Shown in pieces: positions 1 through 64,000 of a stretch of 64,000 nt of DNA (position 1 is the stretch's first letter; the number at the start of each line of letters is the position of its first letter). Under the pieces are notes generated by a model that was not told where the DNA came from, made no database searches, and was given only the letters and a program-made list of their open reading frames with translations. The DNA comes from Pelobacter seleniigenes DSM 18267 (GTDB lineage: Bacteria > Desulfobacterota > Desulfuromonadia > Desulfuromonadales > Geopsychrobacteraceae): NCBI RefSeq assembly GCF_000711225.1, contig NZ_JOMG01000002.1:756501-820500 (forward strand). Direction: 5' to 3'. The translations under genes were made by a program, and so were the position numbers.

Positions 1-38
1 AAGAATTTGCCGCACTGCGCTGAAGGTATGGACCGGGC

Positions 39-953
39 ATGCTTACGCTTTATCAAAAATATCACACCTATCTCAACCTGCTGTTACTGACCCTGCTGGG
101 CCTGGCCTGCGGCATTTTCAGCGGTTCTCTGCTGGAAGCTTATATGGACCCGCTGCCGGTCATTGAGACCGCAACCGTAAAAGCCGACCGGGAAGAAGCC
201 CAGCAGATGAGCGTTGCGGATCTTAACAGTATCCTGCGCCACAATATCTTCGACCCGGCCAGTCGGACCACCTCAGCGACCCTGGACCTGAGTCAGGAGA
301 CAGAGAGTGGACAAGAGGACGCGGCCACCGCACGCCAGCAAGTTGCAAGCAAAAATATGACCCTGTTCGGTACGGTTGTCGCCGGTGCGGATTCCCTGGC
401 GCTGATTGGTATCGATAAGGATCTGGATGTGTACCACCTGCAGGACCTCCTGCCGGGTGGCGGCACCATTGAAGAGATCGCCCGCAATATCGTTAAAATC
501 CGCAACGCGGACCAGTCACTGACGATTCTCCAGAGCATTGAGGACAAGAAGGCCGACCGCCCCGGCGCAGCAGGCAATGCCGAGAACGCGAGTGCTGCCA
601 GCGATGCAAATTCGGGCATCCATCAGATCGACGAGGGGCACTGGGTGGTACCCCGCGAAACCGCGGAAAACACCCGGGCCAATCTGGGCACGGAATTGCG
701 CCTGGCACAGATGCAGCCACGCATGACCGACGGGAAAACGGACGGTTTCATGATCCGTCGACTCCGCCGCAACTCGATCCTCAATAAGCTCGGACTGCAA
801 CGCGGGGACGTGGTCCTCAATGTCAACGGCATGTCGCTGAACAGCCCAGAAGCGGCACTACAGATCTTTCAGCAGTTGCGTGAGGCACGGCAAATTACCG
901 TCGGCGTCGAACGCAAGGGCGAAGCAATGACTTTTTCGTATGAACTTGATTAG
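39..953 (+). CDS. gspC: Type II secretion protein GspC
   Basis: Inner-membrane clamp protein of the type II secretion system, linking the inner-membrane platform to the GspD secretin. The 304-residue product has a short cytoplasmic N-terminus, one membrane segment at about residues 13-35, a homology region at about 60-165 (it contains NSILRHNIFDP and later SKNMTLFGTVV), and a C-terminal PDZ domain at about 225-304 (DGFMIRRLRRNSILNKLGL, then RGDVVLNVNG). This is the usual GspC order. It is the first gene of a twelve-gene gsp run; its TAG stop is immediately followed by the AGGAGG that serves gspD. The ribosome site before the chosen ATG is weak, so the start is less certain than the family call. 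Confidence 0.92.
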   Translation: MLTLYQKYHTYLNLLLLTLLGLACGIFSGSLLEAYMDPLPVIETATVKADREEAQQMSVADLNSILRHNIFDPASRTTSATLDLSQETESGQEDAATARQQVASKNMTLFGTVVAGADSLALIGIDKDLDVYHLQDLLPGGGTIEEIARNIVKIRNADQSLTILQSIEDKKADRPGAAGNAENASAASDANSGIHQIDEGHWVVPRETAENTRANLGTELRLAQMQPRMTDGKTDGFMIRRLRRNSILNKLGLQRGDVVLNVNGMSLNSPEAALQIFQQLREARQITVGVERKGEAMTFSYELD

Positions 954-965
954 GAGGCCTCTCAA

Positions 966-3008
966 GTGAATTTCATAAAATTGAGCCACACCCTGACTTT
1001 GCTTGCCTTGCTGACGCTGCTGGCGTACCCGCCGTTGCTCAGACCGGCCTATTCGGCCCCGGCCGATAAGGAACGGATCACTCTTGATTTTAAAGACGTC
1101 GAACTGACCGACCTGATCAACACCGTCAGTGAACTGACCGGCAAAAATTTTCTCTATGATGAGAGCGTCAGAGGAAAAGTCACCATCGTCTCCCCGGAAA
1201 CCATGACCCTTGATGAAACCTATCAACTGTTTCTGACCGTGTTGAATGTCAAGGGCTACACCATTGTTCCTTCGGGCAAAGTGAATAAAATTGTCTCCAC
1301 CAAAACGGCCCGCCAGGAAGGGTTGCCGGTCTACAGCAACGGCCGCAGCAATTCCAGTGATCAGTTCATCACCCGCATGGTCCGGCTGGAATACCTGGAT
1401 GTCGATACCGTCGCCACCGCGGTTTTGGCGCCGCTCATGCCGGCAACCGGTAACATCATCACCTATGCGCCGACCAACACCCTGATCCTGACCGAAACCG
1501 CAGCGACCATTGATCGCATGGTCACAATCCTGCAAAAGCTTGACAAACCGGATTCCTCCGGTGACTTGGAAGTCATCCCGCTGAAATACGCCAATGCCGA
1601 AGAAGTGGCAAAAATCGCCCAGGATATCCTGGAAGAACAGGCCACGGCCACGCGTCGGCGCAGCAACCAGAAGATCTCCACCACCCAGGAAAATGGCAGC
1701 AAGATCCTCCCTTACCCTCGCACCAATTCGTTAATCGTGGTCTCTAATGCTGAGGACCTGGCGAAAATCAAAAATCTGGTCGCCCTGCTCGACAAGGAGG
1801 TCGGCGAAGAGGAAGCGGATATCAACGTTTATTACCTGGAGAACGCCGATGCCGAAACCCTGGCGGCAACCCTTAACGAAATCCTGACCGGGGTCAAGGC
1901 TGCCCAGACTCAAAAGGATACCACCAAAACGCCGGCGACCAGCAACAGTTCATCGGCCATTTCATCCCAGCCGGTCACGATTACGGCGGACAAACCGACC
2001 AATTCCCTGATCATCAATGCCCAGCAAAAGGATTATGCGGCCATCAAAAACATCATCCGCAAGCTCGACATCAAGCGCAAACAGGTCTATGTCGAAGCGC
2101 TGATTCTGGAACTGTCCATGGATGCGACCAAGGCACTGGGCACCTCGCTGACCGGGGCGATCGATGTCGGCAGTGACAGCGCCATTTTTGCCGGCACCGG
2201 GAGTAACACCACCCTGGGGAATTTGACCTCTTCGGAAGGCCTGCTCAGTCAAAGCGTAAACGGCATTCTGCTCGGTGGTTTGTTCAACACCATCACCGTG
2301 ACCGGCCCGGACGGAACAGCGATGACAGTACCTGCCATTTCAGCCCTGATCAATCTGTCCAAAACGACTGACGACGTGAATATTCTCTCTGCACCACGCC
2401 TGCTGACCTCCGACAACGAGGAGGCGGAAATCATCGTCGGAGACAACGTTCCCATTGTTACTGAAAAACTGACCGATACCACCTCGACCAACGTGACGGT
2501 CTCTGTCGAACGGCAGGATGCAGCTCTGACCCTGAGATTTACTCCTCAGGTTATCGAAGATAATCTGGTGCGCCTGAACATTTATCAGGAAGTGACCGGC
2601 GTCAAGGAGGATTCACAATCGGATACCAACGGCCCGACCCTGACCAAACGGGTGATCCGCAATACGGTCCTGGCCCAGAGCAGAAAAACGATTATTCTTG
2701 GCGGATTGATCAATAACCAGGTCACCAAGAACGAAACCAAGGTTCCGTTGCTCGGCGATATTCCGGTCATCGGCTGGCTGTTCAAAAGCAAATCGACCAC
2801 GTCACAAAAGAAGAATCTGCTGGTCTTCATTACCCCGACCATTGTTAAAGATGCCGATGATGTCGCGGAAATCACCGAGCAGAACAGAGCCAAAGCCGCA
2901 GAGTTGTTGACCGAAGAGCAGCGCAAAACGTTGCCGAATGACTTCAATCAGGAGGCGATCCAAAATAACACCCCCAAAGCACCCCAAGCCGATGGGGATG
3001 CGAAATAA
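966..3008 (+). CDS. gspD: Type II secretion secretin GspD
   Basis: Outer-membrane secretin that forms the exit pore of the type II system. The 680 residues begin with a Sec signal peptide (about 1-30), followed by N0 (DLINTVSELTGKNFLYDESVRG), three repeated N-domains with a Ser/Thr-rich linker near residue 320, and the C-terminal secretin barrel ending in VPLLGDIPVIGWLFKS and LLVFITPTIV, the secretin signature. The start is GTG at 966, placed 8 nt after a perfect AGGAGG at 952-957. No pilotin gene is seen nearby. Confidence 0.96.
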   Translation: MNFIKLSHTLTLLALLTLLAYPPLLRPAYSAPADKERITLDFKDVELTDLINTVSELTGKNFLYDESVRGKVTIVSPETMTLDETYQLFLTVLNVKGYTIVPSGKVNKIVSTKTARQEGLPVYSNGRSNSSDQFITRMVRLEYLDVDTVATAVLAPLMPATGNIITYAPTNTLILTETAATIDRMVTILQKLDKPDSSGDLEVIPLKYANAEEVAKIAQDILEEQATATRRRSNQKISTTQENGSKILPYPRTNSLIVVSNAEDLAKIKNLVALLDKEVGEEEADINVYYLENADAETLAATLNEILTGVKAAQTQKDTTKTPATSNSSSAISSQPVTITADKPTNSLIINAQQKDYAAIKNIIRKLDIKRKQVYVEALILELSMDATKALGTSLTGAIDVGSDSAIFAGTGSNTTLGNLTSSEGLLSQSVNGILLGGLFNTITVTGPDGTAMTVPAISALINLSKTTDDVNILSAPRLLTSDNEEAEIIVGDNVPIVTEKLTDTTSTNVTVSVERQDAALTLRFTPQVIEDNLVRLNIYQEVTGVKEDSQSDTNGPTLTKRVIRNTVLAQSRKTIILGGLINNQVTKNETKVPLLGDIPVIGWLFKSKSTTSQKKNLLVFITPTIVKDADDVAEITEQNRAKAAELLTEEQRKTLPNDFNQEAIQNNTPKAPQADGDAK

Positions 3009-3012
3009 AGCT

Positions 3013-4710
<1,698 letters not shown>

Positions 4711-4712
4711 TT

Positions 4713-5927
4713 TTGCCTCTGTTTGAGTATTCCGGCCTCGACGCTCAGGGACGCAAGGTCAGTGGGAAAATTGACGGCACCGGCCGCAAAGCGGTCATGC
4801 AGAAACTCAGCCAGCAGGGCGTTTTCCTGACCGATCTGAAAGAGATGGCGGCAGCCTCGTCAAGCGGCGGAATAAGGCGCCTGAGTCTGCGACGGAAAAT
4901 TTCTCCCGTTGAGTTGGCGGCGGCAACCCGGCAACTCGGAACCCTGCTCGGGGCAGGCATCCCCCTCGACGAGGTCCTGGCCACGGTTGCCGATCAGACC
5001 GATCAGTCAGCCCTGAGCAGCACATTCATGAGCATTCGGGAAAAGGTTCTCCAGGGCTCTCCTTTTTTCGAAGCCATCGGCGAACATAGCGGGGTCTTTC
5101 CGGACCTGTTTATCAACATGATTCAGGTCGGAGAAAACAGCGGCACTTTGGATCAGGTTCTGAACCGCCTGGCCGATTTTCTGGATGAACAGGCGCGCAT
5201 CAGATCGCGTATTCAGGCCGCCATGGCTTACCCCATCCTGATGACCGTGGTGGGAACCGGCGTGTTGATTTTCCTGTTTATTTTCGTCGTTCCCAAAATC
5301 ACCGGCATGTTAACCGAAATGGGCCAGGCGCTCCCCTGGCCGACCCAGATGCTGATCACCCTCAGTTCGACCCTGGCCAATTGGTGGTGGTTGCTGCTCA
5401 TCGGCGTCGCGCTGGCTCTGGCCGGGCTGCGCCGCTATCGGAACACTGCGGCAGGACGGCTGAAAATGGACCGCTTAAGCCTGAAAATTCCGCTCTACGG
5501 ACGCCTCAACCTGTTTATAGCCACCGCCCGTTTTTCCAGAACCCTGGGAACGCTGCTGCAAAGTGGCGTCCCCTTGCTCAAAGCCCTGGATATCACCCGG
5601 ACCCTGTTGAACAATAGGGTCCTGCGCGAAGCGGTGGAAACCGCCCGCAAAGAGGTCCAGGAAGGCGGATCACTGGCGCGAAGTTTGAAAAATTCAGCGG
5701 CTTTCCCCCCCATGCTCGCCCAGATTTCCGCAGCCGGGGAAAAGAGCGGCCAACTGGAGCCGATGCTCTTTCGCCTGGCCGATACCTATGAGCATCAAAC
5801 CGATTTATCCATCACCGGCCTGCTGTCTCTGCTTGAACCGATCATGATCCTGGTGATGGGGACGGTGGTCGGATTTGTCGTTCTGGCAATTCTGCTACCG
5901 ATTTTCGAAGCCAGCCAAGGCTTCTGA
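4713..5927 (+). CDS. gspF: Type II secretion inner-membrane protein GspF
   Basis: Polytopic platform protein of the type II secretion motor. Its 404 residues hold two T2SSF repeats (about 70-195 and 270-395), each with the family pattern of a helical cytoplasmic domain followed by membrane segments (for example PILMTVVGTGVLIFLFIFVV and LEPIMILVMGTVVGFVVLAI). The start is TTG at 4713, with GGAGGT at 4701-4706 giving correct spacing; the product begins MPLFEYSGLDAQGRK, the typical GspF N-terminus. It follows gspE by 2 nt. Confidence 0.95.
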   Translation: MPLFEYSGLDAQGRKVSGKIDGTGRKAVMQKLSQQGVFLTDLKEMAAASSSGGIRRLSLRRKISPVELAAATRQLGTLLGAGIPLDEVLATVADQTDQSALSSTFMSIREKVLQGSPFFEAIGEHSGVFPDLFINMIQVGENSGTLDQVLNRLADFLDEQARIRSRIQAAMAYPILMTVVGTGVLIFLFIFVVPKITGMLTEMGQALPWPTQMLITLSSTLANWWWLLLIGVALALAGLRRYRNTAAGRLKMDRLSLKIPLYGRLNLFIATARFSRTLGTLLQSGVPLLKALDITRTLLNNRVLREAVETARKEVQEGGSLARSLKNSAAFPPMLAQISAAGEKSGQLEPMLFRLADTYEHQTDLSITGLLSLLEPIMILVMGTVVGFVVLAILLPIFEASQGF

Positions 5928-5968
5928 GCATTATTTTCAATGAGAAGAACATCAAGGAGTCAGTCAAC

Positions 5969-6409
5969 ATGAAAAAAGCGTATACCAACAACCGGGGATT
6001 TACCCTGATAGAGATTATGGTTGTCGTCGTCATTCTGGGCATTCTGGCCGCCATCGTCGTCCCCAAGCTCCTGGATCGGCCGGATCAGGCCAAAGTGACC
6101 AAGGCCAAGGTCGATATGAAGGGGCTCGAAGAGGCGCTTGGCATGTTCAAACTGGATAACGGCTTTTATCCGTCGACCGACCAGGGTCTTCAAGCGCTGG
6201 TGACTATTCCGGATACCGGTCGTATCCCGCAGAAATATGCCGATGGGGGCTACCTCAAAAAGGTTCCTCTTGACCCCTGGAACAACAGTTACGTCTATCT
6301 GTCGCCCGGCCTGCACAGTAAGAATTTCGACCTGATTTCCTACGGTGCTGACGGTGAGCCGGGAGGAGAAGGCTATGATGCCGACATCAACAGCTGGGAG
6401 CTGGACTGA
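5969..6409 (+). CDS. gspG: Major pseudopilin GspG
   Basis: Main subunit of the periplasmic pseudopilus. The 146-residue precursor has a short positively charged leader and the prepilin peptidase site RG^FTLIEIMVVVVILG, with Glu at mature position 5. The body carries the GspG-specific C-terminal region: STDQGLQAL, the VPLDPWNNSYVYLSPG segment, and the calcium-loop area SYGADGEPGGEGYDADI. AAGGAG lies upstream of the ATG. The end overlaps gspH. Confidence 0.96.
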   Translation: MKKAYTNNRGFTLIEIMVVVVILGILAAIVVPKLLDRPDQAKVTKAKVDMKGLEEALGMFKLDNGFYPSTDQGLQALVTIPDTGRIPQKYADGGYLKKVPLDPWNNSYVYLSPGLHSKNFDLISYGADGEPGGEGYDADINSWELD

Positions 6410-6938
6410 TCCATCTCACTCCAGCGGGCGGCGAGCCACAGGGTCCGCCGGTTTCACCCTGATCGAACTGGCGATTGTCGTGCTGCTGATCAGCCTGTTT
6501 ACGGTGATCAGCGTCCCGCTGTTTTCACAAATCGGCAAAGGCGACTTGCGCGGTTCGGCCCGCAGGTTGGCTGGGGCCATGAAGTATCTTTACAACGAAG
6601 CGGCATTGTCCGGACAGGAACATCGCCTGGTTTTCAACTTCGCAGAGCACAGCTACCGCGCGGAAATTCTGGAAACGGACGGAACCCTCGGCGAGTTGGA
6701 CGATTCGACCGGCAACGCAACACTGAAAGACGGAGTCAGCTTTAGCGATATTTCCTTGCCCGGCCGGGGAACCTTTAGCTCCGGAGAGGTGACGGTGCGC
6801 ATTCACCCGACGGGCTGGTTGGAAGAGACCATCATTCATCTGCAGGATTCAAACAAGAACGCATTGACCCTGCGCGTGAACCCGTTGACCGGCAGCAGTG
6901 AAATATTCGCCGGCTACCGGGACTTCCAGGTGAATTGA
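6375..6938 (+). CDS. gspH: Minor pseudopilin GspH
   Basis: Minor pseudopilin of the type II secretion tip complex. The 187-residue precursor has a long leader and the cleavage site AG^FTLIELAIVVLLISL, then a globular domain of GspH type. The start was set at ATG 6375 because GGGAGGAG ends about 7 nt upstream, inside gspG; the two genes overlap by 35 nt and are probably translationally coupled. The body sequence is diverged, so the call rests on prepilin signal, size and position between gspG and gspI. Confidence 0.88.
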   Translation: MMPTSTAGSWTDPSHSSGRRATGSAGFTLIELAIVVLLISLFTVISVPLFSQIGKGDLRGSARRLAGAMKYLYNEAALSGQEHRLVFNFAEHSYRAEILETDGTLGELDDSTGNATLKDGVSFSDISLPGRGTFSSGEVTVRIHPTGWLEETIIHLQDSNKNALTLRVNPLTGSSEIFAGYRDFQVN

Positions 6939-7012
6939 GACTTGCCCAGCCGGAGTTTCACGACAGGAGATTGCACAACAACTTGGAAACGCATTCGGAC
7001 ACAGGGATTTTC

Positions 7013-7408
7013 ATGACGAAAATCACTCGCGCACAAACCGCAACACCCACAGGCTCGGCCGGCTTCACCCTGCTCGAGATCATGATCGCCCTGGCCATCA
7101 TCAGTATCGCGCTGACGGCCCTGCTCAGCCTGGGGAACCGCAGCATCGCCGTTCATGAGCGTTTGCAGCGCATGACCCAGGCCACGCTGCTGGCCCAATA
7201 CAAGATCAGTGAAATTGAAGTTTCTGCCGGGAATGCCTTCCAGCAGGATAAGGAAACCGGCGTATTTGACAAACCCAACGAAGCCTACAAGTGGCGGGTG
7301 GATTATTCAGATACCCCCTTGCCATCCATCAAAATGGTCAGCGTCACGGTCAGTTGGGGTGAAGAAGACAGCAATGAAGCGGTCACCATTGACTCTTTCA
7401 TCTTTTAA
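7013..7408 (+). CDS. gspI: Minor pseudopilin GspI
   Basis: Minor pseudopilin that nucleates the type II pseudopilus tip with GspJ and GspK. The 131-residue precursor contains AG^FTLLEIMIALAIISIALTAL and a body of GspI size (TQATLLAQYKISEIEV, YKWRVDYSDTPLPSIKMVSVTVSW). ATG 7013 is preferred over an upstream TTG at 6935, which would overlap the gspH stop and give an over-long leader. The 3' end overlaps gspJ by 35 nt. Confidence 0.9.
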   Translation: MTKITRAQTATPTGSAGFTLLEIMIALAIISIALTALLSLGNRSIAVHERLQRMTQATLLAQYKISEIEVSAGNAFQQDKETGVFDKPNEAYKWRVDYSDTPLPSIKMVSVTVSWGEEDSNEAVTIDSFIF

Positions 7409-8036
7409 ATATCGCCCGGGGCGCCAGTCACAGCAGGGCTTCACCTTGATCGAAGTCCTGGTTGCGGTCACCATTATCGCGATAACGATTGCCACGGTTT
7501 ACGGCGTCTTTTCATCGGTCAGTACGGCCAAGAACAAACTCGACGCTGCCAGTGAAATTTATCAGAGCGCCCGGGTTGTTTTCGACCGCTTCGGTCGTGA
7601 ACTGCATGGTGCCTATTTAAGCAGCTCCAACCGGGACAGTATTTTCCAAGGGGGCAAGACTGCGGACGGCGAACTCTACCTGGAGCTGAGCACAACCACA
7701 GCGTCACCGTTGAGCAGCCAGGGCAAAGGGTTTGCCCTGATAAGATATACCCTGGTTGAGGACACGGAAGCCGAAGACGGCAGCAAAGTCATTTTGCGCA
7801 CCGAGCAGCCCCTGTTTCAGAGAGAATCCGACAGCACACCCACGGCAATGCGCCTGGTGAAGGGGATTCGCCTGATGACCTTGCGTTATTATGCGGATGC
7901 CGGCTGGCATGACAGTTGGGACTCGAAGACCAGCGGAATGCCCGAAATTGTCGAAATGGAAATCCGCTTTCAGGACGGAGAGAACGCCGACATCCCGTTT
8001 CTATCGGCGTTCACGATTCCGGAAAAGAGTCAGTAA
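7374..8036 (+). CDS. gspJ: Minor pseudopilin GspJ
   Basis: Minor pseudopilin, 220-residue precursor, with cleavage site QG^FTLIEVLVAVTIIAITIAT and a body of GspJ type (VFDRFGRELHGAYLSSSN, then a C-terminal LRYYADAGWHDSWDS segment). The start is ATG 7374, within the end of gspI and preceded by a GA-rich ribosome site. Its stop codon shares one base with the gspK start (TAATG). Confidence 0.9.
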   Translation: MKRSPLTLSSFKYRPGRQSQQGFTLIEVLVAVTIIAITIATVYGVFSSVSTAKNKLDAASEIYQSARVVFDRFGRELHGAYLSSSNRDSIFQGGKTADGELYLELSTTTASPLSSQGKGFALIRYTLVEDTEAEDGSKVILRTEQPLFQRESDSTPTAMRLVKGIRLMTLRYYADAGWHDSWDSKTSGMPEIVEMEIRFQDGENADIPFLSAFTIPEKSQ

Positions 8037-9004
8037 TGGCAGTGCTGCGTAACAATCAAAACGGCATGGCTCTGCTGCTGGTCCTGGTGATTATTACCCT
8101 GCTGACCTCGTTATTGATGGAATTGTCCTATTCAACCCTGGTCGATCAGCGGCTGACTGAGACCTTTCGCGACAGTACCAAGGCCTATTACCTAGCAAAG
8201 GGGGGGATTGCTGCCGGCCGGATGTTGCTGAAGGCGGATAAAAACGATTATGATTCCACCGACGAACTCTGGCACACGGGGATCATCAGTTACCCGGTTG
8301 GACAAGGAGCGGTCTCGGTGGCCATCACCGATCTTGACGGAAAGCTGGCCATCAACGAACTGGTTAATGGGAACAACCCGCAAACCGTGGTCGTTGACCG
8401 CTTCTATCGCCTCTTCTCGTCACTTGAAATCGAGCATTTGGCTAATCCGGCAGAATTGGTCGCAGCCCTGATCGACTGGCTTGACAGTGGTAGCCAAAAT
8501 TACCAGTTGATCCAGACTGACAACCTCGATATTCCGGTGTCAGGGGCCGAGAACGATTATTATCAGGGTCTTGCAAACGGCTATTCGTGTAAAAACGGAC
8601 CGCTGGAATCCATGGATGAACTGCTGCTGATCAAAGGATTTTCCCAGGAAGTGGTGAATATCGTCGCCCCTTACCTGACGGTGAACGGCAGTAATAAGAT
8701 CAATATCAATACCGCCAGCGACAAAGTCTTGCTGTCGTTAAGTTCACAGCTTGATGAACAGACGATCGAGGTCATTCTGGAGCGTCGCCAGGACGGCCCC
8801 ATTGAAAAAATGACCGAGTTGGAAAGTCTGCTGACCGATGAGGCCTACAGCATATTGAAGAGCCTGGCCAACCAGGACCTGTTGGGAACCGAGAGCCGCT
8901 ATTATCGAATTGACTCGGAAGCCATGGTCAACGACGGCCGGCAACGGCTGGTTGCAGAAGTCGACAAGAAAAACAACCAACTTCTTTTTATCAGAGTGGA
9001 ATAG
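8036..9004 (+). CDS. gspK: Minor pseudopilin GspK
   Basis: Largest minor pseudopilin, which caps the pseudopilus. The 322-residue precursor reads NG^MALLLVLVIITLLTSLLME: there is no Glu at mature position 5, as expected for GspK. The globular part contains the SAM-like repeats of the family, with AINELVNG, WLDSGSQNY and INTASDKVLLSLS. Start and gspJ stop overlap as TAATG, which implies coupling. Confidence 0.93.
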   Translation: MAVLRNNQNGMALLLVLVIITLLTSLLMELSYSTLVDQRLTETFRDSTKAYYLAKGGIAAGRMLLKADKNDYDSTDELWHTGIISYPVGQGAVSVAITDLDGKLAINELVNGNNPQTVVVDRFYRLFSSLEIEHLANPAELVAALIDWLDSGSQNYQLIQTDNLDIPVSGAENDYYQGLANGYSCKNGPLESMDELLLIKGFSQEVVNIVAPYLTVNGSNKININTASDKVLLSLSSQLDEQTIEVILERRQDGPIEKMTELESLLTDEAYSILKSLANQDLLGTESRYYRIDSEAMVNDGRQRLVAEVDKKNNQLLFIRVE

Positions 9005-9009
9005 ACACT

Positions 9010-10398
9010 ATGGCAAAACGTTTTTTCGGCCTTGACATCAGTCCCCGCTGCACCTACCTGGCGGTACTCGACTACGACCGGGGAGAGTTGAGCAAAATCC
9101 AGCTGCTGGAGAGCCATCGTCAGGACCTGTCGGCGCAGCTGGCCGAGTTGACCGAAAATCTTGACGGCGACTTCAAAATAGGCGATCGCCTGGCCGCCGC
9201 GCTGCCGGCAAAATCCGCCTATGTGAGGGAATTGAAATTCCCGTTCAGCGAAACCAAAAAGATCCTCGCGGCCCTGCCCTTTACCCTCAGTGCCCAGATT
9301 CCCGTCGCCATTGAAGACTGTGCGACAGCCGCGCTTCCCAACATGGTGAAAGCCGAGGAACAGACCCTGGTCACTGCGGCGGCGGTGCCGAAGCGGATCG
9401 TCCAGGAGATCCTCACCCAGACCGAAGATTTTGGGATGCCCCTGCATACCCTTGATCTGCAACCCTATGCGCTGCTCTATGGGCTGGAAGAACAAATCAC
9501 CGACGGCATTCTGGTCGCTGCAACCAGTCAGGAAACAACCATCTCCCGGCTCAGCCAGGGGTCACTGGCCGAGTACCGCCTGCTGCCGGAAAAACTGAGC
9601 AAAAAAAATGCCCCCCGCGCCGTGCGGGAAGTCCAGGCGCTGGTCTCCAAGGCGACTGACCAGAGCAAGCACATTTATTTGATCGGCGATTCGCTTGCCG
9701 AAGAATTCACCGACCTGTTGCTGGAGCAGGAGCTCATCGTCAAGGAGCTGACCATGACTCTGGCCGGCCAGACGATTCCTGCGGCCTATCTCCCGGCAAC
9801 GGCATTGGCTTTCCGGGCAGGGGCCGGCAAAAGTAAAAAATCCTTTAACTTCCGCCAGGGAGCATTCGCCCTGAAAGGGGAGTGGCAGAAGCTGAAAAGG
9901 GCCCTCTGGGCCACCGCGGCGCTGGCCCTCCTGACAGTCGCAGTCATTGGCGCCGCCGCCGGCTTGAAATATCGGATCAAGCTGAACGAAGCCGACCAGT
10001 TGCAACGGGAAATCGTCAATATCTATCGGCAGACTTTCCCCAACGCCAATACCATTGTCGATGTCCCCCTGCAGATGCAGAGCGCCATCAACGACCTGCG
10101 CGAAAAAAGCAGTCTGGTCGGCGGAACTCAACCCCAGGCCCTGGAGGTCCTGAAAACGGTTTCGGACATGGTGGAAAACGTGGCTCTTGAAGTCCAGGAA
10201 TTCAACTATACGCCCACAGAAGCCAGAGTTTCCGGTAGCACCACCTCCTTTGAAGCCGTCAACCAGATCACTGAACAACTGACCGCTTCCCCGCTCTTCA
10301 CCCAGGTACAGGTTGCAGATGCCCAAATGGCCCTCAAAGGGAATAAAATCAACTTTCGCCTGATATTGACACTTGCCAAGGAAGGTGCAGGATCATGA
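9010..10398 (+). CDS. gspL: Type II secretion protein GspL
   Basis: Bitopic inner-membrane protein that recruits GspE to the membrane. The first ~280 of 462 residues form the actin-like cytoplasmic fold, beginning FFGLDISPRCTYLAVLDYDRG. One membrane segment lies at about residues 298-320 (LWATAALALLTVAVIGAAAG), followed by a periplasmic ferredoxin-like domain. The gene overlaps gspM by 4 nt (ATGA). Confidence 0.88.
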   Translation: MAKRFFGLDISPRCTYLAVLDYDRGELSKIQLLESHRQDLSAQLAELTENLDGDFKIGDRLAAALPAKSAYVRELKFPFSETKKILAALPFTLSAQIPVAIEDCATAALPNMVKAEEQTLVTAAAVPKRIVQEILTQTEDFGMPLHTLDLQPYALLYGLEEQITDGILVAATSQETTISRLSQGSLAEYRLLPEKLSKKNAPRAVREVQALVSKATDQSKHIYLIGDSLAEEFTDLLLEQELIVKELTMTLAGQTIPAAYLPATALAFRAGAGKSKKSFNFRQGAFALKGEWQKLKRALWATAALALLTVAVIGAAAGLKYRIKLNEADQLQREIVNIYRQTFPNANTIVDVPLQMQSAINDLREKSSLVGGTQPQALEVLKTVSDMVENVALEVQEFNYTPTEARVSGSTTSFEAVNQITEQLTASPLFTQVQVADAQMALKGNKINFRLILTLAKEGAGS

Positions 10399-10931
10399 TC
10401 AACCGGATTGCGCAACTGGAGCGGCGGGAAAAAATCCTGTTGCTGGTCGGAGCTGTTTTTATCGTTGTGGTTGTGCTCATCTACGGTGTCTACGACCCCT
10501 ACCGCAACGCTCTGAGCCGGGCTCAACGCTCTATTGCCACCAAATATCAACAAATCGATCAGGTCAGGGCGTTGCAGGCAGAGTATCTGGCCCTGCAAGG
10601 GCAGATGAACCGTGCCGAAAGCAAGCTGGTCAAGCGCAGCGGTGTTTCCGCACTGGCCATGGTTGAAGATATCGCCTCACGCATCGGCAGTCGCGAAAAC
10701 TTGAGCTACATTCGCCCGCAGCCGGCCCAAACCCAGGGTGAAATCCATATTGAAAACCTGGATGTCAAACTGGAGCGTTTGTCCTTGCAGCAGGTGCTGC
10801 AGTTGCTCTGGGGAGTCGAGTCTGCCCAGACCCAGATGCAGATCAAAAATCTGCGGCTCAAGCAAAGATTCGACAACCCGGCTCAAACAGATCTCACCAT
10901 GACCGTATCCGTATTCAGGAAGAATCGATGA
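10395..10931 (+). CDS. gspM: Type II secretion protein GspM
   Basis: Small bitopic partner of GspL. The 178 residues comprise a short cytoplasmic tail with the typical LERREKILL, one membrane helix at about residues 15-35 (ILLLVGAVFIVVVVLIYGVY), a coiled-coil stretch, and a periplasmic ferredoxin-like domain ending NPAQTDLTMTVSVFRK. It overlaps both neighbours by 4 nt. Sequence conservation in this family is low, so position in the operon carries much of the call. Confidence 0.87.
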   Translation: MINRIAQLERREKILLLVGAVFIVVVVLIYGVYDPYRNALSRAQRSIATKYQQIDQVRALQAEYLALQGQMNRAESKLVKRSGVSALAMVEDIASRIGSRENLSYIRPQPAQTQGEIHIENLDVKLERLSLQQVLQLLWGVESAQTQMQIKNLRLKQRFDNPAQTDLTMTVSVFRKNR

Positions 10932-11779
10932 AGAAACTGGGCTCTCCCATCAAATTCCATTGGCTGAAATTATTTTCCATTGGCCTGATTCTGTTTATTT
11001 TCGGTCTGCTGATCGGTCTTGCCGTCTCATTTCCAAGCGGAATCCTCGAAAAACGCCTGGCCAGGGAAATCGAAAAACAGGGGCAGGTTGCCATTGACGA
11101 CGGGAGCATCAGCCTTGGCTTGCTGAAAGTCAAAGGCACCGGCGTGGTGGTGCGGTCGCAGAAGGATCTCTGGCCTCCGGTCGAAATCAGCTCGTTTGAC
11201 CTGACTCCGTTATGGCTGTCGCTGTTTTCCGGCAATCCCGGCCTGCATCTGGACAGCCGGCTGCTGGACGGCCAACTGCAGGCCGATCTGTATCGGAACG
11301 GCAGCCTGCAGGCCAGTGCTGATGGACTGAAGCTGGACTTTCCACTCCAAAACGGCTGGAACATGAAAGTGTCGGGAGTGCTCTCCGCGGCTCATGTCGA
11401 AGGGACGGTTCCGTTGGATCAGACCTCCCCCAGCCGCATTGATCTGACCCTGGCCAATGTCAATGTTGCCGAAACCGGTAAAACCACCGCGATGCTCAAA
11501 CTGGGCACAATCACCCTGAAAGCGAGCGGCCGCGGGCAGAATTTCAGAATTGAGACATTGAGTGCCGCAGGGGGGGATTTTGCGGTCAGCGGCCGTGGCA
11601 ACCTGCGCGTCGGTTCCAGTCCAGCCAAAAGCATGCTCAGTCTGCGCCTCGAAATAGACCCACAACCGGGAGTTGATCCGGCGCTGGTCGAACTTTTAAA
11701 ACTGGCCGCTCACGAACGGTCCGGTGGCGGGTATGAACTGCGGGTCAGTGGGAATATGGCAAGACCGACCGTCAACTGA
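10928..11779 (+). CDS. gspN: Type II secretion protein GspN
   Basis: GspN-family protein, 283 residues, with one N-terminal membrane helix at about 13-37 (LFSIGLILFIFGLLIGLAVS) and a periplasmic AsmA/GspN-like beta-rich body in which glycine- and leucine-rich strands repeat. It ends the gsp operon and overlaps gspM by 4 nt. The role of GspN is accessory in systems that have it. No promoter is seen inside the run from gspC to gspN, so it is probably one transcript. Confidence 0.8.
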   Translation: MKKLGSPIKFHWLKLFSIGLILFIFGLLIGLAVSFPSGILEKRLAREIEKQGQVAIDDGSISLGLLKVKGTGVVVRSQKDLWPPVEISSFDLTPLWLSLFSGNPGLHLDSRLLDGQLQADLYRNGSLQASADGLKLDFPLQNGWNMKVSGVLSAAHVEGTVPLDQTSPSRIDLTLANVNVAETGKTTAMLKLGTITLKASGRGQNFRIETLSAAGGDFAVSGRGNLRVGSSPAKSMLSLRLEIDPQPGVDPALVELLKLAAHERSGGGYELRVSGNMARPTVN

Positions 11780-11805
11780 CCCCGCATCCACAGTGTGACT
11801 GCCGC

Positions 11806-12138
11806 TCAGCGCAGCCCGGAAATATAGTCCAGATAATCCTGGCGACCTTGTTCAAAGCGCAGAAACCTGACCCCCATACCGGCTTTATTGGCCAGACGAA
11901 CCAGATTAGGGGGAACTTTCTTGGCCCAGCGCACCTGCCCCTCGGCCAGGACCCGGGTCTGATCAGGCAGGTGAATTTCCAACCGCACCCTGCACCCGGG
12001 AGCCTCCGGTTGCCCGGTGATCAGGAATAACCCATCTAAAGAGGTGTCTCCGGTAAAGGCCATCCGTTTAACTTCATCGATGCCGAATCGGACTTTCAAG
12101 CGCTTCCGCTTGCGTTCCTGGCCACGCTGTTCAGCCAT
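11806..12138 (-). CDS. PilZ-domain protein
   Basis: A 110-residue single-domain PilZ protein, a likely cyclic di-GMP sensor. The N-terminal basic segment (RKRKRLKVRFG) supplies the RxxxR-like motif, and TSLDGLFLITG matches the second D/NxSxxG motif loosely. The C-terminal half has the usual RWAKK strand and GMGVRFLRF. It converges on gspN with 26 nt between stops. The second motif is not canonical, so ligand binding is unproven. Confidence 0.78.
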   Translation of the reverse strand: MAEQRGQERKRKRLKVRFGIDEVKRMAFTGDTSLDGLFLITGQPEAPGCRVRLEIHLPDQTRVLAEGQVRWAKKVPPNLVRLANKAGMGVRFLRFEQGRQDYLDYISGLR

Positions 12139-12607
12139 CAGGGTGGTCTCCTTTCTGACACCGGCTTGTCAAAGTCTTCCCCTGCCCTGCAAATCGTTAT
12201 TCGCCCCGATGGGAAAGACCACAATTTATTGAAAGAACGATAACCTCTGTCCCGGTCGTCATCCCGGAAGCGTCGTTTACCAATTTGTTACAAATCATAA
12301 CATTTCTTTGCTGCGGAAGATGCCTTTTTAGCAGCTCCTCACCCATCTCGACAGAATTCAAGCTGGACGCGTTTGTAAAATCAGCCCTGCCGATCCTATC
12401 ATAGCGAAGGCGATCCAGCCCTGAGGTCTCTCGGTGGATTGGCACGATTCTGCTTGAGAGCAGCGTTGCCGCACAAGGAGAATATCCCGAACGGCTTGGT
12501 TTGCAGCTCGTTGCAATTACCTACCTATTTGGTATTATTTACACTTATCAATTTCTCTCTCAAGTGAAAATCAAATAACTTTCCATCATTCTGAATGGTA
12601 TTGCGAT
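12139..12607. other. Intergenic region, PilZ gene to nhaA
   Basis: About 470 bp between divergent genes. No coding signal was seen. The last ~100 bases before nhaA are AT-rich and hold the candidate promoter listed separately. The rest shows nothing recognisable. Confidence 0.5.
12511..12538 (+). promoter_or_regulatory. Candidate sigma-70 promoter of nhaA
   Basis: TTGCAA at 12511-12516 and TATTAT at 12533-12538 are separated by 16 bp, about 70 bp before the nhaA start. Matches to consensus are 4/6 and 5/6. This is pattern only. Confidence 0.4.
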
Positions 12608-13810
12608 ATGGCTAAAACCATTGCCCTTTTTTTCAAAAAAGAATCCTCCGTTGGCATCCTGTTGATGATCGCCACACTCCTTGCTATTGTTCTTGCCAAC
12701 TCACCTTTTGCCAGGGTGTATGATTACTTTCTTGACACCCCCTTTGAAGTCAGGCTCGGCAACCAATTGCATATCGCCAAACCCCTGCTGCTATGGATAA
12801 ACGACGGGCTCATGGCGGTTTTCTTTGTTCTCATCGGCCTGGAGGTGAAACGGGAAGTTCTCATCGGACAACTCTCCAGCAAAGAGCAAATCATCCTGCC
12901 CGGTGCTGCAGCGTTGGGGGGCATGCTGATCCCGGCCTGTATTTACGCCTTGCTCAACCATGGCGACTCTATTGCCTTGGACGGCTGGGCAATCCCTGCA
13001 GCAACAGACATTGCTTTTGCCCTTGGCGTTCTGGCCTTATTGGCTAAGCGAGTGCCGTCATCATTGAGAATCTTCCTGCTGGCTTTGGCCATCATGGACG
13101 ATCTGGGGGCCATCATTATTATCGCCCTCTTTTATTCCAGCGATCTATCCATGATCATGCTGGTTCTCGCTGCCATCTGTGTCGCCATCCTCTTTGTTCT
13201 CAATCGCTTGCAGGTGACCTACCTTGCCAGCTACCTCTGGGTCGGTGCCTTGCTCTGGGTCCTGGTCCTAAAATCCGGAGTTCATGCGACCCTGGCAGGG
13301 GTAGTGCTGGCGTTTGCCATTCCGTTGCACGGAAAAGACAATTCCGGGCATTCACCGCTGGAGACGCTCGAACATAGCTTGCAACCCTGGGTCAGTTTCT
13401 TTATTTTGCCTGTTTTTGCCTTTGCTAACGCCGGAATCCCCTTGACCGGCATCGGCTTCGACACTCTTTTTCAATCGGTTCCTCTGGGCATTATGCTGGG
13501 ATTGCTGGTCGGTAAGCTGGTGGGCGTTTTCGGGTTTTCCTATATGGCAATAAAACTGGGAATGGCCAGGTTACCAATCGCTGCGACCTGGCAGCATATG
13601 GCTGGAGTCGCGGCTTTATGTGGGATAGGGTTTACCATGAGTCTGTTTATCGGCGGGCTGGCCTTTCAGCATACCGGTGGAGACGCCAGAACCTACCTGA
13701 CCACCCACCGAATCGGCATTTTGGCAGGCTCCCTGCTGTCCGGCCTGTTCGGCTACCTGATTTTGCAACAGGCTGACAGACGCAACCGAAAAACCCAGAC
13801 ACAACTCTGA
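12608..13810 (+). CDS. nhaA: Na+/H+ antiporter NhaA
   Basis: Electrogenic sodium/proton antiporter in the inner membrane, 400 residues with the NhaA pattern of about 12 hydrophobic segments. Visible family motifs are GLEVKREVLIGQLSS, PAATDIAFALGVLALL, the essential Asp pair in LAIMDDLGAIIII, GVHATLAGV, and LVGKLVGVFGFSY with the conserved Lys. The sequence is full length. It stands alone; no nhaR-type regulator is adjacent. Confidence 0.96.
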   Translation: MAKTIALFFKKESSVGILLMIATLLAIVLANSPFARVYDYFLDTPFEVRLGNQLHIAKPLLLWINDGLMAVFFVLIGLEVKREVLIGQLSSKEQIILPGAAALGGMLIPACIYALLNHGDSIALDGWAIPAATDIAFALGVLALLAKRVPSSLRIFLLALAIMDDLGAIIIIALFYSSDLSMIMLVLAAICVAILFVLNRLQVTYLASYLWVGALLWVLVLKSGVHATLAGVVLAFAIPLHGKDNSGHSPLETLEHSLQPWVSFFILPVFAFANAGIPLTGIGFDTLFQSVPLGIMLGLLVGKLVGVFGFSYMAIKLGMARLPIAATWQHMAGVAALCGIGFTMSLFIGGLAFQHTGGDARTYLTTHRIGILAGSLLSGLFGYLILQQADRRNRKTQTQL

Positions 13811-14006
13811 ACCGGTTATTTTGAACATAATCCTGCGCCGGAAAAGAAATCCGCACGGTCAGAGTCAATTTTTCAAAATTCAAGAATAACGACTGCAGCT
13901 GTTGCGGCTTATTTAACTGCTTGTTCGCAGCAGTTTGACCGGAATTTCATCGACATGGAGTGCTGTTTCGCAGATGTTGTCAGGAAGATAGGAAAAGGCA
14001 TATAAA

Positions 14007-14045
14007 CAACAAGGGCTTACAGCTATTAACCGTAAGCCCTTGTTT
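14007..14045 (-). terminator. Displaced terminator of tRNA-Asn (candidate)
   Basis: Perfect inverted repeat AACAAGGGCTTAC / GTAAGCCCTTGTT. On the minus strand it follows a 13-bp copy of the tRNA-Asn 3' end. This is what would be expected if it was the tRNA's original terminator, pushed away by the inserted island. Confidence 0.6.
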
Positions 14046-14058
14046 TATAATGGCTCCC
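14046..14058. repeat. Distal att-like direct repeat of tRNA-Asn 3' end
   Basis: TATAATGGCTCCC is identical to 18043-18055, which spans the tRNA-Asn 3' end (CCA, discriminator and acceptor bases) plus five trailer bases. The two copies lie 3997 bp apart in the same orientation and bracket the primase-helicase and toxin-antitoxin genes. Confidence 0.6.
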
Positions 14059-14209
14059 CATTCTGTCTGAATCTGGGCACTGGATTGAGTCAGTTTCTAT
14101 TCGTTGAAAGCATAGTCTTATGTTGCCTATTTTGGGTAGGTATGCAGCCAGGTCGAAACAACGGTTAAAGCGATACTTGTACTCACAAAGGTAGCGGTAA
14201 GCATATTTT

Positions 14210-16600
14210 TCATACAATAACACTCTTAATTGGCTTGACTACGTATCCCATGTCTCGGTAGCCACGCTGACGTTTGTTCCACATTCGAGCAAGTTGTGGC
14301 TGATCGATCTCGGCGTAGTCGTAAATACGAACATTCTGTTTATCTGTGTGTTCTCGGTGTAGACGGCCGGCATACTGCTGCAAGGTCCCCCTCCAAGAAA
14401 TAGGCATGGCCAGTACCAACGTATCGAGCGGTGGATGGTCAAAACCTTCACCGATCAAGCGCCCGGTGGCAAGCAGAACTCTCGGGGCGGACTCATCCAA
14501 TGCCTCCAGTTCTTCAAACACCGATCTTCGCTGTTTTTTCGTCAAGCGTCCATGCAGGATAAAACAGTACTCGACCTCATTTCCCAGCATCTCTCGCAAG
14601 AGCGGCAGATGATCGGTCCTCTCGGTGAGCACCAACACCTTTCTTCCTTCCTGATAGGCGCTTAACACATCACCAGCGATACGTCGATTGCGGGTCACAT
14701 CATTGGCGAGGATGCGGAACACATCCTGAATCTGTGAATCCTGCGGCATCTCGGGCGCAGGTAGAACTATTGGCCTGACCTCCAGTTGCGCGGGGGCTGT
14801 TTCTGGCGTTGATGCACTGTGCCGTATCGGCCCGCATTGCATGAAAATAATCGGCTGATGGCCATCGCGACGTATCGGGGTAGCGGTCAGACCCACCACA
14901 TATCTCGCCTTAGCCTGCTTTAGGATCGCCTCGAAGGAAAAGGCTGACAGATGATGACATTCATCGATGATGATCTGCCCGTACTGATCAAGCAACTCCC
15001 CCAGGTCTTCCCGCCGCGACAATGACTGCATGACGGCAATGTCGATCTTGCCGGAGGGCTTCTTTTTGCCGGCGCCGATGACACCCAAACTTCCTTTGGG
15101 GATTTCCAAAAATCCTGCCAGTCGCTCCTGCCACTGGCGCAGCAATTCAGTCCGGTGGACAAGGACCAGTGTGCTGGCTTTACGCCAAGCAATCAGAGCA
15201 GCAGCGGCAACTGTTTTGCCGAAGGCCGTCGGGGCGCAAAGCACGCCGACCTCGTGTTTGAGCATCTCCCGCAGCGCTGTCTTCTGATCCTTGCGCAAGG
15301 TACCAATGAACTTAGCCGTCATTCTCCGTCCGTCCAAGCGCTTATCCTGCAGTCCGGGACAGATGTCGTTCTCCTGTAACAACTCTAGAACCGCATCAAG
15401 GCAGCCCCGGGGCAGGCCAATATGCTGGGGGAAATTCTCGGCACAGCCAATGATGCGTGGTTTGTTCCACACCGGCAGTCGCATGCTCTGGGCCTTGTAA
15501 AACTCCGGATTCTGAAAAGCAGCAAGCCGAATAAGGCGGTTAGACAGCGGCAGTGGTAGGTCGGCTTTTGCAATGAAAATCTGGTTAGCCAGCACCAGTG
15601 GCAGCAATTTCGGTAGCGGACCGGCAATTCTCGCGGGCATGAGTGAAGGACGTTGCCAGGGTTTACTGCCTTCTTCTTCAGTGGCAAATGACACATCCAG
15701 AGGATGCCGGCCGCTGCTAGCCCTCAGCATAGCACCTTCTAGGTCTCGTCGCGATATTGGACAAATGGACGCCAGAAATGCCCACTGATCAGGATAAGGC
15801 TCGAGTTGTTCATCAACGAAAACACTGTGCCCCAACTCTCTCGGTAGCTTCTGCAATGGCAATGCGATCAGGTTACCGAAGCCGCCCTTGGGCATTGAGT
15901 CCTGATTAGGAAACAGGCGGTCGTAGCTCGCAAGCGATAATTGCCGGGTACGGTCGCAGGTATGGCTGATCAATGCGGACCCGAGCTGCCGAGCCTCGCA
16001 GGCCGGAACCGGCTCGGAAAAAAAGATCCAGGCATGAGCACCATTCCCTGAACGGGAAATCTCCAGCGCCGCCGAAATACTGAGCTCCCGGCAGGATTGC
16101 AGGAAGGCCTTGCCATCCTCCTTCCAGTCGGCTTCATCAAAATCAGCCGCCAAAAAGTAACAGCGGTCATCAGTCAAAAGAGGATAGACACCGATGGTCT
16201 GATTCCCCGCCAGATGGTCATAGATCACCCTATCAGTTACCGGCAGCAACTTGCGCTGTTTGCAGTCGCTGCATTTCACCCGAGGCTTGTGGCAAACCCC
16301 GGGCTTCCATTCATTGCCGCAGGCGGGTGAATAGCCGGACGTGCCCTTAGTCGACTCCCAACGCTGGGGGTAGACATCTTCCCGTCCTCGGAACAGGCGA
16401 CGGAACAGGGCGATCTTGTCATCGGTGGTAAAATGGGGCTGGGCTGGTGGGGATTCCGTTGTGGAGGGAACAGGTTCAGATATGGCTGGCTCTCCCCAAG
16501 CAATACCATGACTAGTCAGCAGTTCCTTGAGGCGGGCATTCTCCTCGCGTAGCCGCCGTAACTCATGCTGTTCATTTATCCGCGGATCATTCTTCAGCAA
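14210..16600 (-). CDS. TOTE-type primase fused to superfamily 2 helicase
   Basis: A 796-residue protein with a short N-terminal coiled coil (about 8-30, EQHELRRLREENARLKELL). An archaeo-eukaryotic primase domain follows at about 55-290, of the type databases name after TOTE conflict systems. It shows FRRLFRGREDVYPQRW, a Cys cluster (KCSDCKQRK), the catalytic acidic motif FLAADFDE, SGNGAHAWIFF, and KGGFGNLIALPLQ. The C-terminal half is a DEAD/DEAH-like helicase: Walker A APTAFGKT, DECH box IIIDECHH, LTATPIRRDG, and motif VI QYAGRLHRE. It overlaps the upstream 181-codon gene by 7 nt, so they are co-expressed. Family members are proposed anti-element conflict systems; the activity here is inferred. 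Confidence 0.9.
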   Translation of the reverse strand: MLKNDPRINEQHELRRLREENARLKELLTSHGIAWGEPAISEPVPSTTESPPAQPHFTTDDKIALFRRLFRGREDVYPQRWESTKGTSGYSPACGNEWKPGVCHKPRVKCSDCKQRKLLPVTDRVIYDHLAGNQTIGVYPLLTDDRCYFLAADFDEADWKEDGKAFLQSCRELSISAALEISRSGNGAHAWIFFSEPVPACEARQLGSALISHTCDRTRQLSLASYDRLFPNQDSMPKGGFGNLIALPLQKLPRELGHSVFVDEQLEPYPDQWAFLASICPISRRDLEGAMLRASSGRHPLDVSFATEEEGSKPWQRPSLMPARIAGPLPKLLPLVLANQIFIAKADLPLPLSNRLIRLAAFQNPEFYKAQSMRLPVWNKPRIIGCAENFPQHIGLPRGCLDAVLELLQENDICPGLQDKRLDGRRMTAKFIGTLRKDQKTALREMLKHEVGVLCAPTAFGKTVAAAALIAWRKASTLVLVHRTELLRQWQERLAGFLEIPKGSLGVIGAGKKKPSGKIDIAVMQSLSRREDLGELLDQYGQIIIDECHHLSAFSFEAILKQAKARYVVGLTATPIRRDGHQPIIFMQCGPIRHSASTPETAPAQLEVRPIVLPAPEMPQDSQIQDVFRILANDVTRNRRIAGDVLSAYQEGRKVLVLTERTDHLPLLREMLGNEVEYCFILHGRLTKKQRRSVFEELEALDESAPRVLLATGRLIGEGFDHPPLDTLVLAMPISWRGTLQQYAGRLHREHTDKQNVRIYDYAEIDQPQLARMWNKRQRGYRDMGYVVKPIKSVIV

Positions 16601-17139
16601 ATCCCATACTCCGCCATCAGATCGCCCATATCATCGCCAACACCCCATCCCCAGTTCTGGCCTTTTTTCCAAACACGTTCGAGCCGCTCAATAAAAATTA
16701 CCTGCTGACCTTGCTCAAGCGCCACAATCGCTTTCAGCGCCTGCTCGAACATGCTCACCAATGCATTAAAATATTCTTCGTAATCCACGCAGCAGAAACC
16801 GAGAAAAGTTGCACAGGATTCGCAATAAAAGACGCTCAACTCCGCTATACCCTCCAGACGACCTATCGCCTTCTTGTAATCGGAGATCGCTTTCTTAGCC
16901 TTGGAGGTCGATATGTCCTGATTATTCATCACGTCCGGACAAACCCAGCGATCAATGGTGGCCTTGTACGGTCCGAGCACATCTTCACCTATGGAGAAGC
17001 GCGCATGGAGAAAAGCTTGGTTATTCTTGTTAGCAGAGTAGAGGTCCTGAATCAGTCCGAGCAACGCCGGTCGATCAAGATTTGCAAGATAGCGTTTAAG
17101 ATCGCTCCAGACAGGTTTCTTCTTTCTCTGTTTCGTCAT
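16594..17139 (-). CDS. Hypothetical partner of the primase-helicase
   Basis: A 181-residue soluble protein that I cannot assign with confidence. It is helical, with a basic N-terminus (TKQRKKKPVWSDLKRYL), a segment LIQDLYSANKNNQAFLHARF, a Cys-containing region (FYCESCATFLGFCC), and a Trp/Gly-rich tail (KKGQNWGWGVGDDMGDLM). It resembles the small DUF6155-like helical proteins from memory only. The 3' end overlaps the helicase start by 7 nt, which suggests a linked function in the island. Confidence 0.72.
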   Translation of the reverse strand: MTKQRKKKPVWSDLKRYLANLDRPALLGLIQDLYSANKNNQAFLHARFSIGEDVLGPYKATIDRWVCPDVMNNQDISTSKAKKAISDYKKAIGRLEGIAELSVFYCESCATFLGFCCVDYEEYFNALVSMFEQALKAIVALEQGQQVIFIERLERVWKKGQNWGWGVGDDMGDLMAEYGIC

Positions 17140-17185
17140 GAGTTCCGCAACCTTCGTTTTTAGGCCCCCAAAAGTTAAGGAGGAG

Positions 17186-17503
17186 TCATTTGGGCGAGTT
17201 GTGGACTGGCTCTGCTTTTAAACGAACACCAAGGGCAGAGCAGACCTTATTGATGGTATCGAAACGTGGTTTAGCATTCGGGCGCAATGCTTTGTAAAGT
17301 GCTTCCCGAGTCAACCCTGCCTCTTTCGCCACCTCAGCCATACCTCTGGCCTTTGCAGCGACACCAAGAGCATGGGCCAATTCAGCTGCGTCACCATCTT
17401 CAATGACAAGGCTTATATAAGCGGCAATATCCTCTTCGCTCTTGAGTTGTTGTGCCATGTCGAATTCTGGGAGATCTGAAATCTTTATTTTTTTTGCACT
17501 CAT
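17186..17503 (-). CDS. HigA-like antitoxin
   Basis: A 105-residue antitoxin of the addiction-module antidote family. The N-terminal part (DMAQQLKSEEDIAAYISLVIEDGD) is the toxin-neutralising segment; the C-terminal part is a Cro/C1-type HTH (MAEVAKEAGLTREALYKAL, then FDTINKVCSALG). ATG 17503 was chosen over a TTG at 17509 because GGAGG lies 7 nt before it. It follows the toxin gene by 2 nt. The toxin-first order is that of higBA modules. Confidence 0.9.
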   Translation of the reverse strand: MSAKKIKISDLPEFDMAQQLKSEEDIAAYISLVIEDGDAAELAHALGVAAKARGMAEVAKEAGLTREALYKALRPNAKPRFDTINKVCSALGVRLKAEPVHNSPK

Positions 17504-17505
17504 TG

Positions 17506-17802
17506 TCAATCCTCCAGCAATGCCGATCTTTGTTTAGCCTTGGTGATATCAGCTTGCTGCGAACTCTTGCTACCACCACCAAGCATCACGATCAAAACGT
17601 CCCCCCGCGGTACATAGTACATTCTCCAGCCCGGACCGAAAAATTCCCGCATTTCATAGATACCATCACCGACAGGCTTGATATCTCCAAGATTACCATT
17701 GGCCGCCCTATCCAACCTACGCGCGAGCCTCAATCTGGTCATGCGGTCTTTGATACCGCCTAACCAATCATCAAATTCAGGGAGAGTTTTTATCGTATAC
17801 AT
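17506..17802 (-). CDS. HigB/RelE-like toxin
   Basis: A 98-residue type II toxin of the RelE/ParE superfamily, addiction-module killer subgroup; family members cleave mRNA at the ribosome. Diagnostic stretches are LPEFDDWLGGIKDRMTRLRL, the basic RLARRLDRA, GDGIYEMREFFGPGWRMYYV and the C-terminal LLGGGSKSSQQADI-type motif (VMLGGGSKSSQQADITKA). It is the first gene of the pair and is preceded by a perfect palindrome at 17811-17828. Confidence 0.92.
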   Translation of the reverse strand: MYTIKTLPEFDDWLGGIKDRMTRLRLARRLDRAANGNLGDIKPVGDGIYEMREFFGPGWRMYYVPRGDVLIVMLGGGSKSSQQADITKAKQRSALLED

Positions 17803-17810
17803 AGTGGCAT

Positions 17811-17828
17811 TGTAATCGAACGATTACA
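17811..17828. promoter_or_regulatory. Operator palindrome of the toxin-antitoxin operon
   Basis: TGTAATCG-AA-CGATTACA is a perfect 8-bp inverted repeat starting 9 bp upstream of the toxin start. Its position fits autorepression by the HTH antitoxin. Confidence 0.7.
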
Positions 17829-18004
17829 GACAGTCAAGTTTCAGAATGCTGACAAATGCCATATCCAAAACAAATCAAACGTCCTTACTCTTGGACCATA
17901 GCCAAAAAAGGCCATGCAGGGCTCGAACTCATTAACTGCCCGATTTTACATATTTTATTCAATTTTAGAAAATTTCCAACGGGATGTTGCTTTGGGACAA
18001 GAAA

Positions 18005-18042
18005 TGAAAACGGCCGATTTCACGTAGGAAATCGGCCGCCTC
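18005..18042 (-). terminator. Terminator after tRNA-Asn
   Basis: CGGCCGATTT and AAATCGGCCG form a 10-bp stem just beyond the tRNA 3' end on the minus strand, followed by TTTTC. In the island model it came with the element. Confidence 0.7.
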
Positions 18043-18055
18043 TATAATGGCTCCC
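18043..18055. repeat. tRNA-proximal att-like direct repeat
   Basis: TATAATGGCTCCC, the partner of 14046-14058, overlaps the last 8 nt of tRNA-Asn. Confidence 0.6.
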
Positions 18056-18123
18056 TCTGCTGGGCTCGAACCAGCGACAATCTGATTAACAGTCAGATGC
18101 TCTGCCAACTGAGCTAAGAGGGA
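18048..18123 (-). tRNA. tRNA-Asn (GTT)
   Basis: The minus-strand cloverleaf is 76 nt including CCA. The acceptor is TCCCTCT pairing with AGAGGGA, followed by G and CCA. The D-arm contains AGCTCAGTTGGCAGAGC, the anticodon loop has CTGTTAA (anticodon GTT), and the T-arm has GGTTCGAGCC. Its 3' end is duplicated at 14046-14058. Confidence 0.97.
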
Positions 18124-18194
18124 ATAAAGCTCGTTGCGGAGTGGGAATATATGGGATTGCCACTCTGCTGTCAAGAGTTTTTTCCAGAAGTTTC

Positions 18195-18782
18195 TCAGGC
18201 CCCTTTTTTGAGATCGTTGAGGACCAGTTTGGCGATGGCCTTCAGGGTTTCAAAAACCCCCTCACCACTCATGGCGCAGGCTTCCAGTTCGGGAACCCGA
18301 CGTGGATTCAATAAGCTGCTCAGTTCTTCAACGGATGTGACATTGGGCAGATCCCGTTTGTTGTACTGAATCACGAAAGGAATTTTTTCGATATCGAAGC
18401 CCTGCTCCTCCAGGTTATCCTTCAGATTTTCCAGACTCTCGATATTAGCGTCAAGCCGTTCTTCCTGTGAATCAGCAACGAACACAACCCCATCGACCCC
18501 TTTCAGGATCAATTTACGCGACGCATCATAAAAAACCTGGCCGGGCACGGTGTAAAGATGAAAACGGGTCTTGAAACCACGGATTTCGCCCAAAGCCAAA
18601 GGCAGAAAATCGAAAAACAGGGTCCTCTCGGTCTCTGTCGCCAGTGAGATCATCTTCCCTTTGGACTCTTCAGCGGTCTTGTTGTAGACATATTGAAGAT
18701 TGGTTGTTTTTCCGCACAAACCAGGGCCGTAATAAACGATCTTACAGTTGATTTCGCGCGATGCATAATTAATGAAGGACAT
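18195..18782 (-). CDS. mglA: Ras-like GTPase MglA
   Basis: Small GTPase that sets cell polarity for motility and type IV pili. Of 195 residues, the P-loop is [17 protein letters not shown], the switch region has TLFFDFLPL, the G3 region is [16 protein letters not shown] (lacking the usual DxxG Asp, as is typical of MglA), and G4 is NKRDLP. It lies 13 nt after mglB, its GTPase-activating partner, so the two form an operon. Confidence 0.94.
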
Positions 18783-18795
18783 CTTGCAACCCTGG

Positions 18796-19290
18796 TCAAT
18801 TGAAGAGGTTATCTATATCATCGTCGGTGATTTCGGCAAACGGACTGGCCGTCGCCATGCTCGAAACCTTGGTTGCTTTATCCGCCAGTTCTTCGAAAAC
18901 CGTTCCCAGTTCCAGTCCGGCTTTTTTTACTCTTAACCGCACCAGGCCAAGAGAGCTGCGCTGGTCAAAAATAACCACCAGAATAACGCGCCCACCGACT
19001 ATAGAGATGTGAATATTGTCTTTTTCGCCTTCGTGAAACAAAATCGAAAATTCTTTTTCGCCAATCAGCTTTGCCAGGCCGCCGGTCGCTGCAATATTTC
19101 CAGCCGTCAGCGAGGCCAGACTGGTTGTATCGAGATTAGCAGTTTCTCCCGTCGAAGCAATCAGCTGCCCATTTTTATCGACCAGAAAAATAACTTTGGA
19201 ATTTGATTCACGCAGCAGCTTTTCCAGTAATAGCAGAATCCTCTGGTACTCTTCATCATACATGACCAGGGATGACTGGTGACCAAGCAT
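18796..19290 (-). CDS. mglB: Roadblock/LC7 protein MglB
   Basis: GTPase-activating partner of MglA: 164 residues with the roadblock/LC7 fold ([37 protein letters not shown] in segments, and [19 protein letters not shown]). ATG 19290 was chosen because AAGGAG sits 7 nt upstream; an upstream in-frame start at 19326 lacks a ribosome site. The acidic C-terminal tail ([12 protein letters not shown]) is characteristic. Confidence 0.93.
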
Positions 19291-19428
19291 GTAATACTCC
19301 TTTTGGAAGGTTAAACCCGCTTGCATTTATAACATTTAATATTCTTCATATCAAGGGCTTAATCATAGAATTTTAAAGTTAGCTCATCGTGAGCCACTCC
19401 CGAAAACGAGCACTGCGCAGGTTGACTT

Positions 19429-20646
19429 ATGCCCCAAAATCTTCTACTTATTCATTGTGATCATATCTGCTGCAGGGCTCGCGTAATTCGCGATCAAAGC
19501 GGAGTTCGTCTGGCATTGCGAACCAGGGCAACTGTGCAGGACAATGAAAAGGGATCTTGCTTGAAAAAATCGACTTTATTACCGATTGGCCTGCGCCGCT
19601 GGAAAAATGATGGCCCACGGCTCGTGCAGCGCGAAGGCTTCGAATACGCATTATTAGAAGACTGCCAGAACGCCTACCGGTTCACCGCTGTCGCCGCCGC
19701 TGACCGAGTGGAGAGTATCTTTACCCAGTTTTCCCGTTTTCTCGGCGAAGAAGCCTTTTTCATCCTGGAATATTATCCGGATGATTCCCTCCTGTTAAGA
19801 CCAAGCGGCGCCACGGAACGACCGGTTCCGGCGGTCTATTATTCTCCCTACTTGCCGACTGAGGTCATCATCAACGCGGTCTTGCCCTATCTTGAGCGCC
19901 TGGTTCATGACGGTTTTGTCGGTTTTGGCCTGGCCAACAATCGTAAAGGGCTGGAGTTCTTCTATTCCGAGGAAAAGGTCCTGACTTTTTTTACCGACAA
20001 TCATCTGCGCATCAGCACCTTTTTCCAACAACTGGGCATTCCGCATCGGGAGCGGCTGATCCTGCCCCAGGACTTCGGCCATGATCATTTGTCACTGCTC
20101 AGCCTGCCCCGTGAACAGCTGCCTCCGTCATTGGCGCAATTCAGCACAGACGACCTGGATGCCGTTATTTTCTGTGAAGAACTGACTGACATCCTCAACA
20201 TGTATGAAGTTGAGGAAGGGCTGTCATTTTTCCTGACCCGCAAAGAACAGGAAGAAATAGCCCAGCTGGTCCAACAGAAGCTGGCCGACCATGAATTTGC
20301 TGATGCCGAATTCGGCGGCCTGCTGCTGGATTGGAGTGACTTTGTCACCGAATGCGAACACAGCTTTGATGGCGATCTCTGGGAATACAAGCAGGGGCTG
20401 AAAATCCGGGATACCATCCAACTGGTGATTGAACTGGCCCCCCCGGCCCTGGCGGAAAAAATCAGCCAGATCGTCTACGAACCGGACCTGACCTTCAAGA
20501 ACATCCTGATCGACAACCGCAAACGCCTCGATGCGCCCTGCGAAACCAGATTGAAAAACGAACGATTCTGGTACCAGGGGGTTGTCCGCAATCAGGGCTG
20601 CGATCTACGGCGTGACCTGATCCGCTACGGCTGGTTTAAGCGCTGA
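19429..20646 (+). CDS. Hypothetical protein preceding mqnB
   Basis: A 405-residue soluble protein that I do not recognise. It has no signal peptide or membrane segment and no obvious catalytic motif. Notable stretches are RFLGEEAFFILEYYPDD, VPAVYYSPYLPTEVIINAVLPYLERLVHDGFVGFGLANN, and the C-terminal KNERFWYQGVVRNQGCDLRRDLIRYGWFKR in segments. The stop is 3 nt before mqnB, so it is co-transcribed with the menaquinone genes. The start is uncertain: ATG 19429 has a weak ribosome site, while TTG 19561 follows AAGGGA and would remove a dissimilar 44-residue N-terminus. Confidence 0.75.
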   Translation: MPQNLLLIHCDHICCRARVIRDQSGVRLALRTRATVQDNEKGSCLKKSTLLPIGLRRWKNDGPRLVQREGFEYALLEDCQNAYRFTAVAAADRVESIFTQFSRFLGEEAFFILEYYPDDSLLLRPSGATERPVPAVYYSPYLPTEVIINAVLPYLERLVHDGFVGFGLANNRKGLEFFYSEEKVLTFFTDNHLRISTFFQQLGIPHRERLILPQDFGHDHLSLLSLPREQLPPSLAQFSTDDLDAVIFCEELTDILNMYEVEEGLSFFLTRKEQEEIAQLVQQKLADHEFADAEFGGLLLDWSDFVTECEHSFDGDLWEYKQGLKIRDTIQLVIELAPPALAEKISQIVYEPDLTFKNILIDNRKRLDAPCETRLKNERFWYQGVVRNQGCDLRRDLIRYGWFKR

Positions 20647-20649
20647 GCA

Positions 20650-21375
20650 ATGACCATGATCCTGCTGATCGCCGCTGTCCCCCTTGAAACAACTCTCTTG
20701 CGACAGGAAATCTCCGCCGCCCGAACCCTGTCTTGCGGGTCGACCGAGATTATCAGCGGGCAACTGTCAGGCCACCAGATTCTGCTGGCACATGGCGGCA
20801 TCGGCCAGACCAACATGGCGATGCAGTTAACCCGGCTGCTGCTCGAACATACCCCGCAGGCGGTCATGCTTTGCGGATGCGGTGGCGCCTATCCGGGCAG
20901 CGGCCTCAAGGTCGGTGACCTCGCCTTGGCGACTGCTGAAATTTTTGGCGACACCGGGGTTGAGACCAGCAGCGGCTTTATTCCATTTGAACAGCTCAAC
21001 ATCCCGCAGGATGCCCGTCTGACCCCACCCCTGCAACAGACGCTGCCACTCGACCCGAAGCTGCTCCAATTGGCTCAGAACTGTCTTCCCAGCACTCGTT
21101 CCGGCTCTTTTGTGACGGTCAATTGCTGCAGCGGCCAGGAACAACTGAGCCGCAACCTGCACCAACGGACCGGCGGCATCTGCGAAAACATGGAGGGAGC
21201 GGCGGCGGCCCGCGTCTGTGCCGAGTTCGGCTGCCCGCTCCTGGAAGTCCGCGGAATCTCCAACCCCACCGGAACCCACGACAAGGCACATTGGGACTTG
21301 CCACTGGGAGCGAGAATCGCCCAGGAAGCAATCCTGAACCTTTTCCACCAAACAGCAACAGGACAATGGCCATGA
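20650..21375 (+). CDS. mqnB: Futalosine hydrolase MqnB
   Basis: Splits futalosine to hypoxanthine and dehypoxanthinyl futalosine in the futalosine route to menaquinone. The 241 residues have the purine nucleoside phosphorylase-like fold: AAVPLETTLLRQEI, HGGIGQTNMAMQL, VMLCGCGGAYPGSGLKVGDLAL, and the active-site segment ENMEGAAAARVCAEFGCPLLEVRGISN with the catalytic Asp-equivalent region HDKAHWDLP. Its end overlaps mqnD as ATGA. Confidence 0.92.
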   Translation: MTMILLIAAVPLETTLLRQEISAARTLSCGSTEIISGQLSGHQILLAHGGIGQTNMAMQLTRLLLEHTPQAVMLCGCGGAYPGSGLKVGDLALATAEIFGDTGVETSSGFIPFEQLNIPQDARLTPPLQQTLPLDPKLLQLAQNCLPSTRSGSFVTVNCCSGQEQLSRNLHQRTGGICENMEGAAAARVCAEFGCPLLEVRGISNPTGTHDKAHWDLPLGARIAQEAILNLFHQTATGQWP

Positions 21376-22208
21376 ACCAAAAACTGACCCTGGGCTACTC
21401 CCCTTGTCCCAATGACACCTTTATTTTTTACGGGCTGATTCATCAAAAAACTCCTTGCGCCGGCATTTCATTTCAGGAACGCCTCGAAGATGTGGAGACC
21501 TTGAATCAACTCGCCTTACAAGGGCAGCTCCAACTGACCAAGATTTCCTATCATGCCCTGGGCCATCTGCGTGACAATTATGCCCTGCTGCGCAGCGGCG
21601 GCGCTTTGGGCCGAGGCTGTGGCCCGCTGGTCATTGCCGCGCAGCCGACCAGCATGGCTCAGCTGCGCGGTCAACGGATAGCCATCCCCGGCCGACTGAC
21701 CACCGCCAATCTGCTCCTGCAACTCTATTCGGAAGGGTATGAAGACCTGTTGATTGTACCTTTTGACCAGATCATGACCACAGTGAAAGAAGGACGGGCC
21801 GCTGCCGGCGTGATCATTCATGAATCCCGCTTTACCTATCAACAGCACGGTTTCCACCAGGTTCTGGACCTGGGGCAATGGTGGGAAGAAGACAGCGGTC
21901 ATCCGATTCCACTGGGTGGCATCCTGGCCCAACGCAGTCTGGGTGAAGAGGTGATTCGCAAAGTGGATGCCGCACTGCGCCGCAGTATTGAATATGGCTT
22001 CGCCCACCCCGAAGATCCCCGCTCCTACATCAAGCAGCATGCCCAGGAACTTGACGACACGGTGATCAGCAGTCACATCGACCTTTATGTCAATGACTTT
22101 TCCATCGATCTTGGCGAGCAGGGGATCGCGGCAGTGACTCATCTGTTTGAACGCGCCGAACAGCGCGGGATTATCCCCCCGAGTTCCTGCCCTTTGCTGG
22201 TTTCATGA
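21372..22208 (+). CDS. mqnD: 1,4-dihydroxy-6-naphthoate synthase MqnD
   Basis: Last committed enzyme of the early futalosine pathway, converting cyclic dehypoxanthinyl futalosine to dihydroxynaphthoate. The 278 residues of periplasmic-binding-protein-like fold begin LGYSPCPNDTFIFYGL, the MqnD N-terminal signature, with KISYHALGHL, GGALGRGCGPL and VIIHESRFTYQ further on. ATG 21372 overlaps the mqnB stop and follows AGGA by 8 nt. Confidence 0.94.
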   Translation: MNQKLTLGYSPCPNDTFIFYGLIHQKTPCAGISFQERLEDVETLNQLALQGQLQLTKISYHALGHLRDNYALLRSGGALGRGCGPLVIAAQPTSMAQLRGQRIAIPGRLTTANLLLQLYSEGYEDLLIVPFDQIMTTVKEGRAAAGVIIHESRFTYQQHGFHQVLDLGQWWEEDSGHPIPLGGILAQRSLGEEVIRKVDAALRRSIEYGFAHPEDPRSYIKQHAQELDDTVISSHIDLYVNDFSIDLGEQGIAAVTHLFERAEQRGIIPPSSCPLLVS

Positions 22209-22248
22209 ATTGAGTTGATCGCGAAAGTTCTTTACCAAGACCTGCAAC

Positions 22249-22283
22249 AAGAAAGGCGGCCATGACAGCCGCCTTTCTTTGTT
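22249..22283 (+). terminator. Terminator after mqnD
   Basis: AAGAAAGGCGGC and GCCGCCTTTCTT form a perfect 12-bp stem with a 7-nt loop, followed by TGTT. It separates mqnD from the convergent serA. Confidence 0.8.
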
Positions 22284-22324
22284 AATGCATTGAAAACAGT
22301 CCCCTCGGAAAGAGGACCCTTCTT

Positions 22325-23917
22325 TCAGACATCCAGATGCACCGCTTTAATAAAGCGAGCGTCGACCGCTTCGGCAACCTTCTGCAGGGTTTCATCATCA
22401 ACCGGCGAATCGACCGAGAACACCACCATGGCTTCCCCGGCTTTTTCCCGGCGACCAAGGTTCATGTTCCCGATATTGACATTGGCCTCACCCAGGATCG
22501 TCCCGATTTTACCGATCAGACCGGGGCGGTCCAGATAGTTGATCACCAGCATATTTTTTTCCGGTTGGAAGTCGGTCGCAAAGTTACGCATTTTTACGAT
22601 TTTCGGCGTCCCTTCAAACAGGGTCCCGGCGATAGTCCGCCGCCCTTCGGGGCTTTCCAGAGCCAGAGTAATCAAACTGGAAAAGGATTCCGTCTCAGTA
22701 GAGCGGACCGACTCAACCTCGATCCCCATTTCCCGTGCCACCAGCCCGGCATTGACCATATTGACTTCCTGGTCCGAGCACCGATTCAACAGCGCCGCGA
22801 GGCCACTGACACTTAACGGCGTACAGTCGAAGCGGGCCAGTTTTCCGTTATAGGTAAAGGTCACTTTATTGGGATTCGGCGGCGCCAATTGGGAAATGAA
22901 AGTGCCGAGAATCGAAACCAGCGACATATACGGCTTCATGTGTTCCATCAGGTCCGGATCAAAGCGTGGGATATTGACAGCGCTTGCCATCGGTTTGCCG
23001 TCGACATAATTGACAATTTCCATGCTGACGTCGACTGCGACATTTTTCTGCGCTTCAAAAGTATTTGCACCAAGATGAGGCGTGACCAGCATATTGGGAT
23101 GGGCAATCAGTTTGCGCAGAACTTCGCTCCGCGGCGGTTCTTCGCTCCACACATCAAAGGCGGCACCGACGCACTTGCCGCTCTCAAGCGCCGCGAGCAT
23201 CGCTTCTTCGTTGATAATACCGCCTCGCGCACAGTTAACGAGGATCACTCCGTCCTGCATCCCCTCAAAATGTTCGGCGGTGATCATATTGCGGGTTTCA
23301 GCAGTCAACGGGGTATGGACAGTGATAATATCGGCGAAGCGAATGACATCTTCCAGCGAGACCAGTTTAACCCCGAAATCTTCCGCCCGTTTCTCGGAGA
23401 TATATGGGTCATAAGTAATAACGTTGGCCTCAAATGCACGGCAACGTCTTGCCACCCGGCCGCCGACTTTCCCGAGGCCGATAATCCCGACCGTCTTCCC
23501 CTTCAGCTCGCGGCCGGTAAAGGGCGCACGTTGCCAGTCCCCTGCTTTGAGGCTGGCGTTGGCAACCGGGATGTTGCGGCACAAGGACAACAGCAGGGCC
23601 AGGGTATGCTCCGCTGCGGAGTTCACATTGCCATAAGGGGCATTGACAACGATAATCCCCCGGCTGCTGGCAGCATCGACGTCGACATTGTCAATACCGA
23701 CACCGGCCCGGGCGACAATCTTGAGATTGTGAGCATGACTCAGCAAAGCTTCATCGACCCGGGTTCCGCTGCGGGTAATGACGGCTTCGTAACCACCGAT
23801 AACCTCATGCAGTTCGGCAACCGACAGACCCAATTTTTTATCAACCTGAATCCGGGGGTCTTCCAGCAAAGGAAGCAGACCACTTTCGGATATTTCATCC
23901 GTAATCAGAACTTTCAT
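22325..23917 (-). CDS. serA: D-3-phosphoglycerate dehydrogenase
   Basis: First step of serine biosynthesis, oxidising 3-phosphoglycerate with NAD. The 530 residues have the long-form layout: catalytic/NAD domain (VGIIGLGKVGGRVARRCRAF, PLTAETRNMI, NCARGGIINEEAM, TPHLGANTFEAQ), an allosteric substrate-binding domain at about 320-450, and a C-terminal ACT domain (LVINYLDRPGLIGKIGTILGEANVNI) that usually binds serine. ATG 23917 follows AAAGG; an upstream in-frame TTG at 23923 is less likely. Confidence 0.95.
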   Translation of the reverse strand: MKVLITDEISESGLLPLLEDPRIQVDKKLGLSVAELHEVIGGYEAVITRSGTRVDEALLSHAHNLKIVARAGVGIDNVDVDAASSRGIIVVNAPYGNVNSAAEHTLALLLSLCRNIPVANASLKAGDWQRAPFTGRELKGKTVGIIGLGKVGGRVARRCRAFEANVITYDPYISEKRAEDFGVKLVSLEDVIRFADIITVHTPLTAETRNMITAEHFEGMQDGVILVNCARGGIINEEAMLAALESGKCVGAAFDVWSEEPPRSEVLRKLIAHPNMLVTPHLGANTFEAQKNVAVDVSMEIVNYVDGKPMASAVNIPRFDPDLMEHMKPYMSLVSILGTFISQLAPPNPNKVTFTYNGKLARFDCTPLSVSGLAALLNRCSDQEVNMVNAGLVAREMGIEVESVRSTETESFSSLITLALESPEGRRTIAGTLFEGTPKIVKMRNFATDFQPEKNMLVINYLDRPGLIGKIGTILGEANVNIGNMNLGRREKAGEAMVVFSVDSPVDDETLQKVAEAVDARFIKAVHLDV

Positions 23918-24040
23918 GCTCAACCTTTCTTATTTCTTATTAAATAAATGATTCGACTGCCCCTGCGTAGCGGCAGAAATAATGCCTGCCGGGGGTCTGG
24001 ATTTTATGCCCATAGAGGCGGCTTGTCAATTCGTAAGCGG

Positions 24041-25027
24041 CTATTTTCCTGCGGGAATCAGGGCGACATTGTCAATATACACAGTCCGGGGAGCGGAAAG
24101 TTTTCCGACAAACAACACCATCTCCGCCACCCGGGACAAATCAAGCTGCCGTGTGCGTGGAGCCCGCCTGACATCTTGGAGGGAAACATCCACCTCATTC
24201 CAGCCCGGCATGAGGGTCACGGTCCTGTTGTAGCGATCCGTGTATTGGTTATCATGGAGTTGGTCATGTATTCTCAAGTAAATCTTAAAGCTGTCTCGAT
24301 AGGGACTGAAGATTTCCAGTCCCAGCCTGGCAAAACCTGACCAGTCGCGAGGAAACTCGCGGAACGCCACTCCTGAATAACGCTGCGTACCGAACCTGAC
24401 CTGCAGGGACGCCTTGCCTGAGAAAGCCACACCCGTTGAAACCGTTTTGAAAGCACTCCCCCCCCACCGTGATACCTCCAAAGGAGTTTCAAACCCGGAC
24501 AGCAGCGGAAACTGTTGCCGGGCAATCACATCATCCAACGCCATCTTGGCAATGGGAAAGATAATCCAACCGACAACCAGCAGGACCAAGAGCCGATAAC
24601 TCCATAACCACCGCCGCACCGAGCCGGTCAAACCGGAGGGGAGAAAAGCCAGACCCAGCAACCCCCCGACCAGATCGTTACCAAGGTCCTGAATGGTTGC
24701 CTCGCGTCCGATCTGCGCCTGCAGCAGCTCAGTTACAGCCCCAAAGAGCAAACAGAGCAAAAGAACTTCCAGGCTCAATCGCAGGAAAGATCTGCGTCCT
24801 CGCCAGAGCAGATACAAATAGGACCATAGCCCGAAGCAGACCAGGTGACCCAGATCCCAACCGTAACGGAGCGAACGCAGTGTCGACTTATCCGGACCGC
24901 CAACAAAAAGAAGCATCCCGCAAATAAAGGCCAGCAGAAGCAAAAAATATAGTCGAAGTTTTTTCAACTCTGCCAACCGCCTGACTGTAAAAGAAATCGA
25001 CACTCCGCCTAAACCAGCCACCTGCAA
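24041..25027 (-). CDS. VanZ-family membrane protein with C-terminal beta-sandwich
   Basis: A 328-residue protein in two parts. The first ~150 residues carry four membrane helices and the VanZ signature (DLGHLVCFGLW, AVTELLQAQIGREATIQDLGNDLVGGLLG). After another helix, residues ~175-325 form a soluble domain resembling a carbohydrate-binding beta-sandwich (LLSGFETPLEVSRWGG, GKASLQVRFG, GWNEVDVSLQDVRR, RTVYIDNVAL). The listed start is a TTG without a strong ribosome site, and the true start may be tens of bases downstream. Function is unknown. It is not obviously linked to serA. Confidence 0.75.
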   Translation of the reverse strand: MQVAGLGGVSISFTVRRLAELKKLRLYFLLLLAFICGMLLFVGGPDKSTLRSLRYGWDLGHLVCFGLWSYLYLLWRGRRSFLRLSLEVLLLCLLFGAVTELLQAQIGREATIQDLGNDLVGGLLGLAFLPSGLTGSVRRWLWSYRLLVLLVVGWIIFPIAKMALDDVIARQQFPLLSGFETPLEVSRWGGSAFKTVSTGVAFSGKASLQVRFGTQRYSGVAFREFPRDWSGFARLGLEIFSPYRDSFKIYLRIHDQLHDNQYTDRYNRTVTLMPGWNEVDVSLQDVRRAPRTRQLDLSRVAEMVLFVGKLSAPRTVYIDNVALIPAGK

Positions 25028-25292
25028 ACCGACTTGTTTTCCGTGATAAATTTAGCAGAAACAGCCAGCAGGTCAATTCTACTAAAATTTTTCTTATTAT
25101 TCAGCAAGTTCCAGACAGCAGCCAGTTTCAGAAAAAAAACCCACCAATAAAAGGCATAATTGATGCAGGTTTGAACATTTATTCACGATCTTGCTATTGA
25201 AAGCAGTTTGCGCTTCAGTTATTTTGAAAGAACAGCACATTTATCAGGGGGGGAGAGAGTTCATTCCAGGCCAAGCTTGAAGGAGCAGCCAA

Positions 25293-25670
25293 ATGGAAAG
25301 TCGTATTCAGTACAGCCCGGTCAGAAACCATCAACGATTCAAAGCTATGGACCGTGCCCTGGTTCTTATCAACACCGGTCCTGAAGCGCTCCCCTTCCAC
25401 ATCATGGACATCAGCGAAGGAGGCCTTTCTTTTCGCTATCTTGGCCCCAAGCTGAAGCGTTCCGAAATCAAGAGAATCAGCCTCTATCACGATTATGAAC
25501 TGATCGTGGACGATATCCCCATCAAATCGATCTCCGACTTTCGCCTGCGTGACAGCCTGGTGCCGGTTCGGCGCGGCAGTGTCCGCTTCGGAGAATTGAG
25601 CAGCACCACCCTGTCCCAGCTGGAACGTTTTATCCAGAACTACACGGAAGCGCCTCTTCCCGTAACCTGA
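25293..25670 (+). CDS. PilZ-like domain protein
   Basis: A 125-residue single-domain protein with a PilZ pattern: RNHQRFKAMDRALVLI near the N-terminus (RxxxR region), DISEGGLSFRY (D/NxSxxG motif), and SVRFGELSS towards the end. Cyclic di-GMP binding is likely from family knowledge, and the target is unknown. GGAG lies 8 nt before the ATG. It is monocistronic, ending in a bidirectional terminator shared with serC. Confidence 0.8.
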   Translation: MESRIQYSPVRNHQRFKAMDRALVLINTGPEALPFHIMDISEGGLSFRYLGPKLKRSEIKRISLYHDYELIVDDIPIKSISDFRLRDSLVPVRRGSVRFGELSSTTLSQLERFIQNYTEAPLPVT

Positions 25671-25673
25671 AAA

Positions 25674-25716
25674 CCAAACAGGGCTGGGTCACGTCACCTC
25701 AGCCCTGTTGGTCTCT
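25674..25716. terminator. Bidirectional terminator between PilZ gene and serC
   Basis: CAAACAGGGCTG and CAGCCCTGTTGG arms flank a 13-nt loop, followed by TCTCTTTTA on the + strand. The genes converge here. Confidence 0.7.
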
Positions 25717-25732
25717 TTTACCGATTTTTCAC

Positions 25733-26821
25733 TCAGCGATTTTGCCGCTCAAATTCTTCCATGAACACAGCCAGCTTCTCAACTCCGGCATAAGGCATGG
25801 GGTTATAGATGGAGGCCCTGACTCCGCCTGCATTGCGATGACCTTTCAATGCATACAAACCTATGGCATCCGCTTCGGCGAGGAACTTTCGGTCAAGCTC
25901 CTCGGAGGCAAGCCGGAACGATACATTCATGATCGAACGGTGCTCCGGATGGGCTATCCCGCGATAGAAGTCACTGCCGTCAATGACCTCATACAGGCGG
26001 GCCGCCTTTTTCTGGTTAAGCGATTCTATCGCATCAATCCCGCCCTGCTCCTTAAGCCAGTCAAGAACCAGCTTGATCACGTAGATCGCAAAGGTATTGG
26101 TGGTATTGGTCAGCGAGTTATCCTTGTCACACTGCGCAAAGTTGAACAGGGTTGGAGTCTGTTTGGCTGCAAAGCCGAGCAGATCCTCACGGACAATGAC
26201 CATGGCCATCCCGGACGGCCCCAGGTTTTTCTGCAAACCGGCATAAACCACCCCGAATTTGTTGAAATCGATACGCCGGGACAATAACTCGGAGGTCATA
26301 TCCGCGACCAGCGGCACCGAAGTTTCCGGGAACTTATTCCAGCGCGTGCCGAAAATCGTATTGTTACTGGTAATATGCAGATAGGCGGCCGCCGGATCGA
26401 TCATCTCAGGGGCTATTTCGGGAATCCGGTCGTATCCCGTTGCCGCACTGTTGGCAATGGTTTCCACCGGATAAAACAACTCAGCTTCCTCTGCGGCCAG
26501 ACGTGCGAAATTGCCGGTTTCAACATAGAGGCACCGCTTTGACGGAACCCGTTCCGCAAGATTCAAGGGGATCGCCGAAAACATCATCCGTGCGCCGCCA
26601 TGCATAAACAAAATGCGGTAATTGTCCGGCAGTCCGGTCAGTTCTCTGAACAGGGCCTGGGCTTCATTGATAAGAGCAATAAATTCTTTGGAACGATGGC
26701 TAATCTCAATAAGCGAAACACCCATTCCTTGGTAATCGAGCCACTCCTGTTGAATTTTTTTCATAACAGGTTCCGGCAACATGGCGGGACCCGCGCCAAA
26801 ATTATAGACTTTTTCAGCCAT
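25733..26821 (-). CDS. serC: Phosphoserine aminotransferase
   Basis: PLP enzyme making 3-phosphoserine, the second step of serine synthesis. The 362 residues match the family length and order: YNFGAGPAMLPEPVM, MSLMEISHRSKEF-like segment (VSLIEISHRSKEF), FMHGGARMMFSAIPLNL, VADMTSELLSR, the PLP-binding lysine in YAGLQKNLGPSGMAMVI, and the C-terminal GHRNAGGVRASIYNPMPYAGV. It is the last gene of the aroF operon, 46 nt after the small Cys protein, so its expression may follow the aroF attenuator. Confidence 0.96.
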   Translation of the reverse strand: MAEKVYNFGAGPAMLPEPVMKKIQQEWLDYQGMGVSLIEISHRSKEFIALINEAQALFRELTGLPDNYRILFMHGGARMMFSAIPLNLAERVPSKRCLYVETGNFARLAAEEAELFYPVETIANSAATGYDRIPEIAPEMIDPAAAYLHITSNNTIFGTRWNKFPETSVPLVADMTSELLSRRIDFNKFGVVYAGLQKNLGPSGMAMVIVREDLLGFAAKQTPTLFNFAQCDKDNSLTNTTNTFAIYVIKLVLDWLKEQGGIDAIESLNQKKAARLYEVIDGSDFYRGIAHPEHRSIMNVSFRLASEELDRKFLAEADAIGLYALKGHRNAGGVRASIYNPMPYAGVEKLAVFMEEFERQNR

Positions 26822-26867
26822 TCCCTTGGTTCTCCTGCAATATAATTAAAATATTATTCCACCAACG

Positions 26868-27155
26868 CTACTTCACAACTTTCAGACGGCCTTTTCCAGC
26901 AGGCCCACCTGCGGGCGGATCAGGCTTGTTATCACCCTGACCCGCCGAGAGGCTATCGTTCCCCTGCGCATCTCCGATCCGGGGCAAAGTCCCGTTTTGC
27001 ATCATCTGCTCCACTGAATTGGCAATGACCAGACACTGTTGCATGCACACCCGATAGGCGGGGCACATGGTACAATCGGCCAGGCCGGCAGCGGCCTTCA
27101 GACTATGAATCAGCAGCTTGACACTTTCTTCCTGCGACAACGGGACAAAATACAT
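26868..27155 (-). CDS. Small four-cysteine protein in the aroF-serC operon
   Basis: A 95-residue protein of unknown function. A helical N-terminal half ends in a compact cysteine cluster (DCTMCPAYRVCMQQC: CxxCx6CxxxC) able to bind a metal or Fe-S centre. A low-complexity Gly/Pro/Asp-rich tail follows, ending in basic residues. ATG 27155 was chosen because GAGGAG lies 3-8 nt upstream; a longer in-frame reading would overlap aroF. It sits 43 nt after aroF and 46 nt before serC. Confidence 0.75.
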   Translation of the reverse strand: MYFVPLSQEESVKLLIHSLKAAAGLADCTMCPAYRVCMQQCLVIANSVEQMMQNGTLPRIGDAQGNDSLSAGQGDNKPDPPAGGPAGKGRLKVVK

Positions 27156-27198
27156 AAGCTCCTCTTCGTGGCTATTCCGACAGCGGGCGGCAATATTC

Positions 27199-28224
27199 CT
27201 AATCCGCCATGGTCCGCTCGGCAACCTTAACAAATTCACGCAATTTTTTCATCATCGCGTGGAAATCTGCCGGTCGCAACGACTGGGGACCGTCACTCGC
27301 AGCTTTTTCCGGGCAGGGGTGCACTTCAACCAGCAAGCCGTCGGCTCCTGCCGCAGCAGCCGCATAAGACATAGGTGCAATAAGGGATGCGTGCCCGGTA
27401 GCATGAGAAGGGTCGATCATCACCGGCAGATGCGTCTGTTGTTTTAACACCGGCACAGCAGAAATATCCAGCGTATTACGTGTTGCTGTTTCAAAAGTAC
27501 GGATTCCGCGTTCACACAGAATCACCCGTCGATTTCCCTCGGACAAAACGTATTCGGCACTCATCAGGAACTCCTGAATCGTGGTCGCCATTCCCCGTTT
27601 GAGCAGAATCGGCTTGTCCAACTGCCCGAGCAGCTTCAGCAAAGCGAAGTTCTGGGTATTGCGGGCACCAACCTGCATAACGTCAGCATAGCGGGCAACC
27701 AACTCGACATCCCGCGGGTTGACCACCTCGGTCACAATCGGCAGCCCGGTAATCTCCCGCGCCTCGGCCAGAAGCTTCAAACCTTCCTCTTCCATCCCCT
27801 GGAATGAGTAAGGACTGGTCCTTGGCTTATAAGCTCCGCCGCGCAGTAACCGAGCCCCGGCTTCCTTGACCGCAACGGCGGTTTCGCAGATTTGTTCTCG
27901 ACTCTCTACGGAACAGGGCCCGCCAACCACGACGAATTCTTTCCCACCAATAACCAGTCCCGGAACTATCTCTACGGCGCTAGGGGTCGGCTGTACTTCC
28001 AGGCTGGCCAGTTTATAGGGCTTGAGAATCGGTACAACATTTTCAACCCCGGGCATGGACTGCAGGATCTGCAGCTTTTCCTTGCCGTGCTCTTCCCCAA
28101 CCGCCCCGATCACATTGCGGGTTTCGCCGTAAATGATATGGGGAGCGTAACCCAGTTCAATGATTTTCGCTTCAACTGCGGCAAGTTCGGCCTGCCCAGC
28201 GCCCTTTTTCATAACAATAATCAT
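27199..28224 (-). CDS. aroF: 3-deoxy-7-phosphoheptulonate synthase
   Basis: First enzyme of the shikimate pathway, condensing phosphoenolpyruvate and erythrose 4-phosphate. The 341 residues have an N-terminal ferredoxin-like regulatory domain ([20 protein letters not shown], about 1-75), as in the Thermotoga-type enzyme, then the class I barrel: [65 protein letters not shown] and [14 protein letters not shown] 28224 follows GAGGAG. Upstream lie an aromatic-rich leader ORF and a terminator, so transcription is probably attenuated by aromatic amino acid supply. Confidence 0.95.
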
Positions 28225-28258
28225 TTTTGCTCTCCTCTGTCGTAAAGACGTTAAAGGC

Positions 28259-28288
28259 AAAAAGGCCGCCTGTTCTCCCGGCGGCCTT
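28259..28288 (-). terminator. Attenuator terminator before aroF
   Basis: AAGGCCGCC and GGCGGCCTT form a 9-bp stem with a 9-nt loop followed by a T-run on the minus strand, 35 nt before the aroF ATG and downstream of the leader ORF. A terminator inside the 5' leader of its own gene is the hallmark of attenuation. Confidence 0.8.
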
Positions 28289-28329
28289 GATTTTCAAGTG
28301 TTATGAAAAAGAAAAACCATGGGAGAAAC

Positions 28330-28407
28330 GGCCTGCCGTTCTGCCATGGTTTAGGGCTTATCTAAGCTGTGCTAACGTCCTACGCAGCCTTCCCCGTGGC
28401 AAACGGC
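28330..28407 (-). promoter_or_regulatory. aroF attenuator alternative pairings
   Basis: Region 1 (28407-28397, GCCGTTTGCCA, the Pro-Phe-Ala codons of the leader) pairs with region 2 (28346-28335, TGGCAGAACGGC): 11 bp with one bulge. Region 2 (28337-28330, GGCAGGCC) can instead pair with the left terminator arm (28286-28280, GGCCGCC): 7 bp with one bulge. These pairings are mutually exclusive. A further local hairpin, AAACCATGG/CCATGGTTT, is also possible. Confidence 0.65.
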
Positions 28408-28463
28408 CTGAAAAAGCCGATAAACCAAAAGAAAAAGCTAAAATAGGAAGAGCTAAACAGCAT
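28380..28463 (-). CDS. Aromatic-rich leader peptide of aroF
   Basis: A 27-residue ORF (ATG 28463, stop TAG 28380-28382) with nine Phe, one Tyr and one Trp. Its core reads YFSFFFWFIGFFRPF, followed by ATGKAA. GGGG lies 10 nt upstream of the ATG. Phe-rich leader peptides are the known sensors of pheA-type attenuators. Stalling on Phe codons would free region 2 to form an antiterminator. The composition is far from random and the downstream terminator supports it. The -35/-10 elements upstream are not clear. Confidence 0.8.
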   Translation of the reverse strand: MLFSSSYFSFFFWFIGFFRPFATGKAA

Positions 28464-28553
28464 TGAGATATGTCCCCTTTCTGTGCATGCAGATTACACA
28501 AGCCGCAAAAGACAAGCAAGAAAAAAATAGCTGATAAAATTTTCGCATTTTGC

Positions 28554-28582
28554 TTGACACTCCCGCCCCCTTTAGTTATAAA
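28554..28582 (+). promoter_or_regulatory. tRNA-Phe promoter
   Basis: TTGACA at 28554-28559 and TATAAA at 28577-28582 with 17-bp spacing, 13 bp before the tRNA 5' end: near-perfect sigma-70 consensus. Confidence 0.85.
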
Positions 28583-28595
28583 CGGATCTCGTTTC

Positions 28596-28671
<76 letters not shown>

Positions 28672-28681
28672 TGAAAAAATC

Positions 28682-28713
28682 AAAGGGTTAGCTGATCTTA
28701 GCTAACCCTTTTT
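28682..28713 (+). terminator. Terminator after tRNA-Phe
   Basis: AAAGGGTTAGC and GCTAACCCTTT form an 11-bp stem followed by T-rich sequence, 11 nt after the tRNA. Confidence 0.85.
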
Positions 28714-29152
28714 TGTGTTTCGACAACAGACTTGTTCATAAGTTTTCGGTTCTGCGGGCGGAAGGCCGTTCCGTTTTTCGGGTCTACACCAAAGAAAGGG
28801 GCAGGTAACTTTATCCCACCACTAAACTGATCAAACTTCTGCTATTTTTTAACCGCACAATACCTTGACGCGCAACCTGTAATTTTCAAAATTCCTAAAG
28901 CCGTATGCTCGCCGTTGAATCAACTTCATCTTGCGATGAAATCCGTTTTTCACTGCCAGATCGGCATCCAGGCTCTCAGCTTCGCCAGCTAGGAATCATT
29001 GAGCGGCTACCCGGACAAAAGCTATTGCTTCATGCCCAGCGAACAGGCCGCGTCCGACGATGATTCTATTCTCACCGGCCACAGGAACCAAAGCTGCCTG
29101 GTTGTGTGATGAAAAAGGAACTACACAATCAATCGATCATAGCCCAGGTCCA
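28714..29152. other. Intergenic region with transposase relic
   Basis: About 440 bp between tRNA-Phe and the accessory block. Apart from the ISL3 transposase fragment listed separately, no gene or clear repeat was seen. Confidence 0.5.
28849..28980 (-). pseudogene. ISL3-family transposase C-terminal fragment
   Basis: Minus-strand translation ends NGFHRKMKLIQRRAYGFRNF then ENYRLRVKVLCG and a stop at 28849-28851. This is the characteristic C-terminus of ISL3 (IS204/IS1001/IS1096/IS1165) transposases. The frame meets a stop codon about 150 bases upstream and the rest of the transposase is absent, so this is a relic. It marks past insertion at the boundary of the 29-42 kb block. Confidence 0.8.
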
Positions 29153-29977
29153 TCAACTTACCGGTAGAAAGGCATCCGCAAGAAACTCGGAGAGGAGTTC
29201 GTTGTATCTCTGAGGGTCTTCAAGGTAGGCAGCATGGCCGACCCCTTCCAAACTCACATGATGCACGTTAGGAATTTGTTCCAAAAAATCAGTCGCCAGT
29301 TCATAAGGAACCACCTTGTCTTTAGAAGCAGTGATCACCAGGGTCGGACAGGTAATTTGATTCAGAATTGGCCTGTTATCAGTATGAACGACCATATCTG
29401 CTACAGCGAGGAGACCGTCTTTACGCATCCGTGACGCTATGGCTTTTATTTTTTCAAAAACCTCCGGGTTCGTTCCTTCGGGTAACATTGCCATCGCCCT
29501 CTTGCTCGCATATTCATCCCGAGAGAGACTTTCCATATCCTCCACCCGCTTTGTGTAGCGTTCTGGCAGCGGCGTATTCACAGGCATGGCTCGACCAGGA
29601 AAGCTGGAAGAAATGATAAGTTTTGCCACCAACTGCGGGGCCCGGCATGCTACTCGGGCCGCGATCACCCCTCCCATCGAATGTCCAAGCAAAATCATGC
29701 GGTTAATGCCGAGTTGATCGGCGGTTTCGATCAGAGCTTTTACATAATCGTCAACGTCACCTCCGACGACATCCGAATCGCCATATCCGGGGCAGTCCCA
29801 GGCAACGGTCCGGAAATCGGCGCAGAAGAACTGCATTTGCCTTTCCCAACTGGCAGAGCTTCCGTTCATACCGTGCATAAGAAAGAGTGTTTCCCCTGAA
29901 CCTGCTTCCCGGTAGGAGAGTTGACCTCCGGATAACTGAATTTTGCCTTTTTTGATCTCTGTCATGAGAAGGTCCAT
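29153..29977 (-). CDS. Alpha/beta hydrolase, predicted cytoplasmic
   Basis: A 274-residue alpha/beta hydrolase without signal peptide. It has the oxyanion region LFLMHGMNGSSASWERQ, nucleophile elbow ILLGHSMGGVIAAR (Ser), a charge-relay Asp in TLVITASKDKVVP, and His in GVGHAAYLEDP. The cap is of haloperoxidase/MhpC-like type; the substrate cannot be deduced. It is the last gene of the minus-strand operon (secreted hydrolase upstream, 1-nt gap). ATG 29977 is used by coupling; ATG 29965 is possible. Confidence 0.88.
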   Translation of the reverse strand: MDLLMTEIKKGKIQLSGGQLSYREAGSGETLFLMHGMNGSSASWERQMQFFCADFRTVAWDCPGYGDSDVVGGDVDDYVKALIETADQLGINRMILLGHSMGGVIAARVACRAPQLVAKLIISSSFPGRAMPVNTPLPERYTKRVEDMESLSRDEYASKRAMAMLPEGTNPEVFEKIKAIASRMRKDGLLAVADMVVHTDNRPILNQITCPTLVITASKDKVVPYELATDFLEQIPNVHHVSLEGVGHAAYLEDPQRYNELLSEFLADAFLPVS

Positions 29978-29978
29978 T

Positions 29979-30881
29979 CTATGGTTTGGAATCGAAGAAA
30001 TATTCTGCCGCGGCCCGGCTCATTCCTCTTGAGCTATGTGCAACCCCCGGAATAATTTTGAAGCTCCAGCGATAGTCGACCCCGAGTTGTTCCGCATGGG
30101 TTCTGGTGGTGTTGAAAAAGTTCTTCCCCCGCTCCAAGCGGTTGCTCCCCTGAGCCATCGCCTCGTCTGAACGATTCAACATCCTATGGTAGGGATTGTT
30201 GTCCCGTTCACCGACCATAATCGTAAGATCTTTAGCATAAACAGCCTGGTAGTGTTGCCTATCGAAGCCGGTATCCTGCGTCCCGTAGGGGAGCGCAATC
30301 GCTTTGGCAGGTATCGTATAAACGCCCGAATTTGCCGCCACGACTCGTTCAGCTCGTTGTGCTTGGCCAAACAACACCATCCTGTGAGCGAACTGGCCAC
30401 CGCCACTGTGCCCGAACAGGTAGTAACTGTCCTTTCTGAGCTGATACTTCGCTCGGATTTTACTGAATAGTTGTTCGACCATGGTGAAGGCTGAGGAATT
30501 TATCGACTTTCTATGGCCCGTGGCAGAGTAAAGGTTGCCCATATTGTAGGACCAGGAGCCAGGAAACCGGAATTTGTCAAACATTGGAGCGACGATGATG
30601 CAGTTGTACTTATCTGCAGCATCAACCCAGACATCGCGGTAATCATCTGCGTTTCTCGAGGCACCATGCATAACCATGACGACTCGAGAGTCGGCATCTG
30701 CCGCTGCGGGGCGGTAGGTGTAGACTCGTAGCTCAAACGGCCCGTCAGCACTGTCCAGGGTGACCTCCATCGTTCCCTTGCCCACAGGGAACTCTTTAGC
30801 AAAAGCTTCATGCAAACCAGATAAATTAATTGAAATGCAGGATATGATGAGTGCAAGGAAGAGAAACCTTCTTTTCATCAA
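29979..30881 (-). CDS. Secreted alpha/beta hydrolase
   Basis: A 300-residue serine hydrolase with a Sec signal peptide (RRFLFLALIISCISINLSG, cleavage near AFAKE). The fold has RVVMVMHGASRNADDYRDVW, the elbow YYLFGHSGGGQFAHRM, and a His in IIPGVAHSSRGMS. It resembles poly(hydroxyalkanoate) depolymerase/feruloyl esterase-like hydrolases in outline, but the substrate is not determined. Its start overlaps the fused ABC ATPase by 4 nt, placing a predicted periplasmic or exported hydrolase in the transporter operon. Confidence 0.85.
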   Translation of the reverse strand: MMKRRFLFLALIISCISINLSGLHEAFAKEFPVGKGTMEVTLDSADGPFELRVYTYRPAAADADSRVVMVMHGASRNADDYRDVWVDAADKYNCIIVAPMFDKFRFPGSWSYNMGNLYSATGHRKSINSSAFTMVEQLFSKIRAKYQLRKDSYYLFGHSGGGQFAHRMVLFGQAQRAERVVAANSGVYTIPAKAIALPYGTQDTGFDRQHYQAVYAKDLTIMVGERDNNPYHRMLNRSDEAMAQGSNRLERGKNFFNTTRTHAEQLGVDYRWSFKIIPGVAHSSRGMSRAAAEYFFDSKP

Positions 30882-32866
30882 TTGACCACCTCACTACAGC
30901 GGACATAGCGGCCTTCGCTTTCGATTAACTCCGGTGTGATCGATTTACAGGCAACTGTTGCCAAGGAACAGCGCGGATGAAAACTGCAGCCGGACGGTAT
31001 GTCGAGCGGGTTTGGGAAATCTCCACCCAGTTTGGTCTCCGGCACGCCTGCTCCGGGAGCGATAGGTAATGCCGAACCGAGCAACCCCTTTGTATATGGA
31101 TGCTGCGGATTGTTGAAGATATCCCTGGTACTGCCGATCTCGACGATTTTTCCCAAGTACATGACTGCAATGCGATTTGCCATATAGCCGACCACGGACA
31201 GGTTGTGGCTGATGAACATATATGAAAGGTTCAATTCATCTCTCAGCTCCAGCAGCAGGTTAAGGATCTGCGATTGCACTGAGACATCCAGTGCGGACGT
31301 TGGTTCGTCGCAGATTACAACTTCCGGTTTCACAATAATCGCTCTCGCGATCGCTGCTCGTTGTCGTTGCCCACCAGAGAGCTGATTAGGAAAACGGTGG
31401 TAGAAACGTTCAGGCAAGCCGACCAATCCCATCATTCTGATGGCTTCCTGACGACGCCATTCTTTCTCCCCGATCCCCAGTACCTCCAATGGCCGCCGGA
31501 TGATCTCGCCGATGGTCCTGCGCGGATTCAAGGAGGAAAAGGGGTCTTGAAAAATTGGCTGGATCAGTTGTGCGCGCTTGTGATTATGAAGTTCGGCCAG
31601 AGGTTTTCCATCGAAAAGAACCTTGCCGCTGGTCGGCTCGTTCAAACCGAGAATGACTTTCGCCAGGGTGCTCTTGCCACACCCTGATTCACCAACCAGA
31701 GCGAGAACTTCGCCGCGCCTGATCTCCAGATCGACACCAGCGACCGCCCTGAGGTATTGTTTGGGCTTCATAAAGTTCGGACGGACAGTAAATATCTGTT
31801 CGACAGCCCGCACCTGAATAAAAGGCTGGTCCTTAACCTGTGCTCTCTTCTTGCCCTCTATCACACACTCTCTCGTGGAGAGCACCGGATTCGGGTTATG
31901 ACAAAGATAATCGACAGTGTCATTTATAGTTGTTCGCTCCGGAATGCACTGCCAACATTTTTTGAGGACACGAGGACATCTCGGCGCAAAACTGCAGCCC
32001 TGCTGTTGACCGATCATTGCCGGTACGAAACCCGGAATGGATCCGAGTCTTTCTCCACGCTCCCCCATTTCCGGTTCCGGCACACAGCCCAACAGACCAT
32101 TGGTATAGGGATGGCGCGGCCTGCTCAGCACCTCATCCACTTTGCCATTCTCTACAATTTGCCCGGCATACATAACGGCAACCTTATCCGCCATGCGGGA
32201 AACAACTCCCAGGTCGTGAGTAATAAGGATGAGGGACATGCCAAACTCGGTTTGTAATTCTTTTAGCAGCCTGAGAATCTGAGCCTGCACAGTGACGTCA
32301 AGTGCGGTGGTCGGCTCGTCAGCGATCAGCAGTTCCGGGTCATTCATCAACGCCATGGCGATCATAACGCGCTGCCGTTGGCCTCCAGAGAGCTGATGTG
32401 GATACTGCTTGAGGCGGCTGGCGGCGCCCTTGAGCCCCACTTTTTCCAACAGGTAAACGGCGCGCTCTTCGGCCTGCCTGGTCGAGACCGTTTTGCGCAT
32501 CAGCATCGTTTCCGAAAGTTGTCTGCCGATGGTGTAGACCGGGTTCAACGATGTCATCGGCTCCTGAAAAATCATCCCGACCCGCTTGCCGAGGATGTTG
32601 CTGGCCAGTTCCTTTTCCGTGGAGCAAAGCAGGTCGATATCTTTAAGCCTTATCTGCTCTGCACTGCGGCGCGCTTTTTTCGGCAGCAGGTTCAGCAGTG
32701 CCAGAGCGGTCATGGATTTACCGGACCCCGACTCCCCGACGATGCCGAGGGTTTCTCCTTGCGCCAATTCAAGACTGACATCCCGAACCGCGTGGAGATC
32801 CCCGTTGACCAACGGCAGAACAACAGACAATTGCTTCAGCTGCAAAATCTTTTCTTGCCGACTCAT
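30878..32866 (-). CDS. Fused dipeptide-type ABC transporter ATPase
   Basis: A 662-residue tandem ATPase equivalent to DppD plus DppF, as in GsiA or YejF. The first half has Walker [11 protein letters not shown], signature LSGGQRQRV, Walker [14 protein letters not shown], and a C-terminal oligopeptide domain with Cys ([14 protein letters not shown]). The second half has [32 protein letters not shown], and [10 protein letters not shown]. It powers the permease pair encoded upstream. It overlaps the secreted hydrolase by 4 nt. Confidence 0.94.
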
Positions 32867-32878
32867 GCACTTTCCCCG

Positions 32879-33784
32879 TTAACTTCTGTGTTCCGGTGCG
32901 GTGACGTCACGCGCACCATCGCCGAGCAGATTGATACTTACCACTAAAATAAAAAGCGCAATACCTGGAATGATAACCAGCCAGGGTTGATAGAACATTG
33001 CCGCTTTCCCTTCAGCGATCATCAGCCCCCATGAAGGATTGGGGGCAGGAACACCGAGCCCCAGGAAGGACAGAGCTGATTCACTCAGGATCGCAACGCC
33101 GACTTCGAGGGTGAAGACAACGATGATCTGGTTCAGCAAATTAGGAATAATCTCATGCCATATGATCTGCCACTTGTTGCAGCCGATTGCCTCAGCGGAG
33201 GCTATGTAATCAAGCTCTTTGACCCGCAAGGTTGCTGCGCGCGATACGACGAGGAAAAAAGTCCAGTGCATGGCGCCGATGATGAAAATGACCACCTTTA
33301 CCGAAGGGCCGATAAGAAACACCAGTGCCATGGTGATCAACAGATTCGGTAGAGCCAGTTTGCAAGTGAGAATAAAATTGATAGCCTGATCGACTTTTCC
33401 ACCGAAATATCCAGCCAGAACCCCCAAGGAAACGCCGATACAACCACCAATGGCAGCGGCGCCCAGCCCGATCAACAGTGAAATTCTGGTCCCGAACAAC
33501 AGTCGACTGAGATAGTCCCGACCAAGGTGGTCAGTGCCAAGCAGGTGGTCCCAGGTACCGAACTCGGTCCATACCGGCGGTATCAGCCGTTGGCTCAGGA
33601 CTTGGTCGTAGGGGTCGTACGGTGCCAGTAAGGGGGCAGCTAGAGCACAGAGCGCCATCAGCGACAGTATTCCGAAACCGATTTGAAGCCCCCGGTGGGC
33701 CTTAATGCGGTTCCAGGTTGCTTGATTGGGAGTTATATCTTGAACTTCAATATCCTCAGTAACAGGGTTGTTTTCGCTAGCCAT
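32879..33784 (-). CDS. Dipeptide-type ABC permease, DppC-like
   Basis: Inner-membrane permease of 301 residues with the DppC/OppC layout: an N-terminal helix after a soluble tail (GFGILSLMALCALAAPLLAPYDPY), HLLGTDHLGRDYLSRLLFGTRISL, and the EAA loop EAIGCNKWQIIWHEIIPNLL. ATG 33784 was chosen; GGAGG lies about 11 nt upstream, and a longer frame to 33835 would overlap the partner permease. Confidence 0.92.
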   Translation of the reverse strand: MASENNPVTEDIEVQDITPNQATWNRIKAHRGLQIGFGILSLMALCALAAPLLAPYDPYDQVLSQRLIPPVWTEFGTWDHLLGTDHLGRDYLSRLLFGTRISLLIGLGAAAIGGCIGVSLGVLAGYFGGKVDQAINFILTCKLALPNLLITMALVFLIGPSVKVVIFIIGAMHWTFFLVVSRAATLRVKELDYIASAEAIGCNKWQIIWHEIIPNLLNQIIVVFTLEVGVAILSESALSFLGLGVPAPNPSWGLMIAEGKAAMFYQPWLVIIPGIALFILVVSINLLGDGARDVTAPEHRS

Positions 33785-33800
33785 GAAATCCCCCGCCTCC

Positions 33801-34718
33801 TTAGCCAAGGCGAATGCGCGGATCGACCCAGGCATTCAATACATCTGATATAAAGGTTAGGAATACAAACGTCAGGGCAAATATAAAAACAAGCATCTGC
33901 ACCGTCGGAATGTCCGCACCAAAGATTGATTCGATGGCCAGACGCCCCAGCCCATTAAGGGCGAATACCGCTTCGGTGATCACCGAGCCACCCAACTTGC
34001 TTCCCAGTTGTACGGCAATGACACTGACGATCGGAAGCATCGCATTGCGTAGCGCGTGATGCATGATCAAGGGGGTACCGCGAAAACCCTTGGCCCTGGC
34101 GGTGCGAATATAATCGGAAGACATGACGTCAAGCAGCCCGGTCCTGGTCAGACGCATGACCGCGGGAACCGAACTGGTCCCGAGCACGAATGCGGGAAGG
34201 ACAAAGTGGAGCCAAGTCTCGTCGCCCGATACGGGGAATATAGGTATCATTACCGCGAACAAAATAATCATCATCACCCCCAACCAGAAATTCGGAACCG
34301 CCTGCGCTGATACAGCCACGGTCAGGGCAAAGCGATCAATGATTGAATTTGGCCGGAGGGCCGCGGCTACACCCAGCGGAATAGCGATGATAAGAGTGAC
34401 CATTATCGCCGAGAAGGCAAGTTTAATGGTCACTGGAGCATGTTTTGCTATGAGCTTCGCAACCGGCTGATGCCAGAAGTAGCTTTCACCGAAATCCCCG
34501 GAGAGAACTCCGCCTAACCAGTCCCCATACTGCACGATGATAGGACGGTCAAACCCGTATTCATGGCGGATTGCTTCGACAACTGCCTGATCCGCCTCTT
34601 CCCCGGCAATCGTCTGAGCCGGGTCGGTTGAAAAATTCAGCAGAATAAAGGTGGCAACGGAGACCGTGATGGCGACCAGAAGAGCAGCGACACCACGCTG
34701 AATTGCGAATCTCAACAT
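33801..34718 (-). CDS. Dipeptide-type ABC permease, DppB-like
   Basis: Inner-membrane permease of 305 residues with six hydrophobic segments and the DppB signature: the N-terminal helix, DRPIIVQYGDWLGGVLSGDFGESY, and the EAA loop YIRTARAKGFRGTPLIMHHALRN in segments. It lies between the binding protein (6 nt) and DppC-like genes in a single operon. Confidence 0.93.
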   Translation of the reverse strand: MLRFAIQRGVAALLVAITVSVATFILLNFSTDPAQTIAGEEADQAVVEAIRHEYGFDRPIIVQYGDWLGGVLSGDFGESYFWHQPVAKLIAKHAPVTIKLAFSAIMVTLIIAIPLGVAAALRPNSIIDRFALTVAVSAQAVPNFWLGVMMIILFAVMIPIFPVSGDETWLHFVLPAFVLGTSSVPAVMRLTRTGLLDVMSSDYIRTARAKGFRGTPLIMHHALRNAMLPIVSVIAVQLGSKLGGSVITEAVFALNGLGRLAIESIFGADIPTVQMLVFIFALTFVFLTFISDVLNAWVDPRIRLG

Positions 34719-34724
34719 TTCAAA

Positions 34725-36266
34725 TTACCTCCAGGAAGCCTGATAAAGCCGCGGCAGCCCGTCTTTCGGCGGAGCAAAATTAAGGTCCTTTGACGTTAAA
34801 TAGTTCTGCGAGAAGCCAAAAATCGGAACCCAGTAGGCTTGGTCTGTAATCCGTGTGAGTGCCTTCTGGTAAAGTTCGGCGCGCACTTTTTTGTCACGAA
34901 CCTTCTCAGCGTCCGCGACGAGTTGGGAAACCTCTGCATCACCAGTGAAGTCACGATCAGAGTCGAGTGAAAAGTGATTGTTCAGGGTCATTGCGGCATC
35001 GGCAGTGCCACCGGCACCCCAGGCTGCGAAAATCACCTGGGTTTCACGACTCTTGCGGGCTTTACCGAGGGCGGTGCTTTTTACATAGCGCATCTTTGCA
35101 GTTACGCCGATTTTCGCCAGGTCGCCCATGATCGCCTCGGCGACCGGTTTTTCGCGGTATGCCCAAAGATCGAACTCAAAACCATTGGGATAACCAGCTT
35201 CAGCCAATAACTCTTTGGCCTTGGCCGGGTTGTACTCATACTTGGTTACATCCTGAGAGCAACCAAACTGCAGCGGGTGACAAGGGGTGTTGAGGACAAC
35301 CGACGCCCCCCGGGTAATATTCTTGACGATCGCTTCGCGGTTGATGGCATAGTTGAAAGCGCGTCGCACTTCAAGCTTGGTGAAGGGGTTGTTTTTAGCT
35401 GTATAACCGGCAGCGTCAAGAATCATAAAAGCAACCGTGACATCTCCGCCGGTCAGGTAGTTTGCGCGTCCGGTTCGACCGATATTTTCGGCAATATCAA
35501 TTGGCACTCCGTAGAGAAACTGGATCCCTCCGCTCATCAGTTCCGCCTGTTGAGTACCGATGTCGGGAATGACTCGGAACTTGATGTATTTGATCGCCGG
35601 TCGTCCCTTCGGACTGTCAGCGTAGTAATCTGCAAAGCGCTCCAAGATAACGTCTTTGCCGGGTTCGAATTCGACGACCCTATAGGGACCAATACCATTG
35701 ACACCAAAGGAAGAAGCCTTTATTCCCTCTTCGGTATCGTAGGTGCCTTTTTTACGGAGCATGACGGTGATGGCCATGTCGCGAAAGACGAGCGGATAAT
35801 CGAACTTCAGATTGAAGCGTACGGTCTTTTCGTCCAATTTCTGGACGCTCTTCAGCCAGCGCTGAATAACGGTGCCCCGTGAGGTCTTCTGATTTTCATC
35901 CAACATCCAGTTGTAGGTATAAACAACGTCATCTGCGCCGAAAGGGCTGCCGTCGTGGAATTTGATCCCATCGCGCAGGGTAATATCCAGGGTTACATCA
36001 TCCTGATATTGGTAAGATTTAGCTGCCAATGGCACATAGTCCAGAGTCTCCGGATCGACCATAAACAGGCCATCGTCGGTAAGACGAGAGAGGATCAGAC
36101 CTTCTCTTTTCACTGAATAGAGCCTGTCAACAGTCGCAACCCCCCTTGTCGTACCGACGACCAGAGTATCATCCGACTTTGCTGCCAGTGCATCGGGAGC
36201 AATAGATAGCGACAGCGCGCTTGTTGCCACGATCAGCGCATACACAATACTTCGAGCAAACCTCAT
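34725..36266 (-). CDS. ABC substrate-binding protein, SBP family 5
   Basis: Periplasmic binding protein of 513 residues with a signal peptide (RSIVYALIVATSALSLSIA, cleavage near ALAAK). It has the family 5 pattern: LTDDGLFMVDPETLDYVPLAAKSY in segments, LRDGIKFHDGSPFGADDVVYTY, GIGPYRVVEFEPGKDVILERF, and FTKLEVRRAFNYAINREAIV. Relatives bind peptides, nickel, sugars or opines, so the ligand is open. ATG 36266 follows GGAGG. It is the first gene of the operon. Confidence 0.93.
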   Translation of the reverse strand: MRFARSIVYALIVATSALSLSIAPDALAAKSDDTLVVGTTRGVATVDRLYSVKREGLILSRLTDDGLFMVDPETLDYVPLAAKSYQYQDDVTLDITLRDGIKFHDGSPFGADDVVYTYNWMLDENQKTSRGTVIQRWLKSVQKLDEKTVRFNLKFDYPLVFRDMAITVMLRKKGTYDTEEGIKASSFGVNGIGPYRVVEFEPGKDVILERFADYYADSPKGRPAIKYIKFRVIPDIGTQQAELMSGGIQFLYGVPIDIAENIGRTGRANYLTGGDVTVAFMILDAAGYTAKNNPFTKLEVRRAFNYAINREAIVKNITRGASVVLNTPCHPLQFGCSQDVTKYEYNPAKAKELLAEAGYPNGFEFDLWAYREKPVAEAIMGDLAKIGVTAKMRYVKSTALGKARKSRETQVIFAAWGAGGTADAAMTLNNHFSLDSDRDFTGDAEVSQLVADAEKVRDKKVRAELYQKALTRITDQAYWVPIFGFSQNYLTSKDLNFAPPKDGLPRLYQASWR

Positions 36267-36462
36267 GCTATCCTCCATTAGATAAAGGGCCTGATTGAAG
36301 CTAGCTCCCACCCTGTCCCACACATCGAGTCAGGCGGAAGATCCGACGGCAGTACATCCCCAAAGAAGAGTCAGGTGAACATAGCGCGGATTAAAGCAGT
36401 GCTGACTTTAGTTGGTCACGACAAGCAAATAAGTGACAATATTTAAAAATATGTGCTGCGCC

Positions 36463-37350
36463 TTATATTGAGCCGTTTTTATTTGATATTGACTTGCCAA
36501 AGCTGAACTCTTTTCTCAGTTCATTGAAAAGGTCATGACGTTTGATGAATTCTTCTTCGAGATAAGGAGCCATGCCGATCAATAACGATTCTATAACGAC
36601 CATTGACGCGACCCTGCTATTAAACAGGGGGGTTCCATGCGAACTGGTTAGCAGCTGAATGTCTGCGTAAGTTGAAGCCAGCGTCACCGCTTTATCCGCC
36701 AGCAGAACAACTGGACAGTTGTAGTTTTTGAACCACTTGGCGACCTTCGCAGACATTGTGCCATAGCGGGAATGAGTTATGACCAGCAGAGTATCCTTCG
36801 GGCCGACATCAACAAGCATGTGCCGAATGGAAGTAAGACTGGCATCGAGCAGGACGACATTGTCACGGAGGTGCTTCGCCAACAGAAAAAAATAGTGGGC
36901 CAGGGATTGCGAAGTTGCTGTTCCCATAATGCACAGACGTCCTTCGCAGGAGGCCAGTAGCTTGGCTGCTTCGTCCAATTGTTCCGGGGCAATCTGAGTG
37001 CGAGTCTTATGAAGATTTTTAATCGAAGTTTCGACATGTTCGCTCAGTGGGTTCGACTTGGCTTCCCCGGCTTTGCTTTTTTGTGCCGAATATCTGCTTA
37101 AAGGCGAATCGAGTTGATTAACAACTCCAGCCTGCAGGTCAATTTTGAAATCCTGAAACGATTCATAGCCGAGACGTTTGAGAAACCTGCCGACAGTCGC
37201 TTTACCCACCCCGGCTTTCTCAGCAATTGATGAAATCGTTTCAAAAGCCGTCAAGGGGTAATTGGATTCAAAAAAATCAAAAACCCTGGCCTCGCTCTTG
37301 GTTAGGCGGTCAAGACTTTTGAGCCGACCAATAAAATCTGAATTTGTCAT
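36463..37350 (-). CDS. RpiR/MurR-family transcriptional regulator
   Basis: A 295-residue regulator with an N-terminal HTH of the RpiR type (ETISSIAEKAGVGKATVGRFLKRLGYESFQDF) and a C-terminal SIS domain (about 125-265; LCIMGTATSQSLAHYFFLLAKHL, LLVITHSRYGTMSAKVAKWFK) that normally senses a phosphosugar or similar metabolite. Here SIS lacks a clear sugar-phosphate Ser/Thr loop of the classic form, so the ligand is uncertain. A perfect palindrome at 37375-37400 just upstream suggests autoregulation. It lies between the transporter operon and the porin genes. Confidence 0.92.
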   Translation of the reverse strand: MTNSDFIGRLKSLDRLTKSEARVFDFFESNYPLTAFETISSIAEKAGVGKATVGRFLKRLGYESFQDFKIDLQAGVVNQLDSPLSRYSAQKSKAGEAKSNPLSEHVETSIKNLHKTRTQIAPEQLDEAAKLLASCEGRLCIMGTATSQSLAHYFFLLAKHLRDNVVLLDASLTSIRHMLVDVGPKDTLLVITHSRYGTMSAKVAKWFKNYNCPVVLLADKAVTLASTYADIQLLTSSHGTPLFNSRVASMVVIESLLIGMAPYLEEEFIKRHDLFNELRKEFSFGKSISNKNGSI

Positions 37351-37374
37351 CGAAAACAATCTCCCATTTTTGTT

Positions 37375-37400
37375 TATTTTGGGAATATTTTCCCAAAATA
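37375..37400. promoter_or_regulatory. RpiR operator site 1
   Basis: Perfect inverted repeat TATTTTGGGAA / TTCCCAAAATA with a 4-nt centre, 25 bp upstream of the regulator start. The 16-bp core TGGGAATATTTTCCCA (37380-37395) recurs in variant form at 37831 and 37860. Confidence 0.7.
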
Positions 37401-37830
37401 TATAACAAAGCCCTCTTTGTCAATTTGAAAAGTATAAAAAAAGTAGTCCATCCGCAGAATCTGTGAAAATATCCAGGTCCCGACAACTTGTCAACTTCAC
37501 GATATAGCGTAATTTACAGCTGTTTGAGCGTGCTGAAACCGTAGGCTTTTCTCTATTGTGAGACTTGCCTTCAGGTTCAGAACCTCAAACACGCGGCTTG
37601 GAATTTCGTCCCTTCCCTCACCTCATTAGCGCCCGCCGGGAAATCAACAATAAACCTGAACAGCCCCCCCCCCACTTCATTTGTCGACAATAGAGCTTTC
37701 GACACAGGAATAGACAATACAAAAAACAACCGTATTGACAATTTAAGTGTTTCAGACTCGCAGAGGAAAGACGGGCCGGATTTCCTCAAACATTTTTTTA
37801 TTGACTGGATGAATATCCCGCTATATGTTT

Positions 37831-37846
37831 TGGGAAATTATTACCA
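37831..37846. promoter_or_regulatory. RpiR operator-like site 2
   Basis: TGGGAAATTATTACCA aligns with the core of site 1 without gaps, within TTTT...AAAA flanks. Confidence 0.55.
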
Positions 37847-37859
37847 TAAAATATTTTTA

Positions 37860-37875
37860 TGGGATTTTTATTCCA
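37860..37875. promoter_or_regulatory. RpiR operator-like site 3
   Basis: TGGGATTTTTATTCCA aligns with the cores of sites 1 and 2. It starts 29 bp after site 2, nearly three helical turns. Confidence 0.5.
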
Positions 37876-38232
37876 TTTTTTATATATAAAAATTCCCCTT
37901 TGCATTCCCTCTCCTCATTTGAGGCGCCGTTGCCTGCCGCAGCGAGGAACGATGAGTCACGTAGATATTGAATTTTAATCGAATAAAAAATTAAGTAATT
38001 AATATCTCCAGGAAGATTAAATAAAAATATTTTTTAAATTTAAAGAAAATACAAACAAATTTTTAATTATCATAATCATAATTTTTAGTAATTCCCTGAA
38101 AAATTATGATTATTTTTTTATAAATAACTTATAAAAAAGAAAGGAGAATTTTATACGATTTAATTTAAAAATATAAATCATAAACAGAATCTATCATTAA
38201 ATATTTCTTCAGAATAACAAAAAGGATTTATT

Positions 38233-39315
38233 ATGAATACTTTCTTTAGAAAATCTCTATTACTTGTTGTTATTTCACTCATACCAATTTCATCATATGC
38301 GATTGATCTTGGTACATATAATGATGTCAAGTTCGACTTGGGTCTGCAAATAAACCGTGCATTAATGTACGTTGACGATGGATCTGACAAAGAATTATTT
38401 AATGTTGATAATGACAATAGCAGCACACGATTTAACTTAAACGCTGAGACAGCAATAGATAATGAGTTTACCATTGGTGCGTTTTTTGAGGCTGAGTTTC
38501 AATCAAACGCATCCAATGATGTGGATTTTGAATCAAAGTCATCAGATGCTGTTCTCAATGAAAGATATATGGAAGTTTATGTTAAAAGTAAGAGATTCGG
38601 GCAATTAAGTCTGGGACAGGGTTCTGGAGCAGCAGACGGAAACATGGAACGGGATCTTTCTGGCACCAATGTAATTAACTGGGCCAACCCAGCCCTGCTT
38701 GGTGGAGCTATCAGGTTCGGTCAGACCGGTCCAAAAATCTCACAAACCATGACCAATCTCGATTTTGAAAGCCGTTACGACCGTGTTCGTTATGATACGC
38801 CAAAGTTTGGACCGGTAAGACTTGCGATTAGCTACGGGACCAAAGACGATAGTGATGTCACTGAGGCCGGTGTCCGCCTTGAGAAAAAGTTTGATGGAGG
38901 GACAAGATTACGCGGTGCATTGGGATATTCGATTGAAGACACAGAAGAAGGAAACGACACGGGAAAAGAAAAAACTGTCGGGGGCTCATTCGCAATACTT
39001 CTTTCAAATGGAATTAACGGAACTGTTGCCGTAGGTAAATCCAGTGACGATGACTCAAGCAATCCTGATTCTAAGTTCTCGTCACTAAAAGTTGGATATT
39101 TGAAGGGCAGACATGCAGTTTCAGTGATGTATGCAATGACAAAGGACAGGAGTAAAAAAGGCGACGAAAGTTCTTCAATTGGTCTTGGTTATGTTTTCTC
39201 CGCAAAAGAGTGGCTGGATTTTTATGCCGGATATAAAGTCCATAGCCTCGACCGAAAGGGTTCGAATTATGACGACATTAAAATTCTGACCACTGGATTA
39301 AGGGCTAGATTTTAA
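38233..39315 (+). CDS. Outer-membrane porin
   Basis: A 360-residue Gram-negative porin. It has a signal peptide (RKSLLLVVISLIPISSYA, cleavage before IDLG), alternating beta strands, acidic loops (DDSDVTEAG, EDTEEGNDTGKE), and a C-terminal aromatic residue (GLRARF) as required for barrel insertion. AAGGA precedes the ATG by 7-8 nt. Codon use is AT-richer than neighbouring housekeeping genes. It probably admits the substrate or products handled by the adjacent hydrolases and ABC transporter. Confidence 0.88.
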   Translation: MNTFFRKSLLLVVISLIPISSYAIDLGTYNDVKFDLGLQINRALMYVDDGSDKELFNVDNDNSSTRFNLNAETAIDNEFTIGAFFEAEFQSNASNDVDFESKSSDAVLNERYMEVYVKSKRFGQLSLGQGSGAADGNMERDLSGTNVINWANPALLGGAIRFGQTGPKISQTMTNLDFESRYDRVRYDTPKFGPVRLAISYGTKDDSDVTEAGVRLEKKFDGGTRLRGALGYSIEDTEEGNDTGKEKTVGGSFAILLSNGINGTVAVGKSSDDDSSNPDSKFSSLKVGYLKGRHAVSVMYAMTKDRSKKGDESSSIGLGYVFSAKEWLDFYAGYKVHSLDRKGSNYDDIKILTTGLRARF

Positions 39316-39405
39316 TTCTCAGAAATAACGGCTTACACTTAAAAGCTTATAACCAATTCCTGACTGTTTTTTGTCAGTTTTTTGAAAAATTTGTCTTTCA
39401 TTTCT

Positions 39406-39436
39406 CATTGGAGCCTGCACTTAGCAGGCTCCAATG
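39406..39436. terminator. Strong hairpin after the porin gene
   Basis: CATTGGAGCCTGC and GCAGGCTCCAATG form a perfect 13-bp stem with a 5-nt loop, with no long T-run after it. It is preceded by a weaker CTGAC/GTCAG hairpin and T-run at about 39360-39385. It may end or dampen transcription before the next gene, or protect the porin mRNA 3' end. Confidence 0.6.
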
Positions 39437-39475
39437 ACTTAAAGATAAGTACGACAGACATAAGGAGAAAATTTA

Positions 39476-40129
39476 ATGATCATGAGAAATTTCTGTTTGG
39501 CTTTTGTCTCTGTTTTTATTTTAGGTTCAGTCAATTTATTACATGCGCAATCATTAATTATTTCAGAATATTGTGAATATAATCACAATGCAAGTGAGCC
39601 ACCGACATTCAATCATTATATCGAGCTTTACAACCCATCTAACAAAACCGTCGATATGACGCATTATCAATTGTGGAGAGCCAGAGACGGGGGCGGCTGG
39701 AACATCAACAACGGAGATGCTGTTAAGCCCCTTGATTTAACCGGGACACTGGCTCCGCAAGGAACTTATGTCATTACCCGTCCGCATAGCGATGAAAAAC
39801 CGGTGATCATCAAAGGACAGATTTCCTGGAACTTCCTGAACATCAGCGGTAACGACGCCATCGGTCTTGCCCAAAAAAACGATTCGGGCGAATTCCTCCT
39901 GATTGATGTTATCGGCACTCCCGGCAAAGCTCCGAAAACGGCCTGGGCAGTAGCCGGGATCGCTAAAGCAACCAAAGACCATACACTGCTGCGTAAACCT
40001 TCCGTCTGTGAGCCGACCACCGATTGGGCCAAGTCAGCCGGGACGGATGCTGAAAACTCCCAGTGGATTGTAAAAGATGAGAACGACATCAGCGATGTAT
40101 CGCAACATCACGCTGTTTGCGGCAAATAA
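39476..40129 (+). CDS. Secreted lamin-tail-domain protein
   Basis: A 217-residue exported protein. A signal peptide (LAFVSVFILGSVNLLHAQS) is followed by a lamin-tail domain at about residues 28-140 (LIISEYCEYNH, FNHYIELYNPSNKTVDMTHYQL, GTLAPQGTYVITRP, NISGNDAIGLAQ). Bacterial lamin-tail domains usually accompany extracellular nucleases, esterases or surface anchors; here it stands alone with a C-terminal tail containing two Cys. AAGGAG precedes the ATG. It is followed after 17 nt by the membrane hydrolase. Confidence 0.85.
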   Translation: MIMRNFCLAFVSVFILGSVNLLHAQSLIISEYCEYNHNASEPPTFNHYIELYNPSNKTVDMTHYQLWRARDGGGWNINNGDAVKPLDLTGTLAPQGTYVITRPHSDEKPVIIKGQISWNFLNISGNDAIGLAQKNDSGEFLLIDVIGTPGKAPKTAWAVAGIAKATKDHTLLRKPSVCEPTTDWAKSAGTDAENSQWIVKDENDISDVSQHHAVCGK

Positions 40130-40146
40130 TTTATGAGGTGTGATCC

Positions 40147-42057
40147 ATGACCGATAGTAACAACCAAAACGATCCATCGGCCGAGTCGCAGGGAACAGGT
40201 CACGATGGCAAGGGTTTCAGCCGGAAGCAGATGAAATTCCTGTTCACCTGTCTTTCGATCATTGTCCTTTCAAGTATCATGGCGTCTCTGATTCAAACCT
40301 CCTTCGGCAAAGTCAATGTCATGTCGATAAAAGTACCGACCCAAAACGGGCAATGGGTTGTCGCGGACCTCTTCAAGCCAAAGAGCGCGACAGCTGAGAA
40401 CCCGGCGCCGCTCGTTGTGGTCGTGCCCGGATTCCAGCGTTCCAAAGAGGCGTTGTCCAATATTGCGATCGAACTCTCACGGCGTGGAATCGTCGTCATG
40501 TCGATCGATCCGTACGCGCAGGGAAGTTCCAGTTCCTCTCTCAGCCGTACATCGGCAACGACAGAAGGGTACGGCATGTTTGCGCTGGTCGATTATGCCT
40601 ACGACACCCCGAACCTGAACTACATCGATAAAAACCGCATCGCCGCGACCGGACACTCAGCTGGCGGAAATGCCGCGATTCGCGGAGCAGCCTATTTCGG
40701 GAAGGAAGCCACGCAGACGGGGAAACTGAGCAAGCTGCAATCAGTTTTTGTATCCGGTTACGTGTTGACGCTTAAGGATTCCGTTCTCAAGCATGTCAGG
40801 GCCAATGTCGGCATCAGCTATGCCTACTATGATGAAGGTGCTTACCGGAATGAACAGGGAAACGGCGATATGCGCATTGCACCTGAATCGCTGCGCGCCG
40901 TGAACTCAGGGCTTAAACTGGCCGGCGAAGCTCCGGTCAAAGAAGTGGAACTGGGGCACTTTTACGGAAGGGCCGCTGATCGCAACCTGCGGGTGGTGTT
41001 CAACGAGAAAATCCTTCATCCGTTTCAACCCTATATCAATGAGGCGACAGCAAACCAGCTCGATTATTTCGAAAAAGTTTTCGATTGGAAAAGCCCGATC
41101 AAAAGCACCAATCAAGTGTGGGTATGGAAAGAGCTGCTGAGCATGGTATCCATGGTTGCGGCCATGGTGATGCTGATTCCACTGGCAGGCTTTATCCTTG
41201 CCAATGTCCCTTATTTTTCAAGCCTGATAAAAACGACTCCAGTGGCTCGCCCCTGGCCTCGTGGAAAAGGTCTCGTGATTTTCTGGGCCATACTCATTGT
41301 CAGTGCTTTAATCGCCTGCTTCTCCTACATTCCCATGGCGGAGCTCTCCAAAGTGCTGTTTCCAGATGCATCAAAACGCATCATGACCTGGTTCTTTCCG
41401 CAACGCATGAATAATGGTGTGATGCTGTGGGCCGTGCTTAACGGCACCATTGGATTTATCTTCTTCTTTCTTTCTTACTGGTTTATTGGAAGAAGGAACG
41501 AGGTCAAACCGGAAATGTGGGGTGTTGAGATCACATTGAGAGAACTTTGGAGAACATTCCTGTTAGCAATATGCGTGTTCCTCGGGTACTACATGGTTCT
41601 CTTTGCGATCTACTACTTCTTCCATGTGGATTACCGCTTCCTTTTCATGGGCGTCAGGCCGTTTCAGAAGGAACAAGTCATTCTACTTATGATGTATGCA
41701 CCGTTTTTCTTCATATTCTTTCTCTCAAACTCATTAAGAGCAAACGGGTCGTTAAGGCTGGAAGGACAGAAGGAATGGTGGAGTATGCTGCTGGCAGGTA
41801 TCGCCAACTCGCTTGGGCTCATGCTGATTGTCTTGGTTCAGTATGTGACTTTTGCCTTCACCGGGACGGTATATTGGACTGATGGTTGGCTCTATGTCAA
41901 TTTGCTCTTCGGAGTGGTTCCAATGATGTTTGTTTTACCCTATTTTAACCGCTATTTCTTTAAGCTGACTGGCCGGATTTATCTTGGGCCGATGATCACT
42001 TGCCTCGTATTTATCATGGTGTTGCTGTCAAATACAGTGTGCTACCTCCCTCTTTAG
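40147..42057 (+). CDS. Membrane-anchored alpha/beta hydrolase
   Basis: A 636-residue protein with three parts: one N-terminal helix (about 28-50), an alpha/beta hydrolase domain at about 60-320 (VVVVPGFQRSKEALSNIA, GIVVMSIDPYAQGSSSS, nucleophile elbow RIAATGHSAGGNAAIRGA, and a His in LHPFQPYINEAT), and a C-terminal region with about eight membrane helices (for example MLIPLAGFILANV, LLIVLVQYVTFAF-like segments). The single N-terminal helix would place the hydrolase domain outside the cytoplasm. The substrate is unknown. It ends the porin operon. Confidence 0.85.
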   Translation: MTDSNNQNDPSAESQGTGHDGKGFSRKQMKFLFTCLSIIVLSSIMASLIQTSFGKVNVMSIKVPTQNGQWVVADLFKPKSATAENPAPLVVVVPGFQRSKEALSNIAIELSRRGIVVMSIDPYAQGSSSSSLSRTSATTEGYGMFALVDYAYDTPNLNYIDKNRIAATGHSAGGNAAIRGAAYFGKEATQTGKLSKLQSVFVSGYVLTLKDSVLKHVRANVGISYAYYDEGAYRNEQGNGDMRIAPESLRAVNSGLKLAGEAPVKEVELGHFYGRAADRNLRVVFNEKILHPFQPYINEATANQLDYFEKVFDWKSPIKSTNQVWVWKELLSMVSMVAAMVMLIPLAGFILANVPYFSSLIKTTPVARPWPRGKGLVIFWAILIVSALIACFSYIPMAELSKVLFPDASKRIMTWFFPQRMNNGVMLWAVLNGTIGFIFFFLSYWFIGRRNEVKPEMWGVEITLRELWRTFLLAICVFLGYYMVLFAIYYFFHVDYRFLFMGVRPFQKEQVILLMMYAPFFFIFFLSNSLRANGSLRLEGQKEWWSMLLAGIANSLGLMLIVLVQYVTFAFTGTVYWTDGWLYVNLLFGVVPMMFVLPYFNRYFFKLTGRIYLGPMITCLVFIMVLLSNTVCYLPL

Positions 42058-42186
42058 TAGCAACAGCTTTTGGCATAGATTAATAAAAAAGCTTCCCCAT
42101 GATGATCCAGAAGGGCCTGCTCGTAATTCGGAAGGAATAGGCTTGGTTGCCAACCGTCGTCATTAGATCAAGATTTTTCCTCTAAT

Positions 42187-42216
42187 CGCGCTGCAAGGAA
42201 TCCTCCTTGCAGCGCG
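42187..42216. terminator. Perfect hairpin after the membrane hydrolase
   Basis: CGCGCTGCAAGGA and TCCTTGCAGCGCG are 13-bp perfect arms around a 4-nt loop. There is no T-run on either side, so its termination role is unproven. It lies between convergent genes. Confidence 0.5.
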
Positions 42217-42316
42217 AAATAAGCTTACGTAAAAGATTCCGGTCGATTGCCAGCCGTAACGACAGCCTGCCAACGGCAAACGGCCCTCCTCTTCCTCCCG
42301 AACAAGCTCCTATTGC

Positions 42317-42943
42317 TCATAGCGACAAAGCCGCCCGGATTTCCTCCTTGTTGAACAGATAACCGATCCGTTTGGCGAATTCCCTGGAAACGACCGACGA
42401 GTTCTTGGACCCGCCCATTTGCGCGCCGCCAATCTCTTCCTCAAATTTCATTGAGCTTTCGGCTAGCTCTGCGCCAGCCGGATTGAGAATTTTCAGGACC
42501 AGGGCACAGTGCACCGTTATGCTCATGAAAATATCTGATTTCCACTCGTTCACGTTAAGCAAAACGATCCTGCTTGCTGCTGAGCCTTGCGCCTTGGCAG
42601 ACAAATCTTGCAGGGGCAAGGTTCCCGGCACCGTTTGCACCCGATAACCCACCTCACTCAAGGCCCTGGCAATCGCTATCGCCATGTCTTCCGCCAGGGG
42701 CTTTCCTGAGGAGGTCGTCACAGTGAAGGGATTTCCAAATCCACCTCGTTGAAGTCCCACGAAATTGGCTGGTTTGCTGCCATTTTGCACATAGGGTCTG
42801 AAATCCTGAACGGACAGAATAAGACCGGCATTCCGGGTGGCCTTGAGCGGCAAGGAGATGGAACTGGACCGGTAATCGTATTGATTGCCAACAGCGCAAC
42901 CGGACAGCAATACGACGAACATGAGTCTTGAGAATAATCTCAT
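42317..42943 (-). CDS. Lipoprotein of unknown function
   Basis: A 208-residue lipoprotein with a signal ending in the lipobox LLSGC (RLFSRLMFVVLLSGCAVG). The mature part resembles YajG-like lipoproteins in outline (ILSVQDFRPYVQNGS, LAEDMAIAIARALSEVGYRVQTV, IVLLNVNEWKSDIFMS). It precedes no recognisable operon partner except the upstream lipoprotein, 23 nt away, so the two are probably co-expressed at the outer membrane. Confidence 0.82.
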   Translation of the reverse strand: MRLFSRLMFVVLLSGCAVGNQYDYRSSSISLPLKATRNAGLILSVQDFRPYVQNGSKPANFVGLQRGGFGNPFTVTTSSGKPLAEDMAIAIARALSEVGYRVQTVPGTLPLQDLSAKAQGSAASRIVLLNVNEWKSDIFMSITVHCALVLKILNPAGAELAESSMKFEEEIGGAQMGGSKNSSVVSREFAKRIGYLFNKEEIRAALSL

Positions 42944-42966
42944 GGCTATTGTCTCCTTGCTGAAGG

Positions 42967-43416
42967 TTATTGTGGCAGAGCTATTTTGTCCGCAAGCAAG
43001 TCCCTGAGGACTTCGTCGATCATCTCTTCCGGAGGTTTCCTGGCCAGCGACGTGCGATATGATTTTCCGGACGCAAACACGAAGTGCGACTTGGGATCGA
43101 CGAATTCAATGTTGATTTCAAGCATGTAATTGGTCATATCCCACATCCACCGGTCATGGTAAGTCACAATGGCATCAACCGAATAGGGTGGAGTTTCCTC
43201 GCTCCCGGTTGAGGCCTGGAAACCGAAATCGTTCAATTTGTCCGCGATGATTTTCTCCAACCCCCTCTTGTCTGGCTCAAACTTCTGCACGTATATCGTT
43301 TTAATAGCTGAGAAATTTACATTTGGGTCGGTATCCGACTTCACGACGACCTTAGCACATCCCATCATGACAAAAATCGCCAGAACAAACAAAATACTTT
43401 TCCTGAAAGTCTTCAT
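42967..43416 (-). CDS. DUF4136-like lipoprotein
   Basis: A 149-residue lipoprotein with lipobox VMMGCAK. Its mature domain has the small DUF4136-like pattern (NFSAIKTIYVQKFEPDKRGL, ADKLNDFGFQAS, YSVDAIVTYHDRWMWDMTNYML in segments). It is first in a two-gene lipoprotein operon with the 208-residue protein. No function can be assigned. Confidence 0.8.
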   Translation of the reverse strand: MKTFRKSILFVLAIFVMMGCAKVVVKSDTDPNVNFSAIKTIYVQKFEPDKRGLEKIIADKLNDFGFQASTGSEETPPYSVDAIVTYHDRWMWDMTNYMLEINIEFVDPKSHFVFASGKSYRTSLARKPPEEMIDEVLRDLLADKIALPQ

Positions 43417-43831
43417 TTTTGCCTCCTCTCACCCGTTTTTTCCACCTGTCCCCAAATGAAAACAACATTGCCCGTTGAGACTTGAGCCACAACCAGCGGA
43501 GAAACCAAAATGACTTTACATTGAAAAAATGCCAGGAGTGGCAACTCGATTTTTTCCAAAAGGGAAAAACCTTTCCTAACGGAACCGTTTTCATGTCCTG
43601 CAATTTCAGATAACGGCTCCTGGAAAGATTCAAAAGCTTCAGGAGATGAGAGCGAGGAATGGGTCCTTAGATTTTATCACTGCCAGAGCGGTTTTCAATG
43701 AAGGGAAGCTGGCACAGCCCTATTGGTATTGCGTCAACAGGGTGCCGGCAGGAGATCTGGTGGAATAAGAAAGCGGCCCTTACCAAAATTCATAAGGGCC
43801 GCGCCGAAGAAAGTCACTCAAACTGCTGAGC
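43417..43831. other. Intergenic region between lipoproteins and yfaZ-like gene
   Basis: About 415 bp. It contains the terminator at 43772-43801 and presumably the lipoprotein promoter. Nothing else was recognised. Confidence 0.5.
43760..43801 (-). terminator. Terminator of the YfaZ-like gene
   Basis: GCGGCCCTTA and TAAGGGCCGC form a 10-bp stem, followed on the minus strand by TTTCTTATT. Confidence 0.75.
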
Positions 43832-44401
43832 TCAGAAAGATCCCACAAAACCGATTCGGATGGAATCGTCAGCCGTGGTGTGGCCACTGCGGTCTTCAAC
43901 ATCAAAGCGGGTATTCTGGTAACCGAGATAGACCTTGACCTTGGGCAGCACCATATAGGTCAACCGGGCCTCAGCTTCCAGAAGGCGTTCGGAATCTCGG
44001 AAGGAGAACACCTTCGGAGCATAAAAGAATCGGCCGGCCACTCCCAGGCCCTGGAGTTGGGGCAATAAGTAATCAGCCCGCACCCCGATCGCAAGGTTGG
44101 CAAAATCAACGTTGGAATGGGTGCTGCCCGCATAGGCTTTGGCACCGGCCCCCAGACTTAAACCGGGAACATTGCCCGGTTCACCGATGAAATCCAGACC
44201 AAAACTGCCCAGCCGGGTATCTTTGTCGTCGTTATACAGGAAACGGCCATTCATCAAAGAGGTTCCATATTCATCGGCGCTAATAGCCCGTTCGTAAATG
44301 AACTGAAAGCTTTGGTCATTAAAACCGATATCAGCCGTATCCGCGGCGGCGGTCATTGCTGAAAAGCAGAAAATCAGAATCAGGGAAAGACGTAAAAACA
44401 T
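43832..44401 (-). CDS. YfaZ-family outer-membrane protein
   Basis: A 189-residue protein with a signal peptide (LRLSLILIFCFSAMTAAADT) and a beta-barrel pattern typical of YfaZ: GTSLMNGRFLYNDDKD, GLSLGAGAKAYAG, LAIGVRADYLLP, GVAGRFFYAPKVFSF, and the C-terminal RIGFVGSF ending in Phe. It is monocistronic with its own terminator. YfaZ proteins have no established role. Confidence 0.84.
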   Translation of the reverse strand: MFLRLSLILIFCFSAMTAAADTADIGFNDQSFQFIYERAISADEYGTSLMNGRFLYNDDKDTRLGSFGLDFIGEPGNVPGLSLGAGAKAYAGSTHSNVDFANLAIGVRADYLLPQLQGLGVAGRFFYAPKVFSFRDSERLLEAEARLTYMVLPKVKVYLGYQNTRFDVEDRSGHTTADDSIRIGFVGSF

Positions 44402-44760
44402 GTTGTAACCTCCGAAAATAAGTTGCCCATCTCCCGGTTTGAGAGATGTTATCCGTGCTGCGCTTCAGGCTTCGTCACAATTCTTTGGGCGGTGGTTGCT
44501 GAAGAAGAAGATCATGTGACACAAGATACCTGAGAAAATATGCCATACCCCATCTGCTGGCACAACGGCTATCGTCTGTAAACTCTGTTAAAGCTCTACC
44601 ATATCTTTTCCAGATTGTGAACAGAGGATTTCTATGAACAGCAATCCCCCTAAAAATCAAAATATCCCCAGGTCATCAAGGCTTCGCCCGGTTTTTCGCC
44701 CGATCAATAAAAAAAGGGCGACTTCCCAGCCGCCCTTTTTTTATTGATCTCGGGTTTATA
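44402..44760. other. Intergenic region, YfaZ-like gene to tkt
   Basis: About 360 bp. It holds the tkt terminator at 44706-44745. A 61-codon minus-strand reading frame here has no supporting features and is not called. Confidence 0.5.
44706..44745 (-). terminator. Terminator of tkt
   Basis: AATAAAAAAAGGGCG and CGCCCTTTTTTTATT arms around a 10-nt loop. The A/T tracts on both sides allow bidirectional use. It lies 16 nt after the tkt stop. Confidence 0.9.
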
Positions 44761-46752
44761 TCATTTGAACATTTTTTTGACCGTCTCAATCATGGATTCA
44801 GCGGTAAAACCAAAGTGCTTCATCAACTCGCCGGCCGGTGCGCTGGCGCCGAAGCCACTCATCCCGATCACCTGCCCCTGACAGCCGACATAACGCTCCC
44901 AACCGAAACAGCTGCCGGCTTCCATGGCGACCCGCAGCCGACATGCTTGCGGCAGGACCTCCTCCCGGTAAGCGGCATCCTGTTGTTCAAACAGCTCCCA
45001 GCTCGGGAAGGAAACAACACGGACACCGAACCCATCTGCATCAAGAGTTTCCTTGGCAGCGAGGGCATGTTGCACCTCGGAACCGCTGGCCAGCAGAATG
45101 ACCTGGAGTTCGCTCTGCTCTTTGGCCAAAATGTAGCCCCCTTTGTGCAACCCCTCTGCGGCCGCAAATTGTTCCCGGTCCACAGTCGGCAAGCCCTGCC
45201 GGGACAGTACCAGGACAGTGGGACCCTGGCGATTGCTGATGGCGCTGATCCAGGCTTCGCGCGTTTCATTAGCATCAGCCGGGCGGATCACCGTCACATT
45301 CGGCATGGCACGCAACGAAGCAAGGTGCTCAACCGGCTGGTGGGTAGGACCATCTTCACCGAGACCAATGGAGTCATGAGTCATGACATAGATCGGCGCC
45401 AATCCCATCAATGCCGCCAGGCGAATGGCCGGCCGCATGTAATCGGCAAAGACAAAGAAGGTGCCACCAAATGGGATCAGCCCCGGAGTATGGCACAGGC
45501 CGTTGAGGATCGACCCCATGGCATGCTCCCGAATCCCGAAATGGATGTTGCGGTCGCTCTGTCCGGGCAACCATGATCCTGCGGCCTTGATGTTGGTATT
45601 ATTTGAAGGGGCCAAATCCGCCGAGCCGCCAATGAGCAAGGGCAGCTTCTCCGCCAGACCATTAATAACCGCACCACTGGCCTGACGGGTGGCTTTAGCG
45701 CCATCTGCGGCGGTAAAAACCGGCAGGGAACTCATCCAATCGGCCGGCAGGCGGCCCTTGCTGACTTCAGCCCAGGACGCCACCGCTGGCTGGGATTTTT
45801 TTTCAGCGAACAGTTCGTTCCAACGTTTTTCCAGTTCAGCACCCCGAGTCAGGCAGGTCTGCATATGCTTGGCGACATCAGCCGGCACCACAAAGGATTC
45901 CTGCGCATCGCGGCCATAGGCCTGCCTGGTCAGGGCAAGTTCCTCGGCTCCCAGCGGCGCACCGTGGGCTGCAGCGGTATCCTGTTTGTTGGGTGCGCCG
46001 ATACCGATATGGGTCCGGGCGATAATCAGGGATGGCCGCGGGTCGTTTTTGGCCCGGGTCATGGCAGCATCAATCTCGGCCAGATTTTCACCTTCGACCC
46101 TCTCGACATGCCAGCCGTAGGCAAGATAGCGTGCTCCGACATCTTCGCTGAAGGCCAGCGCAGTCTCCCCTTCGATAGTGATCTTGTTATCCAGATAAAG
46201 ATAATTGAGTCGACCGAGCTTAAGATGCCCGGCCAGAGATGCCGCCTCTGCCGAGACCCCTTCCATCAGATCGCCGTCAGAACAAATCACCCAGGTCCGG
46301 TAATCGAACAGCTCGGCATCGACATGCTCGGCCAGGAACTGCTGTCCCATAGCCATGCCGGCAGCAACGGCGACGCCCTGACCGAGAGGGCCGGTGGTGG
46401 TTTCGACTCCCGGAGTGTGGCCGAATTCAGGGTGGCCTGCGGTTTTACTGCCGAACTGACGGAATTGTTTGATATCGTCCAAGGACAGATCATAACCGGT
46501 CAGATGGAGCATGCTGTAAATCAGCGCCGAGGCATGCCCGCAGGACAATACGAACCGGTCCCTTCCGGCCCAATCCGGGTTGGCCGGATTATGACGCATA
46601 TGACGCATATACAATAGATAAGCAATTGGGGCAGCCTCCATCGGCGTCCCGGGATGTCCTGACTTCGCCTTTTCCACCGCGTCGGCGGCTAGTAAACGAA
46701 TGGTATCAATCGATTGACGAATAACAGGATCGGAAAAATTTTGTGGCGACAT
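44761..46752 (-). CDS. tkt: Transketolase
   Basis: Thiamine diphosphate enzyme of the pentose phosphate pathway, supplying erythrose 4-phosphate used by the nearby aroF. The 663 residues show AVEKAKSGHPGTPMEAAPIAYLLY, TTGPLGQGVAVAAGMAM, the ThDP site VICSDGDLMEGVSAEAA, DNKITIEG, and the central IREHAMGSILNGL and HDSIGLGEDGPTHQPVEHLA. ATG 46752 follows AAGGAG at correct spacing; the longer frame to 46830 is not supported. Confidence 0.96.
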   Translation of the reverse strand: MSPQNFSDPVIRQSIDTIRLLAADAVEKAKSGHPGTPMEAAPIAYLLYMRHMRHNPANPDWAGRDRFVLSCGHASALIYSMLHLTGYDLSLDDIKQFRQFGSKTAGHPEFGHTPGVETTTGPLGQGVAVAAGMAMGQQFLAEHVDAELFDYRTWVICSDGDLMEGVSAEAASLAGHLKLGRLNYLYLDNKITIEGETALAFSEDVGARYLAYGWHVERVEGENLAEIDAAMTRAKNDPRPSLIIARTHIGIGAPNKQDTAAAHGAPLGAEELALTRQAYGRDAQESFVVPADVAKHMQTCLTRGAELEKRWNELFAEKKSQPAVASWAEVSKGRLPADWMSSLPVFTAADGAKATRQASGAVINGLAEKLPLLIGGSADLAPSNNTNIKAAGSWLPGQSDRNIHFGIREHAMGSILNGLCHTPGLIPFGGTFFVFADYMRPAIRLAALMGLAPIYVMTHDSIGLGEDGPTHQPVEHLASLRAMPNVTVIRPADANETREAWISAISNRQGPTVLVLSRQGLPTVDREQFAAAEGLHKGGYILAKEQSELQVILLASGSEVQHALAAKETLDADGFGVRVVSFPSWELFEQQDAAYREEVLPQACRLRVAMEAGSCFGWERYVGCQGQVIGMSGFGASAPAGELMKHFGFTAESMIETVKKMFK

Positions 46753-46873
46753 TGACAGCTCCTTAGGCATATTTTTGACGGCACATTGAAACAGGAATCC
46801 CGCTGATAAATCAAGGAAAAGTCGCAACACAAAAGATTAAAAGCGCTTGTGGGGAAAGATCCCGGCAGGCGGA

Positions 46874-46920
46874 TAAAAAAAGAGCCGATTCCGGAGGGAG
46901 GTATTTCCGGCAATCGGCTC
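46874..46920 (-). terminator. Terminator of gshA
   Basis: GAGCCGATT and a near-complementary CAATCGGCTC, with an inner CCGGA/TCCGG pair, are followed on the minus strand by a T7 run. It lies between gshA and tkt. Confidence 0.85.
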
Positions 46921-47087
46921 AAAACTGGAAAGGAGGTATGATGTTTCTGCTCAACATTTCGACTGCCACACCGATCTGTTGATGGTTGTGACTGTACCTC
47001 TCTCAGCCTAGGAAAAACACGTGTGAATTCGCATTTTCCAGTTGCCGGAGACACACTTATCGACTGTGCATTTGCACAGTGCGAGAC

Positions 47088-48476
47088 TCACAACGAGTTC
47101 TCTGCGTAGCCGCAATGTTCAATCAAGGCTTTCAGCTTGTCCTGCCGATCGCCGTGCCAACGCTTCAGCAGCCGCTCCGCGAGGGTTTCCCCGCTGCTTA
47201 CGATCGGCTCCAGCACGTCCAGAAACACAGCTTCGTCGGCCCCGCTTTCCCCGGCGGCAAACTGCTGCTGCAAACTGACGGCGGCGGCGGCCAACAATTC
47301 TTCTGCAACCTCCCCCAGGTTGCCATCCTTCACCCTGGTCTGCAGCCCTTCCTTCCAGGAGTGGCGATAAAGCCGGCTGAAGTCCTCCCCGGACAAATCG
47401 CCAAGCAGATGCTCAACCGTTGTCAGACCCTGTTCTGAATACAGCAGCCCTTTGTAAAATGCGGCCACCGCTGCGGTAAACGGCGGCGGCAGACTGTCTG
47501 CACTGCGAATTTCAACCTGAGGCCGCAATCTGACTTCCGGAAACAGGGTCGACAGGTGCAGTTCCCAGTCCGCCAGAGTCGCTTTTTCCCCGGCCCAACC
47601 GCTTTCCAGATATTGCCTGAAGGTCAGCCGATGACGGGTGAAATCGATATAACGCTGCTCGCGCTGGATAAAATACATCGGCACATCAAGAGCATATTCG
47701 ACATAATCCGCAAACCCGGCTGACGAACTGAACAGAGCATCGATCAACCCGCAGCGATCAGGGTCGGTGCGGGACCAGATCTCACCGCGCAACGAAAGAA
47801 AACCGGTGGGCTCGCCGTCCAAAATAGGTGAGTTGGCAAACAGGGCATAACTGACCGGACTCAGCAGCTGCACCGCCCGCAGTTTGCGCATACAGTCGCG
47901 CTCGTCGGAAAAATCCAGGTTAACCTGGGTCCCGGCGGACTGTTTCATCATGCGCTGCCCCATATCCCCGGTTTGAAGCATATAGGGACCCATGATCCCG
48001 TAGCGCTGTTTGGGCAACCAGGGGATGTCTTCCAGACGCGTAAATGGCTGCACCCCACAGCCGAGAAATACCAGACCAAGTTCATGCCCCATGGTCAGGA
48101 TATGCTGCCGGTAACGGTTAATATCCCGCCAGCTGCAGTGAATGTCGCAACAAAACTTCCCTGACAGCTCCAGTTGGCCGCCGGGCTCAAGGGTCACCGA
48201 AGAACGCTTGCCTTGCAGCCCCAGCAGGTATTCGCCTTCGTAGATCCCTTCCCAGCCGCCGATACCGTCCAGACGGGCCAGCAACTCCCGGATGCGCTGA
48301 TAACCGGCAGCCTCGCCGCTGGTGCGGTCCAGAACCAGTTTTTCAGTCTCGATTCCGACCCCCCAGTCGGCTCTGGGGCGTGCCCCGCGCACCAGGTAGG
48401 CTGACAGCTGCTGATGATTTTCAATCGGCTGTGTTTTGTCGGACAACGTGAGGACGTGTGGATGTGGTGCTGTCAT
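47088..48476 (-). CDS. gshA: Glutamate-cysteine ligase
   Basis: ATP-dependent first enzyme of glutathione synthesis, 462 residues of the proteobacterial/plant-type GCS2 family: GVGIETEKLVLDR, LLARLDGIGGWEGIYEGEYLLGLQ in segments, SVTLEPGGQLELSG, MMKQSAGTQVNLDFSDERD, and RLRPQVEIRSADS. No gshB is present in the window. The IS1111-type element lies about 50 bp upstream of the start and may affect its promoter. Confidence 0.93.
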   Translation of the reverse strand: MTAPHPHVLTLSDKTQPIENHQQLSAYLVRGARPRADWGVGIETEKLVLDRTSGEAAGYQRIRELLARLDGIGGWEGIYEGEYLLGLQGKRSSVTLEPGGQLELSGKFCCDIHCSWRDINRYRQHILTMGHELGLVFLGCGVQPFTRLEDIPWLPKQRYGIMGPYMLQTGDMGQRMMKQSAGTQVNLDFSDERDCMRKLRAVQLLSPVSYALFANSPILDGEPTGFLSLRGEIWSRTDPDRCGLIDALFSSSAGFADYVEYALDVPMYFIQREQRYIDFTRHRLTFRQYLESGWAGEKATLADWELHLSTLFPEVRLRPQVEIRSADSLPPPFTAAVAAFYKGLLYSEQGLTTVEHLLGDLSGEDFSRLYRHSWKEGLQTRVKDGNLGEVAEELLAAAAVSLQQQFAAGESGADEAVFLDVLEPIVSSGETLAERLLKRWHGDRQDKLKALIEHCGYAENSL

Positions 48477-48602
48477 CGAATCTGACCCTTTCTAGCCATC
48501 ATGGCTGACAGTTAAAAAAGAGAAGACCTGCCCCTTGCAAACATGGGTTATGCTGGAGTCGTTGAAACAACCGGCACAGAGCCATAACCAAGGAGACAGG
48601 TC

Positions 48603-49712
48603 ATGACAAAGTCTATCACTTATGTTGGTTTCGATGTTCATAAAAACTCGATCGATGTCGCGTTAGCCGATGCTGGCCGCGAGAGTGAGATCCGCTATTA
48701 CGGCACCATTAACGGAGATCTTGCCTCACTGGACAAGGTGATCCGTAAACTGGTCTCACGGGGAACCAGACCCTCCTTTGTTTACGAGGCCGGACCCTGT
48801 GGCTATGAAATCTATCGGCATCTGACACAGCAAGGATACGATTGCAAGGTGGTTGCCCCATCGCTGATTCCGCGAAAAAGCGGCGACCGCATCAAGAATG
48901 ATCGCCGCGACGCTGAGATGCTGGCGCGGCTGCATCGTGCTGGAGAACTGACTCCGGTCTATGTCCCTTGTCTCGAAGATGAGGCGATGCGCGACTTGTG
49001 CAGAGCCCGCATCGACAGCAAAAGTGCTGAACGCAAAGCGCGCCAACAACTGGGGGCCTTTCTCCTGCGCAGCGGGTTCCGCTACAGCGGGAAAACACCC
49101 TGGAGCAAGGCTCACTGGAACTGGATCTCTTGCATCAAGATGCCGCATCCGGCCCAGCAGATCACCTTGCAGGAATATATTGATGCCGTACGTTCCTGCA
49201 CAGAACGAGTTGAACGCATGACTGAACAGATTCGCCAACTTGCCGAGCCGTGGCGCATGAATCCTGTCGTCGAGGCGATTCAGGCCCTGCGAGGCGTCTC
49301 CCTGATTGTTGCGACAACAACGGTTGCCGAATTGGGAGACCTGACCCGCTTTGATCATCCTCGACAGCTCATGGCGTACCTGGGGTTGGTTCCCTCGGAA
49401 CACTCCAGCGGCGAGACGGTCAAGCGTGGCGGGATCACCAAAACCGGGAACGGACATGCCCGGCGCATGCTGGTCGAAGCGGCTTGGTCGTATCGACTTC
49501 CGGCTCGGGTCAGTCGTCGGCTGCTTGAACGGCAGAGGCACCTACCGCAGGCTGTTTGGGAGATCGCCTGGAAAGCACAATTGAGGCTCTGCTCCCGCTA
49601 TCGACTGCTGACCGCCAAGGGGAAACGCAGTCAGGTGGTCATTGCGGCCATCGCCCGTGAGTTATCAGCATTTATCTGGGCCATCGCCCAAACGGTGCCA
49701 CGCCCGGCATAG
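48603..49712 (+). CDS. IS110-family DEDD transposase
   Basis: RNA-guided recombinase of 369 residues. The N-terminal RuvC-like DEDD domain starts YVGFDVHKNSIDVALAD and includes FVYEAGPCGYEIYRHL and KNDRRDAEMLARLHRAGEL (catalytic Asp residues). The C-terminal transposase_20 domain has ALRGVSLIVATTTVAELGDLTRFDHPRQLMAYLGLVPSE in segments, with the catalytic-Ser region SSGETVKRGGITKTGNGHARRMLVEAAW in segments. GGAG lies 8 nt before the ATG. The gene is intact, so the element may be active. Confidence 0.95.
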   Translation: MTKSITYVGFDVHKNSIDVALADAGRESEIRYYGTINGDLASLDKVIRKLVSRGTRPSFVYEAGPCGYEIYRHLTQQGYDCKVVAPSLIPRKSGDRIKNDRRDAEMLARLHRAGELTPVYVPCLEDEAMRDLCRARIDSKSAERKARQQLGAFLLRSGFRYSGKTPWSKAHWNWISCIKMPHPAQQITLQEYIDAVRSCTERVERMTEQIRQLAEPWRMNPVVEAIQALRGVSLIVATTTVAELGDLTRFDHPRQLMAYLGLVPSEHSSGETVKRGGITKTGNGHARRMLVEAAWSYRLPARVSRRLLERQRHLPQAVWEIAWKAQLRLCSRYRLLTAKGKRSQVVIAAIARELSAFIWAIAQTVPRPA

Positions 49713-49941
49713 CGAAGGAGTCAAGGAACAACGGAACCAGCTTCTGTCGCGAAAAAGCGCGGCCCCGGTAACGGAGAATCCTCGGGCCTGTTATGGGATC
49801 AGGCATTTGCCGAACTCCCGGCTCTAGCGAGAGGCAGCTCCACGACGTAGCCAAGACAGGCGGTAACCAACCCGCGAATATCAGCGTGATCTACCGTCGT
49901 AAAAAGCGGCCCCGTTTTTTCGTGACAGAGATTTAACCACA
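49713..49941 (+). ncRNA. Candidate bridge/seeker RNA region of the IS1111 element
   Basis: About 230 bp of non-coding DNA lies between the transposase stop and the right inverted repeat. In IS1111-type elements this downstream region encodes the guide RNA that binds target and donor DNA. The stretch has several GC-rich potential stems (for example GCGCGGCCCCGGTAACGG and AAAAAGCGGCCCCG). RNA boundaries and loops cannot be set by eye. Confidence 0.55.
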
Positions 49942-49956
49942 GTTTTCAAGGAGCAG

Positions 49957-50168
49957 TGCGTTTACTCTTGTAATTGTCAGCCATATCAGCAGGTTGTTGA
50001 AAAAGTCCGCCCGGGAACTTTTCAAACAGGGCTGGGTAAATTGCGCTTTTCCCAAACTCACCTTAGCAGTGATTTTGCTATTCTGTCAGCGGTTTTATGA
50101 ACCCAGCCCGGGCTCAGCCGGCTGTTATCAAACAGCCGGCCGGAGCAAACCGGAACCCACTCTGAGGT
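49957..50168. other. Intergenic region, IS element to aminotransferase
   Basis: About 210 bp. It contains a perfect 10-bp hairpin GCCGGCTGTT/AACAGCCGGC at 50117-50140 with a 4-nt loop, 28 bp after the aminotransferase stop; no T-run follows on either strand. It probably serves mRNA 3'-end formation. Confidence 0.5.
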
Positions 50169-51473
50169 TCAGGATTCCAGGTAAGCAGTGATCGTTTGGG
50201 CGATCGTTTTAAAAATTTGCGTAAAGACTTCTTCATCAGGCTCCAGCAAGGTAATTCTAAAGCCCCGTTCATCAGTACAGAAAGAGGACATCGGCACGAC
50301 GCAAATACCGGTTGATGCCAGCAGGTAATACACGAAACGCTTATCCGTCTGTGTGCCCGGCTTATCAACCAGGCGCTCGACCAATTGCCGCACCTGCTCG
50401 TTTTCAATCGGCAAAGTCTGGTGATTGTTCAGCCGGTCAGGCTCAAAAACCACGCTCATGTAAAAAGAGCCGTTGGTTCGGTTCACCTTCAGTCCCGGAA
50501 CTTCATGCAACAGATTATAAGCGATATTGGAACAGCGCTCATAGCGGTTCCGGCGCTGCTCAAGGTATTTTTCATATTCAGGATGAGCAAGAATAAGCGG
50601 AATTGCTTTTTGCGGCAAGGTGGTCGAACAGACCTCGACCATTTTCGAGTTGAGGATACTTTCGATATAGCGCTTAAAGACCTCATCCTTATCGGAATTG
50701 TAAACCTCGATCCAGCCGCAGCGGGCACCCGGCCAGGGAACTTCCTTGCTGATTCCTTTCATGGCGATGGCGGGCAGGTCGCCGACCAGATCGGAGATCG
50801 GCCTGGTCACTGTGCCGTTATAACAAAGGTTGTGATAGATTTCGTCACAGATCAAAAACAGATCATACTCTTTGCAGATGCTGATGATTTCTTTCAGAAT
50901 CCGTTCCGGATAGACCGCCCCGGTCGGGTTATCCGGATTGATGATCAGCACCCCGGATATGGCCGGGTTGTATTTGACCGACTGTCGTAAATCATCCATG
51001 TCAGGGTACCACAGATTGCTGGGATCAAGTCGGTAGGTCACCGGTCGCTGTCCGGCATGGGCGCCTTCTGCGGAAGAATGGGTGGAATAGGTCGGTGACG
51101 GACCGATCACCCTGGCCTCTCGCTTGAGCAGTCCGTAAACCTTTTGAATGGCATCACCGAGGCCGTTAAAGAAAATGATGTCCTCAGCGGTAATTTGCGC
51201 ATGGCCGCGCTTATTGGTCATATCGGCAAGGAACTGACGTGTTTCCAGCAACCCCTTGGTTGCACAATATCCGTAAGAACAGTCTTGCATCGCCAGTCCG
51301 GCAACGATTTCCTTGATCCAATCCGGAATATGTTCCCCTTTGGTGACCGGGTCACCAATATTTTCCATGTTGACCTGAATACCCAAGCGCTTGAGTTCTT
51401 CAGCAATACCGACAATGGCACGGATCTCGTAGGTCAACTCCCCGGCACCGATGTGAACAATATTATTACGCAT
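50169..51473 (-). CDS. PLP-dependent aminotransferase, class I/II
   Basis: A 434-residue aspartate/alanine-type aminotransferase. Motifs are NIGDPVTKGEHIPDWI, the PLP-phosphate region FFNGLGDAIQKVYGLL, GVLIINPDNPTGAVYPERIL, LICDEIYHNLCYNG, and the PLP lysine region AIAMKGISKEVPWPGARCGWIEVY (Lys in GISKEV). ATG 51473 follows GGGGAG. The upstream leader ORF rich in Ala codons, with terminator and antiterminator, suggests that it makes alanine or is controlled by alanine supply; an AlaA-like role is an inference. Confidence 0.9.
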   Translation of the reverse strand: MRNNIVHIGAGELTYEIRAIVGIAEELKRLGIQVNMENIGDPVTKGEHIPDWIKEIVAGLAMQDCSYGYCATKGLLETRQFLADMTNKRGHAQITAEDIIFFNGLGDAIQKVYGLLKREARVIGPSPTYSTHSSAEGAHAGQRPVTYRLDPSNLWYPDMDDLRQSVKYNPAISGVLIINPDNPTGAVYPERILKEIISICKEYDLFLICDEIYHNLCYNGTVTRPISDLVGDLPAIAMKGISKEVPWPGARCGWIEVYNSDKDEVFKRYIESILNSKMVEVCSTTLPQKAIPLILAHPEYEKYLEQRRNRYERCSNIAYNLLHEVPGLKVNRTNGSFYMSVVFEPDRLNNHQTLPIENEQVRQLVERLVDKPGTQTDKRFVYYLLASTGICVVPMSSFCTDERGFRITLLEPDEEVFTQIFKTIAQTITAYLES

Positions 51474-51506
51474 ACAATTTCTCCCCTGACAGCTCTTGGT
51501 CAATAG

Positions 51507-51542
51507 AAAAAGGCCATGGACTGATCTGTCCATGGCCTTTTT
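51507..51542 (-). terminator. Attenuator terminator before the aminotransferase
   Basis: AAAAAGGCCATGGAC and GTCCATGGCCTTTTT are perfect 15-nt arms around a 6-nt loop. On the minus strand the T-run ends 33 nt before the aminotransferase ATG; the stem begins 24 nt after the leader stop codon. Confidence 0.9.
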
Positions 51543-51611
51543 CAAGATTATGATAAACTTACGGCGTTACCCCAGCGGGCAATGGACAGTCTGTCGGCTT
51601 AATATTGCCGC
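51526..51611 (-). promoter_or_regulatory. Alanine attenuator alternative pairings
   Basis: Region 1 (51611-51604, GCGGCAAT, Ala-Ala-Ile codons) pairs with region 2 (51583-51575, ATTGCCCGC; one bulge). Region 2 (51589-51578, CTGTCCATTGCC) can instead pair with region 3, the left terminator arm (51537-51526, GGCCATGGACAG): 11 of 12 positions. Region 3 otherwise pairs with region 4 to terminate. This is the complete 1:2, 2:3, 3:4 arrangement of classical attenuation. Confidence 0.8.
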
Positions 51612-51650
51612 CAGGATCGCTCGTGCTGCCGCTGCTGCTGTACGTGTCAT
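51567..51650 (-). CDS. Alanine-rich leader peptide
   Basis: A 27-residue ORF, ATG 51650 to TAA 51567-51569, with GGAGAG 6 nt upstream. It begins MTRTAAAAARAILAAILSRQ and holds eight Ala, five of them consecutive (GCA GCA GCG GCA GCA), within codons 5-15. The coding pattern, strong ribosome site and downstream mutually exclusive structures all point to a regulatory leader. Ile and Leu codons in the control region leave open a wider signal. Confidence 0.85.
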   Translation of the reverse strand: MTRTAAAAARAILAAILSRQTVHCPLG

Positions 51651-51735
51651 CTGCCACTCTCCAAAAAAATGATTTTTGCCTGAGTATCACAGTGTGCTGG
51701 CCGTGTCAATGATTCTGTTTCACACGGCCCCGGAA

Positions 51736-52071
51736 TTATTTTGGACCGGGTGACGGAGCCACCAACACCACCCCGCCCGCATGACTTTCCTGCCCCCCTG
51801 ACAAGGAGACGATTTTGCCGCGGCCTTCCCGCTCCACCTCATCGATCCGATTAACCTGATGATAGGGGACCATAAATCGGTCCACCCCCTCAAATTCCTT
51901 TTTCAGACTCTCTTCGGCAGGATTATGCAGCAAACTGGAAGATTCCCCGAACAGCAACCCCTCGATCATCACAAAACCGTGCAGGTCGGCCTGTTCAACC
52001 TTGCGCGCGTAAAGTTCGTAGGCTTTCCCTTGACTGGTAAAAAAAATCCGGTAAATCGTTTTGTTACTCAT
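51736..52071 (-). CDS. DUF1820 family protein
   Basis: A 111-residue soluble protein of the DUF1820 family: IYRIFFTSQGKAYELYARKV, HGFVMIEGLLFGE, LLHNPAEESLKKEFEGVDR, MVPYHQVNRIDEVEREGRGKI in segments. The tail is Gly/Pro-rich. The family has no established function. It is a single gene between the attenuator promoter region and the AEC transporter. Confidence 0.85.
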   Translation of the reverse strand: MSNKTIYRIFFTSQGKAYELYARKVEQADLHGFVMIEGLLFGESSSLLHNPAEESLKKEFEGVDRFMVPYHQVNRIDEVEREGRGKIVSLSGGQESHAGGVVLVAPSPGPK

Positions 52072-52151
52072 TGCAGTATCTCTTTATCCACTGAACCGAG
52101 TACTTGTCTAACCGGTTCTTTTATAGCACTCCACAACGCCACTGTAAAACA

Positions 52152-53057
52152 TCAAAGCAACAGCATCAGCAGGGTCAGGGTGACCAGACTGGCCAGGGTC
52201 GAGACAATCACGACCGAGGTGGCAAAATCGGGCACAATATTATTTTCCTTGGCAATAATAGCGACCAGAATGGCGCCGGGCATGGCCGCCTGCAGCACCC
52301 CGGCAGAGATCTCAAGCCGGCCAAGAGCAAACCAGGGGGCCAGCAAAAGTGCCAATGCCGGAACCAGCCCGAGGCGAAGCGTCGAACCGATCAACACATC
52401 CTTGCTCAGGTGAACCTTGCCCTGTTCCTGCAATTGCAGGCCGAGGGCAAACAACATAACCGGAATCATCCCCCCGGCCAGCAGACTGACCATTCGGCTT
52501 AGCATCAACGGAACCGGCCATTCACTTCCAGAGACAATCATCGCCGGCACCGTTGCCCAGACAGCAGGGGTTTTCAGAACCTTCCAGAGAGCACCCCAGC
52601 GCCCGCCATGGGCCCATCCGGCAGCTCCCACACAGAAGGCAAACCCCGCCGTTGAAATGGTCACGTAATAAATCGTCGCAAAGGGGAGTGCGGCATCCCC
52701 AAGATGAAACTGAATCGCCGCAAGACCGAAATTACCGACGTTGCCAAAGGCGGCAATCATGATAAAAGCAGCAATCATTTCCCTTGATCGGCCCAGATAG
52801 CGGCCCAGTCCTGCCGCAATAAGCACAGCCGCAAGATGAACCAGGAGGATGAAGGAGATCATCTTCAGGGCACTGGCCAAAGGAACCTCGGCGGTGCTGA
52901 TGGCCTGAAATACATACGCCGGGACAAAGATGTAATAGGCAACCCGGGTCAGGGTGCGTGCTTCCAGCTGCAGCTTTTTTCCCAACAGTGCTCCCAGCAG
53001 GACAATGGCGAACACTGGCATGACCACATTGAGAAAAATCAGGAAAAATTCGAACAT
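52152..53057 (-). CDS. AEC-family transporter
   Basis: Auxin-efflux-carrier-type permease of 301 residues with about ten membrane helices: VMPVFAIVLLGALLGKKLQL, VFQAISTAEVP, MIAAFGNVGNFGLAAIQF (conserved N-G motif), and GILVAIIAKENN-like C-terminal stretch (GAILVAIIAKENNIVP). ATG 53057 was chosen over an upstream frame to 53189, as homologues begin FEFFLIFLNVVMPVF. Substrates are typically carboxylates or amino acids; here they are undetermined. Confidence 0.9.
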   Translation of the reverse strand: MFEFFLIFLNVVMPVFAIVLLGALLGKKLQLEARTLTRVAYYIFVPAYVFQAISTAEVPLASALKMISFILLVHLAAVLIAAGLGRYLGRSREMIAAFIMIAAFGNVGNFGLAAIQFHLGDAALPFATIYYVTISTAGFAFCVGAAGWAHGGRWGALWKVLKTPAVWATVPAMIVSGSEWPVPLMLSRMVSLLAGGMIPVMLFALGLQLQEQGKVHLSKDVLIGSTLRLGLVPALALLLAPWFALGRLEISAGVLQAAMPGAILVAIIAKENNIVPDFATSVVIVSTLASLVTLTLLMLLL

Positions 53058-53187
53058 AACAGGCCTTTTCAGATAGCAGCAGGGTGCTGTTGCAGAGCTG
53101 ACGGGCGAAGATATTGAAAAAGGCGAGTCCACAGTGTAGTTAAAAACAAAGAAGTTCTCCAGCCCCAATTCAACCGGCCGCAAAAGC

Positions 53188-53223
53188 AAAGAGCTCCCGG
53201 CACATGCAGCACCGGGAGCTCTT
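53188..53223 (-). terminator. Terminator of nifJ
   Basis: AAGAGCTCCCGG and CCGGGAGCTCTT are perfect 12-nt arms. On the minus strand they are followed by TTTGCTTTTG, 28 nt after the nifJ stop. Confidence 0.85.
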
Positions 53224-53250
53224 ACTTGCTTCAGCTATCTAAAAAACAGT

Positions 53251-56200
53251 TTATTTATCTTCGCCAACTTTCATCTCTGCCAGATACTTGTACATATTGA
53301 AGTTATCGACAGTCAGTTTATTGGCTTTAGCCATCATGGAGTCCGACCTTTCCGGATTGATCTTCTTGAGAACCCGGTAACGGTTCTGTTTGGAAGCATA
53401 ATCCTGGAAGGACATCGACGGATCCTTACTGTCAAACTGCAGCGGGTTTTTGCCCTCGGCAGCAAGACGCGGGTCAAAGCGGTACAGCTGCCAGTGACCA
53501 GATGCGACAGCTTCTTTACAGGTATCGACACCAGAGGTCATGTTGATACCGTGGGCAATACAGTGGGTGTAGGCAATGATCAAGGACGGGCCATCGTAAG
53601 CGTCAGCTTCGAGGAACGCCTTGACTGCTTGCGCCGGGTTAGCCAGCGAGACTTTAGCAACATAGATATTACCGTAAGTCATAGCGATCATGCCGAGATC
53701 TTTCTTCGGCATTGCTTTACCGCCAGCGGCAAACTGAGCCACTGCGCCGAGCGGGGTCGACTTGGATGCCTGTCCGCCGGTGTTGGAGTAAACTTCGGTA
53801 TCCAGAACCAGAACATTGACGTTTTCGCCGGAAGCGAGAACATGGTCAAGGCCACCGTAACCGATGTCGTATGCCCAACCGTCACCACCATGAATCCAGA
53901 CCGATTTGACCACCAGGTAGTCAAGATCAACCAACAACGGCTTAGCAGTTTCGTGGGTACATTTTTCCAGAATCTTGCGCAGTTTCTTGACTCGGGCGCG
54001 TTGTTCTTCGATAGCGTCCTGGGAATCCTGAGCAGCGTCCAGAATTTCGCGTTTCAGCTCTGCAGTCCCTTCACAGGCAGCACAACCGCATTCGATGTTG
54101 CGCTCCAGCATTTCGCGTGCGTACTCGGAAGTTTTGTCAACGGCCAGACGCATTCCGTAGCCGAACTCGGCATTGTCTTCGAACAGGGAGTTACTCCATG
54201 CCGGCCCAAGACCGTCTTTACGAGTGGTCCAGGGAGTGGTCGGCAGGTTACCGCCATAGATGGAAGAACACCCGGTTGCATTGGCGACCAGCATGCGGTC
54301 ACCGAACAGCTGGGAACAAAGCTTGACAAACGGAGTCTCGCCACAGCCAGCACAAGCACCGGAGAACTCAAACATCGGCGGCAACAATTGGCTGCCTTTG
54401 AGCGTTGCACGATTGATCAGTGCCGGATCAGTATCAGGCAGACCAAGGAAGAATTTGAAGTTGGCGGCTTCGGCATCACGCAGCGGAGCCTGGAAGGTCA
54501 TGTTGATGGCCTTCTTGGTTTCATCATCTTTACTCTTCACCGGACAGTTGTGAACACAGGCGCCACAACCGGTACAATCTTCCGGAGCGACCTGCAGGGT
54601 GAACAGTCTGCCGTCCATGTCCTTGCCTTTAGCAGCACAGGACTTGAAGGTTTCCGGTGCCCCGGCAAGTTCTTTTTCGTCATAGATCTTCATGCGGATC
54701 GAGGCATGCGGACATACCAGCGAACAAATCCCGCACTGGATACACAGATCTTTTTCCCAGACCGGGATATTGACGGCAATATTACGCTTCTCGATGCAGG
54801 AGGTCCCGGTCGGAAAGGTACCGTCAGCCGGTAGAGCGGACAGCGGCAGTTCATGACCGACACCGTCAATAATCGGGCCGAGAGACTTCTGAACAGTCTC
54901 AGAGAATGCACCCCATTTTCCGGTCTGCATTTCAATGGTGCTGTCGGCGGTTGCAGGAACGGCGACTTCGAAAACATTTTCAAGAGCCATATCAACGGCT
55001 TGCTTGTTCATGTTGACGACTTTCTCACCGGCCTTACTGTAGGATTTAACAATGGCGTCTTTGATTTTAGTGATCGCCACTTCCTCGGGAATGATACCCG
55101 AGATTTTGAAGAAGGCGGTCTGCATAACAACGTTGATGCGAGCGCCAAGGCCGATTTTTTCGCCAAGGTGAATACCGTCGATGACAAAAAACTTAAGCTT
55201 TTTGTCAATGATGGTCTGCTGAACCTGCTTCGGCAGATGTGTCCAAATTTCGTCTTTGCCGTACGGAGCATTGAGCAGGAAAGTTGCCCCTTCTTTGGCG
55301 TTTTTGAGCATGTCGTACTTCTCAAGGAAGGAGAAGTTATGGCAGGCGACAAAGTTAGCCTGGTCAATCAGGTAGGTGCTCTTGATCTCCTTCTGACCGA
55401 AACGCAGGTGAGAAGTGGTCATGCTGCCAGCTTTTTTAGAGTCGTAGACGAAGTACGCCTGGACCTTGTTGTCGGTGGCCGAACCGATAATTTTGATCGA
55501 GTTCTTGTTGGCGCCGACGGTACCGTCAGACCCCAGGCCGAAAAACATGGCGGAATAACCGTCAAAGGGGACTTTGAAGCTGGGATCGAAGGCAAGACTA
55601 CTGCCCAATACATCATCATTGAAACCGACGATGAAATGATTTTTAGGTTTGTCTTTGGACAGGTTGTCGAGCACAGCCTTACACATACCGGCGTTGAACT
55701 CGAAAGAGCCGAGGCCGTAACGACCACCGACCACAGTCGGGTAACCGCCGAGATCGACATAGCCTTCGGCCATACCTTCGCCGAGAGCGGTACGAATAGC
55801 CTGATAGAGCGGCTCGCCGATGGAACCCGGCTCTTTGGTCCGGTCAAGAACACTGATTTTTTTGACACTCTTCGGCAGTGCTTTACAAAACTGCTCAGTC
55901 GGAAACGGCAGGAACAGGCGAATCTTGATCATGCCGACCTTTTCACCCTGGCTGACCAGATACTCGACGGTTTCTTCCATAGCTTCACAGCCGGAGCCCA
56001 TCATCACGACAACACGCTCAGCATCGGGAGCACCGACATAATCGACCAGATTGTACTGACGGCCGACCAGCTTGGCGAATTTGTCCATCTGAGCTTGCAT
56101 GGTTTCAGGAACAGTCGTGTAGTATTTGTTGACCGACTCGCGGGTATGGAAATAGACGTCCGGGTTCTGTGCGGTACCGCGCAGCTTCGGAGCATCCGGA

Positions 56201-56826
56201 GACAGGGCACGGCGGCGATGAGCGGCAACCAGCTCATCATTGATCATGTGGCGCATGTCGTCTTGAGTCAGTTCTTCGATTTTCTGAATTTCGTGAGAGG
56301 TACGGAAACCGTCGAAGAAATGCAGCACCGGAACCCGGGACTCAAGCGTTGCAGCCTGGGCAATCAGCGCAAAGTCCATGACTTCCTGCGGGTTGTTCGA
56401 GCAAAGCATGGTCCAACCGGTTGAACGGCAGGCCATGACGTCGGAATGATCGCCGAAAATCGACAGCGCTGAAGTGGCCAGCGCACGAGCGGAGACATGG
56501 AAAACCGTCGGAGTCAATTCCCCGGCAATTTTGAACATGTTCGGGATCATCAGCAACAGGCCCTGAGATGCGGTGAACGTAGTGGTCATGGCACCTGCTT
56601 GGAGAGCACCGTGAACGGCACCTGCCGCACCACCTTCAGACTGCAGCTCAACAACCTTGGGAACGGTTCCCCAGATGTTTTTTTGACCGACAGCACTCTT
56701 GGCGTCGGAAATCTCTCCCATAACCGATGACGGGGTAATGGGATAGATGGCAATAACCTCATTGGTCGCATGTGCTACATGCGCTGCTGCGGCATTACCG
56801 TCAATGTTGACCATCTTTCGAGACAT
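53251..56826 (-). CDS. nifJ: Pyruvate:ferredoxin (flavodoxin) oxidoreductase
   Basis: Single-chain PFOR of 1191 residues that decarboxylates pyruvate to acetyl-CoA with ferredoxin reduction, central to anaerobic carbon flow. Domain order: domain I ([24 protein letters not shown]), II transketolase C-like, III gamma, EKR, the two-[4Fe-4S] ferredoxin domain ([13 protein letters not shown] and [12 protein letters not shown]), and the ThDP domain ([32 protein letters not shown]) with proximal-cluster Cys ([8 protein letters not shown], GCAAC). ATG 56826 follows GGAGG. It stands alone. Confidence 0.97.
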   Translation of the reverse strand: [1191 protein letters not shown]

Positions 56827-56977
56827 GTACACCTCCTTATACGGTGAGTAAATAACGCTCTTGATCTTTAGTGAAGAAAGAACGCGTTTCGAAGACCTCG
56901 TTGATAAACAGGCGTCCGCAAAGCGATATCGCTTTCCGGACACCGGGTTATTGTTTTATGAACTATACGAATAAGCC

Positions 56978-57577
56978 TCAAAGTTCACGACGACCATCCA
57001 CAGCCTGCTGAACAGTCCCTGAATCGATATATTCAAGATCGCTTCCGGTTGGAATTCCATGGGCCAGGCGCGAAACGCGCAGCCCTTTCTCTTTGAGAAT
57101 TTTTGCCAGGTATAACGCTGTCGCCTCACCTTCTACGGTGAAATTGGTCGCCAAGATGACTTCATCCACCTGGCCCTGCTCCAGTCGTTGCAGCAATTGA
57201 GGTATTTTCAAATCGTCCGGCCCTATTCCATCCAGCGGAGAGAGCGCACCGTGCAGGACATGATATAAACCTAGGAAAGAGCGACTTCGCTCTATCGCAA
57301 GCAGATCTTGCGGTTCTTCAACAATACAAAGCTTCTGTGCTTCACGCCCGTCATTGGAACAGATCTCACACAGTTCCTGTTCAGAGATATGAAAACACTG
57401 CTGACAGAAACGTACTTTGCTTTTCATTTCCAGCAATGCCGAAGCCAATGCCTCGACATCCTGCCGGGGCGCCCGCAGCAAATGAAACGCCAAGCGGGCT
57501 GCTGTCTTGTTGCCAACCCCTGGAAGCTTGCTTAATTCAGCCTCCAAGCGGGCAAAAGACGGAAGCGAGCCTAACAT
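56978..57577 (-). CDS. recR: Recombination protein RecR
   Basis: RecFOR-pathway DNA clamp of 199 residues: helix-hairpin-helix (LEAELSKLPGVGNKTAARLAFHLL in segments), four-Cys zinc finger (CQQC and CEIC), and the Toprim domain (KLCIVEEPQDLLAIERS, EVILATNFTVEGEATALYL). It belongs to the conserved dnaX-ybaB-recR order, though 284 bp separate it from ybaB. Confidence 0.96.
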   Translation of the reverse strand: MLGSLPSFARLEAELSKLPGVGNKTAARLAFHLLRAPRQDVEALASALLEMKSKVRFCQQCFHISEQELCEICSNDGREAQKLCIVEEPQDLLAIERSRSFLGLYHVLHGALSPLDGIGPDDLKIPQLLQRLEQGQVDEVILATNFTVEGEATALYLAKILKEKGLRVSRLAHGIPTGSDLEYIDSGTVQQAVDGRREL

Positions 57578-57766
57578 GAAATCTCTCCTAAATCCAATAG
57601 TTTGAGCAGTCGGAAAGTTTTTTTCAGGGACGCTAAAACTTATGCAAATTTACCGTAGGCAGGGTGGACCATTGGTCTGACCAAAAAAAACCCTACCACT
57701 GCCTGCCATAGATTTCAATCTTTTTTTCAATCGCTTCCCGGCATCATCTCACTGTTCCCGAAACTG

Positions 57767-57807
57767 CGGGATCCTCGCAGAACACAAAAATGTCAGCGAG
57801 GATCCCG
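57767..57807. repeat. Hairpin between ybaB and recR
   Basis: CGGGATCCTCGC and GCGAGGATCCCG form a perfect 12-bp stem with a 17-nt loop. No T-run adjoins it. It may affect recR transcription within the operon. Confidence 0.45.
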
Positions 57808-57861
57808 AATTCCAGACCAGAAGCAAAGGAACGGTCTCCCAGGCTATTTGCCGACAGACGG

Positions 57862-58176
57862 CTAAAACAGCCCTGGTAGATTCATTCCCCCGGTGACCTT
57901 GCCCATTTCTTCCTGAATCATCTCCTGGCTTTTCTTGATCGCTTCATTAACCGCCGCCAGCACCAGATCTTGCAGCATTTCGACATCCTCGGGGTCGACA
58001 ACATCCTTTTCGATCTTCAATTCAAGCAATTGCTGCTTGCCGTTGACGCGGGCAGTGACCATCCCCCCGCCTGCGGTCGCCTCGACCTCTTTGGTTTCGA
58101 GTTCCTGCTGAACCCGAGCGATACGCGCCTGCATCTGCTGCGCCTGCTTCATGATATTGCCAAGACCTTTTGCCAT
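57862..58176 (-). CDS. ybaB: YbaB/EbfC nucleoid-associated protein
   Basis: A 104-residue DNA-binding protein of the YbaB/EbfC family: [42 protein letters not shown] in segments, [26 protein letters not shown] in segments, and GMNLPGLF at the end. The position between dnaX and recR is widely conserved. Confidence 0.96.
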
Positions 58177-58358
58177 CCTGCTATCCTCCGTGTCGGTTAT
58201 ATTTGTTCAATTTAAAGGTAACGAATCCTTCAACCCCGCCTGTACCGACGAAGCGAAAACCACCTCGCACAGTATCGCCTGTATTCACTAAAACCCAGCT
58301 GCCGCAGGGTCACGTCCCGCAACCCAATCCCCTGCGCAAAACACTTTTTGCAATGCTC

Positions 58359-60032
58359 TCAGACATAGCCTTTATCAATTGGTTTAACCGTCTCTATCTG
58401 CCCCTCAAAGATGTCCAGTGCCGCCTTGATCAGGGGGTGCTCAACGGCATTTTCACGCAATTTTTTCTGCCGATCACTCTCCTGCCGAGCCCGCTCCTGA
58501 TGCAATGACAGTGGTGCTTTTTCGCCGTTGGCGACCTTTTCCACATCGACCGTAACGGCAGCGCCAAAATACTCACTGGCCATCTTGTCGAGCTGCTGGC
58601 GCATCTCACTATCGGCAAGGACATAGAACCGCTCCGGCATACCGATTTTAAGGTGTGGCACCGCCAGGTTCAAAACACTGGACTGTTCCAGCAACGCAGA
58701 AATCCTCGGTCGTCGCTGTTGCTTCACAAATTCGACCAGCCCTGCCCAGCTTTTTTCATGTCCGGTTTCTTCCGCAGGCAGGGCCTCAGGCTTTTTTCCT
58801 GCAGACTCCTGTGGGGGTGGAGTATCCGGTTCCGGTGGAGCCGGCCGCTGCGGCGGGGACGCAGCCCTGGCGCCACCGGACTCGTGAGCAAGACGCTTTT
58901 CCAGGCTTTCCAGGCGCCCGATCAAAGTCGCGACATCAATACCGGCCGGCAAGGTGGCCAACCGCACCAGCACCATCTCCATGGTCAGGCGAGGATAATT
59001 GGAGGTGGCCAAATCGGCTTCCGCCCGAATCAAAATGGCCAGAATCCGTTGGAGATCCTCCAGGCCGATATCCGCCACCAGAGAACGCAGCTCCTGCAAT
59101 TCGGAAGCACTGTAATCAACCAGATCTTCGGGCGCGGGGACAACCTTGATAATGACCAGCGTACGTACCAGTTCAACCAGCTGCTGATTGAACTGCCGAA
59201 ATGAATGGCCATGCTCATCGATCTTCTGGATCAGCGCCAATGCCTGGCGGGGATCACGATCAAAAATCGCCTCAACCGCAGCCAGGAGCAGCCGACGACT
59301 GACCAGTCCGAGCAGCCCCTGCAATTCATCATCCTCGACCTTGTCTCCACAGAAAGCGATCACCTGATCCAGGGTCGACAGTGCATCACGCATACTGCCA
59401 CCGCCATTCCTGGCGATAATCGCCAACCCGGCATCGGACACCTCAAGGCCTTCCTCGGTCACGATAAAACGCAACCGCTCAACCAGAGGTTCCATGGCGA
59501 TTTTTTTAAAGTCAAAGCGTTGACAACGAGACAGGATCGTAATCGGGATTTTGTGCGGCTCAGTCGTGGCAAAAATGAATTTGGCGTGTTCCGGAGGCTC
59601 TTCAAGAGTCTTCAACAGGGCATTGAAGGCGTTAATTGAGAGCATATGAACTTCATCAATGATGAAAATCTTATAGCGCGACTGGGAGGGCAGATAGCGG
59701 ATATTTTCACGCAAATCCCGGATATCATCGACACCGGTATTGGAGGCACCGTCAATCTCCAGAACGTCAATACCCTGGCTTCCGGTAATATCGACACAGG
59801 ACGGGCAGACCCCGCAGGGCTCGGTCGTCGGTCCCTGCTGACAGTTCAGGGCCTTGGCAAAGATTCGCGCGGCCGAGGTTTTGCCAACTCCGCGGGCACC
59901 GGTGAAAAGAAAGGCATGGTGAACCCGATCCGCGGTAATAGCGTTCTTCAGGGTTTGACTGACATGTTCCTGGCCGACAAGGTCATCAAATTGTTGTGGC
60001 CGCCACTTACGTGCCAGAACCAGATAGGACAT
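58359..60032 (-). CDS. dnaX: DNA polymerase III subunits tau/gamma
   Basis: Clamp-loader ATPase of 557 residues. Motifs are VGQEHVSQTLKNAI, Walker A GARGVGKTSAAR, the zinc-binding Cys set (CQQG, CGVCPSC), Walker B IIDEVHML, sensor 1 FIFATTEPHKIPITILSRCQRF (in part), and GGSMRDALSTLDQ. A Pro-rich linker at about 385-415 precedes the C-terminal tau domain. The linker holds an A AAA AAG heptamer at codons 412-414, allowing a -1 frameshift product of 415 residues. Confidence 0.95.
   Translation of the reverse strand: MSYLVLARKWRPQQFDDLVGQEHVSQTLKNAITADRVHHAFLFTGARGVGKTSAARIFAKALNCQQGPTTEPCGVCPSCVDITGSQGIDVLEIDGASNTGVDDIRDLRENIRYLPSQSRYKIFIIDEVHMLSINAFNALLKTLEEPPEHAKFIFATTEPHKIPITILSRCQRFDFKKIAMEPLVERLRFIVTEEGLEVSDAGLAIIARNGGGSMRDALSTLDQVIAFCGDKVEDDELQGLLGLVSRRLLLAAVEAIFDRDPRQALALIQKIDEHGHSFRQFNQQLVELVRTLVIIKVVPAPEDLVDYSASELQELRSLVADIGLEDLQRILAILIRAEADLATSNYPRLTMEMVLVRLATLPAGIDVATLIGRLESLEKRLAHESGGARAASPPQRPAPPEPDTPPPQESAGKKPEALPAEETGHEKSWAGLVEFVKQQRRPRISALLEQSSVLNLAVPHLKIGMPERFYVLADSEMRQQLDKMASEYFGAAVTVDVEKVANGEKAPLSLHQERARQESDRQKKLRENAVEHPLIKAALDIFEGQIETVKPIDKGYV
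58786..58808 (-). promoter_or_regulatory. Candidate programmed -1 frameshift site in dnaX
   Basis: The heptamer A AAA AAG (58797-58791) is in the correct zero frame (codons GGA AAA AAG). AGGAG lies 8 nt upstream. After slipping, reading continues GCC then TGA (58788-58786), giving a gamma-like product ending Lys-Lys-Ala. The E. coli dnaX site has the same heptamer, an upstream Shine-Dalgarno-like element and a near-immediate stop. A downstream stem-loop is not obvious. Confidence 0.65.
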
Positions 60033-60276
60033 GACTCTCCTTAAACCCTTGCAGATACAGTAACAATGAATCCAAATGAAATCATTCGGCGAATTTGCAG
60101 CTCATTGACTGCACAGCACAAATTTAATGTGCAGATCGAACTTCGCCAGAGACCGCCAGCCGCCCGAAGGTGGAACTCTTACCCGGCCTGCAGTGAAAGT
60201 GATAATAAAAGCATGAATCGGAGATTGGGACAAGCAGGATTCAACGGAACGCGGCCACACGCTTGACAAAAAAATT

Positions 60277-60402
60277 GCCGGCACAAGTGACAGCCAGGCA
60301 CCCCCGCGGCACACGTCCAAAACCGCTACCGCTGCTCCCTTCCGGGCCTGACGGGGTTTACGGTCGTCCGTTGCGCGGGACCCGGCTGTCACTTCTACCG
60401 GC
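60277..60402 (-). ncRNA. ffs: Signal recognition particle RNA (4.5S type)
   Basis: The minus strand contains the conserved domain IV core GTCAGGCCCGGAAGGGAGCAGC (in two overlapping parts: GTCAGGCCCGGAAGG and GGAGCAGC) flanked by long pairing arms, with ends GCCGGTAGAAGTGACAGCC and GGCTGTCACTTGTGCCGGC complementary over most of their length. A T-run follows. It lies 244 nt upstream of dnaX, the standard synteny. Ends are approximate. Confidence 0.92.
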
Positions 60403-60821
60403 AACTTTCAATCCCACAAGCAATCCACGCATAAAGCATGATTGCTTTTGCCTTTTCACCAGCAACCTGTAATGACTGGCCCAGAGTTGCTCGGGAAAAG
60501 GGATGGTCGTTACGAAGGAGTGGAAAATCGAGGGCAGATTTGCGAAAGATTGAGGTGCCTAGCCGGAGGCTAAGTGCCGAAAAGCTATCGGAAATATGAA
60601 CCGATTTGCCACTTCTGCAGTAGACCAGCACTTTTTCTGATCAACTCAATTAAATTCTGGCGGAGAGGGGGGATTCGTCCACTTCGTCATCGGCATCACG
60701 CCGTTGACTGCGTCGACTCCCCTGCACTCGCTGACGCGGACATCCTGTCCGCTATTCTGACATTCAGTCAGCGCTCGCTCCGCTTCGAATCCCCCACAGG
60801 GAATCCGGTTTTAATAAATTC
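60403..60821. other. Intergenic region between ffs and tRNA-Ser
   Basis: About 420 bp. It holds a 27-bp copy of the tRNA-Ser 3' end at 60651-60677 and a 137-bp segment with small inverted repeats (GCGGACA/TGTCCGC, CTGAC/GTCAG). No gene was seen. Confidence 0.55.
60651..60677. repeat. Duplicate of tRNA-Ser 3' end
   Basis: The 27-bp stretch matches 60815-60842 (28 bp) except for one G in a homopolymer. It covers 20 nt of the tRNA-Ser 3' end and seven trailer bases. Same orientation, 164 bp apart. Confidence 0.75.
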
Positions 60822-60909
<88 letters not shown>

Positions 60910-60957
60910 GCGAGTTGCAGACATTACACTAACCGGATTGGGGCTGTAAAGATTTTT

Positions 60958-61248
60958 TTACTCTCCCTGCCCGGTTTCATAACGCCCGTTCAAACGATAT
61001 AGGAAAGCCAGAATTTCGGCAATAACCTGAAATAGTTCAGGGGGGATACTTTGTCCCACCGGAATCCGGCCCAGAATTTCCATCATATCCGGATCTTCGA
61101 CAATATCGACGCCGGCGGCCCTGGCCGCAGCCAGAATCTGTTCCGCCAAGTCTCCCCGCCCGGCAGCTGTCACCTGCGGAACCTTGCCGGAGTCCCGATC
61201 ATAATGCAAGGCCACCGCCTGCAGACGGCTCTTATCTTTACGATTCAT
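60958..61248 (-). CDS. FlhB-like C-terminal domain protein
   Basis: A 96-residue stand-alone copy of the cytoplasmic FlhB/YscU C-terminal domain: AVALHYDRDSGKVPQVTAAGRGDLAEQIL in segments, GVDIVEDPDMMEILGRIPVGQSIPPELFQVIAEIL in segments. The membrane part and the NPTH autocleavage motif are missing. It starts at the TGATG junction with the FliK-like gene. Such pairs (Bacillus YlqG-YlqH type) occur near flagellar genes and may assist or replace the specificity switch. Confidence 0.9.
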   Translation of the reverse strand: MNRKDKSRLQAVALHYDRDSGKVPQVTAAGRGDLAEQILAAARAAGVDIVEDPDMMEILGRIPVGQSIPPELFQVIAEILAFLYRLNGRYETGQGE

Positions 61249-63236
61249 CAGATCCTCGCATCCAGCAGGCTCTTGTATCCGGGCAAGACCCGCTGTTGCA
61301 ACTGCGCTGCCGGATGTCTGGCGTCTGCACTGAAACTGAGCGCGCGCAAAGGAGTAAAGGCTAAGGCCTGTTCCAGATCCCCGCTGAATTTCTGTAAAAA
61401 GTTCATCTTTTCCTGATTCTCACCAGCCAGGCGTAACCGCAAGCCCTGCCGGTCATAAAGCAGATCAACGCGTAAATTCCCCAAAGCGGACAACCGCAGC
61501 GACAGCGAGACCTGCAGGGACGTTTCATTATCGGTCCGTCCCTCTTCGTGGTGATCCTGATTTTTTGCCAGCAGATAGCCCTCTTCAAGCTCGTGAAACG
61601 GCAACGGCAAAAACATCAACTGCTGCTCTGCCAAACGGCCACGACAGAGTTGCAAAACTTCAATGCGGTGCAACGGCTCCTCTACATTCCGATCCGGAAG
61701 ACTGCGGATTTTCAGCAGAGTCTCGTGCAAATGCTTCAGGATATCAGGATCCTGCAAACGAAAAGAATTTTTCTCAAAAGCCAGGCCGAACAGCAAAGAG
61801 AAGACTCCTAGCTGCTCAATAATCGGCGCGACAGCCCGCGACGAAGAAGCCTGCGCTAAGGTTTGCACCAGACTGTCAAGAACCGGCAAACTCGCAAACA
61901 TATCCGGCTGCAGGTGTTTCAAGCGAGCAACCGCCCCTTCCAATCGTCCCAAAAGGTCGGGAGGAACAGCCGTCCCCGGCTCAAGCCGCTTTAGCTGTCC
62001 CAGCAAGGCTTCAATTTCGGGAGGACCGGCCGCCGGAACAACGCTGCCGGAACTGGTGCTGAGTGGAGCGGCCTGGACCGCTACGGGCGGAGAGGGCGCA
62101 GGAAGCTCGCCCCGGATTGAGGTAAATCCACTCGGCAGCAACGGTGCGGCCGGAATAGACCCTGTCGGCCTGAGCGGAATCTGCAATTCTGGTAAGGGGC
62201 GCTGCTCAGGAAGGTGAGGCCTGACCTCGGTTGCGGGCTGCTGAACGGCTGCAGAGCGGTAAGCGCGTGGCAGGCCTTGGGCCAATCTGGCGGGCATAGA
62301 GCCGGATTTTGCAGCAACCTGAACCGCGTCGTCCCGATTTGCTGGAGGAGTCTGCAAAAAATCCTGGGAAAAAACTTTCGGCTCGACCGCCTTGCTCAAT
62401 GTCGTCGCGAAACGCTGTAAATCTGTTGCCAGCTGAGGGGTGATGGAGGGGCTCTCCTGCAGCCTGAGGACCACCGCAAGCAACTGCCGGGAGAAAGCCG
62501 GGGGAATCTCAAGGGATTGAAATTCCTGTCGCAACTGGGTTAAAAGAGTTCGAGTCCGGGTGTGCCAGCCGGCCCCGGCCGGCTCCGACTTGTCCAATGC
62601 CCCGAGCTGATCCCGGAAGGCGTTGAGCAATTGCAGAATATGCCGGAAAGCGCCGGGATCTTCGTCCTGGCGAAAGGCCTCCGGCAGGCCAGCTTGTGCC
62701 AGTTCCGGCAGCTCTGCCGGCTGAGAGAAAGCGGGAGATTCCCCCCTCACTCCGAAGCTGCGCAAAAAAACCGCCACCTTGTCCCACAAGGCAGAAGGCA
62801 ATTCATTTTCCAGGCTGGTGACGTTTTGCAAATGAGCAAAAAGCGTAACCAACGCTTTGACCTGCGGAGTTTGCTCCGGGGACTCGTCAAGAACGTTCGC
62901 CAGCTGAGTCCAGTCATACGACCGCGTCAACAGCGGCAGCAATCGCTCCAGGCTGCTGTCAGCGGCACCATCGACAACCTTAAACTCCAGCTGCGGCTGT
63001 GTCTGGAGAACCTGCAAGAGTAACTTCTGGCCGGGCTGCAGTTCCTGTTCACCCCGGGCAAGATAACGCTGATCAAGAATTTCCAGAACGGCATCCTGCC
63101 CCTTTTCAACGACGACAGCCTGAACAAACTGGGCAATCTGAAAGGTCTGCGGGCGAATTTCAGCAACCCTGCCGGAAACCTCGGTTCCGCGCACAAAAAG
63201 ATTCGCCGGTAATTTTTTACTGTCTACAACTGTCAT
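61248..63236 (-). CDS. FliK-like hook-length control protein
   Basis: A 662-residue protein. The N-terminal ~110 residues are structured (EVSGRVAEIRPQTFQIAQFVQ, LLLQVLQTQPQLEFKVV), a long Pro/Gln/Ala-rich linker spans about 300-430, and the C-terminal Flg_hook domain is at about 555-640 (VSLSLRLSALGNLRVDLLYDRQGLRLRLAGEN in segments). This is the FliK ruler-plus-switch architecture. It is coupled to the FlhB-like gene by TGATG. Confidence 0.85.
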   Translation of the reverse strand: MTVVDSKKLPANLFVRGTEVSGRVAEIRPQTFQIAQFVQAVVVEKGQDAVLEILDQRYLARGEQELQPGQKLLLQVLQTQPQLEFKVVDGAADSSLERLLPLLTRSYDWTQLANVLDESPEQTPQVKALVTLFAHLQNVTSLENELPSALWDKVAVFLRSFGVRGESPAFSQPAELPELAQAGLPEAFRQDEDPGAFRHILQLLNAFRDQLGALDKSEPAGAGWHTRTRTLLTQLRQEFQSLEIPPAFSRQLLAVVLRLQESPSITPQLATDLQRFATTLSKAVEPKVFSQDFLQTPPANRDDAVQVAAKSGSMPARLAQGLPRAYRSAAVQQPATEVRPHLPEQRPLPELQIPLRPTGSIPAAPLLPSGFTSIRGELPAPSPPVAVQAAPLSTSSGSVVPAAGPPEIEALLGQLKRLEPGTAVPPDLLGRLEGAVARLKHLQPDMFASLPVLDSLVQTLAQASSSRAVAPIIEQLGVFSLLFGLAFEKNSFRLQDPDILKHLHETLLKIRSLPDRNVEEPLHRIEVLQLCRGRLAEQQLMFLPLPFHELEEGYLLAKNQDHHEEGRTDNETSLQVSLSLRLSALGNLRVDLLYDRQGLRLRLAGENQEKMNFLQKFSGDLEQALAFTPLRALSFSADARHPAAQLQQRVLPGYKSLLDARI

Positions 63237-63240
63237 CTGT

Positions 63241-63300
63241 CCCTATCGGTCGTTGCCAAGCAAGACTTTATCCTTAACAAGATAGGGGAAAGGCCCTATC
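63241..63300 (-). promoter_or_regulatory. Possible Shine-Dalgarno sequestering switch
   Basis: On the minus strand: GATAGGG (63300-63294), CCCTATC (63287-63281) and GATAGGG (63247-63241). The last copy contains the AGGG of the FliK-like ribosome site, 5 nt before the ATG. The middle copy can pair with either, so the two hairpins exclude each other. Confidence 0.4.
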
Positions 63301-63335
63301 AGGGCTGCTCCAACGAACAGCAACTAAATAGTTTT

Positions 63336-63501
63336 CATCCGGAAACGGCCTTTTTCCGCCGTGGCGGTGTCAATCTGCGGGCTTATTTGTGTGGCGTAAA
63401 GAACTACGCCTCCGCATAAGCCCTTGATTTCCTTGCCACAACGAAAAATTGCTCGTTTCCAATCTGAAAACTTATGCGTTGGCATCCGGCGTTTCCGGAT
63501 G
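63336..63501. mobile_element. MITE-like or structured-RNA element
   Basis: Bounded by perfect 12-bp inverted repeats CATCCGGAAACG (63336-63347) and CGTTTCCGGATG (63490-63501). The interior folds as a long imperfect hairpin, with nested pairs GGGCTTAT/ATAAGCCC and GGCGTA/TACGCC. CAACTAAAT occurs just outside both ends (63321-63329 and 63504-63512), like a target duplication. No coding capacity. Confidence 0.5.
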
Positions 63502-63935
63502 CCAACTAAATGCACTTTCTTCAACGAACTCGGCGTCTTCCATCCTTTCCTGTCAATATTTCGACACTACAAAATCAAACTTCTCCTAAAACTTACAAGT
63601 CTGTCAAAAAAACTTTCCCACCCCGACCCCATTGCCGCTGGCACAAGCCCCGAACAAATAGGTCCCAGCCCGAGCCGAGCCACCTTGGGGAAGATTCTCA
63701 AAAAATTCATCATTCCCATTAAAATCAACAGGATAAGAAACAACCTCAAGTCACTTCCGCTTCCTCGCCCTGGCAGAGACAGGGGCAAAGCGATCTGCCA
63801 GGCAGACAATTCCCCACTTGGCACGGATTTAGCTAATACCTAAAAAAACTAAAGATTTTTTCACCGTCTGCCGAAAAACTGGAGAAGAGGGACTTTTCTT
63901 CGAAGTATATCGGGGAATGAAAGGAAATGAAAACC

Positions 63936-64000
63936 ATGAATAATACAGCTCTGGTCATCGCGGCTGACGACGCCAGAAAGGGGCGCATAGTCGACAACCT
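63936..64000 (+). CDS. Start of a gene truncated by the window end
   Basis: Only about 22 codons are visible, reading MNNTALVIAADDARKGRIV. AAGGAA lies 9 nt upstream of this ATG; an in-frame ATG at 63927 is also possible. There is too little to name it. Confidence 0.5.
   Translation, partial: MNNTALVIAADDARKGRIVDN

Follow-up and report, generated by a model that had tools for sequence, protein, structure and literature searches.

A putative alanine-codon leader-peptide attenuator preceding an aminotransferase gene in Desulfuromonadia

Transcription attenuation by translated leader peptides is well known for amino acids other than alanine, its classical examples being the trp, his, leu, ilv, thr and phe attenuators of Proteobacteria and the trp and leu attenuators of Actinobacteria. 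These systems combine a run of codons for the product amino acid with a terminator that shares an arm with an antiterminator, and the choice between the two structures is made during transcription. T-boxes, known for alaS and other genes in Firmicutes, also read the charging of a tRNA. For alanine, leader-peptide attenuation seems to be undescribed: no natural alanine-sensing attenuator was found in the literature searched, which is only weak evidence since most subscription journals were not covered, and the main texts of PMC2965389, PMC1262725 and PMC2659441, as far as these sources were accessible, contain no word beginning with "alanine". Ala codons are used in other ways in the portions consulted of PMC5039519, PMC13410324 and PMC8384417. 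One of these sources, available in part, presents an engineered trpL leader in which Ala codons control attenuation; this construct is man-made, contains two Ala codons and reports inhibitors rather than alanine (PMC5039519).

The DNA analysed here, referred to as the window, is a stretch of 64,000 nucleotides from Pelobacter seleniigenes DSM 18267. An aminotransferase gene on its minus strand is preceded by an element with the following parts, given in window coordinates:

51683-51709, minus strand: promoter TTGACA (51709-51704), 15 bp, GATACT (51688-51683), 32 nt before the leader ATG
51659-51662, minus strand: ribosome-binding site GGAG of the leader ORF
51567-51650, minus strand: leader peptide ORF of 27 codons; sensor codons Ala 5-9, 11, 14 and 15 (51638-51606)
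51618-51623, minus strand: CGA GCG of the Arg-Ala motif
51604-51611, minus strand: segment 1 (Ala-Ala-Ile codons), pairing with segment 2 in the predicted default fold
51578-51589, minus strand: segment 2, the 5' half of the antiterminator, within the leader ORF and ending 8 nt before the stop codon
51526-51537, minus strand: segment 3, the partner of segment 2, overlapping the left terminator arm
51506-51543, minus strand: intrinsic terminator hairpin of 16 bp (51543-51528 paired with 51521-51506), loop AGAUCA
50169-51473, minus strand: PLP-dependent aminotransferase gene, NF005334 (PRK06855), 434 residues, presumed to be the regulated gene

The leader ORF (51650-51567) encodes MTRTAAAAARAILAAILSRQTVHCPLG followed by the stop codon, and its 8 Ala within 12 residues are reached by none of 100 dinucleotide shuffles. 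This 27-codon frame, with eight Ala codons in codons 5-15 and its ribosome site, had been pointed out in a preliminary description of the locus and is present as described. The terminator reported there before the aminotransferase gene is likewise found, with a stem one pair longer than the 15 bp given (predicted energy -27.4 kcal/mol); its U-run, UUUUUC, lies inside the stem as folded. The complementarity between the leader end (51589-51578) and the left terminator arm (51537-51526) is confirmed at 11 of 12 positions, with 51581:51534 as the only mismatch, and a pairing of 51609-51604 with 51583-51578 is present in the predicted fold of the window leader. The 208-nt leader region is more stable than its shuffles (z -2.99; 3 of 200 equally good). 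A simple terminator and promoter scan of the window returned neither the leader's terminator nor any promoter on the minus strand; the likely reasons are that part of the T-run falls within the stem and that the promoter spacing of 15 is outside the range of 16-18 that the scan allows. Downstream of the aminotransferase gene lies an IS110-family transposase gene (48603-49712, plus strand).

The element meets the criteria of a classical attenuator as to its short ORF with start, ribosome-binding site and richness in one amino acid, and as to the intrinsic terminator between this ORF and the gene. It differs from the classical attenuators in its Ala codons, in the NF005334 aminotransferase gene that it precedes and in the lack of a generally conserved 1:2 hairpin. 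An Rfam scan of 51400-51800 gave only sub-threshold matches (nine up to E 1), with no T-box model among them; a T-box would likewise read tRNA charging, and the Ala element would rely instead on the translation of its leader. Thr_leader (RF00506) matched on the same strand with 30.3 bits, below its gathering score of 55, and the Ala element has no run of Thr/Ile codons.

The preliminary description had called for a comparison of the regions upstream of orthologous genes and would have been refuted if neither the Ala-rich ORF nor the alternative pairings were conserved in relatives. The comparison points the other way, since relatives across the order retain the Ala-rich ORF and both the terminator and the antiterminator pairings covary. 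By an automatic rule, an Ala-rich leader ORF with a terminator precedes the same aminotransferase in 100 of 111 distinct upstream regions of the order. Three of the 11 negatives look positive by eye (L214 and L215, lost to the left-arm word filter, and L054, lost seemingly to the loop limit); the remaining eight all belong to family f7, seven of them to genus g23 and one to g24, and genus g25 of the same family has the element. The rest of the class, as sampled, gave 7 positives out of 9. Elsewhere in the phylum 394 genomes were searched, 71 had the gene and 68 were examined, and the element was found in eight: six among 66 distinct regions, plus two genomes whose regions are those of the named loci L068 and L087, which alone were positive out of 16 named loci that are more distant. 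A poor Ala count or hairpin led to the omission by hand of six loci from outside the class (L075, L082, L168, L257, L278 and L280), and loci with a missing gene start (L069, L072 and L080) or with fewer than 100 bases upstream were excluded.

These counts extend a first survey limited to 300 bases before the gene, which found a short ORF with at least six Ala within 12 residues in 56 of 84 distinct upstream regions; when each of these 56 counts was compared with 100 dinucleotide shuffles, it was reached by none in 53 loci and by one in three loci. Several apparent negatives of that survey have their leader further upstream, and with up to 700 bases considered and a terminator required, 115 loci out of 202 distinct regions were positive, corresponding to 113 loci with distinct leaders, from which 92 representatives were aligned. 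The Ala cluster is kept among relatives; the remainder of the peptide and its length vary and differ between families. The exact terminator pattern occurs in 56 of the 136 genomes of the order, never in more than one place per genome, and the reversed pattern in none. A promoter scan found a site in 30 of the 113 leader loci, 27 of them of the type "TTGAC." with GATANT at a spacing of 15-16, and none in 104 control windows taken further upstream; in the other 83 loci it gave no site. Moreover, leader and aminotransferase stay together while the neighbouring genes change: of 73 named loci only 16 have a pyruvate:ferredoxin oxidoreductase (PFOR) gene upstream on the same strand, and loci lacking this gene keep the leader. 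As separate observations, three loci without the attenuator (L035, L036 and L042, with near versions in L189-L191 and L197) carry upstream of the aminotransferase a palindrome like ATACTGTATACAG, perhaps an operator, and locus L073, on a contig titled as a Chloroflexi metagenome-assembled genome, is identical over the 200 bases upstream of the gene to L104 (genome G033, of the window's own family), which may be a binning error.

The pairings were examined on the 92 representatives. For the terminator stem, 97.2% of the cells are paired, two-sided changes occur at 10 of 12 pairs, and all five covariation measures exceed those of the shuffles (0/500). The antiterminator, which shares the left terminator arm, met its criterion with three of the five measures above all 500 shuffles: 79.2% of its cells are paired, against 28-42% when slid by 1 to 3 columns (0/500), 44 cells show two-sided changes against a shuffled mean of 15.9 (0/500), and the covariation score is 0.258 against 0.209 (0/500). 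The other two measures, the number of pairs with two-sided change (102/500) and that of further pair types (226/500), did not stand above the shuffles; a slide by -3 gives 8 against 6 two-sided pairs and 19 against 15 types, with 37 against 44 two-sided cells and only 30.8% of all cells paired. Both arms have changed together between families, for example from the GGCCATGG form to the GCCGTAGG or GGCCGCGG forms. Because 80 of the 92 sequences leave one antiterminator pair unmatched, the antiterminator should be weaker than the terminator. Tested locus by locus, the 2:3 duplex reached p<=0.05 in only 57 of 113 loci and p<=0.01 in 23, with a mean z of -1.9.

The pairing of segments 1 and 2 fares differently. 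Tested as a duplex against synonymous-codon shuffles, the Ala region and segment 2 gave no signal (mean z -0.05; 6 of 113 loci in each tail), and folding of the whole leader gave a weak one (mean z -0.45; 17 of 113 at p<=0.05 and 3 at >=0.95), six of the seven strongest loci being from family f17. Synonymous-codon choice therefore favours the 1:2 pairing not at all or only weakly, and the switch rests on 2:3 against 3:4. The full 1:2/2:3/3:4 switch initially proposed is thus retained for its last two pairings, which covary; the 1:2 pairing exists in the window and is not generally conserved.

On this basis the element is very probably a leader-peptide transcription attenuator of the classical type, sensing charged Ala-tRNA and controlling an aminotransferase which probably makes alanine from pyruvate, a reading for which no expression, term-seq or reporter data exist. 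Transcription would start, by inference, some 25 nt upstream of the leader ORF. With ample Ala-tRNA, a ribosome translating the leader would pass the Ala codons, reach the stop codon and cover most of segment 2, as the usual ribosome footprint implies for a ribosome in that position; the 3:4 terminator would then form before the gene and end transcription. With scarce Ala-tRNA, the ribosome is expected to stall at the Ala codons, short of segment 2, which would pair with segment 3 ahead of the synthesis of arm 4, allowing transcription to continue into the gene. Lack of alanine would thus probably turn the aminotransferase gene on, the response to alanine itself being inferred. The geometry was measured in the 97 of 113 loci that have the Ala cluster ahead of segment 2 and a distance of 10-36 nt from the start of segment 2 to the stop codon's end: the median distance from the last Ala codon of the cluster to the start of segment 2 is 10 nt, and from there to the stop codon's end 24 nt. 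A ribosome on most of the Ala codons is inferred to leave segment 2 free; on the last one it would leave it only partly so, because the median spacing is only 10 nt. When the part of the RNA that a stalled ribosome does not cover is folded without arm 4, the antiterminator forms; when all arms are included the terminator wins in every state, even with segment 2 free, and antitermination must therefore be kinetic, the choice being made during transcription.

A further feature of the leaders is a pair of Arg and Ala codons preceding further Ala codons, found in 88 of the 113 leaders and absent in 25. Its Arg codon is CGA in 81 of the 88, and the Ala codon that follows is never GCC in any of them. 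CGA makes up about 9% of the Arg codons in the window, counted in open frames of at least 300 codons that were not gene-called. No constant pairing partner for the conserved CGAGC was seen in the minimum-energy folds of the leaders. That CGA is a slow codon timing the ribosome is a guess.

The identity of the enzyme bears on what the switch would serve. The aminotransferase matches NF005334 with 745.5 bits (cut-off 443), a model that names no substrate. The description of the enzyme as AlaA-like holds as far as sequence relationship is concerned, its closest solved relative being the glutamate-pyruvate aminotransferase AlaA (4CVQ, which we take to be from E. coli; E 7e-48); its substrate is inferred and has not been shown. 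The next solved relatives are a putative transaminase (1XI9, presumably from Pyrococcus; 4e-43) and then tyrosine aminotransferases (5e-25). One aminotransferase frame among the relatives (G002:C194:21093-22391) contains a single TAG stop. Alanine dehydrogenase is present in 102 of the 136 genomes of the order, the window's own included, and no Ala leader precedes it in the three of three cases checked; alanine supply therefore need not depend on the aminotransferase. It remains conceivable, if rather unlikely, that attenuation by Ala-tRNA is real and the enzyme does not form alanine, alanine being a proxy for pyruvate or nitrogen status: the absence of a named substrate, the kinship with tyrosine aminotransferases and the frequency of alanine dehydrogenase would fit this, while the closeness to AlaA and the PFOR genes upstream in some of the loci speak for an alanine-forming enzyme.

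Departing further from alanine sensing, the leader might respond to something else, such as a general slowing of translation, a drug, or its own nascent peptide acting as an arrest peptide. The near-invariant CGA codon within the cluster is not explained by Ala sensing, a preference for Ala has been reported for the ribosome stalling caused by chloramphenicol and linezolid (PMC13410324), and the trpL leader whose two Trp codons were replaced by Ala serves as a reporter of translation inhibitors (PMC5039519). Against this, an Ala cluster as dense as that of the first survey is hardly ever reached by shuffles, the gene behind it is an aminotransferase and not a resistance gene, and in similar cores elsewhere the codons are aromatic, Leu or Trp ones and match the genes that follow. 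Arrest peptides moreover require a conserved peptide at the stall site, and this criterion is not met: outside the Ala cluster both sequence and length vary, and C-terminal residues are shared only within families, over the antiterminator bases. We therefore consider a sensor of this sort improbable. Still less credible, to the point of being practically negligible, is that the hairpin merely terminates the upstream gene and that the leader ORF is due to chance. In the window a DUF1820 gene on the same strand does end 85 bp before the leader; however, the element follows the aminotransferase and not its changing neighbours, the leader has a promoter and ribosome-binding site of its own, and the antiterminator covaries. 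The attenuator interpretation of the preliminary description is accordingly supported, as far as sequence analysis can support it.

The same core appears before other genes of Desulfobacterota. A covariance model of the Ala element has matches in 213 of the 394 genomes of the phylum at E<=0.001. Among the matches before the aminotransferase (n=15), 14 have an Ala ORF with at least six Ala in 12 residues, and L293 (the same as L027) has five. Thirty-five matches not before the aminotransferase were inspected (15 from the first set and 20 picked down the list); 29 have a leader ORF with a codon cluster, aromatic in 15, Leu in 12 and Trp in two, reached by no more than 2% of 100 shuffles, and six have no such cluster, an Ala cluster being found in none of the 35. 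Family models were applied to the downstream genes of 20 of these 35. Behind Leu leaders stand leuA (3), 2-oxoacid oxidoreductase gamma (3), FabK and one gene without family match; behind aromatic leaders, DAHP synthase (5), ADH synthase (2), IorA, an iron-type alcohol dehydrogenase and shikimate kinase (below cut-off); trpE stands behind one Trp leader and behind one leader without a significant cluster. A covariance search favours look-alikes, but it did not select for agreement between codons and genes. The antiterminator and terminator sequences of these leaders are closely similar to those of the Ala element, unlike their sensor codons and genes; L300, L306, L312, L317, L321 and L328 are examples of non-Ala leader loci with such a terminator core. 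As to the window's own genome, no second copy of the core was found among 10 matches up to E 5, a single full-length match lying below E 0.001, accompanied by a partial opposite-strand match to the same hairpin (0.0014). A site at 0.009, considered as a possible second copy, has no sensor-rich ORF and was taken for an ordinary terminator.

Ala may thus be one setting of a shared attenuator core. Whether there is one homologous core in Desulfobacterota, formed by the antiterminator and a GGCCRTGGGC-type terminator, with sensor codons (Ala, Leu, aromatic, Trp) exchanged operon by operon, and with an undescribed Ala version that is kept through most of Desulfuromonadia and carries an additional conserved CGA codon, we judge to be evenly poised. 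Convergence on such cores is possible, because PMC1262725 reports that GGCC triples are conserved in the trp attenuators of actinobacteria and describes long-range conservation for proteobacteria. If the reading as an alanine attenuator is true, natural leader-peptide attenuation would extend to alanine as one more sensed amino acid, and a widespread aminotransferase family without assigned substrate would gain a testable function, the formation of alanine. Furthermore, attenuators that share a core and differ in their sensor codons would constitute a natural series on how such switches change their specificity.
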